A stretch of DNA of 64,000 nucleotides, taken from positions 1,302,001 to 1,366,000 of the forward strand of contig NZ_CP133721.1 of assembly GCF_031326205.1 (NCBI RefSeq), given 5' to 3'. The notes under the pieces are model-generated. The model did not search any database and was not told where the DNA came from. It saw nothing but the letters and a program-made list of their open reading frames with translations. The DNA comes from Flavobacterium sp. 20NA77.7 (GTDB taxonomy: Bacteria > Bacteroidota > Bacteroidia > Flavobacteriales > Flavobacteriaceae). Position 1 is the first letter of the stretch. Each line of letters opens with the position of its first letter. Positions 1 through 64,000 of this stretch are shown here, one piece after another. The translations under genes were made by a program, and so were the position numbers.

Positions 1-108
1 TGGCGTACCCGATGGTTTCTTTTGTGTGTCTTTTTTTTGAGCGTTAATTTCGGCACTCATAAAGACTAACCCACAACTTAAAATAATGGATAATTTGTTT
101 AGCTTCAT
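1..108 (-). CDS. Exported protein, N-terminal fragment
   Basis: Only the first 36 codons are inside the window; the gene runs off the left edge on the minus strand. The ATG at 106-108 opens a typical signal peptide: MKLNK, then a hydrophobic stretch ILSCGLVFMSA, and a probable cleavage site after NAQ. A lysine-rich mature start (KKDTQKKPSG) follows. The product is therefore secreted or periplasmic, but no family can be assigned from this much sequence. A minus-strand terminator of the next gene lies upstream, so it has its own transcription start. Confidence 0.7.
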   Translation of the reverse strand, partial: MKLNKLSIILSCGLVFMSAEINAQKKDTQKKPSGTP

Positions 109-216
109 AGTTATTAGTTAATAAATTAATTACTAGTATAAGTGTGCAAAATACATTTTTGTTACAAATAAAAGTACACTTTTTATAAAATTTTAACTCG
201 CGTTACTAATAGAGCT

Positions 217-240
217 AAAAAAAGCGACCTAAGTCGCTTT
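217..240 (-). terminator. Rho-independent terminator of the DUF2490 gene
   Basis: The arms AAAGCGAC and GTCGCTTT form a perfect 8-bp stem with a 4-base loop. Read on the minus strand it is followed by a T-run (the A-run at 217-223). It begins 4 bases beyond the DUF2490 stop codon. Confidence 0.8.
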
Positions 241-243
241 GTA

Positions 244-1071
244 TTATTCTTTTTTAGTGGATTTAAATAATTTTGAGAAATCAATATTATAAGTTAAAGC
301 TACTTGTAACGTATGATTGTTTTCTTTATGCACACCGTCTGATTTTTCAATAAATTGGTTCATATATCCTACTTGTACGTTAGTATCTTTAGTAAAGCGC
401 CAACCCAGTGCTAAGTATAATCGGTTTTGATCAAAAATATTTGCGGGTACATTTTTTCCAAAATTGACAAATATTTCATCTGCAGCTACAAAAAACAAAG
501 TATTATCTTTCATTTCAGATTTTGTCAACGGCACTTGAACTCTAAATCTATAACGAGCTCTTTGCCTGTATTTCCAATATCCCTCTGAAGGATCATCATA
601 TCTTAAATAATTTGGAGCTGTATCTGTACCAAAGTTTTTTACCGAAGCAATCCATCTTTGCTCTAAACGAAATCTACTATCAAAATGGAAGCGATTAATA
701 TGCTCATGTTTAATAATGAATTGCTCCCATGCGCGTTGTTCATTAAATTTATAATTATTGTATTTGGCTGGTATTTCATCTGCAAAATCTCCATAGGCAA
801 ATGTTTCAATGTATGACCAACCTGCAGAAACAGTTAATTGCTTTGTTAGATTATAATCTAAACCTAATCTAATTTGATGTTGCATCGGTTTAGAAAATTC
901 ATCATTACGTCTAAATTGGTATTCTGTATGTAATCCCCATTTATCAGTTAATTTATGATTACCTGTATAAAAAATCCAGCCATTAGATTGGTCTGCTTTA
1001 GGATTAATTTGAGCGAATAACATAGAGGATGTTAAAAAAACAAATAAATTAAGATAAACTAATTTTTTCAT
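244..1071 (-). CDS. DUF2490 family outer-membrane-type protein
   Basis: A 275-residue exported protein with a signal peptide (MKKLVYLNLFVFLTSS, cleavage near FAQ at 21). The mature part shows alternating aromatic/polar beta strands (WGLHTEYQFRRNDEF, WIASV, YWKYRQRARYRFRVQV) and ends in strands typical of a small outer-membrane beta barrel. This pattern and length match the DUF2490 family, which is common in Bacteroidota and has no established function. It lies downstream of, and on the same strand as, the PiT phosphate transporter, but a terminator separates them. A -7-like TAATTTTG lies upstream on the minus strand, next to a TTAACATTAA like that in the phosphate operon promoter, so co-regulation is possible. 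Confidence 0.8.
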   Translation of the reverse strand: MKKLVYLNLFVFLTSSMLFAQINPKADQSNGWIFYTGNHKLTDKWGLHTEYQFRRNDEFSKPMQHQIRLGLDYNLTKQLTVSAGWSYIETFAYGDFADEIPAKYNNYKFNEQRAWEQFIIKHEHINRFHFDSRFRLEQRWIASVKNFGTDTAPNYLRYDDPSEGYWKYRQRARYRFRVQVPLTKSEMKDNTLFFVAADEIFVNFGKNVPANIFDQNRLYLALGWRFTKDTNVQVGYMNQFIEKSDGVHKENNHTLQVALTYNIDFSKLFKSTKKE

Positions 1072-1220
1072 TGCGTTTTAATTTGTGTTGTTAAGAAATA
1101 GTTGTGTTAGTATTTAGTTTTGGCAAAATTAATGTTAAGTACTTGTGCTAATCTATTTTTAATATTAAATAATCTTTATGAATTAATACTTAAATTTACA
1201 ATTTCTTAACATACAGAAAT

Positions 1221-1247
1221 AAAAAAATCCCGAATAAATCGGGATTT
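1221..1247 (-). terminator. Terminator of the pit operon
   Basis: The arms AAATCCCGA (1225-1233) and TCGGGATTT (1239-1247) surround a 5-base loop. On the minus strand a T-run follows (A-run 1221-1227). It lies 20 bases after the PiT stop codon. Confidence 0.8.
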
Positions 1248-1266
1248 TAAGATATGTAATAAATAA

Positions 1267-2895
1267 TTATATAAATAACTTAAATATATAATAGAACACA
1301 GCTGCTATCAATGCCGAAACTGGTATTGTTAAAATCCATGCCCATAATAAGTTAATGGTTACTCCCCATCTTACAGCACTTAAACGCTTTGTTGCACCTA
1401 CTCCAATGATAGAACCCGTAATGGTATGGGTTGTAGAAACCGGAACTCCCATTTGCGAAACGGTAAATAAGGTTAATGCACCTGCCGTTTCAGAACAAAC
1501 TCCTTCTAAAGGCGTTACTTTTGTAATTTTAGATCCCATCGTTTTCACAATTTTCCATCCACCCATCAAGGTACCTAATCCTATCATTAAATAACATCCA
1601 AAAGCAATTAAGAAACTCATAGTATCTTTGGTTACTTTAGTTTCCACTTTATGTCCTTCTAGCAGTTTCCCTTTTTCATCCACATATTTCTTAAATATTT
1701 TAGAAAATCTATACTTAGGATTAATATGTTTGTCATTAAAGATAACTTCATTAGTTACAACATCTTTCACATCTTTTTTATCTGAATAAACTTCTAGCTT
1801 AGTCAAAGCCTTAGATGCTTTACCAAAATCATCGGCCTTACTACTATTTTCCTTAATAAGATGTTGAATAAATGGATTCGTTTTGGCTACTTTAGGATTT
1901 AGTTTTTCATCTTCAAAAATTTTCTCACCCGTCGTAACATCAATAATATTTTTACCATCTAAATACAACGTATCTTTTCCAAAAACACCTACAGATGGTT
2001 TAAATTTCTTTACTTTTCCTTCATCATTGGTATATTTAACTTGAAGAATTTCTGTCACATGTAAATAATCCTTTAAGAAATCTGGTGTATGTGTGTCAGT
2101 CGTAGTTCTATATGAATTTGCATATACAATACAAGCCGCACAGATAATACCCATTACTTTTTGTGAATCTGCTCCACCATGTCCTAATGAAAAGGCTGCC
2201 GAAGAAAGTAATTGTAACTTTTTATACATATTTCCTTCTTTAGTATGTGAAGGCCTTTTACCATTGATGATTTCATAACCAAAATAAACCAAAATAAAGA
2301 AACCTAATAATACACCAATAATCCAAATCATGATTGGTTTAATATCCAACGTATCTTTCAACGCATACGTAGTATATACTGTTGCTACAGATGCTAAAAT
2401 GGAAATAGTTATTTTCTTGTAAAAATTACGTTGAATCGTAACCATTGCAATAAAAAAGGATATTATTCCCCCTATCACTGGAGCTAGAAATATAAACAAA
2501 ACTGTTTTTAAAATTTCTTCTGAATTTAGAACCCCAAAACCTGCATGTGCTACTGCGGCACCTCCAAAACCTCCAATTAAGGTATGTGATGATGAAGAAG
2601 GAATACCTAGCCACCAAGTCAATAAATTCCATGCTGTTGCAGCTAATAATCCAGCTAATATTACCCATAAGTTAATAACCGAACTATCAACTGTTTTTGC
2701 TACCGTATTTCCTACGCTCATGTCAAAAACCCAATAAGCAACAAAGTTGAAGAAGGCAGCCCAAACCACTGCTTGTGTTGGAGATAATACTTTTGTAGAT
2801 ACAACTGTTGCTATTGAATTAGCTGCATCATGAAAGCCATTAACCAAATCAAACAATAAAGCAATTACTATAATTACTATTAATAATGTAAACAT
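1267..2895 (-). CDS. PiT-family inorganic phosphate transporter
   Basis: A 542-residue polytopic membrane protein of the PiT family (Pi:cation symport). The N-terminal half carries the family signature NGFHDAANSIATVVSTK (19-35) and the conserved SSSSHTLIGG near 100. The C-terminal half carries the repeated signature ETAGALTLFTVSQMGVPVSTTHTI, as expected from the inverted internal duplication of PiT proteins. Between the halves is a lysine-rich hydrophilic segment of roughly 160 residues (about 255-415) that is absent from the short E. coli type. It is co-directional with the DUF47 gene upstream (20-base gap), the usual pit operon in which the PhoU-like DUF47 protein modulates transport. Inner-membrane location is inferred. 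Confidence 0.95.
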   Translation of the reverse strand: MFTLLIVIIVIALLFDLVNGFHDAANSIATVVSTKVLSPTQAVVWAAFFNFVAYWVFDMSVGNTVAKTVDSSVINLWVILAGLLAATAWNLLTWWLGIPSSSSHTLIGGFGGAAVAHAGFGVLNSEEILKTVLFIFLAPVIGGIISFFIAMVTIQRNFYKKITISILASVATVYTTYALKDTLDIKPIMIWIIGVLLGFFILVYFGYEIINGKRPSHTKEGNMYKKLQLLSSAAFSLGHGGADSQKVMGIICAACIVYANSYRTTTDTHTPDFLKDYLHVTEILQVKYTNDEGKVKKFKPSVGVFGKDTLYLDGKNIIDVTTGEKIFEDEKLNPKVAKTNPFIQHLIKENSSKADDFGKASKALTKLEVYSDKKDVKDVVTNEVIFNDKHINPKYRFSKIFKKYVDEKGKLLEGHKVETKVTKDTMSFLIAFGCYLMIGLGTLMGGWKIVKTMGSKITKVTPLEGVCSETAGALTLFTVSQMGVPVSTTHTITGSIIGVGATKRLSAVRWGVTINLLWAWILTIPVSALIAAVFYYIFKLFI

Positions 2896-2915
2896 AATTT
2901 CTTAGAATTATTCGA

Positions 2916-3560
2916 TTAAGAATGTTTAACTGCCACTGCTTCTAATACACGTGCAACTGATTTACATTTATCTGTTGCTTTATCTAATGAAGCTAATACT
3001 TCTTTGTATTTAATAATATTTTTAACGTCTGTTTCGTTTTCAAATATATCAGCTACTGCTTTTTCAAAAACAGAATCAGATTTTCTATCTAATTTATTGA
3101 TTTTTTTAACTGAATCAAAAACTGCTTTAAAATTTTTCATATCCTTCAAATCTTTTACAGATTTAGAGATATGATGACAAGCTTCTAAATTAATTTCTGT
3201 AATCTTACGAATAGATTTAGTAATTTTCTCTACTTGATACATTCGTATTCTATTTGAAGCTTCTTGTAAATTGCTTGAAACATCATCAATAGTTGACATT
3301 AAAGCATGAATATCTTCTCTATCAAAAGGTGTAATGAAGTTTTTACTTAATTCAATGTTCATTTTATGAGAAATATTCTCAATAGACTCCGCTAACTCAT
3401 CAACTTTTTTGTAATAAGCATCTCTGTCCCCTTTTGAGGCATTAACAGCTTCGTGAAGCGTTTCAGAAAGTTTAGTTAGCTTGTTAGTTGCTTGCTCAAA
3501 TAAAGGAAAAAACGTTTTATCCTTTGGAGAGAAAAAATTTAAAATGTTTTTTAAAGCCAT
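2916..3560 (-). CDS. DUF47 family PhoU-like phosphate transport regulator
   Basis: A 214-residue, all-helical, soluble protein with heptad-like spacing (ATNKLTKLSETLHEAVNAS; DDVSSNLQEASNRIRMYQVEK) and the ending ARVLEAVAVKHS typical of DUF47/PhoU-related proteins (Pit accessory protein). It is the first gene of the operon with the PiT transporter. The family is associated with control of low-affinity phosphate uptake. The start codon follows a TACATTTG -7 box by 25 bases, and tandem TTAACATT repeats lie upstream of it. Confidence 0.9.
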   Translation of the reverse strand: MALKNILNFFSPKDKTFFPLFEQATNKLTKLSETLHEAVNASKGDRDAYYKKVDELAESIENISHKMNIELSKNFITPFDREDIHALMSTIDDVSSNLQEASNRIRMYQVEKITKSIRKITEINLEACHHISKSVKDLKDMKNFKAVFDSVKKINKLDRKSDSVFEKAVADIFENETDVKNIIKYKEVLASLDKATDKCKSVARVLEAVAVKHS

Positions 3561-3585
3561 TGCGTTTAGTTGTTAAAATTTTGAG

Positions 3586-3620
3586 CAAATGTAACAGCGC
3601 AATGTTAAGTTAATGTTAAG
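3586..3620 (-). promoter_or_regulatory. pit operon promoter with Pho-box-like direct repeats
   Basis: On the minus strand a perfect Bacteroidota -7 box TACATTTG lies at 3593-3586. Just upstream are two 11-base direct repeats, CTTAACATTAA and CTTAACATTGC (3620-3599), covering the place where a -33 TTG would normally sit. Eleven-base spacing of TTAACA units is the arrangement bound by PhoB/PhoP-type response regulators in other bacteria. Binding here is inference from position and spacing. Confidence 0.5.
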
Positions 3621-3678
3621 TAATTAACAAAAGAAGATTAACTATTAAATAATTATTAACATTTTGTGAAGAAAAAAA

Positions 3679-3990
3679 AGCAGACCTGTAAGCCGGATTC
3701 TGTATCCCGTTTTGTGAACGAGACCCTTATCATTTATCTGGTCGCGATATTACTATCGAGATCTAGCTGCCTACCCCTCAGCAACGAACGAGTAGCTCTT
3801 ACCTGCTGGTATACATGGCATTTCACCGCATAGAGTTTACCTGGTTTCACTACAGCCTTACCTGTACATTCTTTCTGTTGCACTTGTCCTCTTCCGATGT
3901 ATCGGAATGACGGGCGTTACCCGCTATGCTACTCTGTGGTGTCCGGACTTTCCTCTCTATAACATAGAGCGATAAGGCGGTCTGCCCCAC
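3679..3990 (-). ncRNA. rnpB: RNase P RNA
   Basis: The catalytic RNA of RNase P, which removes tRNA 5' leaders. The minus strand begins with GTGGGGCAGACCGCC and contains the conserved GAGGAAAGTCCGGAC near its 5' end, the ACAGAAA and GGTAAGGCTG segments and the universal ATAAATGATAAGGG-type region. It ends with ACAGAATCCGGCTTACAG, whose last bases GGTCTGC pair with GCAGACC at the 5' end to form helix P1. About 312 nt is a normal size for bacterial type A RNase P RNA. A T-run on the minus strand follows directly. End coordinates are accurate to a few bases. Confidence 0.95.
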
Positions 3991-4184
3991 AAAAGTAATG
4001 TAATTTTATGAATTTTAGTTACTTTAATTTTGAAGCTATTTTTTTATTTATCAATTTCTGCAATCCTATCGTAGTTCTATCTTTTAACATAAAACACGCT
4101 GAGTGTCTCAAAGTTTTACAAAGCATATTAGAATAAATTTACAACCCTAAACCTTAAAACCAAACAAGTATTTCGATAAAACTA

Positions 4185-4215
4185 TTGACTATTAATTTTT
4201 TTACCTCTATATTTG
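4185..4215 (+). promoter_or_regulatory. dnaX promoter
   Basis: TTG (4185-4187), a 20-base spacer and TATATTTG (4208-4215) match the Bacteroidota sigma-A consensus TTG-N17-23-TAnnTTTG. The dnaX ATG is 16 bases downstream of the -7 box. Confidence 0.65.
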
Positions 4216-4231
4216 CTTCACAATAGCACCT

Positions 4232-5317
4232 ATGGAACAATTCATCGTATCTGCGCGTAAATACAGACCCCAAACATTTAAAGATGTTATTGGCCAACAG
4301 GCTATTACCAATACGCTAGAACACGCTATTGCAAACAATCATTTGGCTCAAGCGCTTTTATTTACTGGACCCAGAGGTGTTGGTAAAACAACTTGCGCCA
4401 GAATTTTAGCCCGTAAAATAAACCAAATCGGTTATGACGATCCTAATGAGGATTTCTCATTTAACGTATTTGAATTAGATGCAGCATCCAACAATGGTGT
4501 TGATGACATCAGAAGTATTATTGACCAGGTAAGAATACCTCCACAAACCGGTAATTATAAAGTATATATCATTGATGAGGTACACATGCTTTCACAAGCA
4601 GCTTTTAATGCCTTTTTAAAAACATTAGAAGAACCTCCTAAGCATGCTATATTTATTTTAGCCACTACAGAAAAACACAAAATTCTTCCTACTATATTGT
4701 CGCGTTGTCAAATATTTGATTTTAAACGAATCACGGTAAATGACACCAAAGAATATCTTATGGATATTGCACAAAATCAAGGTGTACAATATGAAGAAGA
4801 GGCTTTACGTATCATTTCTCAAAAAGCAGATGGTGCCATGCGCGATGCCTTATCTATTTTTGACCGAGTGGTTTCTTTTTGTGGCAATAACTTAACACGT
4901 CAGGCAGTAGCAGAAAACCTAAATGTACTGGATTATGACTACTACATTTCTATAACAGACTTATTAGTAGAAAATAAAATTCCAGAGGTGCTATTAGCAT
5001 ACAATGACATTTTAGCGAAAGGCTTTGATGGCCATCATTTTATTGCTGGTTTAGCGTCACATTTTAGAGATTTATTGGTTTGTAAAAATCCAGCGACTTT
5101 ATCTTTACTTGAAGTAAGCGAACAAGTACAAGCTTTATTTAAAACACAAGCCGAAAAAGCTTCGCATGAATTTTTATTAGAAGGAATCGAACTCGCTAAT
5201 GCTTGTGATTTAAAATATAAAACCAGCCAAAATCAACGACTTTTTGTAGAATTAACTTTAATGCAATTGGCTTCATTAACACATGACGCCGAAAAAAAAA
5301 AGCTAAATTCTATATAG
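4232..5317 (+). CDS. dnaX: DNA polymerase III subunit gamma/tau, zero-frame product (gamma-like)
   Basis: The clamp-loader ATPase that loads the sliding clamp during replication. Visible are Walker A GPRGVGKT (46-53), Walker B/DExx IIDEVHML (113-120) and sensor/arginine finger region LPTILSRCQ. Domains II-III follow to residue ~355. The zinc-binding cysteines of the E. coli protein are absent, leaving a segment NEDFSFNVFELDAASNN, as I recall for other Bacteroidota. The zero frame ends with ...HDAEKKKLNSI immediately after a run of ten A (5292-5301). The resulting 361-residue protein has the ATPase and oligomerisation domains but no tau-specific region. The open frame continues in the -1 frame to 5967, giving about 578 residues if the frame is changed. 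Confidence 0.9.
   Translation: MEQFIVSARKYRPQTFKDVIGQQAITNTLEHAIANNHLAQALLFTGPRGVGKTTCARILARKINQIGYDDPNEDFSFNVFELDAASNNGVDDIRSIIDQVRIPPQTGNYKVYIIDEVHMLSQAAFNAFLKTLEEPPKHAIFILATTEKHKILPTILSRCQIFDFKRITVNDTKEYLMDIAQNQGVQYEEEALRIISQKADGAMRDALSIFDRVVSFCGNNLTRQAVAENLNVLDYDYYISITDLLVENKIPEVLLAYNDILAKGFDGHHFIAGLASHFRDLLVCKNPATLSLLEVSEQVQALFKTQAEKASHEFLLEGIELANACDLKYKTSQNQRLFVELTLMQLASLTHDAEKKKLNSI
5292..5302 (+). promoter_or_regulatory. Poly-A slippery site in dnaX
   Basis: Ten A residues followed by G. In the zero frame the codons are GAA AAA AAA AAG, which contains the heptamer A AAA AAG used for -1 ribosomal frameshifting in E. coli dnaX. A run of this length can also cause RNA polymerase slippage, as in Thermus dnaX. 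A -1 shift joins the two dnaX frames exactly here. No strong downstream stem-loop is evident. A plain sequencing or assembly error in the homopolymer is the alternative. Confidence 0.55.
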
Positions 5318-5967
5318 CGCCTGCCCATTATTTTAATTCACAAAATCAACCTGAAAAAACAGTTAATACAGTTGTTCAAACAATTGAAAATCAAGAAGAA
5401 AAACCCCTTGAAACTCAACCTATAGTTGAAGTAGAATCTACACCAAAAGAAACACCTAGCGAACCGCAAATGCCAGCAGCTAGTGCTACGGAAAACGGAG
5501 AAACAAAACGTAAAATTTCACCCCTTTCGCTTTCTGGATTAAAAGCTATAAAAGAAATTGAACGCCAACAAAAACCTGAAACATTTGAACCTGGCGAACA
5601 TCCCGTTGAACCGTTCACCCAAGAAGAATTAGAAGAACAATGGATTAGTTTTGGGCAAATTTTAGAGCAACGTGGCAAAAAGATTTTGCTTTCCTACATG
5701 ACTTTAAGTAAACCCATTAAAATGGGCAACAATATATTATTAGAATTTCCTAACGAAGGTTCAAAACACGATTTTGAAAATCATTACAATGAATTAATCA
5801 ATCATTTAAAAACCAACCTTCGAAATTTTGAAATTAAAATTAAAATTACTGTAATAGAAACCTTTAAACCTAAAGTTCACTATACAAGCGAAGAAAAATT
5901 TAACCATTTCAAGGAGTTAAATCCTTTGATTGAGCAATTTAGAAATACGTTTGAATTAGATTTATAA
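5302..5967 (+). CDS. dnaX: dnaX tau-specific C-terminal part, in the -1 frame
   Basis: After the A-run the -1 frame reads AKFYIAPAHYFNS and stays open for 221 codons to the TAA at 5965-5967. It holds a proline/glutamate-rich linker (roughly 5340-5600), then a folded C-terminal domain (EELEEQWISFGQILEQRGK... to ...EQFRNTFELDL), as in long Bacteroidota tau subunits. In E. coli the tau C-terminus contacts the polymerase alpha subunit and the helicase. No convincing independent start codon or upstream signal supports translation as a separate gene, so it is treated as the second half of dnaX. The acyl-CoA carboxylase gene follows after 12 bases. Confidence 0.75.
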   Translation, partial: AKFYIAPAHYFNSQNQPEKTVNTVVQTIENQEEKPLETQPIVEVESTPKETPSEPQMPAASATENGETKRKISPLSLSGLKAIKEIERQQKPETFEPGEHPVEPFTQEELEEQWISFGQILEQRGKKILLSYMTLSKPIKMGNNILLEFPNEGSKHDFENHYNELINHLKTNLRNFEIKIKITVIETFKPKVHYTSEEKFNHFKELNPLIEQFRNTFELDL

Positions 5968-5979
5968 AACCCCTCTCCT

Positions 5980-7608
5980 ATGGATATTAATTTCAATAAA
6001 AACGAAGACCACAACAAACTTCTTGTTTCAGAAATGCTAAACAAATTTGCTAAAGTAAAACTTGGCGGTGGTACAAAACGTATTGAAAAATTACATGCCG
6101 AAGGAAAAATGACGGCACGTGAACGCATTGATTATCTATTAGACTCAAAAACAAAAAGCATTGAAATTGGCGCGTTTGTTGGCGAAGGCATGTATGAAGA
6201 ACACGGCGGATGCCCTTCTGGCGGTGTAGTTGTAAAGATAGGTTACATTAAAGGAAAACAATGCATAGTAGTTGCTAATGACGCTACCGTAAAAGCTGGC
6301 GCATGGTTTCCAATTACAGGTAAGAAAAACTTAAGAGCGCAAGAAATTGCCATCGAAAATCGCTTACCTATTATCTATTTAGTGGATTCTGCCGGGGTCT
6401 ATTTACCTCTACAAGACGAAATTTTCCCAGACAAAGAACATTTTGGGCGTATATTTAGAAATAACGCCATTATGAGCAGTATGGGTATTACACAAATTGC
6501 TGCTGTTATGGGTAGTTGTGTAGCAGGTGGTGCATACTTGCCTATTATGAGCGATGAAGCCTTAATTGTAGACAAAACAGGCAGTATTTTTTTAGCAGGT
6601 AGCTATTTAGTAAAAGCGGCAATTGGCGAAAACATAGACAACGAAACCTTAGGGGGCGCAACCACGCATTGCGAAATTTCTGGCGTAACAGACTTTAAAG
6701 CAAAAGACGACAAAGATGCCTTAGACCGCATTAAAAGTATTGTGAGCAAAATGGGCGACTTTGATAAAGCGGGCTACAACCGAGAAAAACCGATACAACC
6801 CACACTTAACCCTGCTGATATTTACGGAATTTTACCAAAATCAAGAGCAGAGCAATACGATATGATGGAAATCATTAAACGTTTAGTTGACGATTCTTTA
6901 TTTGATGAATATAAAGCAGGTTACGGACAAACATTAATTACTGGCTATGCTCGTATTGATGGCTGGGCTGTTGGAATAGTAGCTAATCAACGTTTGGTTT
7001 CTAAAACTAAAAAAGGTGAAATACAATTTGGCGGGGTGATCTATTCTGATTCTGCAGATAAAGCCACCCGATTTATTGCCAATTGCAACCAAAAGAAAAT
7101 ACCATTAGTTTTTTTACAAGATGTTACCGGTTTTATGGTAGGGAGCAAATCTGAGCATGGCGGCATTATAAAAGACGGCGCAAAAATGGTAAATGCCGTA
7201 GCCAATTCTGTAGTGCCAAAATTTACGGTAGTCATAGGCAATTCGTATGGCGCGGGTAATTATGCCATGTGTGGTAAGGCTTATGATCCTCGACTAATTT
7301 TTGCGTGGCCTAGTGCCGAACTAGCCGTTATGGGCGGGACACAAGCAGCCAAAGTATTGATGCAAATTGAAGCGGCTTCTTTAAAAGCAAAAGGAGAAGT
7401 CATAGATGCTACTAAAGAACAAGAACTATTTGACAGAATTAAAGCAAAATATGACGCGCAAGTATCGCCTTATTATGCTGCGGCGCGTTTGTGGACAGAT
7501 GCCATCATAGACCCGTTAGATACACGCACATGGATTTCTATGGGTATTGAAGCGGCAAACCACGCCCCTATTGAAAAGAAATTTAATTTAGGTGTACTGC
7601 AAGTTTAA
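5980..7608 (+). CDS. Acyl-CoA carboxylase carboxyltransferase (beta) subunit, methylcrotonoyl-CoA carboxylase-like
   Basis: A 542-residue biotin-dependent carboxyltransferase of the crotonase-fold family. It transfers CO2 from carboxybiotin to an acyl-CoA. The N-domain has RIEKLHAEGKMTARERIDYL and GAWFPITGKKNLRAQEIA. The C-domain has QDVTGFMVGSKSEHGGIIK and VIGNSYGAGNYAMCGKAYDPR, ending with the MGGTQAAKVL motif. The QDEIFPDKEHFGRIF and MGSCVAGGAYLPIMSDE segments resemble methylcrotonoyl-CoA carboxylase beta more than propionyl-CoA carboxylase beta, pointing to leucine degradation. No biotin carboxylase/BCCP alpha subunit is adjacent, so the substrate is not certain. A terminator follows 24 bases after the stop. 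Confidence 0.88.
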   Translation: MDINFNKNEDHNKLLVSEMLNKFAKVKLGGGTKRIEKLHAEGKMTARERIDYLLDSKTKSIEIGAFVGEGMYEEHGGCPSGGVVVKIGYIKGKQCIVVANDATVKAGAWFPITGKKNLRAQEIAIENRLPIIYLVDSAGVYLPLQDEIFPDKEHFGRIFRNNAIMSSMGITQIAAVMGSCVAGGAYLPIMSDEALIVDKTGSIFLAGSYLVKAAIGENIDNETLGGATTHCEISGVTDFKAKDDKDALDRIKSIVSKMGDFDKAGYNREKPIQPTLNPADIYGILPKSRAEQYDMMEIIKRLVDDSLFDEYKAGYGQTLITGYARIDGWAVGIVANQRLVSKTKKGEIQFGGVIYSDSADKATRFIANCNQKKIPLVFLQDVTGFMVGSKSEHGGIIKDGAKMVNAVANSVVPKFTVVIGNSYGAGNYAMCGKAYDPRLIFAWPSAELAVMGGTQAAKVLMQIEAASLKAKGEVIDATKEQELFDRIKAKYDAQVSPYYAAARLWTDAIIDPLDTRTWISMGIEAANHAPIEKKFNLGVLQV

Positions 7609-7632
7609 CTATTCTACTTTATAATTTATATC

Positions 7633-7666
7633 AGCCTGTTTTAGTTTTTGGAGCAGGCTTTTTTGT
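7633..7666 (+). terminator. Terminator after the acyl-CoA carboxylase gene
   Basis: The arms AGCCTG (7633-7638) and CAGGCT (7654-7659) are followed by a T-rich tail TTTTTTGTTTTT. It marks the end of the core dnaX/carboxylase unit before the accessory insertion. Confidence 0.75.
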
Positions 7667-7754
7667 TTTTATTTGTATCAAAACTTCTTTTTGACCGCCT
7701 ATAAAAGCTACTTTATCTGGTGTATATTTTTAATTACTGTACAGCAATTAAACA

Positions 7755-7814
7755 ATTCCCCTAGGAAAACTATTTAATTGTCCTAGGGAAAATATATTGT
7801 TCCCCTAAGGGAAA
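7755..7814. repeat. Three phased CCTAGG palindromic units
   Basis: CCTAGG at 7760-7765, CCTAGG at 7782-7787 and CCTAAGG at 7804-7810 recur every 22 bases. Each is preceded by AATT or ATTGTT and followed by a short A-run (AATTCCCCTAGGAAAA is the first). The spacing of two helical turns resembles an array of operator sites. The surrounding non-coding stretch 7667-8025 holds no gene that I can support; besides this array it has only the hairpin at 7925 and the cassette junction at 7983. Confidence 0.5.
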
Positions 7815-7924
7815 TGAAAATTAGAAAAAGTTAACTTAAAATACATCTATTACTAAATTAAAAAACAGTACTAATCATATACGGTTTAAAAATATTTAGT
7901 AGATTTGAAAAAAGTAAAACAATA

Positions 7925-7964
7925 GTTGAGCATAGCTACCCAGAAATAACTAGCTTTGCTCAAC
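7925..7964. repeat. Stem-loop upstream of the cassette junction
   Basis: The arms GTTGAGCATAGCT (7925-7937) and AGCTTTGCTCAAC (7952-7964) are complementary over 13 bases with one mismatch, enclosing a 14-base loop. There is no T-run, so it is not an obvious terminator. It sits 18 bases before the GCATATAAATGAG motif that borders the inserted unit. Confidence 0.6.
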
Positions 7965-7982
7965 TAAATAGCAAAAAACTGA

Positions 7983-7995
7983 GCATATAAATGAG
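7983..7995 (+). other. attI-like junction motif GCATATAAATGAG
   Basis: The motif ends at a G followed by TTATATGCA (7996-8004). That nonamer is the reverse complement of TGCATATAA at 10362-10370, where the distal hairpin element begins. The same 13-base motif (C for T at position 10) occurs at 38601-38613, also ending at a G^TT junction. This fits a left insertion boundary of an integron-like cassette spanning 7996-10488. Note that GCATATAA here is also the local inverse of TTATATGC. Confidence 0.55.
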
Positions 7996-8025
7996 TTATA
8001 TGCAATTTTATAAAACCACGAGACA

Positions 8026-8769
8026 TTGACAATACCATTTGAGCCGACAATCTTTGGGACTAAAATTAATGTCCACCTAATCTTAGAATATCTTGCATTC
8101 TTTACTGCATTCAGGTATTATATTAGTTTGCGTAAACTGACAACTGACCAAATATCAAATAGAAACAGACTTTCAATTATACTCGGTGCAATTGTCGGAG
8201 CTTTTTTAGGTTCCAGACTAATTGGTTTTTTGGAAAATCCAATGATTACTTTCAACTCAAATAACATAGTTCAATTATTAAACACAAAATCTATAATGGG
8301 TGGGCTGTTTGGAGGGCTAATTGGTGTTGAGACTTCAAAAAAAATAATTAATGAAAGACATTCTTCTGGCGACCTGTTCACTTTCCCTATTATCGTCGGT
8401 ATAATAATCGGACGCATCGGTTGCTTTTTAAGCGGTATTAAAGAATTTACTTACGGAAATGAAACTGGTTTTATTACTGGAATAGACTTAGGAGACGGAT
8501 TATCGAGACATCCAACCTCTTTGTATGAAATCATTTTTCTGATTTTGTTATTCATTTTATTAAAGAAAATTACTTTTTATACAAATAAAGAAAGTGGATT
8601 ATTATTTAAGATTTTCATGATTTCATACTTTGGATTTCGGTTCATGATCGAGTTTCTTAAACCAAACATTTTTTATGTTTTAGGATTAAGCAGTATTCAA
8701 TTACTTTGTGTAACATGTTGGATATATTACATTCCGACTTTTAAAAAAATAATGAAAAATGCCTACTAG
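8026..8769 (+). CDS. Lgt-family (prolipoprotein diacylglyceryl transferase-like) membrane protein, atypical
   Basis: A 247-residue multi-pass membrane protein starting at a TTG; an in-frame stop lies just upstream and no ATG occurs before codon 73. The Lgt fold is recognisable from MGGLFGGLIG (91-100), GRIGCFLSG (129-137), RHPTSLYE (161-168) and YFGFRFMIEF (201-210). True Lgt moves a diacylglyceryl group from phosphatidylglycerol to a prolipoprotein cysteine. Here the histidine of the SFHGG motif is Met91 and the asparagine of the RxGNF motif is Cys133, while R130, E168, R205 and E209 remain. A non-canonical transferase acting on another lipid or acceptor is therefore more likely than a housekeeping Lgt. 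It overlaps the next gene by 11 bases, implying coupled translation, and is the first gene of the inserted cassette. Confidence 0.75.
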   Translation: MTIPFEPTIFGTKINVHLILEYLAFFTAFRYYISLRKLTTDQISNRNRLSIILGAIVGAFLGSRLIGFLENPMITFNSNNIVQLLNTKSIMGGLFGGLIGVETSKKIINERHSSGDLFTFPIIVGIIIGRIGCFLSGIKEFTYGNETGFITGIDLGDGLSRHPTSLYEIIFLILLFILLKKITFYTNKESGLLFKIFMISYFGFRFMIEFLKPNIFYVLGLSSIQLLCVTCWIYYIPTFKKIMKNAY

Positions 8770-10153
8770 AAAATATACATATTACGACTATACAATTAGT
8801 TTGTGTCCTGAATGTTTAAAGCGGATTGATGCTAAAATTATTTTTGAAAACAAAAACGTTTACATGTTAAAAAGGTGTCCTGAACATGGTAATTCCAAAG
8901 TGCTAATTGCAGACGATATAGAATATTACAAAAATATCAGAAACTATAACAAGCCATCAGAAACACCTTATAAGTTCAATACAAAAACTCATTATGGTTG
9001 TCCGTATGATTGTGGACTTTGTCCAGACCATGAACAACATTCCTGCCTTACAATTATTGAAATTACCGACAGATGTAATTTAACTTGTCCAACTTGTTAT
9101 GCTGGTTCTTCGCCAACACATGGAAGACATAGAACATTTGAAGAGGTCAAAACAATGTTAGATACAATTGTTGAAAATGAAAAGGAACCAGACGTTGTTC
9201 AAATAAGCGGAGGCGAGCCAACACTTCACCCCAATTTTTTTGAAATTCTAGACTATGCTAAAACATTGCCCATTAAACACATTATGGTCAATACAAATGG
9301 TCTTGAAATCGCCAAAGATTTTGAATTTGCCAAACGTTTGAAAAGTTACTCACCTGATTTTGAAATTTATTTGCAATTTGATTCTTTTAGAGAGGAAGCA
9401 TTGGTTTCATTACGTGGAGCAAATTTGAAAAAAATTAGAGAAAAGGCAATTCAAAACCTAAATGAATTAAATCTATCAACAACACTAGTAGTTACATTAC
9501 AAAAAGGACTTAATGACGATGAAATAGGTCAAATAATTGACTATGCTCTTAAACAAAAATGTGTAAGAGGTGTAACTTTTCAACCAACACAAATTGCTGG
9601 AAGGCTTGATAACTTTAATCATGAAACTGACAGAATTACACTTACCGAAGTCCGCAGAAAAATATTAGAACAGTCAGAAATATTTACTTCTGACGATTTG
9701 ATTCCAGTACCTTGTAATCCTGACGCTTTAGTAATGGGTTATGTTTTAAAGTTAGAAGGAAATAATATCCCACTGACAAGATACATCAATCCGACTGACT
9801 TACTTGACAATAGTAAAAATACAATTGTATATGAGCAAGACGAAGAACTTCATCGCAAAATGTTTGAAATATTCAGCACTGGAACATCTACAGACAAAGC
9901 ATCATCTAAATTACATAGTTTACTTTGTTGCCTCCCTTTTGTTGAAGCACCAAATCTTAGTTACGACAACTTGTTTAGAATTATAATTATGCAATTTATT
10001 GACGCCCACAATTTTGATGTTAGGGCAATAAAGAAATCATGTGTTCACATCGTTAATAAAGACAATCAGATTATTCCATTTGAGACAATGAATTTGTTTT
10101 ATCGGGATGACAAAAAAGAATATTTAGAAAAACTTAAATCACAATCAATTTAA
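8759..10153 (+). CDS. Radical SAM protein resembling tetraether lipid synthase (Tes) family
   Basis: A 464-residue radical SAM enzyme. The SAM cluster motif CNLTCPTC (C106, C110, C113) and the SGGEPT loop (150-155) are clear. The N-terminus is unusually cysteine-rich: CPEC (16-19), CPEHG (40-44), CPYDCGLC (81-88) and C96. Two more conserved-looking sites follow late (CNPDALVMGY; LLCCLPF), implying auxiliary Fe-S clusters. This layout matches the MJ0619/Tes-like family; archaeal Tes joins lipid alkyl chains through sp3 C-C bonds. The match is by motif recall, not alignment. Its neighbours are an Lgt-like membrane protein and a tiny two-helix membrane protein, which supports a lipid substrate. 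The ATG at 8759 lies inside the 3' end of the upstream gene. Confidence 0.8.
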   Translation: MPTRKYTYYDYTISLCPECLKRIDAKIIFENKNVYMLKRCPEHGNSKVLIADDIEYYKNIRNYNKPSETPYKFNTKTHYGCPYDCGLCPDHEQHSCLTIIEITDRCNLTCPTCYAGSSPTHGRHRTFEEVKTMLDTIVENEKEPDVVQISGGEPTLHPNFFEILDYAKTLPIKHIMVNTNGLEIAKDFEFAKRLKSYSPDFEIYLQFDSFREEALVSLRGANLKKIREKAIQNLNELNLSTTLVVTLQKGLNDDEIGQIIDYALKQKCVRGVTFQPTQIAGRLDNFNHETDRITLTEVRRKILEQSEIFTSDDLIPVPCNPDALVMGYVLKLEGNNIPLTRYINPTDLLDNSKNTIVYEQDEELHRKMFEIFSTGTSTDKASSKLHSLLCCLPFVEAPNLSYDNLFRIIIMQFIDAHNFDVRAIKKSCVHIVNKDNQIIPFETMNLFYRDDKKEYLEKLKSQSI

Positions 10154-10164
10154 ACTTTTGACAA

Positions 10165-10347
10165 ATGGATGGAATACTATCATTAATAATAATTATTTAT
10201 CTTGTTTGCCACAGCCCGGCAATAATTATGCTTATCATTGGTTTAACAAGACTAAAATCAAGACCTGAAAATGCAAAGAAATTATTAATCGCAGCAGGAA
10301 TCTATTTTCTAATTGGTGGCGGAATTTGTGGAGCATTATTAACTTAG
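10165..10347 (+). CDS. Small two-helix membrane protein
   Basis: A 60-residue protein with two predicted membrane helices, ILSLIIIIYLVCHSPAIIML and LLIAAGIYFLIGGGICGAL, joined by a short basic loop (RLKSRPENAKK). It starts 11 bases after the radical SAM stop and is on the same transcript. I do not recognise a family. Its conserved place as the third gene of the cassette suggests a membrane anchor or accessory subunit for the Lgt-like or radical SAM protein, but this is inference. Confidence 0.65.
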   Translation: MDGILSLIIIIYLVCHSPAIIMLIIGLTRLKSRPENAKKLLIAAGIYFLIGGGICGALLT

Positions 10348-10361
10348 ACAATGAGAAAAAC

Positions 10362-10493
10362 TGCATATAACACGGGTTTGGCAAAAGTGGCGGTTCAGTG
10401 CTCCGCAGACACTTTTGTGGTTAATCAAAGTTTGGTTCTCCGCATCAACATTTGTGGTAAAAATCGCAACCTCGCAAAGCGCCAAACGTTAGC
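10362..10493 (+). other. attC-like hairpin element closing the cassette
   Basis: The outer left box TGCATATAAC (10362-10371) pairs with GTTATATGCA, the bases at the cassette start (7995-8004). Next come ACGG and an inner left box GTTTGGC (10376-10382). The inner right box GCCAAAC (10481-10487) is followed directly by G^TTAGC (10488-10493). This R''-spacer-L''...L'-R' order and a length near 130 bases are those of integron attC sites. The interior contains GACACTTTTGTGGTTAAT and CATTTGTGGTAAAA, which recur in the element at 39651. A short open frame across it (10351-10545) is not considered coding. Confidence 0.6.
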
Positions 10494-10566
10494 ATCACTC
10501 TACAACTGTTATAGTTTTGCTAAAAATTTGAGTAACTCTTTGTAGTTGCGTAATTTTAAATAAAAA

Positions 10567-11085
10567 ATGAAAAATGCTTTTTATCTTTTACTCTGTATAG
10601 TGTGTGTTTCGTGCCAAAGCCAAACAACACAAGTTAAAACAGTGAAAGAAACACCTACACCACAACACGTACAAAATAAAGACAGTATGAAATTTGAAAT
10701 TACAAAAACACCTGCTGAGTGGAAAGCACAACTTTCTGAAGAAGCCTATGCCGTTTTAAGAGAAAAAGCAACTGAGCGTCCATTTACGGGTACTTATGAC
10801 AAACATTTTGAAAAAGGTATGTATGTATGTGCCGGCTGTGAAAATCCTTTATTTTCCTCAGATACAAAATTTGATTCGCACTGCGGTTGGCCATCTTTTG
10901 ATGCAGCCCTAAAAGGTTCGGTGATTTATGAAAAAGACAACAGCTACGGCATGCAACGTGTAGAAGTAATGTGTGCTAAATGCGGTGGCCATCTAGGCCA
11001 TGTTTTTGATGACGGCCCAGAAGAAACTACGGGCATGCGTTTTTGTACCAATTCGGTTTCTATAAAATTTATCCCTAAAAAATAA
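10567..11085 (+). CDS. msrB: Peptide-methionine (R)-S-oxide reductase MsrB, lipoprotein form
   Basis: Reduces methionine-R-sulfoxide in damaged proteins. The 172-residue product has a lipoprotein signal (LLLCIVCVSC, lipobox cysteine near 16) and a short linker, then the complete MsrB domain. This includes TERPFTGTYDKHFEKGMYVCAGC, the zinc cysteine pairs CAGC and CAKC, the CGWPSFDAAL motif and catalytic RFCTNS. Envelope location, probably lipid-anchored in the periplasm, is inferred from the signal. It is the first core gene after the accessory cassette. Confidence 0.93.
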   Translation: MKNAFYLLLCIVCVSCQSQTTQVKTVKETPTPQHVQNKDSMKFEITKTPAEWKAQLSEEAYAVLREKATERPFTGTYDKHFEKGMYVCAGCENPLFSSDTKFDSHCGWPSFDAALKGSVIYEKDNSYGMQRVEVMCAKCGGHLGHVFDDGPEETTGMRFCTNSVSIKFIPKK

Positions 11086-11132
11086 ACCACATACAGCTAA
11101 TTTTAGTACTTTTAGGGCACAAATAACAACAG

Positions 11133-12281
11133 ATGCGCATACTATTAGTAGGGGAATTTAGTCGGTTACACAACTCGCTCAAAATGGGTCTTGTGGCGGC
11201 TGGCCATGAAGTTGTACTTATAAACAACGGCGATAGTTTTAAAAACTATCCTACTGATATTTCTATTAAGGCCACTTTTTTTAAATCTAAACTAGGCCGT
11301 ATTCCACGTCAAATTTGGTTTCGGTTGTTTGGTTTTGACTTGGCACTTTTAGAGCATGGCCTTCGATTGTGGTGGCATTTACCTAAACTTGAGGATTTTG
11401 ATGTGGTGCAACTTATTAACGAAAAACCAATACAAACTTGTCCCCGCTTAGAATTGTATTTGCTAAAAAAATTGTTTCGATGCAATAAAAATGTATTTTT
11501 ACTTTCTTGTGGTGTAGATTATAGCAACATGCAACATCATTTACAACAAAAAGAACGTTACTCGTTGCTTACGCCTTATTTTGAAAACAAAATACTAGTA
11601 AGTAAGCAATATGATTATATGTTTGAGTTTACAACCCCGAGACACAAAAAAATTCATGATTTTATCTACAGCCATAGCAAAGGCGTTATTGCAGGTGATT
11701 TAGATTATGTTAAACCTATTCAAAACAATCCGAAGTATTTAGGACTTATTCCTTATCCTGTCGTGTTGCCAGAAAATCCAAAAGCCGTAACGGTAGCAGA
11801 CAAAGTTGTTATTTTTTTAGGCGTCAATTCTGGAAATAGTTTTACGAAAGGAATTCCGCTCTTTGAAACCGCATTAGTACGTTTAAAAGAAAAATATAAA
11901 GACCAAATTAGTATTTTACAAACAACAGATGTGCCTTATGCTATGTATCAAGAAAGCTACCAAAAAGCACAAGTCATTCTAGACCAAGTGTATGCTTTTG
12001 ATCAAGGGTATAATGCGTTGGAAGCAATGGCAAAAGGCAAAGTGGTTTTTACAGGTGCCGAAACAGAATTTTTAAAACACTATAACTTACAACCTAATGA
12101 AGTTGCAATCAATGCGCTACCTGATGTTGAGGCTCTAGTTAAAGGACTTTCTTTTCTTATTGAACACCCTGAAGAAATAGAACGCATAAGCAAAAATGCA
12201 ATTACTTTTGTTGAAAAAGTGCATGATGCAAATAAAGTTGCAAAAATGTATGTGGAAAAATGGAAAGCGGCTATTTCGTAA
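11133..12281 (+). CDS. Glycosyltransferase, family 1/4 type
   Basis: A 382-residue cytosolic protein with the GT-B layout. The N-terminal Rossmann start MRILLVGEFSRLHNSLKMGLVAAGHEV is followed by a C-terminal nucleotide-sugar domain with ILDQVYAFDQGYNALEAMAKGKVVFTGAETEF, where the glutamates of the E-x7-E region are visible. The end KMYVEKWKAA resembles group 1 glycosyltransferases. It converges with and overlaps the flippase gene by 11 bases and most likely serves the same surface polysaccharide. The donor sugar cannot be told from sequence. Confidence 0.8.
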   Translation: MRILLVGEFSRLHNSLKMGLVAAGHEVVLINNGDSFKNYPTDISIKATFFKSKLGRIPRQIWFRLFGFDLALLEHGLRLWWHLPKLEDFDVVQLINEKPIQTCPRLELYLLKKLFRCNKNVFLLSCGVDYSNMQHHLQQKERYSLLTPYFENKILVSKQYDYMFEFTTPRHKKIHDFIYSHSKGVIAGDLDYVKPIQNNPKYLGLIPYPVVLPENPKAVTVADKVVIFLGVNSGNSFTKGIPLFETALVRLKEKYKDQISILQTTDVPYAMYQESYQKAQVILDQVYAFDQGYNALEAMAKGKVVFTGAETEFLKHYNLQPNEVAINALPDVEALVKGLSFLIEHPEEIERISKNAITFVEKVHDANKVAKMYVEKWKAAIS

Positions 12282-13719
12282 ATAGTTTTTTCAAATCAAC
12301 TCGTTGCTGTAACGCACGATAGGAATACACTACAGAAAAAACAACTAAAACACCTACAAAATAGTGATATTGTGGCAAAAAGAACAATGCTAATGCGGCA
12401 CCCATTCCTAAATTTACATTCACAATAATTAATTTCTTCAATGCGCTTTCAAATTCAAATGCATAGGATTTGTTAACCACAAAATAAACATATAAAGCAT
12501 AGATTGCATAATGTAGCACATAGGCCATTCCTAAGCCTTCCAACCCAAAATAATGATAGAACAATATAGAAAGTGTGACATTTAAAAAATCGCCCAACAG
12601 TTCTTGTTTAAAAAATTGCTTTTTATTTCCTTTGGCTAATATTATATACCCTAAAGGCATGGTAATGGCTTTTAAGATTACAGAAAGTAAAGCAAATTTT
12701 AAAATAGAAAATGCAGGTAAAAAAGAGTGAGAATAAAATAATTCAATCACATAAGGACCCGTAAGATATAAAAATAAGACGGCAGGCGTTATAACGATAA
12801 GTGCGATTTCCATTTGCTTATTGACTAAACTTTTAACAGCACTATTATCATCGTTTATTGTTGCTAATTTTGGATAAAAGTCATATGACATCGCTTGAAA
12901 AACCAAACCCAAATAATTAACTAAAATAACATTTCCTACTTCATAAAGCCCCACTATTGCTGTAGAATGAAAGGTTTGTGTTAAAAATAATTTAATGAGT
13001 AAAAAGCAAATTTGTCCAAAAATTAAATTTATAGACATAAAAAAGCCTAGCTGCATTAATGGCGAAGCCATAATTTTTAATTCTTTTAAAGACAATACAT
13101 TAAATTGCCATGTATAGTTTCGGGTAAATAAATAAGCTAAAACGAGTTGGACTAGCGCTCCATAAATCACCACCCAAATAACACCTTCTGTTCTAAAAAA
13201 GTAATACAACGGAACACTACCTAAAGCTGTAAAAAAGGAGACTGCTAAGTTAAAAATCGCTAGGGTTTTAATTTGATTTACTCCTTGCAAAATGGCAACA
13301 TAAACATTTGAAATGCTTGTAAAAACAAAATATAAAATTAACAACCAATACCACGAAAAAGGCAATGAGGTAGTAAAAATAATTTTATTAAAAAAAAGAC
13401 CAAACAGCACCGAAACTAAGGCACCTAACACGCCTATACCTATGGCAAGTTGAAAAAGTAAATTAACTGTTGTAGCAAAGGTCGTTTCTTTTTTTATTGC
13501 TATTTCTCTTGTGGCGGTTTTTAAAAACTCAAAACTTGTAAGCGCTAAAATAATTTGTAAAACATTTTGAAGGAGTGCCACCAAGCCCATACCAATAGGA
13601 CCTAAAAACAAGGCGACTAATTTAGAAGAAACAGCAAAAACAACCATTTTTAAGAGTTGTACAAACCCGAAAATGCCTGTTGCTTTAAGTATTGAATGAT
13701 GTGAATGCTGTTCTTCCAT
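12271..13719 (-). CDS. Polysaccharide flippase (Wzx/MATE-like)
   Basis: A 482-residue protein with about 12-14 hydrophobic helices, beginning MEEQHSHHSILKATGIFGFVQLLKM, as in O-antigen/lipopolysaccharide flippases of the polysaccharide biosynthesis family. It would move undecaprenyl-linked oligosaccharides across the inner membrane. The ATG at 13719 is preferred over upstream starts because it begins one base after the stop of the preceding glycosyltransferase gene and starts the typical sequence. It is the last gene of a four-gene minus-strand group 16787-12271. Confidence 0.85.
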   Translation of the reverse strand: MEEQHSHHSILKATGIFGFVQLLKMVVFAVSSKLVALFLGPIGMGLVALLQNVLQIILALTSFEFLKTATREIAIKKETTFATTVNLLFQLAIGIGVLGALVSVLFGLFFNKIIFTTSLPFSWYWLLILYFVFTSISNVYVAILQGVNQIKTLAIFNLAVSFFTALGSVPLYYFFRTEGVIWVVIYGALVQLVLAYLFTRNYTWQFNVLSLKELKIMASPLMQLGFFMSINLIFGQICFLLIKLFLTQTFHSTAIVGLYEVGNVILVNYLGLVFQAMSYDFYPKLATINDDNSAVKSLVNKQMEIALIVITPAVLFLYLTGPYVIELFYSHSFLPAFSILKFALLSVILKAITMPLGYIILAKGNKKQFFKQELLGDFLNVTLSILFYHYFGLEGLGMAYVLHYAIYALYVYFVVNKSYAFEFESALKKLIIVNVNLGMGAALALFFLPQYHYFVGVLVVFSVVYSYRALQQRVDLKKLFTK

Positions 13720-13720
13720 A

Positions 13721-14734
13721 TTAATCGATATGACAACCAATGTCGATATATTGTTTCCTAAAATTATGATACCATTTTTTCCAATTAGTTGGTGCAATTG
13801 ATTCCTTTGATGCGAGTAAATCTAGCACTGCGGCTGATGAAAAATCTTTAGGCAACGATGCTAAACTATCAAATTTATCCTGAAACCAAGCTTCATTTAA
13901 TAGTAAATTAAATTGATTCATATCCATTGCTTCAGCATAATGCTCTTTATACTGATTTGTGGCAGAAGAAATAAACCCTGTTTTCACTACTTCTTGCGGC
14001 AATCGAGCTACCGTATAACTTCCTTTAGAAGCCTGCCATTTTTTTACTGCATTAAATAATTGCAAGCCTTCACTTACTTCATTTTTATGGTTTTGCCACA
14101 TGGCTAAAAAATAGTTTTTTTCAAAAATCATTCCCGCTACTGAATATAAGGTGTAGTAAGCAATACGTTTTTTTTCTGAATGAATACCAAGTAAATTAAG
14201 TATTCTTTTAATTTTAAAACGGTAAAAACGATAAAAAATAAAATCATACAACCAGGGAAGTGTAGTGTATAATTTTGGCTCCAAAATAACTAAATTTGGT
14301 GTCGGTATTTCTCTTTTATGTTGAATTAAATTAGGATTGCCTAACCAAAATAATTTAGTCATTACAACATTATTCTCACGCATTTCTTTTTCGATAGTGG
14401 TCAAACTAATAGCTTGAGTAAACCACATATCATCTTCGAGTAAAACAAAATAATCAGATACGCTTTGTGCCGTAGCAACCCATAAATCAATGGGTACTTT
14501 ATATTCATGCACAGGAATACCTTGGGTTACTTTTTCTTGCTTGTCTTGATAAAATGCAGATGTAAGAATTTTAATTTGAGGGAATTTGGTTTGAATTTTT
14601 GCTAAATAAGGCTCTGGGGTACCGTCATCCAACACATACACCTCACCAGCTAAATCAGTTACATAGGTATAAAGCGTGTGCAAACAACGTTCTAAATAAT
14701 AGGGTCTATTAAACGATTTAATTATAACGTCCAT
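13721..14734 (-). CDS. Glycosyltransferase, GT-A (family 2-like)
   Basis: A 337-residue protein opening MDVIIKSFNRPYYLERCLHTLY, a GT2-type nucleotide-binding start. VYVLDDGTPEPY and YFVLLEDDMWFT supply the DDG and the metal-binding D-D motif. The rest is less conserved. It overlaps the aminotransferase stop by 13 bases and lies one base ahead of the flippase, so it belongs to the same translationally coupled group. Probable role: addition of a sugar to a lipid-linked glycan. Confidence 0.75.
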   Translation of the reverse strand: MDVIIKSFNRPYYLERCLHTLYTYVTDLAGEVYVLDDGTPEPYLAKIQTKFPQIKILTSAFYQDKQEKVTQGIPVHEYKVPIDLWVATAQSVSDYFVLLEDDMWFTQAISLTTIEKEMRENNVVMTKLFWLGNPNLIQHKREIPTPNLVILEPKLYTTLPWLYDFIFYRFYRFKIKRILNLLGIHSEKKRIAYYTLYSVAGMIFEKNYFLAMWQNHKNEVSEGLQLFNAVKKWQASKGSYTVARLPQEVVKTGFISSATNQYKEHYAEAMDMNQFNLLLNEAWFQDKFDSLASLPKDFSSAAVLDLLASKESIAPTNWKKWYHNFRKQYIDIGCHID

Positions 14735-15807
14735 GCCGATGTTTTTTGAATTACATAGGTAACTTCGTCCTCTGTCATTACAGGGCTTATAGGTAAACTC
14801 AATACTTCTTGATGTAATTTTTCAGTAATAGGAAACGATAAATCATTCCAAGCTTCATATGCTTTTTGCTTGTGTGGAGGTATTGGATAATGAATTAAAG
14901 TTTCTATTCCTTGTGTCTTCAAATAGCTTTGTAAGGCCTCTCTATGGGGTGTTCTAATGACAAATAAATGAAAAACATGAGGCGTTTGTATGTCCCATTG
15001 CGGCAATTGAATCAAGGTATTTTTAATTTCATTAGTATAGCGTTTTGCAATGGCTTGTCTGCGTAAATTATCTTGTTGTAAAAAAGGTAGTTTAATGCTT
15101 AAAAATAAGGCTTGTATTTCATCTAATCGCGAATTTACCCCTTGTATTTCATGAACATATTTTACAGCAGAACCGTAGTTTCGTAATTTAAAAAGTAATT
15201 CAGCTAATACTTCATCATTCGTAGTAATAGCACCTCCATCGCCTAAACAACCCAAATTTTTACCTGGATAAAAACTAAACGCTTTAGGATGTGAGGACGT
15301 TTCATTAATACCGTGTGATTGCGCACAGTCTTCCACTATTAAAAGATTATGTTGATGAGCCAAACTTTCAATTTCGGCAATATTTGCTAATCTACCATAC
15401 AAATGCACAACTAAAATAGCTTTCGTTTTAGATGTAATTTTATCTTGTAATAAAGAGGTGTCTAATAAGAATGTTTGTTCGTTAGGATCCACTAAAACAG
15501 GAACTAAACCTATTTCAGTTAAAGCTAAAATAGAAGCGATATACGTATGTGCAGAAACTAAAACCTCATCGCCTTTTTGTAATTTTCCTAAAGCAACATA
15601 GCCTTTAAAAATAAGCGATAGTGCATCTAACCCATTTCCTACTCCAATACAAAATTGATCTTGATTGAATGCTGCAAATTGTTGTTCGAAATGTTGTACT
15701 TGTTCGCCTAAAATATAACGTCCTTTTGAAAAAAACGTATGCAATTGTGTTTGAAACGCTGTCTCAAATCGTTGATTTATTTTATGTAAGTCTAAAAATT
15801 TAATCAT
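14722..15807 (-). CDS. DegT/DnrJ/EryC1/StrS-family sugar aminotransferase
   Basis: A 361-residue PLP enzyme that aminates a nucleotide-linked keto sugar. Seen are GVGNGLDALSLIFK (55-69), the PLP aspartate in LLIVEDCAQSHG (D160) and the Schiff-base lysine K183 in FSFYPGKNLGCLGDGG. The length and KNLGCLGDGGA motif are those of the 3-amino-sugar (FdtB/QdtB-like) branch, though the exact sugar is not certain. The adjacent acetyltransferase-like gene could N-acylate the product. It is second in the minus-strand glycan group, 2 bases after the previous gene. Confidence 0.88.
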   Translation of the reverse strand: MIKFLDLHKINQRFETAFQTQLHTFFSKGRYILGEQVQHFEQQFAAFNQDQFCIGVGNGLDALSLIFKGYVALGKLQKGDEVLVSAHTYIASILALTEIGLVPVLVDPNEQTFLLDTSLLQDKITSKTKAILVVHLYGRLANIAEIESLAHQHNLLIVEDCAQSHGINETSSHPKAFSFYPGKNLGCLGDGGAITTNDEVLAELLFKLRNYGSAVKYVHEIQGVNSRLDEIQALFLSIKLPFLQQDNLRRQAIAKRYTNEIKNTLIQLPQWDIQTPHVFHLFVIRTPHREALQSYLKTQGIETLIHYPIPPHKQKAYEAWNDLSFPITEKLHQEVLSLPISPVMTEDEVTYVIQKTSAWTL

Positions 15808-15809
15808 GA

Positions 15810-16787
15810 TTAAAGGAGTACTTCATTACAATTTATATGTTTATTTGTTGCTATAGCATATACTTCCTGAACAACGGTTCGCGCCCCAAAGCTTTCTTTC
15901 CAATAATGTAGGCCTTGATTTAATTTTCTTCCTGCCCATTCATTAGAAATTCCAAAATCAAAAAACTTTTTGGTTGTAAAAACTTCTGTTAGCAAGTAAT
16001 GATGTAAAAAATCTAAGCTACCTAACTCATTTTTAGTGGAATTTGATGCAATATATTGTGAATGAGCTACAAAATCTGACTCAAAAATAGTTGTACCCGC
16101 AACCAATTGATTTTGAAAATAGACATTAAACTGTCTAATTTGGTTTGGGAACTTAGCTTTCAAATACGTAATTTCTTCTAGCGAATGAACCGGTTCTTTT
16201 TTATGTTTTTCGGCTAAATTTGGAAGTAATATTTCATTCCAAAACGCATCAAAACTGCCTGTTTCTTTTACTATTAAACCATGTTTAACACCTCTATTCA
16301 CCCCTTCCATTCTGTTTTTTAGAATACTAAAATCAGTTGATAAATCAATGACTGCTAAGGTATCTGTTTTAAGTAATTTGGCATCAGCTAAAAAGCAACA
16401 ATAGTTCAATTCTTCCGATGGAAAAGAAGTATAAATAGTCGGTATTATTTTTACTTGGATACTTTGAATGCCTATCGATTCATAAAAAGCTAAAACGGCT
16501 TGAAAAACAGCTATAAATTTATCAAGACGAATAGCATAATCAACTACTATTCCGCCATACGTTAAACCTTGATGTGAATAAATTAGTTGGTCTACTTTAT
16601 TTGCAGGAAATAAGGCAATTAATTTTTCATCTTGAAAAACCAACAACGAATAATCTTCAAAGCGATTTTGGTGATATTGCATAAAATCACGATGAAATAA
16701 AAACGTAGCATTTTTGGAGTGGGCTACAAAATCGTTCCATTGCTGATAATAATCTGACGTGTATTTTATAATTTTAATACGTTCCAT
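15810..16787 (-). CDS. GNAT/FemAB-like N-acyltransferase
   Basis: A 325-residue protein with the FemAB/GNAT split fold. The N-terminal part YYQQWNDFVAHSKNATFLFHRDFMQYH is typical of Bacteroidota FemAB-like proteins. The C-terminal part has YFQNQLVAGTTIFESDFVAHSQYIAS and FFDFGISNEWAGRKLNQGLHYWKESFGA. It is the first gene of the glycan group and is followed directly by the sugar aminotransferase, so acylation of an amino sugar is plausible. The start lies divergent from the T9SS-type gene, with 69 bases between them. Confidence 0.72.
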   Translation of the reverse strand: MERIKIIKYTSDYYQQWNDFVAHSKNATFLFHRDFMQYHQNRFEDYSLLVFQDEKLIALFPANKVDQLIYSHQGLTYGGIVVDYAIRLDKFIAVFQAVLAFYESIGIQSIQVKIIPTIYTSFPSEELNYCCFLADAKLLKTDTLAVIDLSTDFSILKNRMEGVNRGVKHGLIVKETGSFDAFWNEILLPNLAEKHKKEPVHSLEEITYLKAKFPNQIRQFNVYFQNQLVAGTTIFESDFVAHSQYIASNSTKNELGSLDFLHHYLLTEVFTTKKFFDFGISNEWAGRKLNQGLHYWKESFGARTVVQEVYAIATNKHINCNEVLL

Positions 16788-16856
16788 TCTTAAAAACTTT
16801 GGAAAATTAGTAAAAAAACTTACTTTAGTAAAATATTATTGCGTATTTATACAATT

Positions 16857-18647
16857 ATGTTTAAAAAAATTATTCCGTTTATCTTTTTTTTCAACTTCAT
16901 TTGGGGTCAAAACATTACGTTGTACCATCAATTTAACGGAAGATATGACTTTACATTTGTAGGCAATACGTTGAATCCCTCTGAGAATTCGTTTCAAACA
17001 AGCCCTTCCGTATTTACAACTTCATCAGCTTCATTAAATTTAGGTAGTGGCGATGTAATTGAAAAAGCGTATTTATATTGGGCAGGCTGTGGAACGGGGG
17101 ATTTTGATGTAAAATTAAACGGCACAGACATAACCGCTTCGAGAACCTTTACCAATATACTTAATCAAGGATTTGTCTTTAATTTTTTTAGTGCATTTGC
17201 CGATGTTACCTCTTTAGTCCAAACACAAGGTAATGGTACCTATACCCTTTCCGACTTAGATGTTTCTTCTTTTATTAATTTTCACTTTCAAAATAAAACA
17301 AATTTTGCAGGTTGGGCTATTGTTGTAGTTTACAAAAACACGAACTTACCACTTAATCAATTAAATGTGTATGACGGTTTACAAGTGGTTTCACAATTGC
17401 AAAACAACCTCGATGTGCCATTAAACGCCTTAAATGTAATTGACAATCAAAATGCTAAAATTGGCTTTATAGCTTGGGAAGGCGATTCAGGTTTAGCCGT
17501 AAATGAAACCCTTAGGATAAATGGAAACATCATTAGCAACCCTCCCTTAAATCCTGCCAACAATGCATTTAACGGAACTAACTCTGTTACAAATTCGAAT
17601 ACCCTATACAATATGGACTTGGACATATATAGTATTCAAAATAACATCAATATAGGTGATACTTCAGCATTAATTCAACTTACTTCTGGTCAAGATTATG
17701 TGATGATCAATACAATTGTTACAAAATTAAATAGTCAACTGCCCGATGCCACCATTCAAATCACTGACAACACGCTTACTTGCAACTCTAGAACAATTTC
17801 TATTGACTATGAAGTATTTAACACGAATTGCACCAATTTTTTACCAGCTCAAACACCCATTACCTTTTACGCAAATGGTATAGCTGTTGGAACTACTTAT
17901 ACCCAAAATAATATTCCAATAGATGGATCAGAGACAGGAATAATTACACTTACAATTCCTGCTTCTATTCCTCTGCAATTTAATTTAGTAGCTGTTGTGG
18001 ACGATACAGGAAACCATATAGGAATCGTAACCGAAATTTTAGAAAACAACAACTCATTTACCTACCCTATTACACTACTAACCTCACCCCAGTTTAACCC
18101 ACTTGAAGATTTAGTTTCTTGTAATCTTGGATTCACTAGAGGATATTTTGATTTTTCAGAATATGAAGATTTGGTAAAAGTGAATGCAACCGATACAGTT
18201 TCTTTTTATGAAACAGAAAATGATGCCTTAGTTGGTACTAATTCTATTTCAAATTTCACCTTCTACGAAGCGCAAACAACTCCAAAAATCATTTGGATTA
18301 GACTGAATAATGCCACTAACTGTTATTCAATTACATCTTTTATTCTCAAAACTAAAAATTGTCCTCCTGAAATATTTAATGCCGTTTCTCCAAATAATGA
18401 TGAATTAAACGAAACGTTCTACATTTCAGGTTTACGCAATATTTTTGTGAATTTTAAATTAGAAATATACAACCGTTGGGGAAAACTAATTTGGACTGGC
18501 AACCAAAATAAACCCGATTGGGATGGAAGAATAGAAAATGGTGTAGGAAGTGATTTAGCTCCAGGCGGTACCTATTTTTACATTTTATACCTTAACGATC
18601 CTGATTATCCAAATGCAATAAATGGCTCACTTTTATTAAAAAGATAA
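16857..18647 (+). CDS. Large exported protein with T9SS type B (gliding-motility) C-terminal domain
   Basis: A 596-residue secreted protein. The start chosen is the ATG at 16857 (MFKKIIPFIFFFNFIWGQ, cleavage after GQ); a TTG 18 bases upstream would only extend the signal. The C-terminal ~90 residues contain FNAVSPNNDELNETFYI, LEIYNRWGKLIWTG and GTYFYILYL, the marks of the type B sorting domain recognised by the type IX secretion system. The middle holds repeated beta-sandwich-like segments. It is probably translocated by T9SS to the cell surface; its substrate or partner is unknown. A possible promoter TTG-N19-TACTTTAG precedes it. Confidence 0.85.
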   Translation: MFKKIIPFIFFFNFIWGQNITLYHQFNGRYDFTFVGNTLNPSENSFQTSPSVFTTSSASLNLGSGDVIEKAYLYWAGCGTGDFDVKLNGTDITASRTFTNILNQGFVFNFFSAFADVTSLVQTQGNGTYTLSDLDVSSFINFHFQNKTNFAGWAIVVVYKNTNLPLNQLNVYDGLQVVSQLQNNLDVPLNALNVIDNQNAKIGFIAWEGDSGLAVNETLRINGNIISNPPLNPANNAFNGTNSVTNSNTLYNMDLDIYSIQNNINIGDTSALIQLTSGQDYVMINTIVTKLNSQLPDATIQITDNTLTCNSRTISIDYEVFNTNCTNFLPAQTPITFYANGIAVGTTYTQNNIPIDGSETGIITLTIPASIPLQFNLVAVVDDTGNHIGIVTEILENNNSFTYPITLLTSPQFNPLEDLVSCNLGFTRGYFDFSEYEDLVKVNATDTVSFYETENDALVGTNSISNFTFYEAQTTPKIIWIRLNNATNCYSITSFILKTKNCPPEIFNAVSPNNDELNETFYISGLRNIFVNFKLEIYNRWGKLIWTGNQNKPDWDGRIENGVGSDLAPGGTYFYILYLNDPDYPNAINGSLLLKR

Positions 18648-18721
18648 TAAAGCATTCTTAAAATTCATATATTTATCGCAACATTAAAAAAATTAACCTG
18701 TAACAATTAAAATACAAATCG

Positions 18722-21700
18722 ATGAAAGTATTGAAATTAGTATTCGTTTTAGTCTGTTTTCAACATGCACTCGCACAAGATTACTTTCCAAAAAACGAAG
18801 GTGTAAAACAAACATTTAAAAGTTATATAGCACTAACCCATGCCACTATTTATAGTTCTTCCACGCAAAAAATAGAAAACGCAACACTCTTACTGAAAGA
18901 TGATAAAATCATTGATATTGGTACAGCTATCACATTGCCAAAAGACACAAAAATTATAGATGTAACGGGTAAATTTATTTATGCCTCATTTATCGATTTA
19001 TATTCTGAATTTGGTATAAACAAACAACAGAAAAAAAGCAATTCAGGACCTGCACCACAATACAATTCTGAACGCAATGGTTATTATTGGAATGACCATA
19101 TACGAGCAGATTTTAATGCCTATCAAAATTTGGCTTATGATGATAAAACCGCTAAAGAACTTAGAGAAATTGGTTTTGGTACTGTACTTAGTCATTTAAA
19201 CGATGGTGTTGTAGCGGGAACTGGAGTATTGTGGACATTAAATGATAATGAAAGTAATGCAACACGTATCGTAAATAAGAAAATTTCACAACATTTCACA
19301 TTTAACAGAAGTAGTTACTCAAATCAGTCCTACCCTTCATCTTTAATGGGAAGCATGGCATTATTACGTCAATTTTATCATGATGCAGACTGGTATGCAA
19401 AAGGTGGCTCTAAAACTAAAGATTTTACGTTAGAAGCCTTTAATGAAAATAAAACTTTACTTCAAATATTTAATGCCGGGGATAAATTAAATGCTTTACG
19501 AGCAGCTAAAATAGGAGACGAATTTACGATAAAGTATATTATTAAAGGAAGTGGCAACGAATTTGAACGCATTAATGAAATTAAAAAAACAAATGCAAAT
19601 TTCATTATTCCAATTAAATTTCCAGAAGCTTATGACGTTTCTGATCCTAATTTAGCTTTACAAGTAGCTCTTGGTGATATGCGCTTTTGGAATCAAGCAC
19701 CTTACAACTTAAAACTATTAAACGACAATGGCATTTCATTTAGTATTACAAGTGCCGATTTAAAAAGCCCTAAAGACTTTTTAACCAATTTACGCAAAGC
19801 CGTTTCATTGGGCTTACCTAAAGAAAAAGCTTTAGCGGCTTTAACAGAAATTCCTGCAAATTGGGCCAAACAAACCCTTTTAGGCAGTTTGAAGAAAGGA
19901 AATTTAGCTAATTTCATCATAACTTCAGGCGACTTATTTGATGAAAAAACAACAGTAATTGAAAACTGGGTTCAAGGCAATAGATATGCTATTGAGAAAA
20001 TTAATCCTTTAGAAATAAAAGGGGCGTATGAACTTACAATTACATCTTCTGAAGGAAAAAATACATATGATTTTACAATTGAAGGCGACACAAATAAACC
20101 AGATGCTAAAATTTCGCAAGGGAGTTTAGTATATGGTACTAAAATTTCATACACAGAACCTTGGGTAACGCTTGTTATTAAATCAAAAGACACAATAAGC
20201 AATAAATTCATAAGACTAACTGGAATCAAAAACGAGATAGGCTTATCTGGAAAAGCTATTTTAGAAAATGGTTTAGAAGGAATTTGGGAAGCAACACCTA
20301 AAAAAGTTGAAAACAAAAAAGAAGAAGCCAAAAAAGACACCAATCAATTAACAACTAAGTTTTTCGAATTAACCTATCCAAACATTGCTTTTGGAAATGT
20401 TCAAAAACCAAAACAAGAAACACTTTTATTTAAAAACGCTACCGTTTGGACAGGCGAAAAAGAAGGAATACTACAAGAAACAGATGTTCTTATTGAAAAT
20501 GGAAAGATTACCAAAATTGGTAAAAATCTAGTGACCAATGCACGAATTATTGATGCAACAGGCAAACATTTAACCGCAGGAATTATAGACGAGCATTCGC
20601 ATATTGCTATTTCTAACGGGGTGAATGAAGGTGGGCAAAATTCTTCTGCTGAAGTAACCATTGAAGACGTTATAAATTCTGAAGACAGCAATATATATAG
20701 AAATCTAGCTGGAGGCGTTACGTCGGCTAATTTATTACACGGCTCAGCAAACCCAATTGGTGGTCGTGCCGCATTTATCAAATTAAAATGGGGCTATGCA
20801 CCTGAAGAAATGCTGGTTAAAGACGCGCCTAAATACATCAAATTTGCATTAGGTGAAAATGTAAAACAATCCAATTGGGGCGACTATGCACGTTTGCGAT
20901 TCCCGCAATCAAGAATGGGAGTTGAACAAGTCTATGAAGATTATTTTTCAAGAGCTATAGCTTATCAAAAAGAATGGGCTGATTATAAAACTAAAAAAAC
21001 AAAAACAATTCCAAGATTTGACATTGAGCTTGAAGTATTGGCACAAATTCTAAATAAAAAACGTTTCATCACTTGCCATTCCTATGTGCAATCTGAAATC
21101 AATATGTTAATGAAAGTGGCAAATAAATATGGCTTTCAAATCAAAACTTTTACACATATTTTAGAAGGATATAAATTAGCTGATAAAATGGCTGCACATG
21201 GTGTGGGTGGCTCTACATTTGCCGACTGGTGGGCTTACAAATTTGAAGTAAATGATGCCATACCTCATAATGCCGCTTTAATGAATAAAGAGGGAGTAAC
21301 GGTTTCTATTAATTCAGATGATGCAGAAATGTCACGCCGATTAAACCAAGAAGCTGCTAAAACAGTAAAATATGGTAACATTTCTGAAGAAACCGCTTGG
21401 AATTTTGTGACCTTAAACCCAGCAAAATTATTACAAGTAGATGATCGTGTAGGTAGTATTAAAGTGGGTAAAGATGCTGATGTGGTACTTTGGTCAACTA
21501 ATCCTTTATCCATTTATGCAAAAGCTGAAAAAACAGTTATAGAAGGGATTGTGTTTTATGACATCGAACAAGAAGCAAGTAAAAATGAAGCCGTTCAAAA
21601 AGAAAGAAATGAATTAATTAATTTAATGCTTGACGCAAAAAATAAAGGATTAAAAACACAAGAACCTAAGAAAAAATCAACAGGGCATTACCATTGTGAT

Positions 21701-21745
21701 ACCTTAGGCGACAGATGCAAAGAAACGCATTATAAATACAATTAA
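18722..21745 (+). CDS. Two-domain amidohydrolase-family exported protein
   Basis: A 1007-residue protein with signal peptide MKVLKLVFVLVCFQHALAQ and two amidohydrolase-like modules. The C-terminal module (about 560-960) is canonical: metal-binding AGIIDEHSHIAIS, GGVTSANLLHGSANPIGGR, the later histidines (CHSYVQ; FTHILEGY) and NSDDAEM. The N-terminal module (about 35-430) has the beta-sandwich and barrel outline, but its expected HxH site reads ASFIDLYSEFG, so it is probably inactive. The C-terminus ends with KKKSTGHYHCDTLGDRCKETHYKYN, a cysteine/histidine tail. Periplasmic, probably an imidazolonepropionase/dipeptidase-like hydrolase of unknown substrate. It is followed by a second family member. 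Confidence 0.85.
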   Translation: MKVLKLVFVLVCFQHALAQDYFPKNEGVKQTFKSYIALTHATIYSSSTQKIENATLLLKDDKIIDIGTAITLPKDTKIIDVTGKFIYASFIDLYSEFGINKQQKKSNSGPAPQYNSERNGYYWNDHIRADFNAYQNLAYDDKTAKELREIGFGTVLSHLNDGVVAGTGVLWTLNDNESNATRIVNKKISQHFTFNRSSYSNQSYPSSLMGSMALLRQFYHDADWYAKGGSKTKDFTLEAFNENKTLLQIFNAGDKLNALRAAKIGDEFTIKYIIKGSGNEFERINEIKKTNANFIIPIKFPEAYDVSDPNLALQVALGDMRFWNQAPYNLKLLNDNGISFSITSADLKSPKDFLTNLRKAVSLGLPKEKALAALTEIPANWAKQTLLGSLKKGNLANFIITSGDLFDEKTTVIENWVQGNRYAIEKINPLEIKGAYELTITSSEGKNTYDFTIEGDTNKPDAKISQGSLVYGTKISYTEPWVTLVIKSKDTISNKFIRLTGIKNEIGLSGKAILENGLEGIWEATPKKVENKKEEAKKDTNQLTTKFFELTYPNIAFGNVQKPKQETLLFKNATVWTGEKEGILQETDVLIENGKITKIGKNLVTNARIIDATGKHLTAGIIDEHSHIAISNGVNEGGQNSSAEVTIEDVINSEDSNIYRNLAGGVTSANLLHGSANPIGGRAAFIKLKWGYAPEEMLVKDAPKYIKFALGENVKQSNWGDYARLRFPQSRMGVEQVYEDYFSRAIAYQKEWADYKTKKTKTIPRFDIELEVLAQILNKKRFITCHSYVQSEINMLMKVANKYGFQIKTFTHILEGYKLADKMAAHGVGGSTFADWWAYKFEVNDAIPHNAALMNKEGVTVSINSDDAEMSRRLNQEAAKTVKYGNISEETAWNFVTLNPAKLLQVDDRVGSIKVGKDADVVLWSTNPLSIYAKAEKTVIEGIVFYDIEQEASKNEAVQKERNELINLMLDAKNKGLKTQEPKKKSTGHYHCDTLGDRCKETHYKYN

Positions 21746-21856
21746 TACTAAAATACAGCTATGAAATCGCCATTAACAAAAATTTTGCGCAAACAAACAC
21801 AGATAAATAAAAAGGCGATAACATATATGACCTCTTACAAATAAAATTTTACATAT

Positions 21857-23170
21857 ATGAAAAAAATAATTTTCTTTCTAAATATACTTACTGCACTAGG
21901 ATTTGCTCAGCAAACCCCAGCACCTAAGCAAACAAAAAGCATCTTAATAATGGGCGGCACAGCCCATTTAGGCAATGGAAAAATTCAAGAAAATGCCTTA
22001 ATTTCTATTCAAAATGGAAAAATCATGTATGTGGCAGATGGAACATTAGCGAAACCTGCTAAACACGATTTAGTTATTGAAGCAAATGGTAAACATATAT
22101 ATCCGGGCTTTATTGCTCCCAATTCAACCCTAGGACTTGTAGAAATTGATGCCGTGAGAGCTTCCGATGATGAAAGCGAAGTCGGAAGTTTTAATCCACA
22201 TATACGAAGTATTATTGCTTACAATACAGAATCTAAAGTAACCGAAACGGCAAGACCTAATGGCGTTTTATTGGCACAAATCACCCCAAGAGGTGGAAGA
22301 ATTGCGGGTACGTCCTCTATCGTTCAGTTAGACGCTTGGAATTGGGAAGATGCTGTTATAAAAGAAAATGACGGCATTCATATGCGTTGGCCAAATAGTT
22401 ATGCTCGTTTAGGCTGGTGGGCCGAGCCAGGTGGTATTGAGCCAAATAAAAAATATGCAGAACAAGTAAAAGAAATACAAGACTTTTTTGATAATGCATA
22501 TGCTTATTTACAATCAAACAAAGAGGTAAAAGATATTCCTTATGAAGCCATGAACGGTTTACAAGACGGAACAAAAACATTGTTTGTTACTGCAAATGGC
22601 GAAAAAGAAATACAAGATATTTTACTATTTAAAAAGAAAAATAATATACAAAAAGTTGTACTTGTTGGTGGATACTATGCATACAAAGTAGCCGATTTAC
22701 TTAAAGAAGCAAACGTAAGTGTTTTGCTAAGACGAATTCATGATTTACCTATGTCTGAAGACGAAGATGTAAATTTACCTTATAAAAACGCATCATTATT
22801 AATGCAAAAAAATGTATTAGTAGGATTAGAAAACTCAGGAGACATGGAACGCATGCAAGTAAGAAACATTCCTTTTTATGCCGGTAGTTGTGCTGCTTGG
22901 GGAATGTCTAAAGAAGATGCGCTAAAACTAATTACTTCAAACACCGCTAAAATACTTGGTATAGATGACTCATATGGGACATTAGAAACCGGAAAAAGCG
23001 CTACCCTATTTATATCTGCTGGAGATGCATTGGATATGAAGACCAATTTAATTACACACGCCTTTATAGATGGTAGACAAATTAGCTTGGAAAGTCATCA
23101 AACTGAATTGTATAAAAGATATAAAGAAAAGTATGAGAGTCAAGAAGTGAAAAGTGACGAGAAAAAATAA
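21857..23170 (+). CDS. Amidohydrolase-family exported protein lacking the HxH site
   Basis: A 437-residue protein with signal MKKIIFFLNILTALGFAQ. The usual amidohydrolase N-terminus is present (GGTAHLGNGKIQENALISIQNGKI) and the late barrel KILGIDDSYGTLETGKSATLFIS is typical. The first metal site is replaced: IYPGFIAPNSTLG has no HxH. It thus resembles the degenerate N-terminal module of the preceding protein, with which it probably forms a heteromeric or regulatory pair. It starts 111 bases downstream on the same strand. Direct catalysis is doubtful. Confidence 0.82.
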   Translation: MKKIIFFLNILTALGFAQQTPAPKQTKSILIMGGTAHLGNGKIQENALISIQNGKIMYVADGTLAKPAKHDLVIEANGKHIYPGFIAPNSTLGLVEIDAVRASDDESEVGSFNPHIRSIIAYNTESKVTETARPNGVLLAQITPRGGRIAGTSSIVQLDAWNWEDAVIKENDGIHMRWPNSYARLGWWAEPGGIEPNKKYAEQVKEIQDFFDNAYAYLQSNKEVKDIPYEAMNGLQDGTKTLFVTANGEKEIQDILLFKKKNNIQKVVLVGGYYAYKVADLLKEANVSVLLRRIHDLPMSEDEDVNLPYKNASLLMQKNVLVGLENSGDMERMQVRNIPFYAGSCAAWGMSKEDALKLITSNTAKILGIDDSYGTLETGKSATLFISAGDALDMKTNLITHAFIDGRQISLESHQTELYKRYKEKYESQEVKSDEKK

Positions 23171-23194
23171 ATACAAATAATTAAATATTCTTAT

Positions 23195-23599
23195 ATGAAC
23201 AAAATTACTAAATTACTAAATATTTTAAGAGTATTAATTATTATGTGGCTTTTTGAAACTTTATTTGCAGCTTTAATATACTCTATAAGTTATTTTCTTT
23301 TCAGTAATTATTATTCTATAGAGCTTATCTTTTTTTTAAATGTAATGCGTGTAATCTATTATTATTGGCTTCTAATAATAATTTATTTTTTTATAGAAAT
23401 TTACAATGTAAGATTTTTTACAATTACAAATTCATCTGTTTTTATTTTCATATCAATTATTTTAAGTTTAATTTTTGATGTTTGGGACTTATTTATTGAC
23501 TATTCATTTTTTTGTAATTTAATAGCTATAGCAATGACACCGTTTTTATTAAGTAGATTAGATAAATTATTACCCTCCAACCTTAACATTTTTAAGTGA
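23195..23599 (+). CDS. Hypothetical membrane protein
   Basis: A 134-residue, very hydrophobic protein with about four predicted helices (ILRVLIIMWLFETLFAALIY, LIFFLNVMRVIYYYWLLIII, SSVFIFISIILSLIFDV, CNLIAIAMTPFLLS). I do not recognise a family. It starts 24 bases after the amidohydrolase stop, so it may share its transcript. Its coding sequence is noticeably more AT-rich than its neighbours by eye. Confidence 0.55.
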   Translation: MNKITKLLNILRVLIIMWLFETLFAALIYSISYFLFSNYYSIELIFFLNVMRVIYYYWLLIIIYFFIEIYNVRFFTITNSSVFIFISIILSLIFDVWDLFIDYSFFCNLIAIAMTPFLLSRLDKLLPSNLNIFK

Positions 23600-23615
23600 T
23601 GTAATATATTTATTT

Positions 23616-23623
23616 TATCTTTG
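23616..23623 (+). promoter_or_regulatory. -7 box of the RNA methyltransferase gene
   Basis: TATCTTTG fits TAnnTTTG and lies 33 bases before the ATG. No good -33 TTG is present at the normal distance. Confidence 0.4.
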
Positions 23624-23656
23624 AAACTATTATTTCAAGCAACTTAGTCACTCACA

Positions 23657-24445
23657 ATGAAACAAATATCTTCCGTTCAAAACCCTTTCATCAAACAATT
23701 AATTCAATTGCAAGACAAAGCCAAAGTAAGAAAACAATTGGGCTTATTTGTAATTGAAGGGCAGCGTGAAATTGAATTAGCTATAAAAGGTGGTTACGAA
23801 GTAGAAACATTACTTTTTTGTCCAGAATTATCAGGAAAAGCTGAAAAGCTGAAAATTCAAATAGCTGAAGATCTGAAAATTGAAGTTTCTAAAGACGTGT
23901 ATCAAAAAATTGCCTATCGCGATACAACCGAAGGAATTATCGCCATTGCTAAATCAAAACCCTTACAATTATCCGATTTAAAAGTAGGCAAAAACCCATT
24001 GATTTTAGTCGCAGAAGGATTAGAAAAACCAGGAAATCTAGGCGCTTTATTACGAACAGCCGATGCAGCTAATATTGATGCCGTTATTATTGCCAATCCA
24101 AAATCGGATATGTATAATCCAAATATTGTACGTTCGAGTGTAGGGTGTCTGTTTACACGTCAAATTGCAGTCGCCACTTCAGAAGAAGCGATCGCTTTTT
24201 TAAAAGAAAACAATATCAATATTTATTGTGCCACCTTACAAGATTCAGCCACGTATCACACACAAAATTATAACGAATCTAGCGCTTTAGTCGTTGGAAC
24301 AGAAGCCACAGGAATTACCGAAATTTGGCGACAAAACGCCACTAAAAATATCAACATTCCCATGCAAGGCGTTATTGACTCGATGAACGTTTCGGTAGCG
24401 GCTGCCATTTTAGTATTCGAAGCTAAAAGACAGCGTGGATTTTAA
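23657..24445 (+). CDS. TrmH/SpoU-family RNA 2'-O-methyltransferase
   Basis: A 262-residue SPOUT-class methyltransferase using SAM to methylate a ribose 2'-OH in rRNA or tRNA. The N-terminal substrate-binding domain (NPFIKQLIQLQDKAKVRKQLGLFVIEGQREIELA) is followed by the knot domain with PGNLGALLRTADA (motif 1), LVVGTEATGI (motif 2) and SMNVSVAAAILVFEAKRQ (motif 3). The family is clear, but the target nucleotide cannot be told from sequence. Confidence 0.92.
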   Translation: MKQISSVQNPFIKQLIQLQDKAKVRKQLGLFVIEGQREIELAIKGGYEVETLLFCPELSGKAEKLKIQIAEDLKIEVSKDVYQKIAYRDTTEGIIAIAKSKPLQLSDLKVGKNPLILVAEGLEKPGNLGALLRTADAANIDAVIIANPKSDMYNPNIVRSSVGCLFTRQIAVATSEEAIAFLKENNINIYCATLQDSATYHTQNYNESSALVVGTEATGITEIWRQNATKNINIPMQGVIDSMNVSVAAAILVFEAKRQRGF

Positions 24446-24454
24446 AAACAAAAA

Positions 24455-24498
24455 ACCTGAAACCTGAAACTTGAAACCTGAAACCTGAAACTTGAAAC
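24455..24498. repeat. Seven-base tandem repeat
   Basis: The order is ACCTGAA, ACCTGAA, ACTTGAA, twice over, ending in AC (six heptamers). It fills the short gap between the methyltransferase stop and the serine hydrolase start, ending 14 bases before the ATG. Slippage here would change the leader length of the hydrolase mRNA. Confidence 0.85.
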
Positions 24499-24511
24499 AA
24501 AAAATAAACAA

Positions 24512-26041
24512 ATGAAAAAAACACTTTTAATAGCCTTATTGACTTCATTCACAGCGTTTTCACAAATAACCGAAAAGCAAATTGATGAAGTGGCAGAAAA
24601 TACACTAAAAGCATTTAACGTTCCAGGAGTTGCGGTTGCGGTTGTAAAAGACGGTAAAATCATTCATAGTAAAGGATACGGAGTAAAATCCATACTTAAA
24701 AAAGATAAAGTAGATGGAAACACCCTTTTTGGAGTAGCTTCAAATAGTAAAGCATTTACAACTGCTGCCATAGCCATGCTAGTTGACGAAGGTAAAATGA
24801 ATTGGGATGATAAAGTAAGTAAATACTTGCCTAATTTTAAAATGTATACCGACTATGTTACAAATGAATTTACTGTACGCGACTTGGTTACACACAGAAG
24901 TGGTCTTGGATTAGGTGCAGGTGATTTAATGATTTGGCCTGATGGGGGAAATTTTAAACCTAAAGACATTATTGAAAATTTACAATACCTAAAACCCGTT
25001 TCATCTTTTAGAACTAAATATGATTATGATAATTTGTTATATATCGTAGCAGGTGAAGTTATAGAAAAAGTAAGTGGTTTGTCATGGTGTGATTTTATAG
25101 AAACAAAAATCATGAAACCTTTAGAAATGAATACTAGTGCTGGTTCTTTTGTTCGTTTAAAAGATACCACAAATATTGTTGATCCTCATGTGCCAACAGA
25201 CGGAAAACTAAAAGTTATTTCACGATATAAAAATCAATCATTTGATGCTGCTGCTGGAATTTATTCTTCTGTAAACGACATGAGTAAATGGATGATTATG
25301 CAATTGCAACAAGGAAAATATGGTTCTGAAAAACAATTCAGACTTTTTTCAGAAGCACAACATAATGAAATGTGGCAGTTACAAACCATTATTCCTGCAA
25401 AAACCAGAGAACCCTATTTTACACATTTTTCAGGTTATGGATTAGGTTGGTTTTTAAGTGATGTTAAAGGGTATAAACAAGTTACACATACTGGCGGATT
25501 AGAAGGAATTGTAACGCAAGTAACGCTCCTTCCCGAATTAAACTTAGGCATTGTTGTACTAACCAATCAGCAATCGGGTGCCGCTTTTAATGCCATTACA
25601 AATACTATTAAAGATGCTTTTTTAAAGATAGAGTACAAAGATTATGTAACAATGTATAGCCAAAGAGAAAAAGACAACGTTGCAAAAGCAGACAAAGTAA
25701 CGACAGAAGTTTGGGCAAAAATTGAAGAAAATAAAAAAAACAAAGTAAAAATTGAAGCTAAAAATTTCACGGGAACTTATAAAGATAATTGGTTTGGAAA
25801 CATCATCATTTCTGAGAAAAAAGGAAAAATGTATTTTAATTCAGAACGTTCGCCGCAATTGGCTGGTGAAATTTTCTTTTACAAGGACAATACATTTGCC
25901 GTAAAATGGTTCAATCGTAGTTTTAATGCCGATGCTTTAATTACGTTTTCAGATAATAATAGAAACATCAAAATGGCAGCAATTTCTGAATTAACTGATT
26001 TTAGTTATGATTTTCAAGATTTGGATTTCACTAAACAATAA
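24512..26041 (+). CDS. Exported serine hydrolase, beta-lactamase class C/penicillin-binding-like
   Basis: A 509-residue periplasmic protein: signal MKKTLLIALLTSFTAFSQ, then the serine beta-lactamase/DD-peptidase fold. SxxK is SNSK (S77, K80). The Tyr motif is the YDYDN segment near 170, and the third motif is HTGG. LVTHRSGLG and AAGIYSSVNDMSKWM are family segments. The C-terminal ~110 residues (from about 400) form a separate beta domain of the DUF3471 type. Such proteins act as esterases, peptidases or peptidoglycan enzymes rather than true beta-lactamases; the substrate is unknown. Confidence 0.88.
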   Translation: MKKTLLIALLTSFTAFSQITEKQIDEVAENTLKAFNVPGVAVAVVKDGKIIHSKGYGVKSILKKDKVDGNTLFGVASNSKAFTTAAIAMLVDEGKMNWDDKVSKYLPNFKMYTDYVTNEFTVRDLVTHRSGLGLGAGDLMIWPDGGNFKPKDIIENLQYLKPVSSFRTKYDYDNLLYIVAGEVIEKVSGLSWCDFIETKIMKPLEMNTSAGSFVRLKDTTNIVDPHVPTDGKLKVISRYKNQSFDAAAGIYSSVNDMSKWMIMQLQQGKYGSEKQFRLFSEAQHNEMWQLQTIIPAKTREPYFTHFSGYGLGWFLSDVKGYKQVTHTGGLEGIVTQVTLLPELNLGIVVLTNQQSGAAFNAITNTIKDAFLKIEYKDYVTMYSQREKDNVAKADKVTTEVWAKIEENKKNKVKIEAKNFTGTYKDNWFGNIIISEKKGKMYFNSERSPQLAGEIFFYKDNTFAVKWFNRSFNADALITFSDNNRNIKMAAISELTDFSYDFQDLDFTKQ

Positions 26042-26113
26042 TTTAAAGGGATTAGTAAATTTTTTTGATATCTAAATATTAAATAGTATTTTTATGTGCC
26101 ACAAAATTTGATT

Positions 26114-28336
26114 ATGACTGAGATTGATTTAGAAGCAGAAAATAAAGCTATTGCTCAAGAATACAAAGAATTATTACGAATTAGTTATCAAACATTAACT
26201 GATGAAGATAAAAAACTAATTCGAAAGGCATTTGATGTAGCCGTAGATGCGCATAAAGAACAGCGTAGAAAGTCTGGGGAAGCCTATATTTTTCATCCTA
26301 TAGCTGTGGCTAAAATAGTAGCTTCGCAAATAGGTCTAGGCGCAACCGCTATTGCAGCTGCACTCATGCATGATGTTGTGGAAGATACCGAAATCACAAT
26401 TGCAGACATAGAAAAAATGTTTAATCCTAAAATTGCACAAATTGTCGAAGGATTAACAAAAATTCCAAGAATAAAAAAAGATCAAGAAATTTCGCTACAA
26501 GCAGAAAATTTCAGAAAAATGCTCTTAACGCTTCATGACGATGTGCGTGTTATTCTAATAAAAATTGCCGATAGATTGCACAATATGCAAACGATGGAAG
26601 GCATGGCCGATTACAAACAAGCTAAAATTGCTTCGGAAACATTATACATTTATGCTCCCCTAGCCCATCGTTTAGGCCTGTACAACATTAAAACACAATT
26701 AGAAGATTTAAGTTTAAAATACACCGAGCCTGAAGTATACACCTCTATTGTTAGTAAAATTAAAGAAACTAAAGAAGAACAAGACGCATATATTCAATCC
26801 ATATCCGAAATTTTAAGTAATTCTTTAAAAGAAGAAGGCATTGAATTTATCATTAAAGGCCGTCCAAAATCGATTTATTCTATTAGACGAAAAATGAAAG
26901 TTCAAGGCGTTACTTTTGATGAAGTTTACGACAAATTTGCACTTCGTATTATTTACAAATCTAATGAACATGATGAAAAATTCTTAGCTTGGAAAATTTA
27001 TTCTGTCATTACAGACCATTACCGTCCTAGTCCTAGCCGTTTAAGAGATTGGATTTCTTCTCCAAAATCCTCTGGCTACGAAGCACTTCACGTGACAGTG
27101 ATGGGGCCAAAAGGGCGTTGGGTAGAAATTCAAGTGCGTAGCGAGCGTATGGACGAAGTCGCAGAAAAAGGCTATGCTGCACACTACAAATATAAAAATG
27201 GTGAATCATCTGAAGAACATGGCTTAGAACTTTGGCTAAACCAGCTAAAAGAAGCTTTAGAAAATGCAAATACAAATGCGGTCGATTTTGTTGAAGATTT
27301 CAAACTCAACTTATATGCTAAAGAAATCTATGTATTTACACCAAAAGGAGAAATTAAATCGCTTCCAAAAGGAGCTACTTCATTAGATTTTGCGTTTAGC
27401 ATTCACTCTGAAATAGGTGTAAAAACAAGAGGAACAAAAGTAAATGGCAAGTTAGTTCCTCTAAATCATGTACTTAACAGCGGTGATCAAGTAGAAATAA
27501 TTACGTCTCCAAATCAAAAACCAAACGCTCAATGGCTTGACTATGTAACCACTTCCCGTGCTAAAACCAAGATTAAAAATGTATTAAACGAAAACATTAA
27601 AAAAATTGGCGAAGACGGAAAAGAAGTATTGGTTAGAAAATTGAAACACTTAAAAATCAATTTTAACGAACAAACACTAAACGAATTAGTTAATTATTTT
27701 AAACTACAAACAAGTTTAGATTTATTTTACCGAGTGGGTATAGGTGCCATAAACAATCAACAATTAAGAGATTTTGCTGCATTAAAGAGTAATACATTAG
27801 TTAACTTTTTCAAAAAAACTATTACCCGTAAATCATCCATAGATGAGGATAAAATTCAAAAAAATGAAATCAGTAAAAAGTATGATTTATTAGTTTTTGG
27901 TGCAGAACAGGACAAACTAGACTACAAACTTTCGCCTTGCTGTAATCCTATTCCTGGTGATACCGTTTTTGGTTTTGTTACCATAAACGAGGGCATAAAA
28001 GTTCACAAAACAGATTGTCCAAATGCCATTAGCATGCAATCAAATTTTGCGTACCGAATTATTGCGGCAAAATGGATTGATTCTAGCCAAGAAGATTTTA
28101 AAGCTACATTGAAAATTACAGGTATGGATATTTTAGGTTTGACAAATGAACTTACAAAAGTCATTTCAAATCAAATGCATGTCAACATTCAAAGCATCAG
28201 CCTAAGTTCGGAAGCGGGTATATTTTATGGTCAAGTTACTGTTGTCGTACAAAATAATACCATTTTGAAAAAATTAATTGAAAACATAAAAAAAGTAGAT
28301 GGTATTGACAAAGTAACTCGGGTATACCAAGCCTAA
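26114..28336 (+). CDS. rel: Bifunctional (p)ppGpp synthetase/hydrolase, RelA/SpoT family
   Basis: A 740-residue stringent-response enzyme that makes and degrades (p)ppGpp. Domains in order: HD hydrolase (IFHPIAVAKI, AAALMHDVVEDT), synthetase (KGRPKSIYSIRRKM, DKFALRIIYK, SSGYEALHVTVMG), TGS (EIYVFTPKGEIKSLPKGAT), the zinc-finger/conserved cysteine region (LSPCCNPIPGD, HKTDCPNA) and a C-terminal ACT domain. The ATG at 26114 (MTEIDLEAENKAI) is preferred over an upstream GTG at 26096. Both catalytic domains look intact. A Fur-like regulator and purA follow, linking it to purine nucleotide control by position. Confidence 0.95.
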   Translation: MTEIDLEAENKAIAQEYKELLRISYQTLTDEDKKLIRKAFDVAVDAHKEQRRKSGEAYIFHPIAVAKIVASQIGLGATAIAAALMHDVVEDTEITIADIEKMFNPKIAQIVEGLTKIPRIKKDQEISLQAENFRKMLLTLHDDVRVILIKIADRLHNMQTMEGMADYKQAKIASETLYIYAPLAHRLGLYNIKTQLEDLSLKYTEPEVYTSIVSKIKETKEEQDAYIQSISEILSNSLKEEGIEFIIKGRPKSIYSIRRKMKVQGVTFDEVYDKFALRIIYKSNEHDEKFLAWKIYSVITDHYRPSPSRLRDWISSPKSSGYEALHVTVMGPKGRWVEIQVRSERMDEVAEKGYAAHYKYKNGESSEEHGLELWLNQLKEALENANTNAVDFVEDFKLNLYAKEIYVFTPKGEIKSLPKGATSLDFAFSIHSEIGVKTRGTKVNGKLVPLNHVLNSGDQVEIITSPNQKPNAQWLDYVTTSRAKTKIKNVLNENIKKIGEDGKEVLVRKLKHLKINFNEQTLNELVNYFKLQTSLDLFYRVGIGAINNQQLRDFAALKSNTLVNFFKKTITRKSSIDEDKIQKNEISKKYDLLVFGAEQDKLDYKLSPCCNPIPGDTVFGFVTINEGIKVHKTDCPNAISMQSNFAYRIIAAKWIDSSQEDFKATLKITGMDILGLTNELTKVISNQMHVNIQSISLSSEAGIFYGQVTVVVQNNTILKKLIENIKKVDGIDKVTRVYQA

Positions 28337-28400
28337 TAGTTTGTTAGAATATTGTTGAAAAAAACTAATAACTTCATTCTGTAAACTTCTAATATTACGT

Positions 28401-28408
28401 TACCTTTG
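28401..28408 (+). promoter_or_regulatory. -7 box of the fur-like/purA unit
   Basis: TACCTTTG matches TAnnTTTG and lies 21 bases before the fur-like ATG. No clear -33 TTG is seen. Confidence 0.45.
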
Positions 28409-28429
28409 TAATTATTACATTTATTCCAA

Positions 28430-28870
28430 ATGGAAAACAATCAAAATCAAGAAATTGTAAAAAATGTTTTTACAAAGTACTTAGAAGAAAAAGGTCATAG
28501 AAAAACCCCTGAACGCTATGCCATTCTTCAGGAAATATATGAAAATCAAGAACATTTTGATATTGAATCATTATATATCAAAATGAAAAATAAAAACTAC
28601 CGTGTAAGTAGGGCTACGCTTTACAATACCATTGAATTACTTTTAGATTGTAAACTTGTAAGAAGGCATCAGTTTGGGCAAAATCAAGCCCATTATGAGA
28701 AATCTTATTTTGACAAACAACACGACCATATTATCTTAACGGATACAGGGGAAGTAATTGAATTTTGCGATCCTCGCATTCAACAGATTAAACAAACTAT
28801 GGAAGAACTTTTTGGTATCAAAATTGACACCCATTCGCTTTATTTCTATGGTACAAAAAATAAAAACTAG
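28430..28870 (+). CDS. Fur-family transcriptional regulator without the CxxC zinc motif
   Basis: A 146-residue winged-helix repressor of the Fur family. The DNA-binding part has [15 protein letters not shown] and [24 protein letters not shown]. The dimerisation part begins [23 protein letters not shown]; the usual structural zinc pair (CxxCG) in this place is replaced by LTDTG, leaving only one nearby Cys. The metal or signal sensed is therefore uncertain. It is 32 bases upstream of purA, on the same strand, and such Fur-purA pairing is common in flavobacteria as I recall. Confidence 0.88.
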
Positions 28871-28902
28871 CAAATAAATCATAAACAACAAACAACAACA
28901 GC

Positions 28903-30174
28903 ATGACTGTAGACTTACTACTTGGATTACAATGGGGTGACGAAGGAAAAGGAAAAATCGTCGATGTACTAACTTCAAAATATGACATTATTGCCCGATT
29001 TCAAGGCGGACCCAATGCAGGACACACTTTAGAATTTGACGGCATCAAACACGTATTACGAACTATTCCTTCTGGAATATTTCATAAAAACAATGTGAAT
29101 ATTATTGGAAATGGTGTCGTTATGGACCCTGTAGTTTTCCAAAAAGAAATAGAAGGACTTCAAAAATTTAACATCGACATTCAGTCTAAATTACTTTTAT
29201 CAAGAAAAGCACATTTAATTTTGCCTACGCATCGCCTATTAGACGCTGCCTCTGAAGTCGCAAAAGGAAAAGCAAAAATTGGTTCAACGCTTAAAGGAAT
29301 TGGACCAACATATATGGATAAAACAGGTAGAAATGGATTGCGAATTGGCGATATTGAATTAGCCGATTTTCAAGAAAGATACCGTTCTTTAGCCGATAAA
29401 CATGAAGCCATGATAAAATTCTATGACGTAGATTTACAATACAATTTACGTGAAATGGAAGATGAATTTTTTACGGCTGTTGAAGAATTGAAAAAACTAA
29501 CTTTTATAGATTCTGAAGAATTCTTAAACAAATCTCTTAAAGAAGGAAAAACCATTTTAGCCGAAGGCGCTCAAGGCTCTTTATTGGATGTAGACTTTGG
29601 AACCTATCCTTTTGTTACTTCTTCAAATACAACAGCAGCTGGAGCCTGTACAGGTTTGGGTATTGCACCTAATCGTGTGAAACAAGTTTTTGGTATTTTC
29701 AAAGCGTATACAACTCGTGTAGGAAGCGGACCATTCCCTACAGAACTTTTTGACGAAGACGGACAAACCATGGCTAAAGTAGGTAACGAATTTGGTTCTG
29801 TTACAGGGCGTGCAAGACGTTGTGGTTGGTTAGACTTAGTAGCTTTAAAATATGCCGTTCAAATCAATGGTGTAACCGAATTATACATGATGAAAGGCGA
29901 TGTGCTTTCTGGATTTTCAAAATTACAAGTTTGTACCGCTTACAACTATAACGGCGAAATCCTAAAACATTTCCCATACAATATTGAACCCGAAAATGTG
30001 GAACCTATTTATACAGAAATGAAAGGATGGCAAGCCGATTTAACAGGTATGACAACGTATGATGAATTACCAACAGAACTAAAAGCCTACATCGAATTCA
30101 TTGAAAAAGAATTAGAAGTGCCCATTAAAGTAGTATCTGTAGGTCCCGATAGAAAACAAACTATTACACGATAA
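28903..30174 (+). CDS. purA: Adenylosuccinate synthetase
   Basis: GTP-dependent conversion of IMP and aspartate to adenylosuccinate, the first step to AMP. The 423-residue protein has the N-terminal P-loop-like LGLQWGDEGKGKIVDVL, the IMP-binding NAGHT (GGPNAGHTLEF), KGIGPTYMDKTGRNGLR, and GSVTGRARRCGWLDLV, with the C-terminal KVVSVGPDRKQTI. It is full length. A strong terminator follows 4 bases after the stop. Confidence 0.97.
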   Translation: MTVDLLLGLQWGDEGKGKIVDVLTSKYDIIARFQGGPNAGHTLEFDGIKHVLRTIPSGIFHKNNVNIIGNGVVMDPVVFQKEIEGLQKFNIDIQSKLLLSRKAHLILPTHRLLDAASEVAKGKAKIGSTLKGIGPTYMDKTGRNGLRIGDIELADFQERYRSLADKHEAMIKFYDVDLQYNLREMEDEFFTAVEELKKLTFIDSEEFLNKSLKEGKTILAEGAQGSLLDVDFGTYPFVTSSNTTAAGACTGLGIAPNRVKQVFGIFKAYTTRVGSGPFPTELFDEDGQTMAKVGNEFGSVTGRARRCGWLDLVALKYAVQINGVTELYMMKGDVLSGFSKLQVCTAYNYNGEILKHFPYNIEPENVEPIYTEMKGWQADLTGMTTYDELPTELKAYIEFIEKELEVPIKVVSVGPDRKQTITR

Positions 30175-30177
30175 TTC

Positions 30178-30204
30178 AAAAATCCCACCATGTGTGGGAT
30201 TTTT
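30178..30204 (+). terminator. purA terminator
   Basis: The arms AAAAATCCCAC and GTGGGATTTTT form an 11-bp perfect stem with a 5-base loop. The A/T-rich arms supply a T-run on either strand. Confidence 0.85.
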
Positions 30205-30230
30205 AATTTATAAAAAAATCTTAAGAAAAA

Positions 30231-30259
30231 TTGCTTTTACAACATTTTCTTTAAATTTG
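30231..30259 (+). promoter_or_regulatory. Promoter of the OstA-like gene
   Basis: TTG (30231-30233), an 18-base spacer and TAAATTTG (30252-30259) match the Bacteroidota consensus. The TTG start codon of the gene is 16 bases further. Confidence 0.65.
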
Positions 30260-30275
30260 AACAAAATTTACCATT

Positions 30276-32006
30276 TTGAAAAAGTACATACTTAACCTAT
30301 TTAGTCTTTTATTCTTTGGAATAAGCTTTTCACAAGGTGTTATTCTAGAGAAAGAAGTTCTAAATTCAACTCCCGTAGCACCTAATAGTAATCCTAATGC
30401 TATTAAAATTTTACATTCTGATTTTATTGATAAAAATCAAGTAGAAATACCAGGTGCCATTATTTTTACAGGTAATGTACAAGTGGAACACAAAGGGGTA
30501 TTGATTAATTGTAATAAAGCCTATCATTTTACGGATGAAGATTATGTAAAAGCCTTTGGAAATGTACGATTAAGCCAAGGCGATAGTATCGTCATGACGA
30601 GTCGCTATGCCGAATATAATGGAAAAACACAATTTGCCTTTGCCACTGGAGATGTAAATATGCGCTCACCCGATTCACATTTAGTAACAGATACTGTTTT
30701 TTTTGACCGAAGTATTCAACAAGCCTTTTACAGAAGTTATGGAACCATTTATAACAAAGAAAACGTTTTAAAGAGTAAATCTGGCAGGTACTATGTCGAT
30801 CAAAAAAAATACACCTTTAAAACAGCCGTAACCGTAACTAATCCACAATGCGTTATAAAAACAAACAACTTGGATTTTTATGATAATTCAGGTCATGCTT
30901 ATGTGTTTGGGCCTTCTACAATTACCAGTAAAAACGATGTAATTTACACCGAAAATGGTTTTTATGATACTAAAAATGATGTAGGTAAATTAAAAGACAA
31001 ATCCAATATAACCTATAACAATAGAAAAATAGAAGGCGACATTATAGACTATGACCGCAAAAAGAATTTTTCTAAAGCTACCAATAATGTTAAAATTACA
31101 GACACTGTCAATAATTTAATTGCAAGAGGTCATTATGCCGAAGTTTATCGAAACATAGGAGGTGTAAAAAAAGATTCCATGTTTATTACTAAACATGCAT
31201 TAGTTTCCACATTAATAGATAAAAAAAGTAAAGATTCTTTACATCTACACGGTAAAAAAATACTAATAACCGGACCTGCTGAAGATCGGACGATAAGAGC
31301 TTTCAACAATGTTAGATTTTACAAGTCAGATATGAGTGGGAAATGTGATTCTATTCATTCAAACAATAAAACGGCATTAACAAAACTTATTGGAAAACCT
31401 GTAATTTGGAACAATTCAAATCAAATGACAGGGGATGAAATTCATTTAATAGGCAACAACAAAACCGAACAATTGGATTCAATCAAAGTCCTTAACAATG
31501 CCTTTTTAGTAGAAAAAGACACCATAGGAACAGGCTATAATCAAGTAAAAGGCCAATTTCTGTATGGCAAAGTAAAAGACAATAAACTCTACGAAGTAGA
31601 TATCATAAAAAATACGGAAAAAATCTACTATATGTATGATGAAAATAACGATTTAGTAGGTATAGACAAAGGTGTTTCAAGTAGTATAAACATGAAACTA
31701 GAGAATAATAAAATTGTCGAATTAACTTCATTTAAAAAAATTGAAAGTGATACATATCCCGACAAAGAATATCCCGAAAATGCTAGGAAATTAAGAGGCT
31801 TTATTTGGCGAATAGATGAAAAAATAAACACAAAAGATGATCTATTTCCAGAAGACGAAAAAGCAGTAGATGCCAAAATAAAGGAAGATACTTCTAAAAA
31901 AGAGAAAGAAACCGTAAAACCTATGAAGGTTTTAAAAGAAACCAAAGAATACGGTAAAAAAAGTAGTGAAAAAGACCAAAATACAAAAGTAAAAAGTAAA
32001 AAGTAA
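30276..32006 (+). CDS. OstA/LptA-like organic-solvent-tolerance protein
   Basis: A 576-residue exported protein that starts at a TTG (KKYILNLFSLLFFGISFSQ signal); no in-frame ATG fits. Repeated OstA_N/LptA beta-jellyroll segments are visible (ILHSDFIDKNQ..., GAIIFTGNVQVEHKGVLINC, AFGNVRLSQGDSIVMTSRYAEYNG, ATGDVNMRSPDSHLVTDTV). The family carries LPS across the periplasm in proteobacteria, and the Bacteroidota version probably does a related job. The last ~80 residues are lysine/glutamate-rich and disordered. The stop codon lies inside a 7-base repeat. A gene for a class III aminotransferase follows. Confidence 0.82.
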   Translation: MKKYILNLFSLLFFGISFSQGVILEKEVLNSTPVAPNSNPNAIKILHSDFIDKNQVEIPGAIIFTGNVQVEHKGVLINCNKAYHFTDEDYVKAFGNVRLSQGDSIVMTSRYAEYNGKTQFAFATGDVNMRSPDSHLVTDTVFFDRSIQQAFYRSYGTIYNKENVLKSKSGRYYVDQKKYTFKTAVTVTNPQCVIKTNNLDFYDNSGHAYVFGPSTITSKNDVIYTENGFYDTKNDVGKLKDKSNITYNNRKIEGDIIDYDRKKNFSKATNNVKITDTVNNLIARGHYAEVYRNIGGVKKDSMFITKHALVSTLIDKKSKDSLHLHGKKILITGPAEDRTIRAFNNVRFYKSDMSGKCDSIHSNNKTALTKLIGKPVIWNNSNQMTGDEIHLIGNNKTEQLDSIKVLNNAFLVEKDTIGTGYNQVKGQFLYGKVKDNKLYEVDIIKNTEKIYYMYDENNDLVGIDKGVSSSINMKLENNKIVELTSFKKIESDTYPDKEYPENARKLRGFIWRIDEKINTKDDLFPEDEKAVDAKIKEDTSKKEKETVKPMKVLKETKEYGKKSSEKDQNTKVKSKK

Positions 32007-32012
32007 AAAGTG
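31985..32012. repeat. Seven-base tandem repeat across a stop codon
   Basis: Four copies of AAAAGTA (the last is AAAAGTG) span the end of the OstA-like gene, whose TAA uses copy three. Gain or loss of one unit would shift the frame and change the C-terminal tail. Confidence 0.8.
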
Positions 32013-32045
32013 ATTCATATATTTCGTAACTCGTAATTAAAAACA

Positions 32046-33239
32046 ATGTTAAACGATTTTTTCACCTATCAAGCGCAAACATCACCACATCCATTAGCTA
32101 TGGAAATTTCTCATGCTAAAGGAAGCTACATTTATGACACAGATGGCAACCGTTATTTAGATTTTGTAGCAGGTGTATCGGCTTGTAGCTTAGGACATCA
32201 ACATCCAAGAGTAAATGAAGCCATAAAAAATCAGTTAGACAAATATTCGCACGTGATGGTATATGGTGAATATGCTCAACACCCCGCTACGGAATTTTGT
32301 AAGCTATTGGCGCAACATATGCCCTATCCCTTAACGAAAACCTATTTAGTTAATTCAGGAACAGAGGCAACAGAAGGCGCCTTAAAATTAGCGCGCAGGG
32401 TAACGGGCAGAAGCCAATTAATCTCTTGTTTTAATGCCTATCATGGTAATACGATGGGCAGTATGAGTGTGATGGGTTTTGAAGAACGCAAACAAATATT
32501 TAGACCTTTAATTCCCGATGTTGATTTTATTACCTTCAACAATGAAGCAGACATAGAAAAAATTACAACTAAGACAGCGGGTATAATTTTAGAATCTATT
32601 CAAGGTGGTGCAGGATTCATTCAACCTGAAAATGATTTTTTAAAAAAAATAAGACAACGCTGTGACGAAGTAGGCGCTATCATGATACTAGACGAAATTC
32701 AACCGGGATTTGGTCGTACAGGAAAACTTTTCGGATTTGAAAATTATGATGTCATTCCAGATGTAGTGGTTATGGGGAAAGGCATGGGTGGCGGCATGCC
32801 TGTAGGGGCATTTACAGCCTCCGAAAAAATGATGGATTTACTAAGTCATGATCCAAAACTTGGACACATTACTACCTTTGGCGGACATCCTGTCATTGCG
32901 GCTGCCTGTTTAGCTACCCTTCAAGAGGTAACCGAAACCAATTTAATGGCAGAAACGTTAGAAAAAGAACAATTAGTTAGAAAGTTACTACAGCATCCGT
33001 TAATCAAAGAAATACGAGGCAGAGGCTTAATGCTTGCCGCCATGACTGATAGTCCAGAAATCACAAACGAAGTCATTTTACGTTGTCACAAGAGAGGTTT
33101 AATCTTATTTTGGCTGCTTTTTGAAGGATGCGCCATTAGAATCACTCCTCCGCTTACCGTTTCAAATGAAGAAATTGAAGAAGGTTGCACTTTACTACTA
33201 GATGTGCTCAATGAAGTACAAGAAGAGCTAAAACGGTAA
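32046..33239 (+). CDS. Class III aminotransferase, acetylornithine/ornithine-type
   Basis: A 397-residue PLP-dependent omega-aminotransferase. Features: VNSGTEATEGALKLAR (PLP phosphate site), AYHGNTMGSMSVMGF, the aspartate in AIMILDEIQPGFGRTG, and the Schiff-base lysine in VVMGKGMGGGMPVGAF. C-terminal AIRITPPLTVSNEEI is typical. The class is clear; the true substrate (acetylornithine, ornithine or another omega-amine) cannot be read off, and no arginine genes are adjacent. Confidence 0.88.
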   Translation: MLNDFFTYQAQTSPHPLAMEISHAKGSYIYDTDGNRYLDFVAGVSACSLGHQHPRVNEAIKNQLDKYSHVMVYGEYAQHPATEFCKLLAQHMPYPLTKTYLVNSGTEATEGALKLARRVTGRSQLISCFNAYHGNTMGSMSVMGFEERKQIFRPLIPDVDFITFNNEADIEKITTKTAGIILESIQGGAGFIQPENDFLKKIRQRCDEVGAIMILDEIQPGFGRTGKLFGFENYDVIPDVVVMGKGMGGGMPVGAFTASEKMMDLLSHDPKLGHITTFGGHPVIAAACLATLQEVTETNLMAETLEKEQLVRKLLQHPLIKEIRGRGLMLAAMTDSPEITNEVILRCHKRGLILFWLLFEGCAIRITPPLTVSNEEIEEGCTLLLDVLNEVQEELKR

Positions 33240-33363
33240 TCATTCTTGCCTTTTTTTAGCTATTCCTTTGTTAATTAAATTGTTCAAAACAAATAATTGG
33301 CAAGGAAATTGCGCAACATTAAATAGTTACTTTTAGTACTATTAATACTAAACTCGAATTGCT

Positions 33364-34758
33364 ATGAATATGAGTCATGATGAAGAAGAAAATAGCCTGT
33401 CACTTTCGAAGTTTGAATCAATGCTAAAGACCAATAAAGTTTTTTTCTTTGACTCAGAAGAATTTGAAGACATTATCCTGCATTATATGGATACAGGTCG
33501 AATGAATTTAGCAAAAAAAGCGTTAAAACTAGGGTTAGAACAACATCCAAAATCGTCTGGGTTAAAATTAGTTCAGGTAGAAATGCTGATTTATGAAGAT
33601 AAACTAGATCAAGCAGAAAAACTATTAAATGACTTATATGCCTTAGAACCCACTAACGAAGAAATCTTTATTCAAAGAGCTAATATTTGTTCGAAAAGAG
33701 ACCAACATGATAAAGCCATTGAAAATTTAACTCTTGCTTTAAAATATACAGATGATGAAGCAGATGTATATTCTATGATAGGCATGGAATATTTATTCAT
33801 GGACAATTTAGAATTAGCCAAAGAAAATTTTATCAAATGTTTAGAACAAGATGATGAAGATTATTCGGCACTTTATAATGTGGTATATTGTTTTGATTTC
33901 TTAGATCAAAATGCTGAAGCAATCGTATATTTAGAAAAATTCATCAATCATAACCCATACAGCGAAGTGGCTTGGCATCAGTTAGGTCGCCAATATTATG
34001 CCTTAAAAAATTATGAAAAAGCCGTTTGGGCATTTGATTATGCTTGTTTAATTGATGAAGGTTTTTTAGGTGCTTATCTAGAAAAAGCAAAATCACTTGA
34101 AAAATTAGAACGCTATCAAGAGGCTATAGAATGTTATACGATTACAATGGAATTAGACGATCCTACCTCGTATAGTTTATTGCGCATTGGTAAGTGTTTT
34201 GAAAAATTAGGCAATACAGAAGAAGCGTTAAACTTTTATTTAAAAACAGTACACGAAGATCCTTTATTAGATAAAGCTTGGATTGCCTTAACAGATTTTT
34301 ACATTCGTCAAAAAAATTACCAAAAAGCATTGTATTATGTCAACAAAGCATTAGGAATTGATAACGACAATCCGTTATATTGGCGAAGATATGCGAACAT
34401 TAACCAATTTTTAAGCTTCTTTGAAGAAGCCGAAGTGGGTTACCGAAAAGCCTTCGAAAACGGGGATGTTGAATTAGATAATTTCTTATGTTGGAGTGAC
34501 GTACTTTATATTTTAGGCGAAACGGAAGGTGCTATTGAAATACTAACTCAAGCTAAGGAATTGTATGCAAACGAAAGTGAAATTTTATACAGATTAGTTG
34601 GATTGAACAGTACACTTTTAAATGAAGAAGTAGCTGAAAAAGAATTACTTGAAGCCGTGCAAATAGACCACCATAAAAATTACATCTTAAAAGATTTGTT
34701 TCCATTTGTGTGGAAAAACGAACGCATACAAGCAATATTAACAAATTATAAGCCTTAA
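33364..34758 (+). CDS. Tetratricopeptide-repeat protein
   Basis: A 464-residue cytosolic protein made almost entirely of TPR helices (YALEPTNEEIFIQRANICSK, YSMIGMEYLFMDNLELAKENF, AWHQLGRQYYALKNYEKAVWAF, YLEKAKSLEKLERYQEAIECY). TPRs form protein-binding scaffolds. There is no signal peptide or membrane helix. It begins the group TPR-DedA-aroE. No specific partner can be named. Confidence 0.85.
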   Translation: MNMSHDEEENSLSLSKFESMLKTNKVFFFDSEEFEDIILHYMDTGRMNLAKKALKLGLEQHPKSSGLKLVQVEMLIYEDKLDQAEKLLNDLYALEPTNEEIFIQRANICSKRDQHDKAIENLTLALKYTDDEADVYSMIGMEYLFMDNLELAKENFIKCLEQDDEDYSALYNVVYCFDFLDQNAEAIVYLEKFINHNPYSEVAWHQLGRQYYALKNYEKAVWAFDYACLIDEGFLGAYLEKAKSLEKLERYQEAIECYTITMELDDPTSYSLLRIGKCFEKLGNTEEALNFYLKTVHEDPLLDKAWIALTDFYIRQKNYQKALYYVNKALGIDNDNPLYWRRYANINQFLSFFEEAEVGYRKAFENGDVELDNFLCWSDVLYILGETEGAIEILTQAKELYANESEILYRLVGLNSTLLNEEVAEKELLEAVQIDHHKNYILKDLFPFVWKNERIQAILTNYKP

Positions 34759-34772
34759 ATACACTCCTTTTT

Positions 34773-35417
34773 ATGGAATTTATTGATTTTTTATTGCATT
34801 TTTTAAAAGACCCTTTAAGCGTCATCAACGAGTTAATTGAACAGTATAATACCCTTATATATTTTATTTTATTTTTAGTTGTTTTTGTAGAAACGGGTTT
34901 CGTTATCATGCCTCTATTGCCTGGCGATTCTATGTTATTTGCTATTGGGGTTATTGCCGCAACAACTGGAAAACTAAGTATAGCCATTTTGATACCCTTA
35001 CTCATTTTTGCTGCCTTATTAGGCGATAATTTAAATTACTTTGTAGGGCATAAATTTGGTGAACTCATCAAAGAAAAAAAGAAAATACTTTTTCTTAAAA
35101 AAGAATACATTACAAAAACCGAAGCTTTTTTTGAAAAAAATGGCGGAAAAGCAGTAATCTTAGCCCGTTTTGTTCCCATTATTAGAACAATTGCCCCTTT
35201 TGTAGCAGGAGCGGGAAGCATGAAATATAAAACCTATATTCTCAATTGCATACTTGGTGCATGTATTTGGGTTACAAGTATTACGTTTTTAGGCTACTTT
35301 TTAGGCCAAATAGAAATCGTGAAAAACAATTTTGAAAAAGTCGTGTTAGGTATCGTTTTACTTTCTATTTTACCTATTTTTGTTAAACTCTTTCAAACAA
35401 AATTTAACAAAAAGTAA
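34773..35417 (+). CDS. DedA-family (VTT) membrane protein
   Basis: A 214-residue inner-membrane protein with the VTT/SNARE-associated domain: FVETGFVIMPLLPGDSMLFAIGV, GDNLNYFVGHKFG, and the conserved FVPIIRTIAPFVAGAGSM. DedA proteins are implicated in lipid carrier flipping and proton-dependent membrane homeostasis. It starts 14 bases after the TPR gene and 8 bases before aroE. Confidence 0.92.
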   Translation: MEFIDFLLHFLKDPLSVINELIEQYNTLIYFILFLVVFVETGFVIMPLLPGDSMLFAIGVIAATTGKLSIAILIPLLIFAALLGDNLNYFVGHKFGELIKEKKKILFLKKEYITKTEAFFEKNGGKAVILARFVPIIRTIAPFVAGAGSMKYKTYILNCILGACIWVTSITFLGYFLGQIEIVKNNFEKVVLGIVLLSILPIFVKLFQTKFNKK

Positions 35418-35425
35418 TTACTAAA

Positions 35426-36181
35426 ATGTCTAAAAAAGTTAAAAAACAAAGGCAATTTGGACTTATAGCAAAAGAAAGCAGCCATTCTTTTTCTAAAAAA
35501 TATTTTACCGAAAAATTTACTCAAAATTTTTTTGAAAATTGTGATTATGAAAATTATGATTTGCTAACCATCGATAAATTTCCCGAATTACTAGCAACTA
35601 CTAAAGGACTTGTAGGGTTAAATGTTACGATACCTTATAAAGAAGCCATTATTCCGTTTTTAGACAAAATAGATAAAAAAGCACAAAAAATAGGCGCCGT
35701 AAATTGCGTCACTATTTCAAAAAATAAAAAAACCAAAGGCTACAATACCGATTATTATGGTTTTAAAAAAGCACTTAAACCTTTACTAAAAAAACACCAC
35801 AAACGCGCCTTAATTTTAGGAACAGGTGGCGCTAGTAAAGCCGTAGCTTTTGCCTTAAGAAAACTTGCAATAGAATATGACTTTGTCAGTAGAAACCCTA
35901 ACGAATTTCAATTTGGATACAACGAATTAGATGCAACTGTTTTTACTGATTATCAAATTATTATTAATACCACTCCCCTAGGCACCTTTCCTAACATGAA
36001 AGAATGTCCGTTGTTACCTTATGAACTGTTTACCGACCAACACATTGCTTTTGACTTAGTGTATAATCCGGAACAAACGTACTTTTTAAAACAAGCCAAA
36101 GCACAGGGTGCAAAAATTAAAAATGGCTATGATATGCTTGTCTTTCAGGCAGAAAAAGCATGGAAAATTTGGAACAAATAA
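35426..36181 (+). CDS. aroE: Shikimate dehydrogenase
   Basis: A 251-residue NADPH-dependent enzyme reducing 3-dehydroshikimate to shikimate in aromatic amino acid synthesis. Visible are SHSFSKKYF (shikimate-binding serines), catalytic lysine in GLNVTIPYKEAI, GYNTDYYGF, the Rossmann ALILGTGGASKAVAFAL and the C-terminal NGYDMLVFQAEKAW. The N-terminal lysine-rich tail (SKKVKKQRQ) is a little longer than in many homologues. It ends the short group TPR-DedA-aroE. Confidence 0.93.
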   Translation: MSKKVKKQRQFGLIAKESSHSFSKKYFTEKFTQNFFENCDYENYDLLTIDKFPELLATTKGLVGLNVTIPYKEAIIPFLDKIDKKAQKIGAVNCVTISKNKKTKGYNTDYYGFKKALKPLLKKHHKRALILGTGGASKAVAFALRKLAIEYDFVSRNPNEFQFGYNELDATVFTDYQIIINTTPLGTFPNMKECPLLPYELFTDQHIAFDLVYNPEQTYFLKQAKAQGAKIKNGYDMLVFQAEKAWKIWNK

Positions 36182-36210
36182 GTTTTTATAGCTAAAAACA
36201 AGCATTTTCT

Positions 36211-36240
36211 TTGAATTTACATGAGGCTTTAGTATCTTCG
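36211..36240 (+). promoter_or_regulatory. Promoter of the DUF349 gene
   Basis: TTG (36211-36213), a 19-base spacer and TATCTTCG (36233-36240) fit the consensus except for one base of the -7 box. Confidence 0.45.
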
Positions 36241-36269
36241 AACCTTTAAAAACATAAAACTTTTCTAAA

Positions 36270-38144
36270 ATGTTAGAAGAAACGAATGATAACCTGCCAA
36301 TGGCAGACGGACAAACTGAAACAGAGTCTACTGAAAATGGAACGGCACTTTCTGCACAAGAAATTATAGATAATCACTTAGCAGAAGCTAGTGAAGAAGG
36401 CTCGCTTATTGAGACACATGAAATTCCTCAAAAAGACTATGAATCACTTTCTATGGAAGCTATAGTTGAAGAACTAGCCGAATTAGTAAGTCATGAAAAT
36501 ATTATGGTTGTAAAAAACCATATTGAGGACATCAAAAAATCTTTTTTAGGTAAATACCACCAATTCATAGATGAAAAAAGAGCTGCTTTTTATACAGAAA
36601 ATGAAGCAAGTGTAGAATTTGATTATCATTTTCCATTGAAATCAAAATTTGACCAACTATATGACACCTATAAAGCAAAACGCACCAAACATTTTAATCA
36701 AATACAAAACCAATTAAAAGATAATTACGCTACACGAACAACATTAATTGAAGAGTTAAAAACGCTTATTGATACCGGTGAAACAAGCATGTCTGACATG
36801 TTTAAAAAATTTAATGAAATTAGAGAGCGTTGGAAAAATGCAGGAGCCATTCCTAAAGATAAATACAATTTATTATGGAATAATTACCATTTTCATACAG
36901 ATCGTTTTTATGAATTGGTGCATTTAGATAAAGAAATACGTGATGCTGATTTTAAAAACAATTTAGATCAAAAAGTAGCCATTATTGAAAAGGCAAAAGC
37001 CTTACTTGCTGAAACAGATTTAACGAAAGCTTTCCGTGAATTGCAAGTATTGCACAAAGTATGGAAAGAAGAAGTAGGTCCTGTAGATAAAGAACATCGT
37101 GAAAAAATTTGGATTGAATTTAGCGAAGTAACCAAGCAAATGCACGACAAACGTGAAGCTATGTTTGCACAAGCTAGAGAAAAAGAACAAGACAACCTTA
37201 CGGCAAAAAACAATGTAATTGCACAACTTACCGCTTTAGCCGAAGAAAAAGTAGCAGCTCATGGCGATTGGCAAAAACAAATTACAAAAATGGAAGCATT
37301 GCGTCAAGATTTCTTTGCGATAGGCCGTGTTCCTGCAGAAGTTTCAGAGGCAACTTGGCACAATTTTAAAGTAGCTGTTAAAGCATTTAATTCTAATAAA
37401 AATGCTTTTTATAAAGACATTAAAAACGAACAACAACAAAATTTAGATAAAAAATTAGCTTTACTTGAAAAAGCCAAAGCACATGCAATTTCTGATGATT
37501 TTGATGCTACCACGCCTATCATGAAACAAATTCAAGAAGATTGGCGTAAGATAGGCCATGTGCCCCGCAAGCATTCTGATGAGATATGGGCAACATTTAA
37601 GGGTATTTGCAACACCTATTTTGACCGTTTACACGAATCTAGAAAAGAAGAAATACAAGTGGAAGTAGAAGCTTTTGAAAAGAAAAAAGCCTACTTAGAA
37701 ACCTTGAAATCTTTTGAGTTAGTGGGCGACCACAAAACCGACTTAGACGCTATAAAAGCACATATTGCTGCTTGGAAAGAGCTAGGTAAAGTGCCGCAAA
37801 ACAGACGTCATATTGAAGGTAAATTCAATAAAATTCTTGATGCTTTATTTGAAAAATTGAGTTTGTCTAAGAAAGATTCAGAAATGATGCGTTTTTCAAA
37901 CAAACTTGATAAATTAGCTGAAGGCAATGATCAACGTGCTATTGTAAACGAGCAATTATTTATTAGAAGAAAAATTGATGAGTTACAAGCTGAAATTTTT
38001 CAATTGGAAAACAACATCCAGTTTATTTCAAATGCTAAAGGCGACAACCCGTTTGTAAAAGAAGTGCATAAAAGCATTGAACGCCACAAAGAAGATTTAA
38101 ACATGTGGAAAGAAAAACTGAAAAAGTTAAATACGTTAGTATAA
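36270..38144 (+). CDS. DUF349 family protein
   Basis: A 624-residue, highly charged, helical, cytosolic protein with several DUF349 repeats, recognisable by recurring tryptophan motifs such as RWKNAGAIPKDKYNLLWNNY, VWKEEVGPVDKEHREKIW, DWRKIGHVPRKHSDEIW and WKELGKVPQNRRHIEGKF. A coiled-coil C-terminus follows. The function of DUF349 proteins is not established. The N-terminal ~60 residues are acidic and probably disordered. Confidence 0.88.
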   Translation: MLEETNDNLPMADGQTETESTENGTALSAQEIIDNHLAEASEEGSLIETHEIPQKDYESLSMEAIVEELAELVSHENIMVVKNHIEDIKKSFLGKYHQFIDEKRAAFYTENEASVEFDYHFPLKSKFDQLYDTYKAKRTKHFNQIQNQLKDNYATRTTLIEELKTLIDTGETSMSDMFKKFNEIRERWKNAGAIPKDKYNLLWNNYHFHTDRFYELVHLDKEIRDADFKNNLDQKVAIIEKAKALLAETDLTKAFRELQVLHKVWKEEVGPVDKEHREKIWIEFSEVTKQMHDKREAMFAQAREKEQDNLTAKNNVIAQLTALAEEKVAAHGDWQKQITKMEALRQDFFAIGRVPAEVSEATWHNFKVAVKAFNSNKNAFYKDIKNEQQQNLDKKLALLEKAKAHAISDDFDATTPIMKQIQEDWRKIGHVPRKHSDEIWATFKGICNTYFDRLHESRKEEIQVEVEAFEKKKAYLETLKSFELVGDHKTDLDAIKAHIAAWKELGKVPQNRRHIEGKFNKILDALFEKLSLSKKDSEMMRFSNKLDKLAEGNDQRAIVNEQLFIRRKIDELQAEIFQLENNIQFISNAKGDNPFVKEVHKSIERHKEDLNMWKEKLKKLNTLV

Positions 38145-38145
38145 T

Positions 38146-38177
38146 AAAAAAGCACCGAAAAATCGGTGCTTTTTTTA
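38146..38177. terminator. Terminator after the DUF349 gene
   Basis: The perfect stem AGCACCGA (38151-38158) / TCGGTGCT (38163-38170) has a 4-base loop, A-run before and T-run after, so it can act in both directions. It ends the core region before the second accessory segment. Confidence 0.85.
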
Positions 38178-38209
38178 TTTTTGTAAAACTCAAACCGAAA
38201 CATTTTACA

Positions 38210-38242
38210 TACACTATCCATACACTATCCATACACTATCTA
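38210..38242. repeat. Eleven-base tandem repeat
   Basis: TACACTATCCA, TACACTATCCA and TACACTATCTA in a row, ending 35 bases before the recombinase remnant. No function is evident. Confidence 0.75.
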
Positions 38243-38277
38243 TGGAGTATCTATACACCTGAACCTTCTTAAAATAA

Positions 38278-38494
38278 CAATACAGATTTATTAATTATGT
38301 TTTTGAAGGAAAAAAATACGCAATATTCTGCTAGAAGTATAGAGGAAGTAATACTATCATTTTTAATTAGAAAGTGAAACCGACAAACGATTTATTCAAG
38401 AATTATTAGGACATAGCAGTCCGAAAACCACAATGATTTACACTCATGTAACAAACGATAGTTTAAAAAAATAAAAAATCCTTTTGATGTGTAA
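38278..38494 (+). pseudogene. Decayed tyrosine recombinase (integrase) C-terminal remnant
   Basis: Reading three frames in turn gives NYVFEGK, then NTQYSARSIEEVI, then [22 protein letters not shown] and IKNPFD. These match, in order, the C-terminal part of Xer/integron-type tyrosine recombinases of Bacteroidota, including the GHSS box and the active-site Tyr in IYTHV. The central HxLRH segment with two catalytic residues is missing, frames break at A-runs (near 38311 and 38466), and a stop lies at 38364-38366. The N-terminal two thirds are absent. It is therefore inactive. It lies about 100 bases upstream of the attI-like motif at 38601, the position expected for an integron integrase gene. 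Confidence 0.8.
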
Positions 38495-38600
38495 GTTTTT
38501 TAATCTAAATTTGAAATGCTTAATAAAAATAAGCGAAATAAAAGTAAGCAAAACTTTCGCCAATCTTGCCAATTTGGAATAAAAGTAGTTTGAAAGTTTC

Positions 38601-38613
38601 GCATATAAACGAG
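38601..38613 (+). other. attI-like junction motif GCATATAAACGAG
   Basis: This is identical but for one base to the motif at 7983-7995 and also ends at a G^TT junction. The next bases TTGGCAGCA (38614-38622) are the reverse complement of TGCTGCCAA at the far end of the following gene (39346-39354). The site lies downstream of the recombinase remnant. It is interpreted as the left boundary of a cassette (38614-39366). Confidence 0.55.
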
Positions 38614-38636
38614 TTGGCAGCAATAAATCTAAAAAC

Positions 38637-39338
38637 GTGCAGAAAATAGAATCTCCAAAAATTAACGAATGGTTAGAAAATGCTATAAAATGGCAAAATG
38701 TCTCACGTCCATTGAAAATTTCTAATTTCCTTCCAAAATTTGACAATTACGTAGGTTTAACTTGGAAACTTGGTATAATTGAAAATTTTCCTTTTAATGA
38801 TTTTATCCAAAATGCAAAATCAGAAACAGAAATAAAAAACAATAGAGAGATTTGGCATCATTATCCTGAAATATTTAATGAAGATTCTGAAACTGGATTT
38901 GTAGAAATTGCAACAGAAGAGATCTTTCGAAAATTCAAAATTCCTTACCATGATTACAAAAATGATGGAAAATTACCATGGAACACTAGAGCAATAAGAA
39001 TTTTAGAAGGCAAAATCAAAGAAACCTTATCTTTTATATTGGAAAAAATTCCTGAAAATGAAAATCTCATCATGTATTGGGAAGATAATTACAGATACAA
39101 TATTGAAGATAATTTATTCAATATTTCTAGAGAAGATTACTTAAAAGAAATGCAGGATACAAGATTTGATGCAAGCATATATTTATATCCAGAAAGTAAA
39201 AATTGGTGCTTAGTTAATCTTGAAGATTTAGGATTTAACATTTTGGCGTTTAATGACGTTATAAAATCACAAATGGAATTCTTAACACAAGTAGAAAATT
39301 TTAAACTGACTGAAGAAAGCGAACTGTTTGAAAATTAA
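38637..39338 (+). CDS. Hypothetical cassette protein
   Basis: A 233-residue soluble protein starting at GTG, 24 bases inside the cassette. I do not recognise a family. It is rich in aromatic and acidic residues (WLENAIKWQNVSRPLKI; MYWEDNYRYNIEDNLF; SIYLYPESKNWCLVNLEDLGFNILAFND) and lacks a signal peptide or membrane helix. The overall look is of a stand-alone accessory protein like those often carried by integron cassettes, such as immunity or stress proteins. The closing hairpin starts 8 bases after the stop. Confidence 0.65.
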   Translation: MQKIESPKINEWLENAIKWQNVSRPLKISNFLPKFDNYVGLTWKLGIIENFPFNDFIQNAKSETEIKNNREIWHHYPEIFNEDSETGFVEIATEEIFRKFKIPYHDYKNDGKLPWNTRAIRILEGKIKETLSFILEKIPENENLIMYWEDNYRYNIEDNLFNISREDYLKEMQDTRFDASIYLYPESKNWCLVNLEDLGFNILAFNDVIKSQMEFLTQVENFKLTEESELFEN

Positions 39339-39345
39339 TTTTTAC

Positions 39346-39374
39346 TGCTGCCAACAGCCGTAACTGTTGCACAA
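39346..39374 (+). other. Minimal attC-like end of cassette
   Basis: TGCTGCCAAC (39346-39355) is complementary to GTTGGCAGCA at the cassette start (38613-38622). The inner CAACAG and CTGTTG flank CCGTAA. If the cassette were circular, TGCTGCCAACAG and CTGTTGGCAGCA would form a perfect 12-bp stem with a 6-base loop. The G^TT junction is at 39366/39367; the following TTGCACAA is complementary to TTGTGCAA at 39651-39658. Confidence 0.5.
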
Positions 39375-39416
39375 CTATCATTTTCTCAAAACAATTTACA
39401 AAAACATAAAAACAAG

Positions 39417-39465
39417 CCTCTTTTCTCTTCGATAAACTCAGAGACCAAAAGAGGTTTATTTTTAT
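39417..39465 (+). terminator. Terminator-like hairpin in a gene-less stretch
   Basis: CCTCTTTT-CTCT (39417-39428) pairs with AGAG...AAAAGAGG, ending at 39454, followed by TTTATTTTT. The stretch 39375-39650 holds no supportable gene; apart from this hairpin it contains only a TATATTTG at 39641-39648 that could serve as a -7 box for the genes downstream. Confidence 0.6.
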
Positions 39466-39650
39466 AAATGTAATTCAAAATTCTAATATTTTGAAGGCTT
39501 AAATTGAGTTATTGTTGTCTTAAAAAGCTTGTTTTGAAAAAAAAAGCACTTCCCTATTTAGAGAATAAACTGTGTAATAAAATTTTTCTTTCCTTGCATG
39601 AATAAATTTACAAATTAATCTTCAATTATGTAATTTTTTGTATATTTGAG

Positions 39651-39792
39651 TTGTGCAACAAGCACAACGGTTTGGCTCCAGTGGCGAGGTTTCGTGTTCC
39701 AAAGACAGTTTTGTGGTTAATGGAACATTAGTTTTTCATATCAGGTTTTGTGGTAAAAGTCCCGCCTTTCGGGTAGCTGCAAATCGTTGTGC
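39651..39792 (+). other. Second attC-like element
   Basis: Left boxes TTGTGCAAC (39651-39659) and GCACAAC (39662-39668) are followed by GGTTTGGC. The right end is TGCAAATC, then G^TTGTGC (39786-39792), complementary to GCACAAC. The interior shares with the element at 10362 the blocks AGTGGCG, GACAGTTTTGTGGTTAAT (39704-39721) and TTTTGTGGTAAAA (39746-39758) in the same order and spacing. Which left box is the true outer box is not settled. Confidence 0.55.
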
Positions 39793-39828
39793 GACATTTT
39801 GGCTGAACGAAACGAAAAATCAAATTTT

Positions 39829-40374
39829 ATGAAAAAATATAACTATTTGCTGCTTATTTTAATTGTTATTTTTACTTTTTCATGTAAAAGTAATTACAAG
39901 CCAATATTCAATAATTTAAATGAATTTGAAATATCAGAAGGTTATAGTTTTATTTCTCAAATAGAAACAAAAAGAAAAGTAGAAGAAATTTCTAAGTTAG
40001 ATTTAAATAAAGGTGAGGAATACAGAATTAATAAAACTATAATATTCATTGACACAACAAAAACATACGCTTCAACTAGACGAAACTATAAAGATTTTGC
40101 AAAACAAATTAATATAGACGATGTGCAACTTCTTCATTTACTAAAAACTTTTGACAAAATGAACGTGAGTGAATATTATGACAATGGCGATTTTTTATTA
40201 TTTCCAGTTGAAAAATATGCTTTATCTAAACAGAACGGATACATTTTCGAAATAGATACTGAAATAAAAATTGGAGACATTTTGAATGTTAAAAATGGAT
40301 ACGTTTACGGAAATAAGATAATTATAACAAAAAGAATTGATTCCAAATGGTGTCAGTATGAAAGCTTAAATTAA
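39829..40374 (+). CDS. Hypothetical lipoprotein
   Basis: A 181-residue protein starting at the ATG at 39829 (MKKYNYLLLILIVIFTFSC), a clear lipoprotein signal with lipobox FSC. An upstream in-frame start at 39787 is rejected because it lies in the attC-like element. The mature part has no recognised domain. It begins 37 bases after the attC-like right end, as expected for the first gene of the next cassette, and is followed 26 bases later by another lipoprotein gene. Confidence 0.65.
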   Translation: MKKYNYLLLILIVIFTFSCKSNYKPIFNNLNEFEISEGYSFISQIETKRKVEEISKLDLNKGEEYRINKTIIFIDTTKTYASTRRNYKDFAKQINIDDVQLLHLLKTFDKMNVSEYYDNGDFLLFPVEKYALSKQNGYIFEIDTEIKIGDILNVKNGYVYGNKIIITKRIDSKWCQYESLN

Positions 40375-40400
40375 AAAAATTAGTAACCAAACATACCAAA

Positions 40401-40697
40401 ATGAAAAAAATGAAGTATATTTTTTTAATGACAATAAGTTTTGCGTTTTATAACTGTGCTTCAACACAAAATCAATCCACTAATGATGGAAGCTCCATGG
40501 AAAAAGCACTAAAAGTAAAAAGTATTGAGCAAGAATATAAAATTGCAAGCGAGAAATGTAGTGATTGCAAAATGAAGAATCAAAGACTTATTTTCAATGA
40601 TAAAGATAAACCTTTTGATGTATTAACCTATATTAAACCAAACGGAGAAGAAGTAAAATATTATTTTGATATTTCAAGCTTCTACGGGAATTTTTAA
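40401..40697 (+). CDS. Small hypothetical lipoprotein
   Basis: A 98-residue protein with lipoprotein signal (MKYIFLMTISFAFYNC, lipobox YNC). The mature domain contains CSDC followed by QRLIFNDKDKPFDVLTYIKPNGEEVKYYFDIS, a compact beta-rich fold. The paired cysteines could form a disulfide. The pattern resembles a common small Bacteroidota lipoprotein type, but I cannot name a family. It starts 26 bases after the preceding lipoprotein gene on the same strand. ATG at 40401 or 40410 are both possible. Confidence 0.6.
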   Translation: MKKMKYIFLMTISFAFYNCASTQNQSTNDGSSMEKALKVKSIEQEYKIASEKCSDCKMKNQRLIFNDKDKPFDVLTYIKPNGEEVKYYFDISSFYGNF

Positions 40698-40700
40698 ATC

Positions 40701-40825
40701 TAACTGCTACAGTGGTTTGCTTCAATATCGAAGGCTTAATCTTTATTGTGTTTCCTTAAGAAATGGGTTAGCTACTTTTCTCTTCTATTTAGTTAAATAG
40801 AGCACCAACAAACCACCACTGCGCA
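40701..40825 (+). repeat. Long-range inverted repeat, possibly attC-like
   Basis: GTGGTTTG (40712-40719) and CAAACCAC (40809-40816) form an 8-bp stem around about 90 bases, with ACTGC next to both arms (40703, 40818). The size resembles the two attC-like elements, but the outer boxes do not match each other or the neighbouring cassette start. The 188-base gap 40698-40885 has no other feature. Confidence 0.35.
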
Positions 40826-40885
40826 AGCCTAAAACGTTTTAAAATATCTATGTCTTATCATAAATTGACTAAAAAAAATAAGCTC

Positions 40886-41533
40886 ATGAAGAAAAGAATA
40901 TTTTTAATTTTTGTATTTGCAACACTTTTTTCCTGTAAGCAAGCTAGTACACTAGAAACTTTTGAAATAGAAACTGTACATACGGTAAGAAAATATGAGT
41001 ATGCTGATGCTAGGGGTAAACGTGTACTTATAGAAAACAGTTTATCAAGAGGCGGATCATACGTTGGCCCGAATGGTGAGGAATATTCTAAAATTATGTT
41101 TTGGACTAGAATAATCAATGACACAGATAAACCATTAGAATTGAATATTGACCTTCCTATACATTCCTATGAAGTTCCTACTTTACCTGGTAAATACTAT
41201 AAAATATTTATTCCGTCAGATACAATGACTCTTGAAAAAGAACCCTTACAAGACTATGGTATGAAAGATTGTAAATCTTTTTTAGACACCAATATTCACA
41301 AACCTTCACATCTAAAAAGAACTATTACCCCTTCAGAATCGACTGGTTTTTATGTAATATTACTTTTTGAAAAAGGTGTATCTGGTCCAAGTCGCACAGG
41401 TCTCTACCTAAAGGGGCAAAATCTTTATTACAAAGTTACACGCTACACGGGTAAACAAGGAATTACATTTGTTGACGAAAAAGAAATTAATTGTGGAAGT
41501 ATTAATTTGAAAAATTTGGTGCGAAAGAAATAA
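40886..41533 (+). CDS. Hypothetical lipoprotein
   Basis: A 215-residue protein from the ATG at 40886 (MKKRIFLIFVFATLFSC; lipobox FSC). An upstream start at 40850 would bury the signal and is rejected. The mature part includes WTRIINDTDKPLELNIDLPIHSYEVPTLPGKYYKIFIPSD and a second beta-rich half, suggesting an immunoglobulin-like or DUF4352-style fold, but no family is recognised. It is the last gene of the accessory segment and faces the SIMPL gene across a hairpin. Confidence 0.6.
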   Translation: MKKRIFLIFVFATLFSCKQASTLETFEIETVHTVRKYEYADARGKRVLIENSLSRGGSYVGPNGEEYSKIMFWTRIINDTDKPLELNIDLPIHSYEVPTLPGKYYKIFIPSDTMTLEKEPLQDYGMKDCKSFLDTNIHKPSHLKRTITPSESTGFYVILLFEKGVSGPSRTGLYLKGQNLYYKVTRYTGKQGITFVDEKEINCGSINLKNLVRKK

Positions 41534-41534
41534 A

Positions 41535-41564
41535 ACAAAGCCAGAACTCATGTTCTGACTTTGT
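41535..41564. terminator. Convergent terminator hairpin
   Basis: ACAAAG-C-CAGAAC (41535-41547) pairs with GTTCTG-A-CTTTGT (41552-41564) with one mismatch and a 4-base loop. It lies between convergent genes and could end both. The T-run is weak. Confidence 0.55.
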
Positions 41565-41581
41565 TGTTGTATTGTAGTTTA

Positions 41582-42277
41582 TTATTCTAAAACAAAGGAG
41601 ACCGAAACTTTTGAAACAATTTCAATTTCTCCAATAGCAAGTGTTTCTCTTGGTTGAGTGGCTTCGCTATCAGCCACAAATCCTTTAGCCATAAAAACAG
41701 GTTGCGGATAATACGTTTGTGAATTATCAGAAATTACTATAGCTTTTCCAACTTTTTGTCCGCCCAAAACAGAAACATAATCTTCTGCTTTTTTCTTAGC
41801 ATTGAGTATAGCATTTTTTCTAGCTTCTGTTTCATATAATTCCGTTTTAGATGATTTAAACACTACGCCATTAATTTGGTTGATACCTGTTTCCATAACA
41901 TCCATCATAAAAGCATTGTATCTTGTTATATCATGTAGCGTTACACTAACCGTTTGTTCTGAAGTATACGTATGTTTTTTATTTTCATCATCATAATTTT
42001 TATACAAACTCATTTGAGTTGTTTGATAATCTTTTGAAGGAATATTAAATTTTTTGATATATTGAAGTACCTTTTCAATGGTACTATCATTTTGAGTTTT
42101 AACTTCTTTAGGATCTTTTCCCGAATGTTGTACGCCTAATTGAATAACCACAATATCTGGAATTACATTAATTTTTCCTTCACCGCTGACAGAAATTTGA
42201 GGTGTAGCTTTTTGAATTTCTTGAGCTGAAGCGACAAATGTTGCAACTAAAGCTACGAATAGGGCAATGCGTTTCAT
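41582..42277 (-). CDS. SIMPL (DUF541) domain protein
   Basis: A 231-residue exported protein: signal MKRIALFVALVATFVASAQE, then the SIMPL fold with ISVSGEGKINVIPDIVVIQLGVQH, IKKFNIPSKDYQTTQMSLY, the central INGVVFKSSKTELYETEARKNAILNAKKKAEDYVSVLG and IGEIEIVSKVSVSFVLE at the end. These proteins are periplasmic or outer-membrane-linked and their role is poorly known. The full domain is present. Confidence 0.9.
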   Translation of the reverse strand: MKRIALFVALVATFVASAQEIQKATPQISVSGEGKINVIPDIVVIQLGVQHSGKDPKEVKTQNDSTIEKVLQYIKKFNIPSKDYQTTQMSLYKNYDDENKKHTYTSEQTVSVTLHDITRYNAFMMDVMETGINQINGVVFKSSKTELYETEARKNAILNAKKKAEDYVSVLGGQKVGKAIVISDNSQTYYPQPVFMAKGFVADSEATQPRETLAIGEIEIVSKVSVSFVLE

Positions 42278-42332
42278 AGTATTTTAGATTAAAAATTTTA
42301 CTACAAATAGACATTCAAGAATTGTGCCAATA

Positions 42333-42968
42333 TTACATTTTTTTATATCGAAGCAATACAAACAACACCATAATAGGTAAACACATTAAGCCTAAAAATA
42401 AAGGCTTTTCTACTAAGAGAGTAGGAAACAATACTACAGTTAACAATAAACCTGCGATAGCGCCACCAAAATGGGCGGTGTGCCCTATGTTGTCAAAACG
42501 CCCTCTCATACCATATACCGAATAGAACAAATACAAAATACCAAAAACATAACCTGGCATAGGAATAGGCATATAAATAGTCATAGAAGGATTAAGCAAT
42601 ATGGCACAATAAATAACCCCTGAAACTCCTCCAGATGCACCAATAGCCGAATAATAAGGTTCGTTTTTATGTATATAATAGGTGAAAACACTACCTAATA
42701 GCATACTGCCAAAATAAAGCAACGCTAATTGAAATGGGGTGAAAAACCCACTTAAAAAAGTACTAAAACTATAAAAGCTGAGCATGTTAAACGCCAAATG
42801 CATGACATCTGCATGAAGGAAACCCGATGAAAACAACCTGTATTGCTGTCCATGTTGTATAGCAGAAATATTAAATTTATATTTCTCAAAAAAAGCAGGA
42901 TCATTAAATCCTTTTATACTTACTGCTAATGTGGCAAGCAACACGAGTGTAGTAAACGAAAATAGCAT
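42333..42968 (-). CDS. Rhomboid-family intramembrane serine protease
   Basis: A 211-residue polytopic protein that cleaves membrane-embedded substrates. It has the rhomboid signature FLHADVMHLAFNM (50-62), catalytic Ser112 in AIGASGGVSGV and catalytic His166 in NIGHTAHFGGAIAG. Six membrane helices fit the core rhomboid fold with no extra domains. The substrate is unknown. It precedes the SIMPL gene on the minus strand with a 55-base gap. Confidence 0.92.
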   Translation of the reverse strand: MLFSFTTLVLLATLAVSIKGFNDPAFFEKYKFNISAIQHGQQYRLFSSGFLHADVMHLAFNMLSFYSFSTFLSGFFTPFQLALLYFGSMLLGSVFTYYIHKNEPYYSAIGASGGVSGVIYCAILLNPSMTIYMPIPMPGYVFGILYLFYSVYGMRGRFDNIGHTAHFGGAIAGLLLTVVLFPTLLVEKPLFLGLMCLPIMVLFVLLRYKKM

Positions 42969-43026
42969 ACAACTTGTTCTTTAGTTTTTTTGTTTCAAAG
43001 GTATTATAATAAACCTTCGAAAATAG

Positions 43027-43034
43027 TATATTTG
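43027..43034 (+). promoter_or_regulatory. -7 box of the acyltransferase gene
   Basis: TATATTTG, a perfect TAnnTTTG, 13 bases before the ATG at 43048. No -33 TTG at the normal distance. Confidence 0.45.
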
Positions 43035-43047
43035 TAAAAAATTAAGC

Positions 43048-43920
43048 ATGCAATTTATCATTTATATCCTCATTTACCCCATACTTTGGCTGATTTCTAT
43101 ATTGCCATTTCCTATTTTTTATGCATTTTCAGATGTGGTATGCTTTTTAGTTTATAGAATCATTGGCTACCGTAAAAAAACCGTTAGATACAATATTGCC
43201 TTAGCCTTACCTCATTTATCTAAAAAAGAACAACGCGCAGTAGAACGTAAATTCTACAGCCATATGTGTGATTTATTTTTGGAAATGATTAAAACACTAA
43301 CCTTATCAAAAAAAGCCATACAAAGGCATTTTGTTTTTACAAATATTGATTTGTACCACGAATATGAGGCTAAAAACAAAAGTATTGTTATTTTATATGG
43401 TCATTATGCTAGTTGGGAATGGTCGACCTCTATAGGATTACAAGCAAAATTTAGAGGAATAGGAATCTATAAAAAAATTAAAAACAAATACTTTGACAAA
43501 TTAGTACAACATATTCGTTCACGCTACAATGCGGAATTGGTAGATACTAAAAATACGATTCGAGTTGTAACCGAAAATCAACGTAAAGGATTAAAAGCGG
43601 TTTATGGTTTTATTAGCGATCAAAATCCTAAACCACAAAAAGCGCTACTATGGGATAATTTTATGGGCTATAAAGTTCCTATCCACACAGGTGGCGAAGT
43701 ATTAGCAAGAAAATTAGATATGAATATCATCTACTTGAAAATAGAAAAAGTAGCGCGAGGAAAATATGAAGCTACTTTTGTACCTCTTTGTGACGAAGTA
43801 AAAGAAACACCAGAATTTGAAATCACTAAACGATTTTTACGTGAGGTAGAAAAACAAATTTTAGAAAAACCTGAATACTATTTTTGGACACATAAACGCT
43901 GGAAATACAAACAAGAGTAA
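43048..43920 (+). CDS. LpxL/HtrB-type lysophospholipid acyltransferase
   Basis: A 290-residue inner-membrane acyltransferase of the late lipid A acylation type. One N-terminal helix (IIYILIYPILWLISILPF) anchors it. The HX4E motif is in ILYGHYASWEWS, followed by GFISDQNPKPQKALLWDNFMG and GGEVLARKLDMNIIYLKIEK, and the end is YYFWTHKRWKYKQ. It probably adds a secondary acyl chain to lipid A or a related lipid. Confidence 0.9.
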   Translation: MQFIIYILIYPILWLISILPFPIFYAFSDVVCFLVYRIIGYRKKTVRYNIALALPHLSKKEQRAVERKFYSHMCDLFLEMIKTLTLSKKAIQRHFVFTNIDLYHEYEAKNKSIVILYGHYASWEWSTSIGLQAKFRGIGIYKKIKNKYFDKLVQHIRSRYNAELVDTKNTIRVVTENQRKGLKAVYGFISDQNPKPQKALLWDNFMGYKVPIHTGGEVLARKLDMNIIYLKIEKVARGKYEATFVPLCDEVKETPEFEITKRFLREVEKQILEKPEYYFWTHKRWKYKQE

Positions 43921-43928
43921 TACTTTTA

Positions 43929-45410
43929 TTATTCAAACCAGCTCTGAACCATCTTTTCTTCTGCGTGCGTAGCATGAATATGTATAAACTCATTTGTTTT
44001 TGGGTTGTACTCGTACTCTTTTTTCCAAATTTCATGAAATGCCGCTAATTCAATAATTGCATTGCAAACGTATGCTATTTCGGAATTGGTAGTTGTAGGA
44101 TGAATGGACATTCTTATCCACCCTGGTTTTCGTTCTAAATCTCCCGACGTAATACTACATGTAATTTCATTTGAAGTTTCTTGATCTACATGCAATAAAT
44201 AATGGCCATACGTTCCTGCGCAACTACAACCTCCTCTAGTTTGAATTCCAAAACGATCATTTAATAACTTTACTCCTAAATTATAATGTAAATTATCAAT
44301 GTAAAAAGAAATGACACCTAGTCTATTTTTATGTTGTTGGGCTAATATGTTGATATTGGATACGGTTCCTAATCGTTCAAAAATGTAAGCTACTAGTTCA
44401 TGTTCGCGGTCTAGAATGTTTTGAACACCCATTTTTTCTTTAAGCTGAATAGCTAAGGCTGTTTTCATTACTTGTAAAAACCCTGGAGTACCTCCGTCTT
44501 CCCTGTCTTCAATATTATCGATATATTTGTGTTCTCCCCATGGATTTGTCCAACTCACTGTTCCGCCCCCTGGACAATCAGGCACATTATTTTTGTATAA
44601 ATTTTTATTAAAAATTAAAACCCCAGAAGTTCCAGGTCCGCCTAAAAATTTATGTGGCGAAAAAAATATCGCATCTAAATAGGCTTCAGCATCTTGTGGG
44701 TGCATATCAATGGTTACATAAGGACCTGAGCAGGCAAAATCTACAAAACACACGCCACCATATTGATGCATAATTTTTGCTACTTCATAATAGGGTGTCT
44801 GTATTCCTGTAACATTAGAACAAGAAGTAATTGAAGCAATTTTAAAGCTTCTATTTTTATGTTTTTCAACTAATTCTCTTAAATTTTCTATAGAAAATAA
44901 TCCGTCTTCCGTAGCAGGAACTACCACCACATCTGCAATGGTTTCTAACCAAGATGTTTGATTGGAATGGTGTTCCATGTGTGAAATAAAAACAATAGGC
45001 CTTACTTCATCTGGAATAGCTGTATATTCTTTTAAATTTTCAGCAATTCGAAGCCCTAAAATACGTTGCAATTTATTAACAACTCCTGTCATTCCTGTGC
45101 CATCAGTAATTAAAACGTCATTTTCATTCGCGTTTACATGTTGTTTAATAATATGACGGGCTTGATGATAAGCCATAGTCATAGCGGTTCCTGTTACTGA
45201 TGTTTCGGTATGTGTATTTGCCACAAAAGGACCAAACGAGTGAATCATTTTTTCTTCTATGGGCCCATACAATCTTCCACTTGCAGTCCAATCGGTATAT
45301 ACAATTTTTTGTTCTCCATAAGGCGATTCAAAAATTTGATTTACACCAATAATATTTTTTCTAAAATTAGTAAAATATTGTTCTAATGGGGTGGTAGTAG
45401 TGGGATTCAT
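43929..45410 (-). CDS. Aminotransferase class V (cysteine desulfurase-like)
   Basis: A 493-residue PLP enzyme. ATG at 45410 (MNPTTTTPLEQYFTNF) is chosen because a promoter ends just upstream; a TTG further up would overlap it. Features: LITDGTGMTGVVNKLQR, SHMEHHSNQTSWLE, GVCFVDFACSGPYV (PLP aspartate), FFSPHKFLGGPGTSGVLIF with the Schiff-base lysine, and late RGGCSCAGTYGHYLL. It is longer than IscS/SufS, and the cysteine-bearing RGGCSC loop suggests a desulfurase- or lyase-like activity rather than a standard aminotransferase. The substrate is uncertain. Divergent from selO. Confidence 0.85.
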   Translation of the reverse strand: MNPTTTTPLEQYFTNFRKNIIGVNQIFESPYGEQKIVYTDWTASGRLYGPIEEKMIHSFGPFVANTHTETSVTGTAMTMAYHQARHIIKQHVNANENDVLITDGTGMTGVVNKLQRILGLRIAENLKEYTAIPDEVRPIVFISHMEHHSNQTSWLETIADVVVVPATEDGLFSIENLRELVEKHKNRSFKIASITSCSNVTGIQTPYYEVAKIMHQYGGVCFVDFACSGPYVTIDMHPQDAEAYLDAIFFSPHKFLGGPGTSGVLIFNKNLYKNNVPDCPGGGTVSWTNPWGEHKYIDNIEDREDGGTPGFLQVMKTALAIQLKEKMGVQNILDREHELVAYIFERLGTVSNINILAQQHKNRLGVISFYIDNLHYNLGVKLLNDRFGIQTRGGCSCAGTYGHYLLHVDQETSNEITCSITSGDLERKPGWIRMSIHPTTTNSEIAYVCNAIIELAAFHEIWKKEYEYNPKTNEFIHIHATHAEEKMVQSWFE

Positions 45411-45428
45411 ATTACTATTATTTGCTCT

Positions 45429-45460
45429 CAAAGATACAGTATTTTGTTAGTTATTTTCAA
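45429..45460 (-). promoter_or_regulatory. Promoter of the class V aminotransferase gene
   Basis: On the minus strand TTG (45460-45458), a 21-base spacer and TATCTTTG (45436-45429) fit the consensus. The ATG is 18 bases further. Confidence 0.6.
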
Positions 45461-45484
45461 AATTTTTATTTCGTTTTTTATTAG

Positions 45485-45492
45485 TAACTTTG
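45485..45492 (+). promoter_or_regulatory. -7 box of selO
   Basis: TAACTTTG, a perfect TAnnTTTG, 23 bases before the selected ATG at 45516. It rules out an upstream TTG start at 45444. Confidence 0.5.
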
Positions 45493-45515
45493 AAGTATTG
45501 AAAATATCCATTCAA

Positions 45516-47072
45516 ATGAAAAGCCCAAAATTTGACACTTTATTTACGCAATCCTTAGTTGCCGATTCTGTTATTGAAAATTATATCAGAAGTGTTCCTA
45601 ATGCGCATTTTTCATTTGTTACACCAAAAAAAGTAATGGCTCCAAAACTGTTACATATAGCTACTGAAACAGCTGATATATTAGGTTTAGATTCTGCTTT
45701 TTTAACCTCTGAAACGTTTAAAAATATTTTTTCGGGCAATGAGATTGGCACTAATTCAAAACCCTATGCTATGAATTATGCAGGGCATCAATTTGGGCAA
45801 TGGGCAGGGCAATTAGGTGATGGTAGAGCTATCAATTTAGGTGAAATAAACGGTTGGGCTGTTCAATTAAAGGGCGCTGGTCCCACACCCTACTCTAGAA
45901 GAGGCGATGGTTTTGCCGTTTTGCGTTCTTCAATCAGAGAGCATTTATGCAGCGAAGCCATGTATCATCTGGGCGTTCCTACTACGCGTTCATTAGCCTT
46001 ACTAGAAACAGGAGAACAAGTGGTAAGAGACGTACTTTACGACGGTAATCCTGCTTTAGAAAAAGGAGCAATTGTTTGTCGGGTGGCACCTTCGTTTATT
46101 CGTTTTGGCAACTTCGAATTATTTAGTGCCCAAAATGATTTGGAAAATTTAAAAAAACTGACTGATTTTGTTATTTCTACTTATTTTTCGGCTATTACGG
46201 ACAATGGTAAAACCAAATACTTGCAGTTTTTTAAACACGTTTGTAAATCTACCCAACAACTCATAATAGAATGGCAACGGGTAGGTTTTGTGCACGGTGT
46301 AATGAATACAGATAATATGTCTATTCATGGAATAACTATAGATTATGGTCCTTACGGATGGCTTGATGATTACAATCTAGATTGGACGCCTAACACAACA
46401 GACCATCAACACAAGCGGTATCGTTTTGGAAATCAAGGTGATATTGCTTTATGGAATTTGTACCAATTAGCCAATGCCTTATACCCACTTATAGAAGATG
46501 CCGCAGCCTTGGAAACTATTTTACATGATTTTGCCACAAGCTATTCATTGGCTTATACAAAAATGATGTGTCAAAAATTAGGTTTAGCTGAAATTTTAGA
46601 AAACGATGAAGATTTAGTAAACCAACTTACTTCTAATTTAGCTTTACAAGAAACCGACATGACTATTTTCTTTCGTTTGTTAAGTACTATTCGTCAAGAA
46701 GAAACGGCTAAGGAAGCGTATGATAAAATTACACCTTCTTTTTATAATTTAGAGCAAACAACTGAAAACACGCTCAAAAAATGGCACACTTGGTTTGTAA
46801 ATTACCTGAATCGTTTGCAAATAAATAAAGTAACGGATACGCATAGAAAAAAAACTATGAATAAGGTTAACCCAAAATATGTATTGCGCAATTACATGGC
46901 TCAACTTGCCATTGAGGAAGCTGAAAAAGGAAATTTAGACCTGTTAAATGAATTACATGAGTTGCTCAAAAAACCTTATGACGAACAACCAGAATATGAA
47001 AAATGGTTTGTTAAAAGACCTGATTGGGCACATACAAAAATTGGGTGTTCAATGTTGAGTTGTAGTTCTTAA
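45516..47072 (+). CDS. selO: Protein adenylyltransferase SelO (YdiU family)
   Basis: A 518-residue pseudokinase-fold enzyme that transfers AMP to protein Ser/Thr/Tyr. Conserved segments: NYAGHQFGQWAGQLGDGRA, VQLKGAGPTPYSRRGDGFAVLRSSIREHL, CRVAPSFIRFGNFELF, and the metal/catalytic part FVHGVMNTDNMSIHGITIDYGPYGWLD, then YRFGNQGDIALWNL. The C-terminal end GCSMLSCSS carries the Cys-x-x-x-x-Cys typical of SelO, where selenocysteine occurs in some eukaryotic homologues. The full-length architecture is intact. SelO is linked to redox stress responses in other organisms. Confidence 0.94.
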   Translation: MKSPKFDTLFTQSLVADSVIENYIRSVPNAHFSFVTPKKVMAPKLLHIATETADILGLDSAFLTSETFKNIFSGNEIGTNSKPYAMNYAGHQFGQWAGQLGDGRAINLGEINGWAVQLKGAGPTPYSRRGDGFAVLRSSIREHLCSEAMYHLGVPTTRSLALLETGEQVVRDVLYDGNPALEKGAIVCRVAPSFIRFGNFELFSAQNDLENLKKLTDFVISTYFSAITDNGKTKYLQFFKHVCKSTQQLIIEWQRVGFVHGVMNTDNMSIHGITIDYGPYGWLDDYNLDWTPNTTDHQHKRYRFGNQGDIALWNLYQLANALYPLIEDAAALETILHDFATSYSLAYTKMMCQKLGLAEILENDEDLVNQLTSNLALQETDMTIFFRLLSTIRQEETAKEAYDKITPSFYNLEQTTENTLKKWHTWFVNYLNRLQINKVTDTHRKKTMNKVNPKYVLRNYMAQLAIEEAEKGNLDLLNELHELLKKPYDEQPEYEKWFVKRPDWAHTKIGCSMLSCSS

Positions 47073-47103
47073 TTTTTAAAAGTATAGCTTAAGTGTATTA
47101 AAT

Positions 47104-47550
47104 ATGTTGATAAAAAAATTACATTTTGAAATTGATATTGAAGCTGCACCCGCAAAAATATGGGAGGCTTTATGGGATAAACAAAATTATTCTATTTGGT
47201 GTAATGAGTTTTGTGAAGGTACGTATTATCAATCTAATTTTAATAAAGGAGATCGTATTCATTTTTTAACCCCTAACGGAGAAGGCATGTATGCCGATAT
47301 TGAAGAAAAAATTGAAAATGAATATATTGCTTTTTGTCATATTGGTGAATTAAAAAACTTCGAAGAACAATCGTTAGATGATCAGAGTTTACAATGGACA
47401 GAAGCAATTGAAGATTATCGAATTATAACTAAAGAAAATTATTGTACACTTGTAGTTACTATTGACACTCTGGAAATTTATATCGATTATTTTTCAACTC
47501 AATTTCCTAAAGGGCTTGAAAAAGTTAAAGAACTAGCCGAAAATAAATAA
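47104..47550 (+). CDS. SRPBCC/AHSA1-family protein
   Basis: A 148-residue START-like protein: LHFEIDIEAAPAKIWEALWDKQNYSIWCNEFCEGTYYQSNF at the N-terminus and a helix FSTQFPKGLEKVKELAEN at the end enclose a hydrophobic cavity in this fold. It lacks a signal peptide. Ligand unknown. It follows selO by 31 bases. The gap 47551-47779 to the next gene contains nothing I can assign. Confidence 0.8.
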   Translation: MLIKKLHFEIDIEAAPAKIWEALWDKQNYSIWCNEFCEGTYYQSNFNKGDRIHFLTPNGEGMYADIEEKIENEYIAFCHIGELKNFEEQSLDDQSLQWTEAIEDYRIITKENYCTLVVTIDTLEIYIDYFSTQFPKGLEKVKELAENK

Positions 47551-47779
47551 ATGTTTATTAGTATACTCTCTTATTTTAGTTTCTACACCTGGGAATTTTA
47601 GCTATTATATAATTTCCTGACTTGTCTATTTTAGATCAGTAAATTAAAAATAATAAAATGCAAAAGGAGAAAGGTCTTTTTTTGACCGTGTAGCCTTATA
47701 ATTGTAGTATTGCAATCATGAACAAAAAATGCATTAAAATACAATGCGTTAGTCCCAGACTATTCACTAATCACTAATT

Positions 47780-48952
47780 TTACTCCTTTCTATATTTCTT
47801 TGTTTCTTCAAATATATGCTCTAAAATTTTGGCATCTTCCTCAGTAAAAGCTACATGACGACGACTCATCACAATTTTTGCCGTTTCAAAGGCTTTATTT
47901 GTCATATAAGTTGTAAAACCAGAAGCCCCTCCCCAACTGAAACTTGGCACAAAATTTCTTGGAAACCCACTACCAAAAATATTAGTGCTAACTCCTACAA
48001 CTGTACCTGTATTAAACATTGTATTGATACCGCATTTACTATGATCGCCCATCATTAATCCACAAAACTGTAGGCCTGTTTTCTCAAAACGCTCCGATTC
48101 ATAACTCCACAGCTTTACCTCTTCATAATTATTTTTTAAATTGGAGTTATTACTGTCTGCTCCAATGTTACACCATTCACCTAAAACTGAATTCCCCAAG
48201 AACCCATCGTGTCCTTTATTAGAGTAGGCAAACAAAACCGAATTATTGATTTCGCCTCCAACTCTACAATGCGGACCTACTGTAGTAGCGCCATAAATTT
48301 TAGTCCCTAATTTTACTTGAGCTTCTTCGCATAATGCAAATGGCCCTCGAATTACTGAACCTTCCATAATTTCGGCATTTTTACCAATATAAATAGGCCC
48401 CGTAGAAGCATTAAGAGTAACAAATTCTAATTTTGCCCCTTCTTCAATAAAAACATTTTCAGGCGCAATCACATTAACCGATTTTGGTATAGATTGGGAA
48501 AAACAATCTTGCGTAAGCAATTCAAAATCTTCACGAATGGCTGCATCATTTTTTTGAAAAATATCCCAGGTGTTTTCTATTCTAATACACTCGTCTGCAT
48601 AATCAAAAATGTGAAATAATTCAAAATCAACTTCTTGTCCTTCTTTAGCATAAAAAGCAATTACTTCATCATCATAAAAAACAGCTTGATTTTCCTCTAG
48701 GTTTCTCACCATTTCGGCTAATACCCTATTTGGCAAAAACGAAGCATTAATCATAATATTATCTTCTAATTCTACCATTGGGAATTTTTCAGACAAATAT
48801 TCTTCTGTGATTGTTGTAGTGGTATAACCTAAGTATTTTTCCCATTTTTCTCTAATGGTTAAAATACCTACTCTAATATCTGCAACAGGACGAGTAAAAG
48901 TAAATGGCAATAAGGCATTGCGTACATTTCCATCAAAAAGAATATAATTCAT
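47780..48952 (-). CDS. GlmU-like putative sugar nucleotidyltransferase with left-handed beta-helix
   Basis: A 390-residue protein. The N-terminal part (MNYILFDGNVRNALLPFTFTRPVADIRVGI) is a divergent nucleotidyltransferase-like domain; the C-terminal half has hexapeptide repeats (VFIEEGAKLEFVTLNASTGPIYIGKNAEIMEGSVIRGPFALCEEAQVKLG) ending GLMMGDHSKCGINTMFNTGTVVG. This architecture is the Bacteroidota 'GlmU family' protein. It may be an uridylyltransferase/acetyltransferase of amino sugars, but the classic GlmU N-terminal nucleotide loop is not evident, so activity is uncertain. Confidence 0.82.
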   Translation of the reverse strand: MNYILFDGNVRNALLPFTFTRPVADIRVGILTIREKWEKYLGYTTTTITEEYLSEKFPMVELEDNIMINASFLPNRVLAEMVRNLEENQAVFYDDEVIAFYAKEGQEVDFELFHIFDYADECIRIENTWDIFQKNDAAIREDFELLTQDCFSQSIPKSVNVIAPENVFIEEGAKLEFVTLNASTGPIYIGKNAEIMEGSVIRGPFALCEEAQVKLGTKIYGATTVGPHCRVGGEINNSVLFAYSNKGHDGFLGNSVLGEWCNIGADSNNSNLKNNYEEVKLWSYESERFEKTGLQFCGLMMGDHSKCGINTMFNTGTVVGVSTNIFGSGFPRNFVPSFSWGGASGFTTYMTNKAFETAKIVMSRRHVAFTEEDAKILEHIFEETKKYRKE

Positions 48953-48982
48953 GACAGCTGGTTTTCTAGATTAATATAGGTT

Positions 48983-49011
48983 CAAAGTTACTTTTTTTCA
49001 GGGATATACAA
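48983..49011 (-). promoter_or_regulatory. Promoter of the GlmU-like gene
   Basis: Minus strand TTG (49011-49009), an 18-base spacer and TAACTTTG (48990-48983): an exact consensus match, 30 bases before the ATG. It partly adjoins the L31 terminator. Confidence 0.65.
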
Positions 49012-49013
49012 AC

Positions 49014-49041
49014 AAAAAAGCCTCGAAATTTCGAGGCTTTT
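49014..49041 (-). terminator. Terminator of the L31 gene
   Basis: AAAAGCCTCGAAA and TTTCGAGGCTTTT form a 13-bp palindrome. Read on the minus strand a T-run follows (A-run from 49014). It begins 18 bases beyond the L31 stop. Confidence 0.8.
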
Positions 49042-49058
49042 GATATTTTGAATTCCAA

Positions 49059-49310
49059 TTATTTTTGGAATTTAGCATATTTGTTTTTGAATTTATCAAT
49101 ACGACCTGCTGTATCAATAAGTTTAGATTTACCTGTGTAAAAAGGATGAGACGTTCTAGAAATCTCCATTTTGTAAACTGGATACTCTACACCATCAACG
49201 GTGATTGTTTCTTTAGTTTCTACAGTAGATTTTGTGATGAATACATCTTCATTAGACATGTCTTTAAAAGCTACTAGTCTATAATTTTCTGGGTGAATAC
49301 CTTTTTTCAT
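49059..49310 (-). CDS. rpmE2: 50S ribosomal protein L31, type B
   Basis: An 83-residue ribosomal protein: [60 protein letters not shown]. It is the zinc-free (C-minus, type B) form: the CxxC pair of type A L31 is absent. Type B L31 is often induced under zinc limitation in bacteria that also carry type A; no zinc-box is evident here and in Bacteroidota it may be the only copy. A 100-base leader with a hairpin precedes it. Confidence 0.96.
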
Positions 49311-49363
49311 TTTTGTAAATCTTTTAATTGATGATTATAACTCGTTTCGCGGCTTTTAACTCT

Positions 49364-49391
49364 AAAAGGTGTAAACGCCTTATAACCTTTT
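49364..49391 (-). promoter_or_regulatory. Leader hairpin of L31 mRNA
   Basis: AAAAGGT (49364-49370) pairs with ACCTTTT (49385-49391) in the transcribed leader, which runs about 100 bases from the promoter at 49419 to the ATG. Ribosomal protein leaders often bind their own protein. Whether this hairpin does is unknown. Confidence 0.35.
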
Positions 49392-49418
49392 GTTAAACTT
49401 GTTTATTTATTCAGGGTG

Positions 49419-49448
49419 CAAATATACTACTTATTTACTTCTGTGCAA
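49419..49448 (-). promoter_or_regulatory. Promoter of the L31 gene
   Basis: Minus strand TTG (49448-49446), a 19-base spacer and TATATTTG (49426-49419): an exact match to the Bacteroidota consensus. Confidence 0.75.
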
Positions 49449-49474
49449 ATTATATAGACTAAAAAAAATATGAC

Positions 49475-50320
49475 TTATTTTTGTTTTACACTTTTTCTAT
49501 AATGAGAAGGTGTTTGCTTTTTTTTAGTTGCAAAAACGCGATTAAAATAACTTTGATTTTCAAAACCTGTTTCAAAAACAATTTCACTGATTGTCATTTC
49601 AGTAAGCTCAAGCAACCGGCATGCTTCATTTATACGAATTTCATTTACATAATCTGAAAAAGTAATTCCTGTGGCTTTTTTAAAAAATTTACAAAAATTA
49701 CTTTCTGTTTGATGAATTAATTCAGCAACTTGTTTTAAGGTAATTTTGCTATTAAAATTATGCTGAATATACAAACATACCTTATTAATTCTATTTTCAT
49801 TTTTTTTGGAAACAATGGTATGAAATGAGTTAGGAGAAATTAGCCTGTATGCTACTTTTGATAAATCATTAAGTAATGCTATCAAATTAATTATTTTTTC
49901 AAATCCATTTGAGGAAAGGACTATCTCCATTTTGTTAACAATCTCATTTGTCGATTTAAAATTTAAACCCATAGCAGAATCCTTAAGCATTTTGTACATA
50001 TATTCCGATTCTTCATATGCTAATAAGGAATGTATCATTTCACTTGAAAATTGGATAACTATGGCTTCTGAATGTTCTTGTTGATTTGATTTTCCTGTCC
50101 AAGTATGGGGTAAATTACTACCTAATAAAACCAAATCCCCTTCCTTAAAATATTCATAGGTATTGCCAACTATCCTATATCCACTTCCCTTTACAATATA
50201 AGTCAATTCATATTCTGGATGGTAATGCCATTTGAATTCAAAATAAGGCACTTGATAGGTATAGGCAAAAAAACTAGCCCTACCCTTTTTTATTTTAATA
50301 TCTTCTAAAATCGCTTTCAT
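49475..50320 (-). CDS. AraC-family transcriptional regulator with cupin sensor
   Basis: A 281-residue regulator. The N-terminal ~150 residues are a cupin (FEFKWHYHPEYELTYIVKGSGYRIVGNTYEYFKEGDLVLLGSNLPHTW) that probably senses a sugar or derivative. The C-terminal ~100 residues hold two helix-turn-helix units (ITLKQVAELIHQTESNFCKFFKKATG; MTISEIVFETGFENQSYFNRVFATKK) and the final TPSHYR of the family. It is divergent from the five-gene carbohydrate operon at 50461, with a 140-base shared control region, and is its most likely activator. Confidence 0.92.
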   Translation of the reverse strand: MKAILEDIKIKKGRASFFAYTYQVPYFEFKWHYHPEYELTYIVKGSGYRIVGNTYEYFKEGDLVLLGSNLPHTWTGKSNQQEHSEAIVIQFSSEMIHSLLAYEESEYMYKMLKDSAMGLNFKSTNEIVNKMEIVLSSNGFEKIINLIALLNDLSKVAYRLISPNSFHTIVSKKNENRINKVCLYIQHNFNSKITLKQVAELIHQTESNFCKFFKKATGITFSDYVNEIRINEACRLLELTEMTISEIVFETGFENQSYFNRVFATKKKQTPSHYRKSVKQK

Positions 50321-50380
50321 TATAGTATATAGTAAATTTTGTTGTGAAAAAAGTTACAACTATTCAATATAGTATTAAAA

Positions 50381-50427
50381 TTAGACAAAATAAGACAAAA
50401 CTAACCATTTATACAACTATATATTTG
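50381..50427 (+). promoter_or_regulatory. Control region of the carbohydrate operon
   Basis: Two tandem decamers TTAGACAAAA and TAAGACAAAA (50381-50400) lie directly upstream of TATATTTG (50420-50427), where a -33 element would be expected but is missing. Spacing of one helical turn next to a -7 box is a usual AraC-type activator arrangement. The binding protein is inferred to be the divergent AraC regulator. Confidence 0.5.
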
Positions 50428-50460
50428 TAAAAAACTATTGATTATAAATTATAAAACCCT

Positions 50461-51288
50461 ATGTCAAGTATTCCTAAACAAATAGCAGAACAACTTAATG
50501 AAAATTACACCTTGAATCAAGAGCAAATTGATTTTTATGCTTCAAATAAGTTTATTAAATTAAAGAATGTTTTGGATAAGGAAACAGTAGCCTATTTCAA
50601 CACAATACTTACCGAGCAAGTTGCACTATTGAATACTGAAAAAAAGGCTATAGAAGAACGAAGCACTTATGGAAAAGCATTTCTACAATTATTCAATTTA
50701 TGGGCAGTAAATCCAATCATTAAGGAATTGGTATTTAGTAAACGAATTGCAAAAATTGCATCAGAGCTCATGCAAGTGAACGGTGTAAGATTATACCACG
50801 ATCAAGCCTTGTTTAAAGAAGCGGGAGGTGGCATTACACCTTGGCACGCCGATCAATACTATTGGCCATTACATTCAGACAAAACAATTACCGCTTGGAT
50901 TCCCTTACAAGCTACTCCACTTGAAATGGGACCATTAGAATTTAGTGCAGGAAGCCACACAATAGTTGAAGGTCGTGAATTAGAAATTGGCGATGAAAGT
51001 GAACAATTTATTGATAAAAAACTCAAAGTTACCGATTTTAAACACGTGATTGAACCGTTTGATATTGGCGAAATAAGTTTTCATTCAGGATGGGTTTTCC
51101 ATAGAGCGGGTGCAAATATTACAAATGATATGCGAAAAGTGATGACTATTATTTATATGGAAAAAGACATGAAGCTTAAACAACCCGAAAATAAAAACCA
51201 AGAAAACGATTGGCATACTTGGTGCCCAGGTGCAAAAGTGGGTGAAATCATTAATTCGCCTATTAATCCTGTATTATATGCTGAATAA
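50461..51288 (+). CDS. Phytanoyl-CoA dioxygenase (PhyH)-family Fe(II)/2-oxoglutarate oxygenase
   Basis: A 275-residue cytosolic oxygenase. The iron ligands are H129 and D131 in PWHADQYYW and H214 in VFHRAGANIT, and the 2-oxoglutarate arginine follows (DMRKVMTIIYM). LEMGPLEFSAGSHTI is a family segment. PhyH enzymes hydroxylate many small molecules. It is the first gene of an operon with a sugar isomerase-like protein, a sugar symporter and two glycosidases, so an oxidised or alkyl-modified sugar is a plausible substrate; this is inference. Confidence 0.88.
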   Translation: MSSIPKQIAEQLNENYTLNQEQIDFYASNKFIKLKNVLDKETVAYFNTILTEQVALLNTEKKAIEERSTYGKAFLQLFNLWAVNPIIKELVFSKRIAKIASELMQVNGVRLYHDQALFKEAGGGITPWHADQYYWPLHSDKTITAWIPLQATPLEMGPLEFSAGSHTIVEGRELEIGDESEQFIDKKLKVTDFKHVIEPFDIGEISFHSGWVFHRAGANITNDMRKVMTIIYMEKDMKLKQPENKNQENDWHTWCPGAKVGEIINSPINPVLYAE

Positions 51289-52120
51289 TGTGGAAATCAA
51301 ATACATATGTACCTTTTGGGGTTGTGAACATCTTTCAGCAAAACAATTTCTATCAAATGTGGTGGAAAATGGCTATGATGGTGTAGAAATTAATTTTCCT
51401 GATGACGAACATTTTATTGCGGAATTTAATGGTGAATTAGAATGCATAAGAAATACTGTAAATCCTAATTTTATTTTCATAGCCCAACAGGTGCTCCCTA
51501 ATAAAAAAGAAACAGTTAACGAATATATTGATAGAATTACACAACGTTTACAATTTTTAGTGAATTGCAAACCAAATTATATCAATTCACATACGGGTAA
51601 AGATTTTTTTGAATTTAGCGACAATTGTAAGCTTCTAGAACAATGTGAAGAAATCGAAAAAAAGACAGGCATACCTATTTGGCATGAAATCCATAGGGGT
51701 CGATTTTCATTTCATTTAAAGACGTTGCTTCAATATCTTGAAATTTATCCAAATCTTAAATTAATTGCCGATTTTTCTCATTTTTGTGTGGTTTCGGAAA
51801 GTGATTTACACGATCAATACGATTTGCTTTCTAAAATATACCCAAATATTAAACACATTCATGCACGTATTGGTTTTGAACAAAGTCCACAAGTAAACAA
51901 TCCGTTTGCACCAGAATGGAAAACCTATTTAGAGCAGTATTTAAATTGGTGGAAAGAAATTATAGCTATTCAAAAGAATAAAAAAAGTGCAATTTGCACC
52001 ATTACGCCAGAGTTTGGTCCTTTTCCCTATATGGCCCAAGAACCATTTACTAAGAAACCGCTTTCTAATCAATGGGAAATAAACCTTCAAATGAAAAACT
52101 ATTTACAACAAAATCTTTAA
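51278..52120 (+). CDS. Sugar phosphate isomerase/epimerase-like TIM-barrel protein
   Basis: A 280-residue xylose isomerase-like TIM barrel (AP endonuclease 2 family). The ATG at 51278 overlaps the dioxygenase stop by 11 bases. Likely metal ligands: E in IWHEIHRGRF, D/H in LIADFSHFCVV, H in HIHARIGFEQS, and E in TPEFGPFPY. Such proteins isomerise or epimerise sugars, dehydrate inosose or act on sugar acids. The coupling with the dioxygenase suggests consecutive steps. The exact reaction is unknown. Confidence 0.82.
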   Translation: MLNNVEIKYICTFWGCEHLSAKQFLSNVVENGYDGVEINFPDDEHFIAEFNGELECIRNTVNPNFIFIAQQVLPNKKETVNEYIDRITQRLQFLVNCKPNYINSHTGKDFFEFSDNCKLLEQCEEIEKKTGIPIWHEIHRGRFSFHLKTLLQYLEIYPNLKLIADFSHFCVVSESDLHDQYDLLSKIYPNIKHIHARIGFEQSPQVNNPFAPEWKTYLEQYLNWWKEIIAIQKNKKSAICTITPEFGPFPYMAQEPFTKKPLSNQWEINLQMKNYLQQNL

Positions 52121-52125
52121 ACCAT

Positions 52126-53490
52126 ATGGCTAAAAATAACAAATACTACATTCTTTTTATCGCATTAAGCGCCGCATTGGGTGGCTTATTATTTGGATAT
52201 GATACAGCTGTTATATCTGGTGCTATCGGAAATTTAACCGAATTTTTTCATTTATCGCCTGTTGAAACAGGTTGGGCAATTTCTAGCGCATTGGTGGGTT
52301 GTTTAATTGGTGCTTTTTTCTCCGATTTTTTAAGTGATACGTTTGGACGAAAAGTAACCATGTTTATTACAGCGATACTTTTTATTCTAAATTCTGTCGG
52401 AACGGCCTTCCCTACTTCGTTTACGATGTTTGTACTATTTCGTATTGTTGGTGGAATTGGTGTTGGAATTGCCTCTATGGTTGTACCCATGTATATTGCT
52501 GAAATTGCTCCGCCTAAACGACGCGGCGCCTTAGTAGGAAATTATCAATTGGCTATTGTAATTGGAATTGTGGTGGTATATTTTGTAAATTACTTTATCG
52601 CATTACAGGGTGATGCCAATTGGAATTTGAATATCGGCTGGCGATGGATGTTTGGCTCTGAAATTATTCCTTCGCTCCTATTTCTAATTTTTATTTTTCT
52701 AATTCCAGAAAGTCCTAGATGGTTATTTCATAAAGGCGAAACCAGCAAAGCCATTGCAGTTCTTCAAAAATTAAATACGGCTGAAGAGGTAGCTCAAGTT
52801 CAATCTGAAATTGAAAATTCATTACATCAAGAAGATAAAAATCAGTGGAAACATTTAGGTAGTTCAATGTTTAAAAAAGCACTTTTTGTAGGTATCGGAC
52901 TTTCTATTTTACAGCAATTAACCGGAATTAATGCCATTTTGTATTATGCTCCAGAAATCTTTAAAAGCCTAGGAAGCTCTACCGATGTTTCGCTACTAGA
53001 AACAAGCATTTTAGGTGTTGTGAATTTAATTTTCACTCTGTTTGCCATTAAATTAGTAGATAAAATGGGTAGAAAACCACTGCTTTACATCGGTTCTATT
53101 GGTATGACTATTGCCTTAGCTGCCGTTGGTCTTTTCATTTATTTTGATGCTGTTGGAAATTGGGTGTTACCTTTCTTACTGCTATTTATGGGCGCTTTTA
53201 GTATTTCTTGGGGTCCAATCGTATGGGTATTATTATCTGAAATTTTCCCTACTAAAATAAGAAGTTTAGCTTTGGCAATTAGTGTTTTCATTCAATGGGT
53301 GGCAAATTTTATAGTAACTCAATTTTTTCCTACTTTAGTTGAAAACCAATGGTTGAAAGATCATTTTAATGGTGCATTTCCATTTTACTTGTTTTCTGTA
53401 ATTTGCTTATTTTCATTATTTTTTGTTTGGAAAAAAGTGCCTGAAACCAAGAATAAAACCCTCGAACAAATGGATACTTTATGGAAATAA
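52126..53490 (+). CDS. Sugar porter, MFS family (sugar:H+ symporter)
   Basis: A 454-residue 12-helix transporter, starting MAKNNKYYILFIALSAALGGLLFGYDTAVISGAI at 52126; a longer start upstream is rejected. Sugar-porter marks: GGLLFGYDTAVISG, DTFGRKVTM, MYIAEIAPPKRRGALVGNYQL, PESPRWLFHKGE, QQLTGINAILYYAPEIF, MGRKPLL and VPETKNKTLEQM. It resembles xylose/arabinose/galactose:H+ symporters. The ATG follows 5 bases after the isomerase stop. It brings the product of the glycosidases into the cytosol. Confidence 0.93.
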   Translation: MAKNNKYYILFIALSAALGGLLFGYDTAVISGAIGNLTEFFHLSPVETGWAISSALVGCLIGAFFSDFLSDTFGRKVTMFITAILFILNSVGTAFPTSFTMFVLFRIVGGIGVGIASMVVPMYIAEIAPPKRRGALVGNYQLAIVIGIVVVYFVNYFIALQGDANWNLNIGWRWMFGSEIIPSLLFLIFIFLIPESPRWLFHKGETSKAIAVLQKLNTAEEVAQVQSEIENSLHQEDKNQWKHLGSSMFKKALFVGIGLSILQQLTGINAILYYAPEIFKSLGSSTDVSLLETSILGVVNLIFTLFAIKLVDKMGRKPLLYIGSIGMTIALAAVGLFIYFDAVGNWVLPFLLLFMGAFSISWGPIVWVLLSEIFPTKIRSLALAISVFIQWVANFIVTQFFPTLVENQWLKDHFNGAFPFYLFSVICLFSLFFVWKKVPETKNKTLEQMDTLWK

Positions 53491-55637
53491 AAAAAACCTT
53501 TTATTGTGTAGTGTTTTTGCTTACTATTTTAAGTGTAAATGCTCAAAACAATGCCAAGTTTGTAAATACTTTTATAGGAACTGATGGTACAGGTCATACG
53601 TTTCCAGGCCCTTCTATGCCTTTTGGAATGGTGCAACCGGGACCTGACAATTCAATTGAAGGTTGGAACCACACGAGCGGCTATCAGTACAAAGATACGT
53701 TACTTTTAGGTTTTTCACAAATGCGCTTTAGTGGCACAGGAATTGGCGAAATGGGTAATATCCTTTTATTACCATTCAATCAAAATAAAATAAAATACAA
53801 AAATAGTTATCATAAAGACTCAGAAAAAGCAAGTATTGGTTATTACACTTTAACTAAGAAAGATGGTATTAAAGTAGAATTAACGTGTTCAGAAAGAGTT
53901 GCTTTTCATAAATATACTTATCCTGACAAACAAGCGCAATTGTTGTTGGATTTTCAACACGGTATTCAATTTTTAAACGATAGTTTGGTGTTAGAGAATG
54001 ATATTAAAATTGAAAATAATACAACGATTTCAGGGTATTGTAAAACCAAAGGATGGGTAACCAAAAAATATTTTTTTACGATACATTTTGAAACTCCTTT
54101 TTCAGAAATACAAGAGCTTCCGAAAGGTAAAAAGCAAAATGCACCCATATTTAAAATTGGTTTTGATTTAGCTGATAATAAAATTTTACAAACAAAGATT
54201 GCATTATCTACTGTTAGTATTGAAGGTGCACAATTGAACTTGAAATCTGAGATACCGCATTGGAATTTTGAAAAAGTAAAACTAAATGCCGAGAAAGTTT
54301 GGAATGATTATCTCAACCGAATTGACATCGAAGCACCTCAAAAACAAAAAGAAATCTTCTATACTTCGCTATACCATTTATTATTACAACCCTCAAATAT
54401 TGCCGATGCAGATGGTAACTATCGCGGCGCTAATGATGCAATCAATAATGCACCAAATAAGGAATACTTCTCTACTTTATCTATTTGGGATATTTACAGA
54501 GGTGCTTTTCCTTTGTTGCAAATTATTGCGCCTGAAAAAATTGATGGTATCATAAACACCTTATTATTGCATCATAAAGCCGCTGGATTTTTACCTATTT
54601 GGACGGCTTGGGGACAAGATAATTATTGTATGATAGGCAATCACGCAATATCGATGATTTTATCGGCTTATACCAATGGTTTTAAGGGTTTTGACAAAGA
54701 CGAAGCACTCAAAGCCATGATTGAAACTTCAACCAAAAGTCACATTAATTCCGATTGGGAATTGTATAATCAATATGGCTATTATCCCTTTGATAAATTA
54801 GATAATGAAGCGGTTTCAAGAACGTTAGAAAGTGGCTATGACGATTGGTGTGTAGCGGAAATGGCTGAGAATTTAAACGATAAAATAAATCAAGTTTCCT
54901 TTAAAAAAAGAGCCCATTATTATAAAAATCTATTTGATGCGAATACCAATTTATTTCGAGGAAAAGATACCAATGGCAATTGGAGAAGGCCATTTGACCC
55001 TTTGACAGCTACCTCACCCATGAACAATCCAGGCGATTATACCGAAGCAAATGCTTGGCAATACTTTTGGACTCCAACGCAATATGATGTAGAGGGTATG
55101 AAAAATCTATTGGGAGGAAAAAAGGAATTCACCAAAAAACTAAATGATTTTTTCACCATTGAAAGTGTCAATCCAAATAAATTTTTAGGACAAGAAGCCA
55201 TGATTGGTCAATATGCACATGGTAACGAACCGAGTCATCATATTGTTTACTTATATGCTTTTTCAGATACACCAAAAGTGGGACAAAAATACATTCATAA
55301 AATCATCAACGAATTTCACAACAATACACCAGATGGAATGATAGGTAACGACGATTGCGGTCAAATGTCGGCTTGGTATATTTTATCTACATTAGGGTTT
55401 TATCCTGTAAATCCAGCAAATGGCGAATTTGTTTTGGGTGTGCCTCAAGTTAAAAACGCTACAATCCATCTAAAAAATAATAAAAAATTTACCATAAGTA
55501 CATCTAATTTTTCTGAAGAGAATAGTTATTCAAACACTCAAAAACTAAACAATATAGAATTAAGTAAACCAATTATAAACTATTCGGATATTATAAATGG
55601 CGGAACACTTAATTTTCAAATGACAAATCAAAACTAA
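53481..55637 (+). CDS. Exported GH92-family alpha-mannosidase-like hydrolase
   Basis: A 718-residue periplasmic protein with signal MEIKKTFYCVVFLLTILSVNAQ, overlapping the transporter stop by 10 bases. GH92 marks: NTFIGTDGTGHTFPGPSMPFGMVQPGPDN at the start, GFSQMRFSGTGIGEMGNILLLP, SIWDIYRGAFPLLQ, YCMIGNHAISMI, and the catalytic segment GNDDCGQMSAWYILSTLGFYPVNP near the end. GH92 are calcium-dependent exo-alpha-mannosidases acting on N-glycans and yeast mannan. No SusC/SusD pair is adjacent, so this is not a classical PUL. Confidence 0.92.
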   Translation: MEIKKTFYCVVFLLTILSVNAQNNAKFVNTFIGTDGTGHTFPGPSMPFGMVQPGPDNSIEGWNHTSGYQYKDTLLLGFSQMRFSGTGIGEMGNILLLPFNQNKIKYKNSYHKDSEKASIGYYTLTKKDGIKVELTCSERVAFHKYTYPDKQAQLLLDFQHGIQFLNDSLVLENDIKIENNTTISGYCKTKGWVTKKYFFTIHFETPFSEIQELPKGKKQNAPIFKIGFDLADNKILQTKIALSTVSIEGAQLNLKSEIPHWNFEKVKLNAEKVWNDYLNRIDIEAPQKQKEIFYTSLYHLLLQPSNIADADGNYRGANDAINNAPNKEYFSTLSIWDIYRGAFPLLQIIAPEKIDGIINTLLLHHKAAGFLPIWTAWGQDNYCMIGNHAISMILSAYTNGFKGFDKDEALKAMIETSTKSHINSDWELYNQYGYYPFDKLDNEAVSRTLESGYDDWCVAEMAENLNDKINQVSFKKRAHYYKNLFDANTNLFRGKDTNGNWRRPFDPLTATSPMNNPGDYTEANAWQYFWTPTQYDVEGMKNLLGGKKEFTKKLNDFFTIESVNPNKFLGQEAMIGQYAHGNEPSHHIVYLYAFSDTPKVGQKYIHKIINEFHNNTPDGMIGNDDCGQMSAWYILSTLGFYPVNPANGEFVLGVPQVKNATIHLKNNKKFTISTSNFSEENSYSNTQKLNNIELSKPIINYSDIINGGTLNFQMTNQN

Positions 55638-55639
55638 TT

Positions 55640-57559
55640 ATGAGAAATATTCATAAAACACTACTAATTTTCACTTTATTCACTTTGACATTACATGGTC
55701 AAAACCAAAATAAAGTGGCTGAAAAATATCAAATACTACCTTTTGGGAGCATCAAGCCAACCGGATGGCTGAAGACACAAATGCAAAAAGATGTTGATGG
55801 ATTTGTGGGTAATTTGGATAAATTGGTGCCTGACTTAATCAATGACCCAATTTACAGTACTGGTAGATTGCATAAAAACAGTACGGTTAAAGATTTAGGG
55901 AACAATAAAGAAGGTGATGCTGAAGGCAGCGAACAATACAAATGGTGGAACAGCGAAACACAATCCAATTGGTGGGATGGGTACATTAGAAATGTAATCC
56001 TATTGAATGACAAAGCAGGACTTAAAAAAGTGGAACAATATGTTCAAAAAGTTTTGAAATCGCAAGATGAAGATGGCTATATTGGTATTTACGATAAAGA
56101 ATTACGGTATAATTTCAATTCAGAAAATGGCGAGTTATGGTCAAAAGCTACTATGTATCGAGGTTTACTAGCGTATTATGAGTATTCAAAAGATAAAAAA
56201 GTATGGAATGCCTTAGTTAAAGCTGTGGATAATGTAATGATAAATTATCCAATAGGTAAATCAAGTCCGTTTGAATCAGGCAAAGCTTTTAATGGTGGTG
56301 TTTCACACGGATTAACGTTTACCGATGTTTTAGATAAAATGTATCAAATCACAGGCAATATAAAATATGCAGACTATGCCCTATTTTTATTTTTAGATTT
56401 TAGCAAAACCTATCAATCCGAAAAAGATGTGCAATTGAACAATATTTTAAATCCAAATTACAAGCTACAATCGCATGGTGTGCATACCTACGAGCATTTA
56501 CGTCCTTTAATTGTAGCTGCTTACGCCTCAAACAATAGTGAATTACAAAAAGCACTAGAAATTTATATTCGAAGAATTGAACAAGCTACAACACTAACAG
56601 GTGGGGCTATTGGCGATGAATGGATTGCCGAAAGAACTGCAGATGCAACTCATACAGGTTATGAATATTGTTCGTTACATGAATTATTAGACAGTTATAC
56701 CGTTTTATTACAAAAGCAAGGAAATCCTAAAACGGCAGAAATCATAGAGACTATTTTCTACAATGCAGCTCAAGGTTCTAGAAACCCGAATCATTCTTGT
56801 ATTGCTTATCTAAAGACCGATAATTCGTTTGAAATGATGGGTACAAAAAATGGTGAAGTGGAGCCTAACCGCAATCAAACCAGATACAAATATTCACCTG
56901 CACATCAAGATGTAGCGGTTTGTTGCAATCCCAATGCGGGTAGAATTACTCCTTATTTCATTGAAAAATCATGGCTAAAAGAAAACGAAAACATGCTTGT
57001 AAATGTACTTTTAATGCCTAATTCTGTAGAAACAAAAATTCAAAATCAATTTATTAAAATAGAAACTATTACGGAATATCCTTATGAGAATACATTTACC
57101 TTCAAGATTTCAAATCCTAATTTTGTGCAACCTATAATCAAAATTAGAAAACCAGCATGGGCTAGTAAAGTTATAACTAATGAAAGCTATGTTTTGGAAA
57201 ATGATTTCATAGTTATTGATAGAAAATTTGGAAATGAGGATAAAATTCAAATTGAATTTAAAACCGAAATTCAAATTAAAGAAGATGCAAATCAAGAGAA
57301 ATATTTTAGCTACGGCGCATTGTTTTATGCGAAACCCATTGAAGCTATTGAGCAAAGAGGAAAATCGTATTTCACTCATTTTGATGATTTAACCTATAAG
57401 CCAATTAATATCAATCGTTTTGAATTTATTGAGGATAATCAAGCTACTTTCAATAATGGTCAGATCATTTTGAAAGCAAAAAATAAAACCACTAATCAAT
57501 TAGAAAACATTACGCTTATCCCATTTGGCAAAACCATTTTAAGACAAGTTAGTTTTTAG
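55640..57559 (+). CDS. Exported GH127-family glycosidase (beta-L-arabinofuranosidase type)
   Basis: A 639-residue protein with signal MRNIHKTLLIFTLFTLTLHGQ; starts 2 bases after the GH92 stop. The (alpha/alpha)6 barrel has the GH127 zinc/cysteine site: E342-x-C344 in TGYEYCSLHELLDSY and C428-C429 in VAVCCNPNAGRITPYFI, one of the latter being the nucleophile in characterised members. GGAIGDEWIAERTADATHTG is also typical. A beta-sandwich C-terminal domain follows. Known GH127 enzymes release beta-L-arabinofuranose, while others remain uncharacterised, so the linkage cleaved is not certain. Confidence 0.9.
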   Translation: MRNIHKTLLIFTLFTLTLHGQNQNKVAEKYQILPFGSIKPTGWLKTQMQKDVDGFVGNLDKLVPDLINDPIYSTGRLHKNSTVKDLGNNKEGDAEGSEQYKWWNSETQSNWWDGYIRNVILLNDKAGLKKVEQYVQKVLKSQDEDGYIGIYDKELRYNFNSENGELWSKATMYRGLLAYYEYSKDKKVWNALVKAVDNVMINYPIGKSSPFESGKAFNGGVSHGLTFTDVLDKMYQITGNIKYADYALFLFLDFSKTYQSEKDVQLNNILNPNYKLQSHGVHTYEHLRPLIVAAYASNNSELQKALEIYIRRIEQATTLTGGAIGDEWIAERTADATHTGYEYCSLHELLDSYTVLLQKQGNPKTAEIIETIFYNAAQGSRNPNHSCIAYLKTDNSFEMMGTKNGEVEPNRNQTRYKYSPAHQDVAVCCNPNAGRITPYFIEKSWLKENENMLVNVLLMPNSVETKIQNQFIKIETITEYPYENTFTFKISNPNFVQPIIKIRKPAWASKVITNESYVLENDFIVIDRKFGNEDKIQIEFKTEIQIKEDANQEKYFSYGALFYAKPIEAIEQRGKSYFTHFDDLTYKPININRFEFIEDNQATFNNGQIILKAKNKTTNQLENITLIPFGKTILRQVSF

Positions 57560-57653
57560 TAAATCTAAATTATTTATCATATTATTATAAAATAACTTCT
57601 ATCCTTGTAACAAATTAACCCAACGATAGACAGATATAAATAAATGCAACCGT

Positions 57654-59279
57654 ATGTACCACTATAGTATTGCCTTATTTTTTTGTGCCCTAATTAGTTA
57701 TGCACAAACCTTTACCAAAAAAGATTCTTTGCAAGGTGGGCTTCGTGAAGAACGCACCTGTTTTGATGTGTTGCGTTATGATTTAGACCTTACCCTAAAT
57801 CCACAAGAACGTTTTTTAAGTGGTAGTACTACCATTTCGTTTAAACTAGATGATGATTCCCAAGTAATTCAACTCGATTTATTTGACAATATGGCTATTG
57901 ACAACATGGTTTTAGATGCCAAAACTAAAGTAACGTTTACCCGAGAATACAATGCTATTTTTATCAAATTTGCTAAAAAATTACAAAAAGGCTCGTTACA
58001 CCAACTAAAAATTGACTATTCAGGCAATCCACATGTAGCTAAAAATGCACCTTGGGATGGTGGTTTTGTGTTTTCTTCAGATACCTCAGGAAAACCCTGG
58101 ATTGGAGTAGCCGTTCAAGGTACAGGGGCAAGTTTATGGTATCCATGCAAAGACACTCAAACAGACGAACCCGATAATGGTGCTTCTATAAAAGTGGCTG
58201 TACCTGATGGTTTAATGAATGTTTCTAACGGCCGTTTTCTAGGAAGTACAAAAGTTAAAAATGGTTATACGCGTTGGGATTGGGAAGTAAAAAACCCCAT
58301 TAACAATTATGACATTACGTTAAATGTTGGTGATTATGTTCATATTCATGATAATCATAAGGGACTCGACTTAGATTACTATGTGCTTCGCGAAAATGAA
58401 GCTAAAGCAAAAATGCACTTTGACAATGATGTTAAACCCATGATGGATTGCTTTCAATCTAAATTTGGCATCTATCCGTTCTTTGAGGACGGGTACAAAT
58501 TAGTAGAAACCCCTTATTTAGGAATGGAACATCAAAGTGCTGTAGCCTATGGAAACAAGTATAAAAAAGGGTACATGGGCTATGACTTATCAGGAACTGG
58601 TGCAGGTATGTTCTTTGATTATATAACCATTCATGAAACAGGACACGAATGGTTTGGAAATAGCATAACTAGTAAAGACATTGCCGATATGTGGATTCAT
58701 GAAGGATTTACTACCTATACAGAAACCGTATTTATTGAATGTACTAAAGGCTATGATGAAGCTTTAAAATATGTTAATGGTCAAGCCAAAAGCGTAAGAA
58801 ATGATCGTCCTATTATTGGAAAATTTGGCGTAAATCATGAAGGTAGTGGCGACATGTATTATAAAGGAGCTTTGATGTTAAATACAATTAGACACATCCT
58901 GAACGACGATGTAAAATGGTGGAAATTACTACGTGATTATTCCGAAACCTACAAAAAACAAATCATTGATACTAAAACTGTAATTGATTTTTTTAATAAA
59001 GAAAGTGGTCTAGACCTAACTCCTGTATTCATGCAATACCTTACAACTACAAAAATACCTCGTTTGGTACTTCATAAAAATAGTGCTAATTTAGAATACA
59101 GTTGGGAAAATACACTTCCAGAATTTTCTATGCCTATAGATATAACTATTCAAGGAAAAACGATGCGTATCTACCCTACTACTGCCATAAAAGAGCTAGC
59201 TGTTGATAATGGAGTAACACTTCAAGACATTGATGTAGCAACCAAACGTTTTTACATTAAAGTGAGTAAAAAAGAGTAA
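57654..59279 (+). CDS. M1-family metallopeptidase
   Basis: A 541-residue exported zinc aminopeptidase (signal MYHYSIALFFCALISYAQ). The N-terminal beta saddle (FDVLRYDLDLTLNPQERFLSGSTTISF) is followed by the thermolysin-like domain: LGMEHQSAVAYGNKY (GxMEN-like), HETGHEWFGNSI with zinc ligands H327, H331 and E350 (in WIHEGFTTYTE) and catalytic E328. It lacks the large C-terminal domain of longer M1 enzymes. It probably trims peptides in the periplasm. It is 94 bases after the GH127 gene and probably separately transcribed. Confidence 0.93.
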   Translation: MYHYSIALFFCALISYAQTFTKKDSLQGGLREERTCFDVLRYDLDLTLNPQERFLSGSTTISFKLDDDSQVIQLDLFDNMAIDNMVLDAKTKVTFTREYNAIFIKFAKKLQKGSLHQLKIDYSGNPHVAKNAPWDGGFVFSSDTSGKPWIGVAVQGTGASLWYPCKDTQTDEPDNGASIKVAVPDGLMNVSNGRFLGSTKVKNGYTRWDWEVKNPINNYDITLNVGDYVHIHDNHKGLDLDYYVLRENEAKAKMHFDNDVKPMMDCFQSKFGIYPFFEDGYKLVETPYLGMEHQSAVAYGNKYKKGYMGYDLSGTGAGMFFDYITIHETGHEWFGNSITSKDIADMWIHEGFTTYTETVFIECTKGYDEALKYVNGQAKSVRNDRPIIGKFGVNHEGSGDMYYKGALMLNTIRHILNDDVKWWKLLRDYSETYKKQIIDTKTVIDFFNKESGLDLTPVFMQYLTTTKIPRLVLHKNSANLEYSWENTLPEFSMPIDITIQGKTMRIYPTTAIKELAVDNGVTLQDIDVATKRFYIKVSKKE

Positions 59280-59285
59280 TCGATA

Positions 59286-60326
59286 CTAGCGACTAATTAA
59301 TTCTAGGGTTTTAGGTCTATTTATTTTTTGTGTAGGTGTCTCAATAAATGTTGGAACAAAATAAACCGCTTTTGGTTTTTGATAAGCTGTTAAAGCTTCA
59401 AAAACCGAATTATCTAATTCAAAAGGTGCAGATTCAAGAACTAAAATAACTTTTTCGCCTAATAATTCATCGGGTTGTGCAGCTATAAAAAAGCGTGAAG
59501 TGATATAGGCACTTAAAGTATCTTCAAGCTCTTCAGGAAAAATTTTTATGCCCCCTGAATTAATTACATTATCCCAGCGTCCTTTTAATTTAAATTGGGT
59601 AGGTGAACATACTTCCACAACATCATTGGTCACTATAGCTTCTTCCGAAATAAAGGGAGCATGAATAACTAAGCAATTTCGTTCATCAACGGTTATTTTC
59701 ACGTGAGGTAATAAAGAAAAATTAGATTCTCCTACTCGCTTAACCGCTATATGTGTAATAGTTTCTGTCATGCCATACGTTTCATAAATTTGAGTGGGAA
59801 GTTGTGCTAATTTTGAAACCAATTCGGGCTGCAATTTTGCACCACCAATAAGCAACGTTTTTATCTTTGATAAATCAGACAGCGATTGTGCCACTTGCAG
59901 AGGTACCATTGCTGCAAAATCATATGACTTAGTCAATGTTTGCAAAGGCATAGTTGAAGGTTCTATTACATCTATATGCATGCCTATTTGCAGCGCCCTT
60001 ACCAGCATCATTTTGCCCGCTATATACTGAGCAGATAAACAAAGTAAAGCGGTATCTTTTGGTTGTAAATGGAAATAACTTGCCGTTGCTTCTGCCGAAG
60101 CTTTCATAGCACTTTTTGACAAATATATTTTTTTTGGTTTACCAGTAGAACCAGAAGTTGTAACCATAAGATGCGTTTCATTATTCAACCAATCTAAAAG
60201 AAAATTACCTATCTCTTTTTCATACAACATCCCTTCTTTTGACCATTGTAAAGCTAAAGCAAGCAACTCTAATAGGCCATAAGACTGTCCGTTTAGTTTA
60301 AAATCGGGATGAATGAATGCAGACAT
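59286..60326 (-). CDS. menE: MenE-like AMP-binding ligase (o-succinylbenzoate-CoA ligase type)
   Basis: A 346-residue adenylate-forming enzyme, shorter than most. The AMP-binding P-loop is MVTTSGSTGKPKKIYLSKSAM; the second motif is QIYETYGMTETITHIAVK; the hinge is FKLKGRWDNVINSGGIKIFPEELE; the final lysine is in PTQKINRPKTLELI. This size fits Bacteroidota MenE, which activates o-succinylbenzoate in menaquinone synthesis. No other men gene is in the window. It overlaps none but starts 2 bases after the CPBP gene on the same strand. Confidence 0.85.
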   Translation of the reverse strand: MSAFIHPDFKLNGQSYGLLELLALALQWSKEGMLYEKEIGNFLLDWLNNETHLMVTTSGSTGKPKKIYLSKSAMKASAEATASYFHLQPKDTALLCLSAQYIAGKMMLVRALQIGMHIDVIEPSTMPLQTLTKSYDFAAMVPLQVAQSLSDLSKIKTLLIGGAKLQPELVSKLAQLPTQIYETYGMTETITHIAVKRVGESNFSLLPHVKITVDERNCLVIHAPFISEEAIVTNDVVEVCSPTQFKLKGRWDNVINSGGIKIFPEELEDTLSAYITSRFFIAAQPDELLGEKVILVLESAPFELDNSVFEALTAYQKPKAVYFVPTFIETPTQKINRPKTLELISR

Positions 60327-60328
60327 AA

Positions 60329-61228
60329 CTATTCCGTTTCAATGGTTTGTAGTGAGCCAAATAACTTTTGATCCCAATTTTTCCATTTGTATTTTTTTGA
60401 AAAAATCAGCAACAATAGGGGATAAATTAATACAACAGGCACAACAATTTGCAAAGCTACTTGAGGCTCAGAAACGTCTTTAAATAATGAATTTGTTTGA
60501 AAAGCAGACCAGTCGGAAGTAAGTAACAATGCTCCAATTAAATTATTAGCTGCATGAAAACCTAGTGCTAACTCTAAGCCTTCATCCATTAATGTAAGTA
60601 TTCCTAAAAACAAGCCTGTGCCTATGTAATACAACATAATTATGAACCCCATTTTTTCTACTTCTGGATTGGCTGCATGCATCAATCCAAATAAAACAGA
60701 TGTGACTATTAATGGCACCCATCTTGTTTGAGTGGCCAACCCCAAGCCTTGTAATAGGTGGGCTCTGAATAAATATTCTTCAAAAGAAGTTTGAAGTGGA
60801 ATAAAAATAACGGCTAAAAGTAAAAAAACAAAAAAAGGAAAGGGTTTAAAATTCCAAACAAAATCTTGAGGCATTAGCCAAAAGGAAATTAAAGTGGAAA
60901 CTACAGTAAATATACCCCATACACTAAATGAAAAAAAGACACGACGCCAATCTATTTTGGTTCTTGAAGTCGTCAATAATCTAATGGAATTATTTTGTAC
61001 ATGTCTATTGTACAGTAATAAACCTAGTAAAAATATAGCAAAGGGTACAATAAGCAACATAAATGTAACATTCTCCCCAAAATTTTTAATATAATCTTGC
61101 ATGAGTTTAGCTGTATCTAAATTTGCGGTACTCATATAGTTATAAATCATTAACCCTAAAAACCCAAATGGAATAGGAAGATATAACACTAATTTTGGTT
61201 TATATTTTTGTAATTGTTCAATATACAT
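60329..61228 (-). CDS. CPBP-family intramembrane metalloprotease
   Basis: A 299-residue membrane protein of the CPBP (Abi/CAAX protease-like) family. The active-site motif is FEEYLFRAHLLQGL (E150, E151, R155), followed by GLMHAANPE and FHAANNLIGA that supply the other conserved histidines and Asn. About eight membrane helices are predicted. It is transcribed with the menE-like gene. The substrate is unknown. Confidence 0.9.
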   Translation of the reverse strand: MYIEQLQKYKPKLVLYLPIPFGFLGLMIYNYMSTANLDTAKLMQDYIKNFGENVTFMLLIVPFAIFLLGLLLYNRHVQNNSIRLLTTSRTKIDWRRVFFSFSVWGIFTVVSTLISFWLMPQDFVWNFKPFPFFVFLLLAVIFIPLQTSFEEYLFRAHLLQGLGLATQTRWVPLIVTSVLFGLMHAANPEVEKMGFIIMLYYIGTGLFLGILTLMDEGLELALGFHAANNLIGALLLTSDWSAFQTNSLFKDVSEPQVALQIVVPVVLIYPLLLLIFSKKYKWKNWDQKLFGSLQTIETE

Positions 61229-61282
61229 GCTTACTTATTTAGAGGTCTAAATTACAATTATTATTTTTGTAAAAAAAATATC

Positions 61283-61624
61283 ATGCTAACCATCTATCAC
61301 AATAATCGTTGTTCAAAATCAAGAGAAGGTGTTTGTTTTTTAGAATCGTTAAATCAGCCTTTCGAAATAATAAATTATTTTGAAACTCCATTTACCATTG
61401 AATCACTCACAGAAGTCATTGGCAAATTGAATTGTAAACCTATTGAATTAGTGCGGACAAAAGAAAAAGAATGGATTTCTAATTTTAAAGAAAAATCAAT
61501 GACTGACAAGGAAATCATTAAAGCTATGGTTGACTTTCCAAGACTAATTGAAAGACCGATTGTTATGACAAACAATAAAGCTGTAATTGCCCGTCCAGCA
61601 GAAAAAATAAATACGCTATTATAA
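61283..61624 (+). CDS. ArsC/Spx-family protein (arsenate reductase-like)
   Basis: A 113-residue thioredoxin-fold protein starting at ATG 61283 (MLTIYHNNRCSKSREGVCFL). The catalytic Cys lies in NNRCSKSREG, and the ending DFPRLIERPIVMTNNKAVIARPAEKI carries the R-P pair typical of the ArsC/YffB family (Cys, then three basic residues). The shorter length and lack of an ars operon leave arsenate reduction uncertain. A -7 box TATTTTTG lies at 61262-61269. Confidence 0.88.
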   Translation: MLTIYHNNRCSKSREGVCFLESLNQPFEIINYFETPFTIESLTEVIGKLNCKPIELVRTKEKEWISNFKEKSMTDKEIIKAMVDFPRLIERPIVMTNNKAVIARPAEKINTLL

Positions 61625-61666
61625 TTTCTTTAACACACAATTAGCTAAAATACACATTAAAGAATG

Positions 61667-61674
61667 TATATTTG
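61667..61674 (+). promoter_or_regulatory. -7 box of the beta-barrel receptor gene
   Basis: TATATTTG, an exact TAnnTTTG, 19 bases before the ATG at 61694. An inverted repeat TTCTTTAA/TTAAAGAA (61626-61664) lies just upstream. Confidence 0.45.
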
Positions 61675-61693
61675 GCGCATTAAAATACATAAC

Positions 61694-64000
61694 ATGTTAT
61701 CAAAAAAAATAATTAGTCTTGTTACCCTTTTATTTTGTACCACATTACTGGCACAAACTTCTTTCAAAAAAGCGGTTGTAACAGGTAAAGTAATTGACAA
61801 AACAACTTCCAAACCGATGGAGTTTGTTACACTTTCGGCCTATAAGTCTGACACAAACAAATTAATTACAGGAACAGCAACAGACGGTAATGGTAATTTT
61901 TCATTAGAAGTAACTAACGGCATTTATAATATTAAGTTTGAATATATGGGGTATAAAACTAATACCCTAAATCAGCAAAATATTGCAGGCGACACAAATT
62001 TGGGCAATATTTTGCTTGAAGAAGATGCAAAGGAAATTGAAGTCGTTGAAATTAGAGCAGAAAAAACAACTGTTGAAATTAAACTAGACAAAAAAGTATA
62101 TAACTTAGGAAAAGACCTAATGGTTAAAGGAGGAACAGTAAGTGATGTATTAGACAATATTCCTTCTGTAACTGTTGATGTTGAAGGAACAATAAGCCTA
62201 AGAGGAAATGAAAATGTAAAAGTATTAATTGACGGAAAACCATCTAATGCAATTAGTATTAATGATGCCTTAAAAATGTTACCAGCAGATGCCGTAGATA
62301 AAGTGGAAGTAATTACAAATCCTTCAGCACGTTATGACGCAGAAGGAGGAGCAGGAATCTTAAATATTGTCTTAAAAAAAGGAAAAATAAAAGGTTTTAA
62401 TGGAACTTTAATTGCGACTACAGGTATTCCAGACAATCATGGAATAAATGGAACTTTAAATTACAAAACAGGTAAAATCAACCTATTTACTATACAAGGG
62501 TATACCTATAAAAGTAATCCGGGCTTTTCTGATGTAGAAACAAAATATTTAAACCCAGACAATTCTGCAAATAGATATATTGACGAAAACAGAGACAATT
62601 CAAGAATCAATAAAGGCTATAATGGTGGTTTTGGATTAGATTGGTTTATTGACAAATCTACCACCTGGACAAATGGATTTAATTATAGAAAAAACAAGGG
62701 AACTAATGAAGAAGATGTAGATTACTATAATTATGATGCCAATAGAATATATACTTTTTACAGAAACAGATTAAATCTTGAAAAGCAACTTGAAGATAAC
62801 ATCGAGTTTAATTCTAATTTTATTAAAAACTTTAAAAAATCTGGTCACAAATTAACAGCTGACGTATCCATTTCAGAAAGTAAAAATTTTAGCAATTCCG
62901 TTATCTATGATAATTCTACCCTTTCTTCAACTACAACAATTGATGACACTAAGAATAATCAAAAACAAAAGAGAACATTAATCCAAACAGATTATGTGTT
63001 TCCTATAAATGATGTTTTTCAACTTGAAGCAGGCTATAGAGGAAATTTTCTAAATCAAAACACAGATTATGCTGTACTTAATAATGGCGTAATTAATACC
63101 TCTTTTACAAATGTATTAGAATATATTGAACATGTAAATGCCTTGTATACTCAAATGGGTATTAAAGTAAACAAATTAAGTATGTTATATGGTTTACGTT
63201 TTGAAGATTCAAATATAGAAATCAACCAATTAACGTCTTCACAATTTAAAACCAAAAAATATACTAATTTTTTCCCAAGCGCGTTCTTTACTTATGAGTT
63301 AGGTGATGATACTAATTTATCCTTAAATTATAGTAAAAGAATTAATCGTCCACGTGGAAGACAAATTAATCCGTTTAGCACGTATTCGAGTAACATTAAT
63401 CTCTTTAGAGGAAATCCAGATTTAAATCCTTCACTAACTGATGCGGTAGACTTGGGATTCCTTAAAAAAATGGGAAAAATAACACTAAGCACATCCGTTT
63501 ATTATAACTATACTAAAAATTCGGCTCAACATGTACGTTATGTAGAAGGTTTAAACGAAAATGGCATTCCTATTACTACCATGAGTTTTGTAAACATTGG
63601 AGAAGAAAATAGATCTGGGTTTGAGTTCACATTAAATTATATACCCTATAAATGGTGGAAGTTAAATAGTAATTTAAATGTATTTAGAACCGAAACTAAA
63701 GGTAATTTTTCATATACTTATGTAGATAATACAAATACAAGTATTACTAAAACACAAAACCTTGACAACACTGCATCAAGTTGGTTTACAAGATTAAATT
63801 CCAAAATCACGTTTCCAAATAAAATTGATTGGCAAACCAACGTAACCTACAATGGTTCTCAACGAACAGCACAAGGCATGGTTAAAGGCATTTTTGCTAT
63901 GAATTTAGCCTTTAGTAAAGACATCATGAAAGATAAAGCCACTATTTCTTTAAATGTAAATGATGTATTTAATTCTAGAATTAGACGTATGCAAACGTAT
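61694..64000 (+). CDS. Outer-membrane beta-barrel family (TonB-dependent receptor-like) protein, partial
   Basis: The first 769 codons of a gene that runs off the right edge with no stop in the window. It begins with a signal (MLSKKIISLVTLLFCTTLLAQ) and a carboxypeptidase-regulatory-like domain (VVTGKVIDKTTSKPMEFVTLSAY). A plug domain follows (VSDVLDNIPSVTVDVEGTISLRGNENVKVLIDGKPS, then ITNPSARYDAEGGAGILNIVLKKG). The long barrel uses aromatic-rich strands (e.g. LNYSKRINRPRGRQINPF; NLFRGNPDLNPS). This matches the OMP_b-brl_3 outer-membrane barrel family. The ligand is unknown; no SusD partner is visible upstream. Confidence 0.85.
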   Translation, partial: MLSKKIISLVTLLFCTTLLAQTSFKKAVVTGKVIDKTTSKPMEFVTLSAYKSDTNKLITGTATDGNGNFSLEVTNGIYNIKFEYMGYKTNTLNQQNIAGDTNLGNILLEEDAKEIEVVEIRAEKTTVEIKLDKKVYNLGKDLMVKGGTVSDVLDNIPSVTVDVEGTISLRGNENVKVLIDGKPSNAISINDALKMLPADAVDKVEVITNPSARYDAEGGAGILNIVLKKGKIKGFNGTLIATTGIPDNHGINGTLNYKTGKINLFTIQGYTYKSNPGFSDVETKYLNPDNSANRYIDENRDNSRINKGYNGGFGLDWFIDKSTTWTNGFNYRKNKGTNEEDVDYYNYDANRIYTFYRNRLNLEKQLEDNIEFNSNFIKNFKKSGHKLTADVSISESKNFSNSVIYDNSTLSSTTTIDDTKNNQKQKRTLIQTDYVFPINDVFQLEAGYRGNFLNQNTDYAVLNNGVINTSFTNVLEYIEHVNALYTQMGIKVNKLSMLYGLRFEDSNIEINQLTSSQFKTKKYTNFFPSAFFTYELGDDTNLSLNYSKRINRPRGRQINPFSTYSSNINLFRGNPDLNPSLTDAVDLGFLKKMGKITLSTSVYYNYTKNSAQHVRYVEGLNENGIPITTMSFVNIGEENRSGFEFTLNYIPYKWWKLNSNLNVFRTETKGNFSYTYVDNTNTSITKTQNLDNTASSWFTRLNSKITFPNKIDWQTNVTYNGSQRTAQGMVKGIFAMNLAFSKDIMKDKATISLNVNDVFNSRIRRMQTY

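Follow-up and report, generated by a model that had tools for sequence, protein, structure and literature searches.

Three genes in Flavobacterium sp. 20NA77.7 form a unit whose conservation is far above chance, and they suggest an undescribed way to attach lipids to membrane proteins and then to remodel these lipids chemically. The genes lie in a window of 64,000 nucleotides (the whole stretch of contig NZ_CP133721.1 that was analyzed) and encode, in the sense orientation, an atypical Lgt-fold protein, a radical SAM protein related to Tes and TrsS, and a miniprotein. The features discussed below have the following window coordinates.

8026 to 8769, plus strand: atypical Lgt-fold membrane protein, 247 amino acids, TTG start (PF01790, Foldseek match to 5azb)
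8074 to 8076, plus strand: His17, at the column of E. coli Lgt Tyr26 (alignment, 95 relatives)
8296 to 8310, plus strand: M-G-G-L-F, Met91 to Phe95, replacing the HGGL motif of Lgt (alignment and motif search)
8413 to 8424, plus strand: R130-I-G-C133, with Arg143 kept and Asn146 replaced by Cys (alignment)
8638 to 8640, plus strand: Arg205, equivalent to E. coli Arg239 (alignment, kept in 94 of 95)
8759 to 10153, plus strand: Tes/TrsS-like radical SAM protein, 464 amino acids (above the PF04055 and PF23545 cut-offs)
8804 to 8887, plus strand: rubredoxin-like metal site C16-x2-C19-x20-C40-x2-H43 (alignment with Tes)
8999 to 9031, plus strand: N-terminal auxiliary cluster motif C81-x3-C85-x2-C88 with H91 (alignment)
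9074 to 9097, plus strand: radical SAM motif C106-x3-C110-x2-C113 (sequence and alignment)
10165 to 10347, plus strand: miniprotein, predicted 60-residue membrane hairpin (open reading frame, alignment of miniproteins)
10321 to 10329, plus strand: Gly53-Ile54-Cys55, where the final helix ends toward the C-terminus, on the predicted outer side (alignment)

The three reading frames lie where a first-pass annotation had placed them. The 11-base overlap that it described as coupling the Lgt-like gene to the radical SAM gene was confirmed, with the radical SAM start inside the Lgt-like gene; the miniprotein gene starts 11 bases past the radical SAM stop. A downstream repeat was rejected as a stable hairpin, as it folded no better than shuffled sequences (z -0.65 and -0.48). 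In nine loci around msrB relatives, pccB was not found in the short flanks, which gives no support for insertion into an empty site.

The Lgt fold assigned to the first protein was borne out by PF01790 (86 bits, gathering cut-off 24.9) and by a Foldseek search with a structure model of pLDDT 68, in which E. coli Lgt (5azb) was the sole match at E<=0.001 (E 6.1e-4, TMq 0.57). The score against the lgt equivalog TIGR00544, 50.9 bits, is below the cut-off of 118.9, and a separate canonical Lgt (176 bits) is encoded elsewhere in the same genome. Residues were counted in 95 aligned proteins, with columns numbered after E. coli Lgt. The residues of the phosphatidylglycerol site are retained (R143 in 95/95, E202 in 95/95, R239 in 94/95, Y235 in 93/95); R143 and R239 are the proposed catalytic pair of E. 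coli Lgt (PMC4728403). Other positions have changed. The Tyr26 column holds His in 90 proteins and Tyr in three, Glu151 is replaced, and the earlier claim that Cys133 takes the place of the Asn of RxGNF applies almost throughout, with Cys in the Asn146 column of 94/95. The proposed loss of the Lgt histidine also stands, since the His103 column contains His in 0/95; its placement at Met91 depends on the alignment, the residue in the window protein being Met91 or Phe95 and His in neither case. A motif search, readable in 93 of the 95 proteins, likewise found His in none. In E. coli Lgt, H103, Y26 or E151 mutants are inactive, that is, these residues are essential (PMC4728403); their replacement in the Lgt-like protein could thus mean that activity was lost.

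For the radical SAM protein we ranked NCBIfam profiles and considered the best 25 of 62 families. The top-scoring profile was TrsS (NF045646, 339 bits, match approximately full length), with Tes (NF045702) at 295 bits; both scores miss their cut-offs, 490 and 450, respectively. Families for peptide or cofactor maturation (MoaA, WgkB) reached about 62 bits or less. The closest solved structure is Tes (7tol, E 7e-74), and an identity as peptide or cofactor maturase was rejected as first choice. Placement in the MJ0619/Tes group, as the first-pass annotation had it, is supported by these scores and by the metal sites. Our structure model of this protein has low confidence (pLDDT 61). The extra cysteine sites reported N-terminal to Cx3Cx2C are C16, C19, C40 (with H43), C81, C85, C88, and C96. 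The rubredoxin site of Tes, C9-x2-C12-x20-C33-x2-H36, has identical spacing, and the full set of Tes ligands for the rubredoxin site, the N-terminal cluster, and the radical SAM cluster is found in the window protein (ligands from PMC9433317). The N-terminal cluster motif is absent in two actinobacterial rows of the alignment and mostly absent in one haloarchaeal row. Tyr459 of Tes, conserved across 1,000 archaeal homologues (PMC9433317), corresponds to Ile431 here; the Y459F/L variants of Tes are active. Residues were matched with a numbering offset of 20 between the 7tol chain and the paper, and an equivalent of Met439 is missing from the more distant Lgt-linked rows. In the phylogeny the radical SAM protein falls outside the Tes branch with moderate support (88/83). 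In the one paper found that includes TrsS, it is a table row, and the passages available give no function for it.

The 60-residue two-helix protein noted behind the radical SAM gene is present; assignment to a known family was rejected, as no Pfam or NCBIfam match was above cut-off. Its C-terminal Gly-x-Cys is a key feature that the first-pass annotation had overlooked. In an alignment of 21 chosen miniproteins, Gly53 and Cys55 are the sole invariant columns. In the larger set from close relatives, the conserved Cys follows first a basic and then a hydrophobic segment in 113 of 117 and is separated from the C-terminal end by 3-10 residues; the other four have no tail Cys. The 14 residues before this Cys are uncharged, a basic cluster is located at -17 to -27, and Gly is found at -2 in 112/113. 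The tail pattern was present in 98 of 954 sense reading frames near the gene and in two of 3,234 other frames, both of which are miniproteins. Compared with the lipobox consensus of lipoprotein signal peptides, the tail has the layout of such a signal peptide with a shifted lipobox: where the consensus has a small residue, at -1, the miniproteins have Ile, Val, Phe, Tyr, Thr, Leu, or Met in 107/113 (mostly Ile or Val; Ser in five, Ala in one). Gly at -2 is missing in most Weeksellaceae miniproteins; distant miniproteins from the f5 genomes have the tails SGYICGG, SGFVCGG, GCICG, TSILCGW, or SSLLCSA, and further distant ones YSIC, FSTC, FATC, or FSAC. Gly-x-Cys as a universal motif was therefore rejected, and only the tail Cys is general. 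Dispersed miniproteins in the window genome were also rejected; one miniprotein was found, and the other match is weak and lies within a 281-amino-acid frame.

The three genes co-occur widely; neither this check nor the profile search, the two that the first-pass annotation had named as able to refute its proposal, refuted it. Of the 61 genomes in the order with a radical SAM gene of this kind, all 61 also have the Lgt-like gene, and the gap between the two, measured in 59 of the 61 genomes, ranges from -8 to 1,292 bp. In genome G424 they are unlinked, with no miniprotein found beside either, and in genome G635 the Lgt-like gene is on a different contig. Among 80 named loci of close relatives, 79 have an Lgt-like match upstream of the radical SAM gene, and in the remaining locus the contig begins inside the radical SAM gene. 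One to four miniprotein genes follow in 78/80; in the two exceptions the contig stops right at the radical SAM match or no more than 125 bp from it. Two to four divergent miniproteins are encoded in 33 of the 78 loci. The reading frame of the first one runs across the radical SAM stop in 37 of the 78, and in 72 its start is no more than 30 bp from that stop. The unit is present in many Flavobacteriaceae, in other Bacteroidota, and in a few actinobacteria; the trio is carried by two Mycobacterium plasmids and also occurs in Nonomuraea (tails AGICTG, AGYCTG, GGLCTG, VGVCTG, and AGICTG). An Lgt partner for every radical SAM relative was rejected, since in M. vanbaalenii and at two haloarchaeal loci the radical SAM gene is followed by a methyltransferase gene, and the 6-8 kb inspected contain no annotated Lgt. 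A phage or virus origin was rejected as well, with three weak loci in viral contigs and no phage match covering 80% of the query.

We tentatively favor, at a little less than even confidence, a dedicated attachment and remodeling module in which the miniprotein Cys receives a lipid from the Lgt-like enzyme, after which the radical SAM enzyme acts on the lipid chains. The miniprotein would be the acceptor, inserting as a hairpin; its last helix would start at a basic loop in the cytoplasm, cross to the outer face, and end in Gly-Ile-Cys-Gly. The atypical Lgt would then transfer a diacylglyceryl group to the tail Cys, with the donor side as in true Lgt and the acceptor side rebuilt (His103 gone, Asn146 replaced by Cys, and Tyr26 by His in most proteins). 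With a bulky residue at -1, signal peptidase II would be blocked, so that the lipidated hairpin would stay whole and uncleaved. More speculatively than these two steps, the radical SAM enzyme, on the cytosolic side, may take a saturated acyl chain into a hydrophobic pocket, abstract a hydrogen from it, and make a bond there by coupling, methylation, or desaturation, leaving a remodeled anchor. Gene order, co-occurrence, residue conservation, and the tail motif are thus observations, and topology, lipidation, and radical chemistry are inferred. The earlier proposal of glycerol-lipid transfer followed by chain chemistry is upheld in so far as the lipid-donor residues are still present in the Lgt-like protein, its partner belongs to the Tes/TrsS group and has Tes-type metal sites, and the three genes co-occur widely. 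The conserved Cys tail, the multiple miniproteins per operon, and the signal-peptide-like last helix suggest the small protein as acceptor, so that protein lipidation followed by chain chemistry is favored over free membrane lipids as the product. Several points count against this reading: the replacement of residues that E. coli Lgt requires, the lack of a universal Gly at -2, the four miniproteins with no tail Cys, the separated genes of G424 and G635, the Ile in place of Tyr459 of Tes, and the missing Met439 equivalent in the more distant rows. Moreover, the tail is not a legal lipobox (-1 is mostly Ile or Val), a radical SAM enzyme working from the cytosol could reach a lipid anchored in the outer leaflet only if the end of its chain lay at mid-membrane, and the window genome has one miniprotein, with no dispersed substrates seen.

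A narrower form of the protein-borne reading is unlikely in our judgment: the altered Lgt would put diacylglycerol on the C-terminal Cys of the hairpin, and the Tes-like enzyme would join two lipids at their chain ends, both of them hairpin-borne or one hairpin-borne and the other an inner-leaflet phospholipid. A somewhat better case, if still an unlikely one, can be made for both enzymes producing a modified free membrane lipid (a tail-coupled or macrocyclic phospholipid), with the miniprotein as a scaffold that holds the enzymes and its Cys structural or a shuttle. Tes, in whose group the radical SAM protein falls, has free lipids as substrate; in its crystals, hydrophobic pockets contain density that could stem from two phosphatidic acids (PMC9433317); and the haloarchaeal and M. 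vanbaalenii relatives without a nearby annotated Lgt would fit. What a free lipid leaves unexplained is the conserved tail Cys, the two to four divergent miniproteins in 33/78 loci, and the accompanying fold, which in Lgt transfers to Cys.

RiPP precursors are typically small, variable, multi-copy genes beside a radical SAM gene, as are the partner genes here. The radical SAM enzyme might modify the miniprotein, for example by forming a thioether or another bond on or close to the Cys, while the Lgt-like protein serves as membrane partner or lipidates the finished peptide; low-score matches of the radical SAM core to peptide maturases, e.g., WgkB at 56.6 bits, point the same way. We regard this as improbable, given that the top profiles are TrsS and Tes and no peptide maturases, that the Cys is at the predicted outer helix end, far from a cytosolic enzyme, and that no recurring protease or exporter was noticed in the loci whose reading frames were read. 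Least probable of all is a redox or sensor module with a dead Lgt-like protein, in which Cys133 would form a disulfide with the miniprotein Cys and the radical SAM enzyme would make an unrelated small molecule. Cys133 is about as conserved (94/95) as the miniprotein Cys, and His103 and Glu151, which E. coli Lgt requires (PMC4728403), are replaced; however, a dead scaffold would not need the four lipid-site residues kept in 93-95 of 95 proteins, and the Tes-type enzyme is left unexplained.

If the module of attachment followed by remodeling is true, there is an unrecognized second branch of lipoprotein biogenesis, whose substrates are hairpins that carry the lipid at the C-terminal end and stay uncleaved, and in which a radical enzyme works on the anchor. 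The module would also provide a genetic handle on the bacterial Tes relatives, whose role is left open in PMC8941075, with branched tetraether lipids suggested. Should the joining of chain ends on the hairpin be true, bacteria would have crosslinked or membrane-spanning lipid anchors built on protein and not as free lipid. The occurrence of the module in many Flavobacteriaceae and other Bacteroidota means that mass spectrometry of lipids and of intact proteins can address the question directly. The first-pass annotation knew of no described system with this combination, and in agreement with this, no paper describing the Lgt-like, Tes-like, and miniprotein genes together was found in searches of open-access papers other than those on bioRxiv, judged partly from titles and the starts of abstracts.

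No one known system unites the three parts; membership in Lgt, Tes, TrsS, and the lipobox class each fails in at least one tested feature. With Lgt (5azb), the Lgt-like protein shares the fold and Arg143, Arg239, Glu202, Tyr235, Gly145, and Gly154, and the adjoining gene supplies a candidate Cys acceptor at the outer tip of a helix that is first basic, then hydrophobic; the Lgt-like protein differs in having no His103, in the replacement of Asn146 by Cys, of Tyr26 mostly by His, and of Glu151, in its score under the equivalog cut-off, and in the separate canonical Lgt of the genome. With Tes (GDGT-MAS, MJ0619, 7tol), the radical SAM protein shares the positions of the rubredoxin-like site, the N-terminal cluster motif, and the radical SAM motif, as well as those of Met439 and one C-terminal Cys, whereas it scores below the cut-off, has Ile for Tyr459 and an extra Cys96, and falls outside the Tes branch. 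Its gene is linked to an Lgt fold; none was seen beside the two Tes-like genes examined (L149, L151). TrsS, a radical SAM (seleno)protein, provides the best profile; the cut-off is missed, and the window gene has no in-frame stop codon. Like lipoprotein signal peptides, the miniprotein has a basic stretch, approximately 14-16 uncharged residues, and mostly Leu-Gly-x-Cys. In contrast to them, Gly is at -2 and the -1 residue is bulky, and the Cys, near the C-terminus, closes the second helix of the predicted hairpin and starts no mature protein.

The plus strand of the window carries the three genes of the unit in tandem, and the layout reported in the first-pass annotation, including the overlap of 11 bases, was recovered at the same coordinates:

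8026-8769, plus strand, gene for the Lgt-fold protein, with a TTG start
8759-10153, plus strand, gene for the radical SAM protein, overlapping the Lgt-fold gene by 11 bases
10165-10347, plus strand, gene for the miniprotein of 60 residues, beginning 11 bases after the radical SAM gene

The genome is a single contig of 2.33 Mb and encodes a separate, canonical Lgt elsewhere (176 bits).

Co-occurrence in other genomes had been named as a check on the unit, and we surveyed it at several depths. The radical SAM gene was detected in 61 of 395 genomes of the order (E<=1e-30). The alignment of Lgt-like proteins (E<=1e-35), searched against 391 genomes drawn in the same way, matched 59, all within these 61; genomes G391 and G392, searched separately, matched as well. 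The two enzymes therefore occur together in 61/61 genomes of the order that hold the radical SAM gene, and, at E<=1e-35 for the Lgt-like protein and E<=1e-30 for the radical SAM protein, none of the 391 genomes had the former without the latter. The gap between the two genes, measured in 59 genomes, ranges from -8 to 1,292 bp. In a sample of the phylum, the radical SAM alignment matched 34 of 395 genomes (E<=1e-20).

When 84,980 species genomes were scanned, 508 stretches matched, and the best 80 were retained; these are close relatives (80-93% identity). An Lgt-like match lies upstream of the radical SAM gene in 79 of these best 80 loci, and in the remaining one the contig starts inside the radical SAM gene. 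Miniproteins were found in 78 of the 80: 45 loci encode a single one, 28 encode two, four encode three, and one encodes four. In the other two loci the contig ends at or just past the radical SAM match. The first miniprotein gene overlaps the radical SAM stop codon in 37 of the 78 loci and starts within 30 bp of it in 72. In most genomes examined from one family, whose Riemerella member suggests that it is Weeksellaceae, the miniprotein gene is located between the two enzyme genes. The three genes almost certainly form one functional module. By our reading of the locus table, 1-6 kb of other DNA separates the Lgt-like from the radical SAM gene in seven of the 79 loci. An insert of this kind, 1 to about 5.5 kb long, is present in L053, L063, L064, L065, L101, L103, and L105; the Lgt-like matches in L065 are fragmented.

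We aligned 95 Lgt-like proteins against E. coli Lgt, whose numbering is used here. Arg143, Glu202, and Gly154 are retained in all 95, Arg239 in 94, and Tyr235 in 93. Asn146 is replaced by Cys in 94 and Tyr26 by His in 90, the position of Glu151 is occupied by assorted other residues, and no His is present in the His103 column of any of the 95. A motif search for His at the HGG site, readable in 93 of the 95, likewise found none. The loss of the Lgt histidine and the Asn to Cys change, first noted in the window protein, thus extend to its relatives. According to PMC4728403, E. coli Lgt mutants of H103, R143, Y26, and E151 are inactive, and R143 and R239 are proposed as the catalysts of transfer. 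The retention of Arg143, Glu202, Arg239, and Tyr235, together with the replacement of Asn146, Tyr26, Glu151, and His103, indicates at the sequence level a protein in which the lipid side is retained and the acceptor side rebuilt. An AlphaFold model of the Lgt-like protein, of modest confidence (pLDDT 68), had Lgt as its sole structural match at E<=0.001.

The radical SAM protein scored 339 bits against the TrsS profile (cut-off 490) and 295 against Tes (cut-off 450), and none of the best 25 of 62 NCBIfam families reached its cut-off. The closest solved structure is Tes (7tol), and the window protein reproduces the rubredoxin spacing of Tes along with the motifs for the N-terminal and radical SAM clusters. 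The layout of the MJ0619/Tes group assigned by the first-pass annotation is borne out by the metal-site motifs, the nearest structure, and the two best profiles, TrsS and Tes, though the scores stay below both cut-offs. Met439 of Tes is matched, and Tyr459 is replaced by Ile; the Tes variants Y459F and Y459L are active (PMC9433317). In a 21-row alignment, Met439 is matched in 14 rows and not in the more distant Lgt-linked rows, and the N-terminal cluster cysteines are absent from the two actinobacterial rows. In a tree of 23 sequences, one branch separates all 17 Lgt-linked enzymes, including those of actinobacteria, from the Tes-like and methyltransferase-linked enzymes; support was moderate (88/83), and the program flagged long branches. 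The one exception on the Lgt-linked side is genome G424, in which the atypical Lgt is present but on a different contig from the radical SAM gene; no miniprotein was found beside either gene. Zeng et al. (PMC8941075) reported 456 bacterial Tes homologues and suggested branched tetraethers for them; the term "Flavobacter" is absent from that text. In the one paper found that includes TrsS, it is just an entry in a table.

Among the 117 miniproteins of the close set (best 80 of 508), 113 have a Cys within their final 25 residues, at 3-10 residues from the C-terminus. Gly stands two positions before this Cys in 112 of the 113 and directly after it in 95; a cluster of Arg/Lys lies 17-27 residues ahead, and the 14 residues preceding the Cys are uncharged. 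Of the 954 sense ORFs close to the radical SAM gene, 98 fit a pattern of Lys/Arg, then a stretch of 12-24 residues lacking K, R, D, E, H, N, and Q, then Gly-x-Cys, and finally 1-11 residues to the end; of 3,234 other ORFs of the same loci, 2 fit it, and both are miniproteins themselves. In locus L112, two extra Cys-tailed miniproteins are encoded about 4.8-5.0 kb past the radical SAM gene, apart from the operon; the pattern search of the 80 loci found no others outside an operon. Gly53 and Cys55 are the sole positions shared by 21 miniproteins hand-chosen across Bacteroidota plus M. avium, with forms lacking Gly at -2 left out. A small membrane ORF with a Cys close to its C-terminus stands beside the radical SAM gene in 20 of 21 more distant loci examined. 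Because most of the presumed Weeksellaceae genomes and several others among the distant loci have a residue other than Gly at -2, it is the tail Cys that we regard as general. In Nonomuraea and M. branderi, the miniprotein tail is found at the end of proteins with Pro-rich N-termini.

Three distant relatives, at about 38-40% identity, show variations on the module. In G502 and G717 the order is radical SAM, a DUF4395-like ORF (by eye), Lgt-like, and a Cys-tailed membrane protein, to which G533 adds an ICMT-family methyltransferase gene that overlaps the radical SAM stop. The overlapping genes of G533 (L148, 3435-6941; Pfam) encode the radical SAM enzyme, ICMT-family protein (49.9 bits), DUF4395, Lgt-like protein, and Cys-tailed membrane protein, possibly an enlarged form of the module. 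In eukaryotes the substrate of ICMT is lipidated cysteine, a parallel that is no more than suggestive. The trio was present on four of the seven plasmid-collection records opened (Persicobacter, M. avium, M. branderi, and Nonomuraea) and absent from three (M. vanbaalenii and two haloarchaea). In the latter (L162, L163, and L165) a Tes/TrsS-like radical SAM gene is followed by a methyltransferase, a different pairing, with no annotated Lgt within the 6-8 kb shown.

Copies in a Bacteroidetes MAG, Allomuricauda, and a Cytophagales MAG share 91-93% identity with the window radical SAM protein; among the other genomes of its genus that have a match, the identity is 80-81% in ten, 66-68% in three, and 90% in one (G761). 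The gene was present in one of the ten near relatives examined, and in the tree the window protein groups with Allomuricauda (95/97). Horizontal movement, in either direction, is likely. In a comparison covering 2,960 bp (window 7608-10567), window 7996-10373 matched 5238-7610 of L035, a locus from a distant Bacteroidetes MAG, at 80% DNA similarity. This similarity is confined to the three genes of the unit and breaks off no more than a few bases from an inverted repeat of 15 bases (7995-8009 and 10357-10371), which suggests movement of the unit as a discrete cassette. A longer repeat, next to which the similarity ends, is also present:

10357-10500, repeat immediately after the unit, about 120-140 bases long, its inverted ends being GGGTTTGGC...GCCAAACGTTA
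39669-39761, second, partial copy of this repeat

Of 60 genomes examined, 19 contain a match to it, the window genome included (18 of the same genus, one of another family), at up to 94% identity, some matches being just about 30 bases. Some genomes have multiple copies, and the repeat stands behind various genes, resembling the end of a gene cassette; attC-like is a candidate label for it.

The most likely function is lipidation of the miniprotein Cys followed by radical chemistry: the altered Lgt would lipidate the Cys, after which the radical SAM enzyme would act on the acyl chains. Lipid is probably involved in what the module does, the miniprotein has an even chance of being the acceptor, and the radical SAM enzyme may, more tentatively, work on the chains. 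The positive-inside rule, which predicts membrane topology, puts the miniprotein Cys where the last helix reaches the outer side. The acceptor Cys of Lgt lies likewise at an outer helix end; in contrast to that acceptor, the miniprotein Cys is preceded by a bulky residue and followed by just a short tail.
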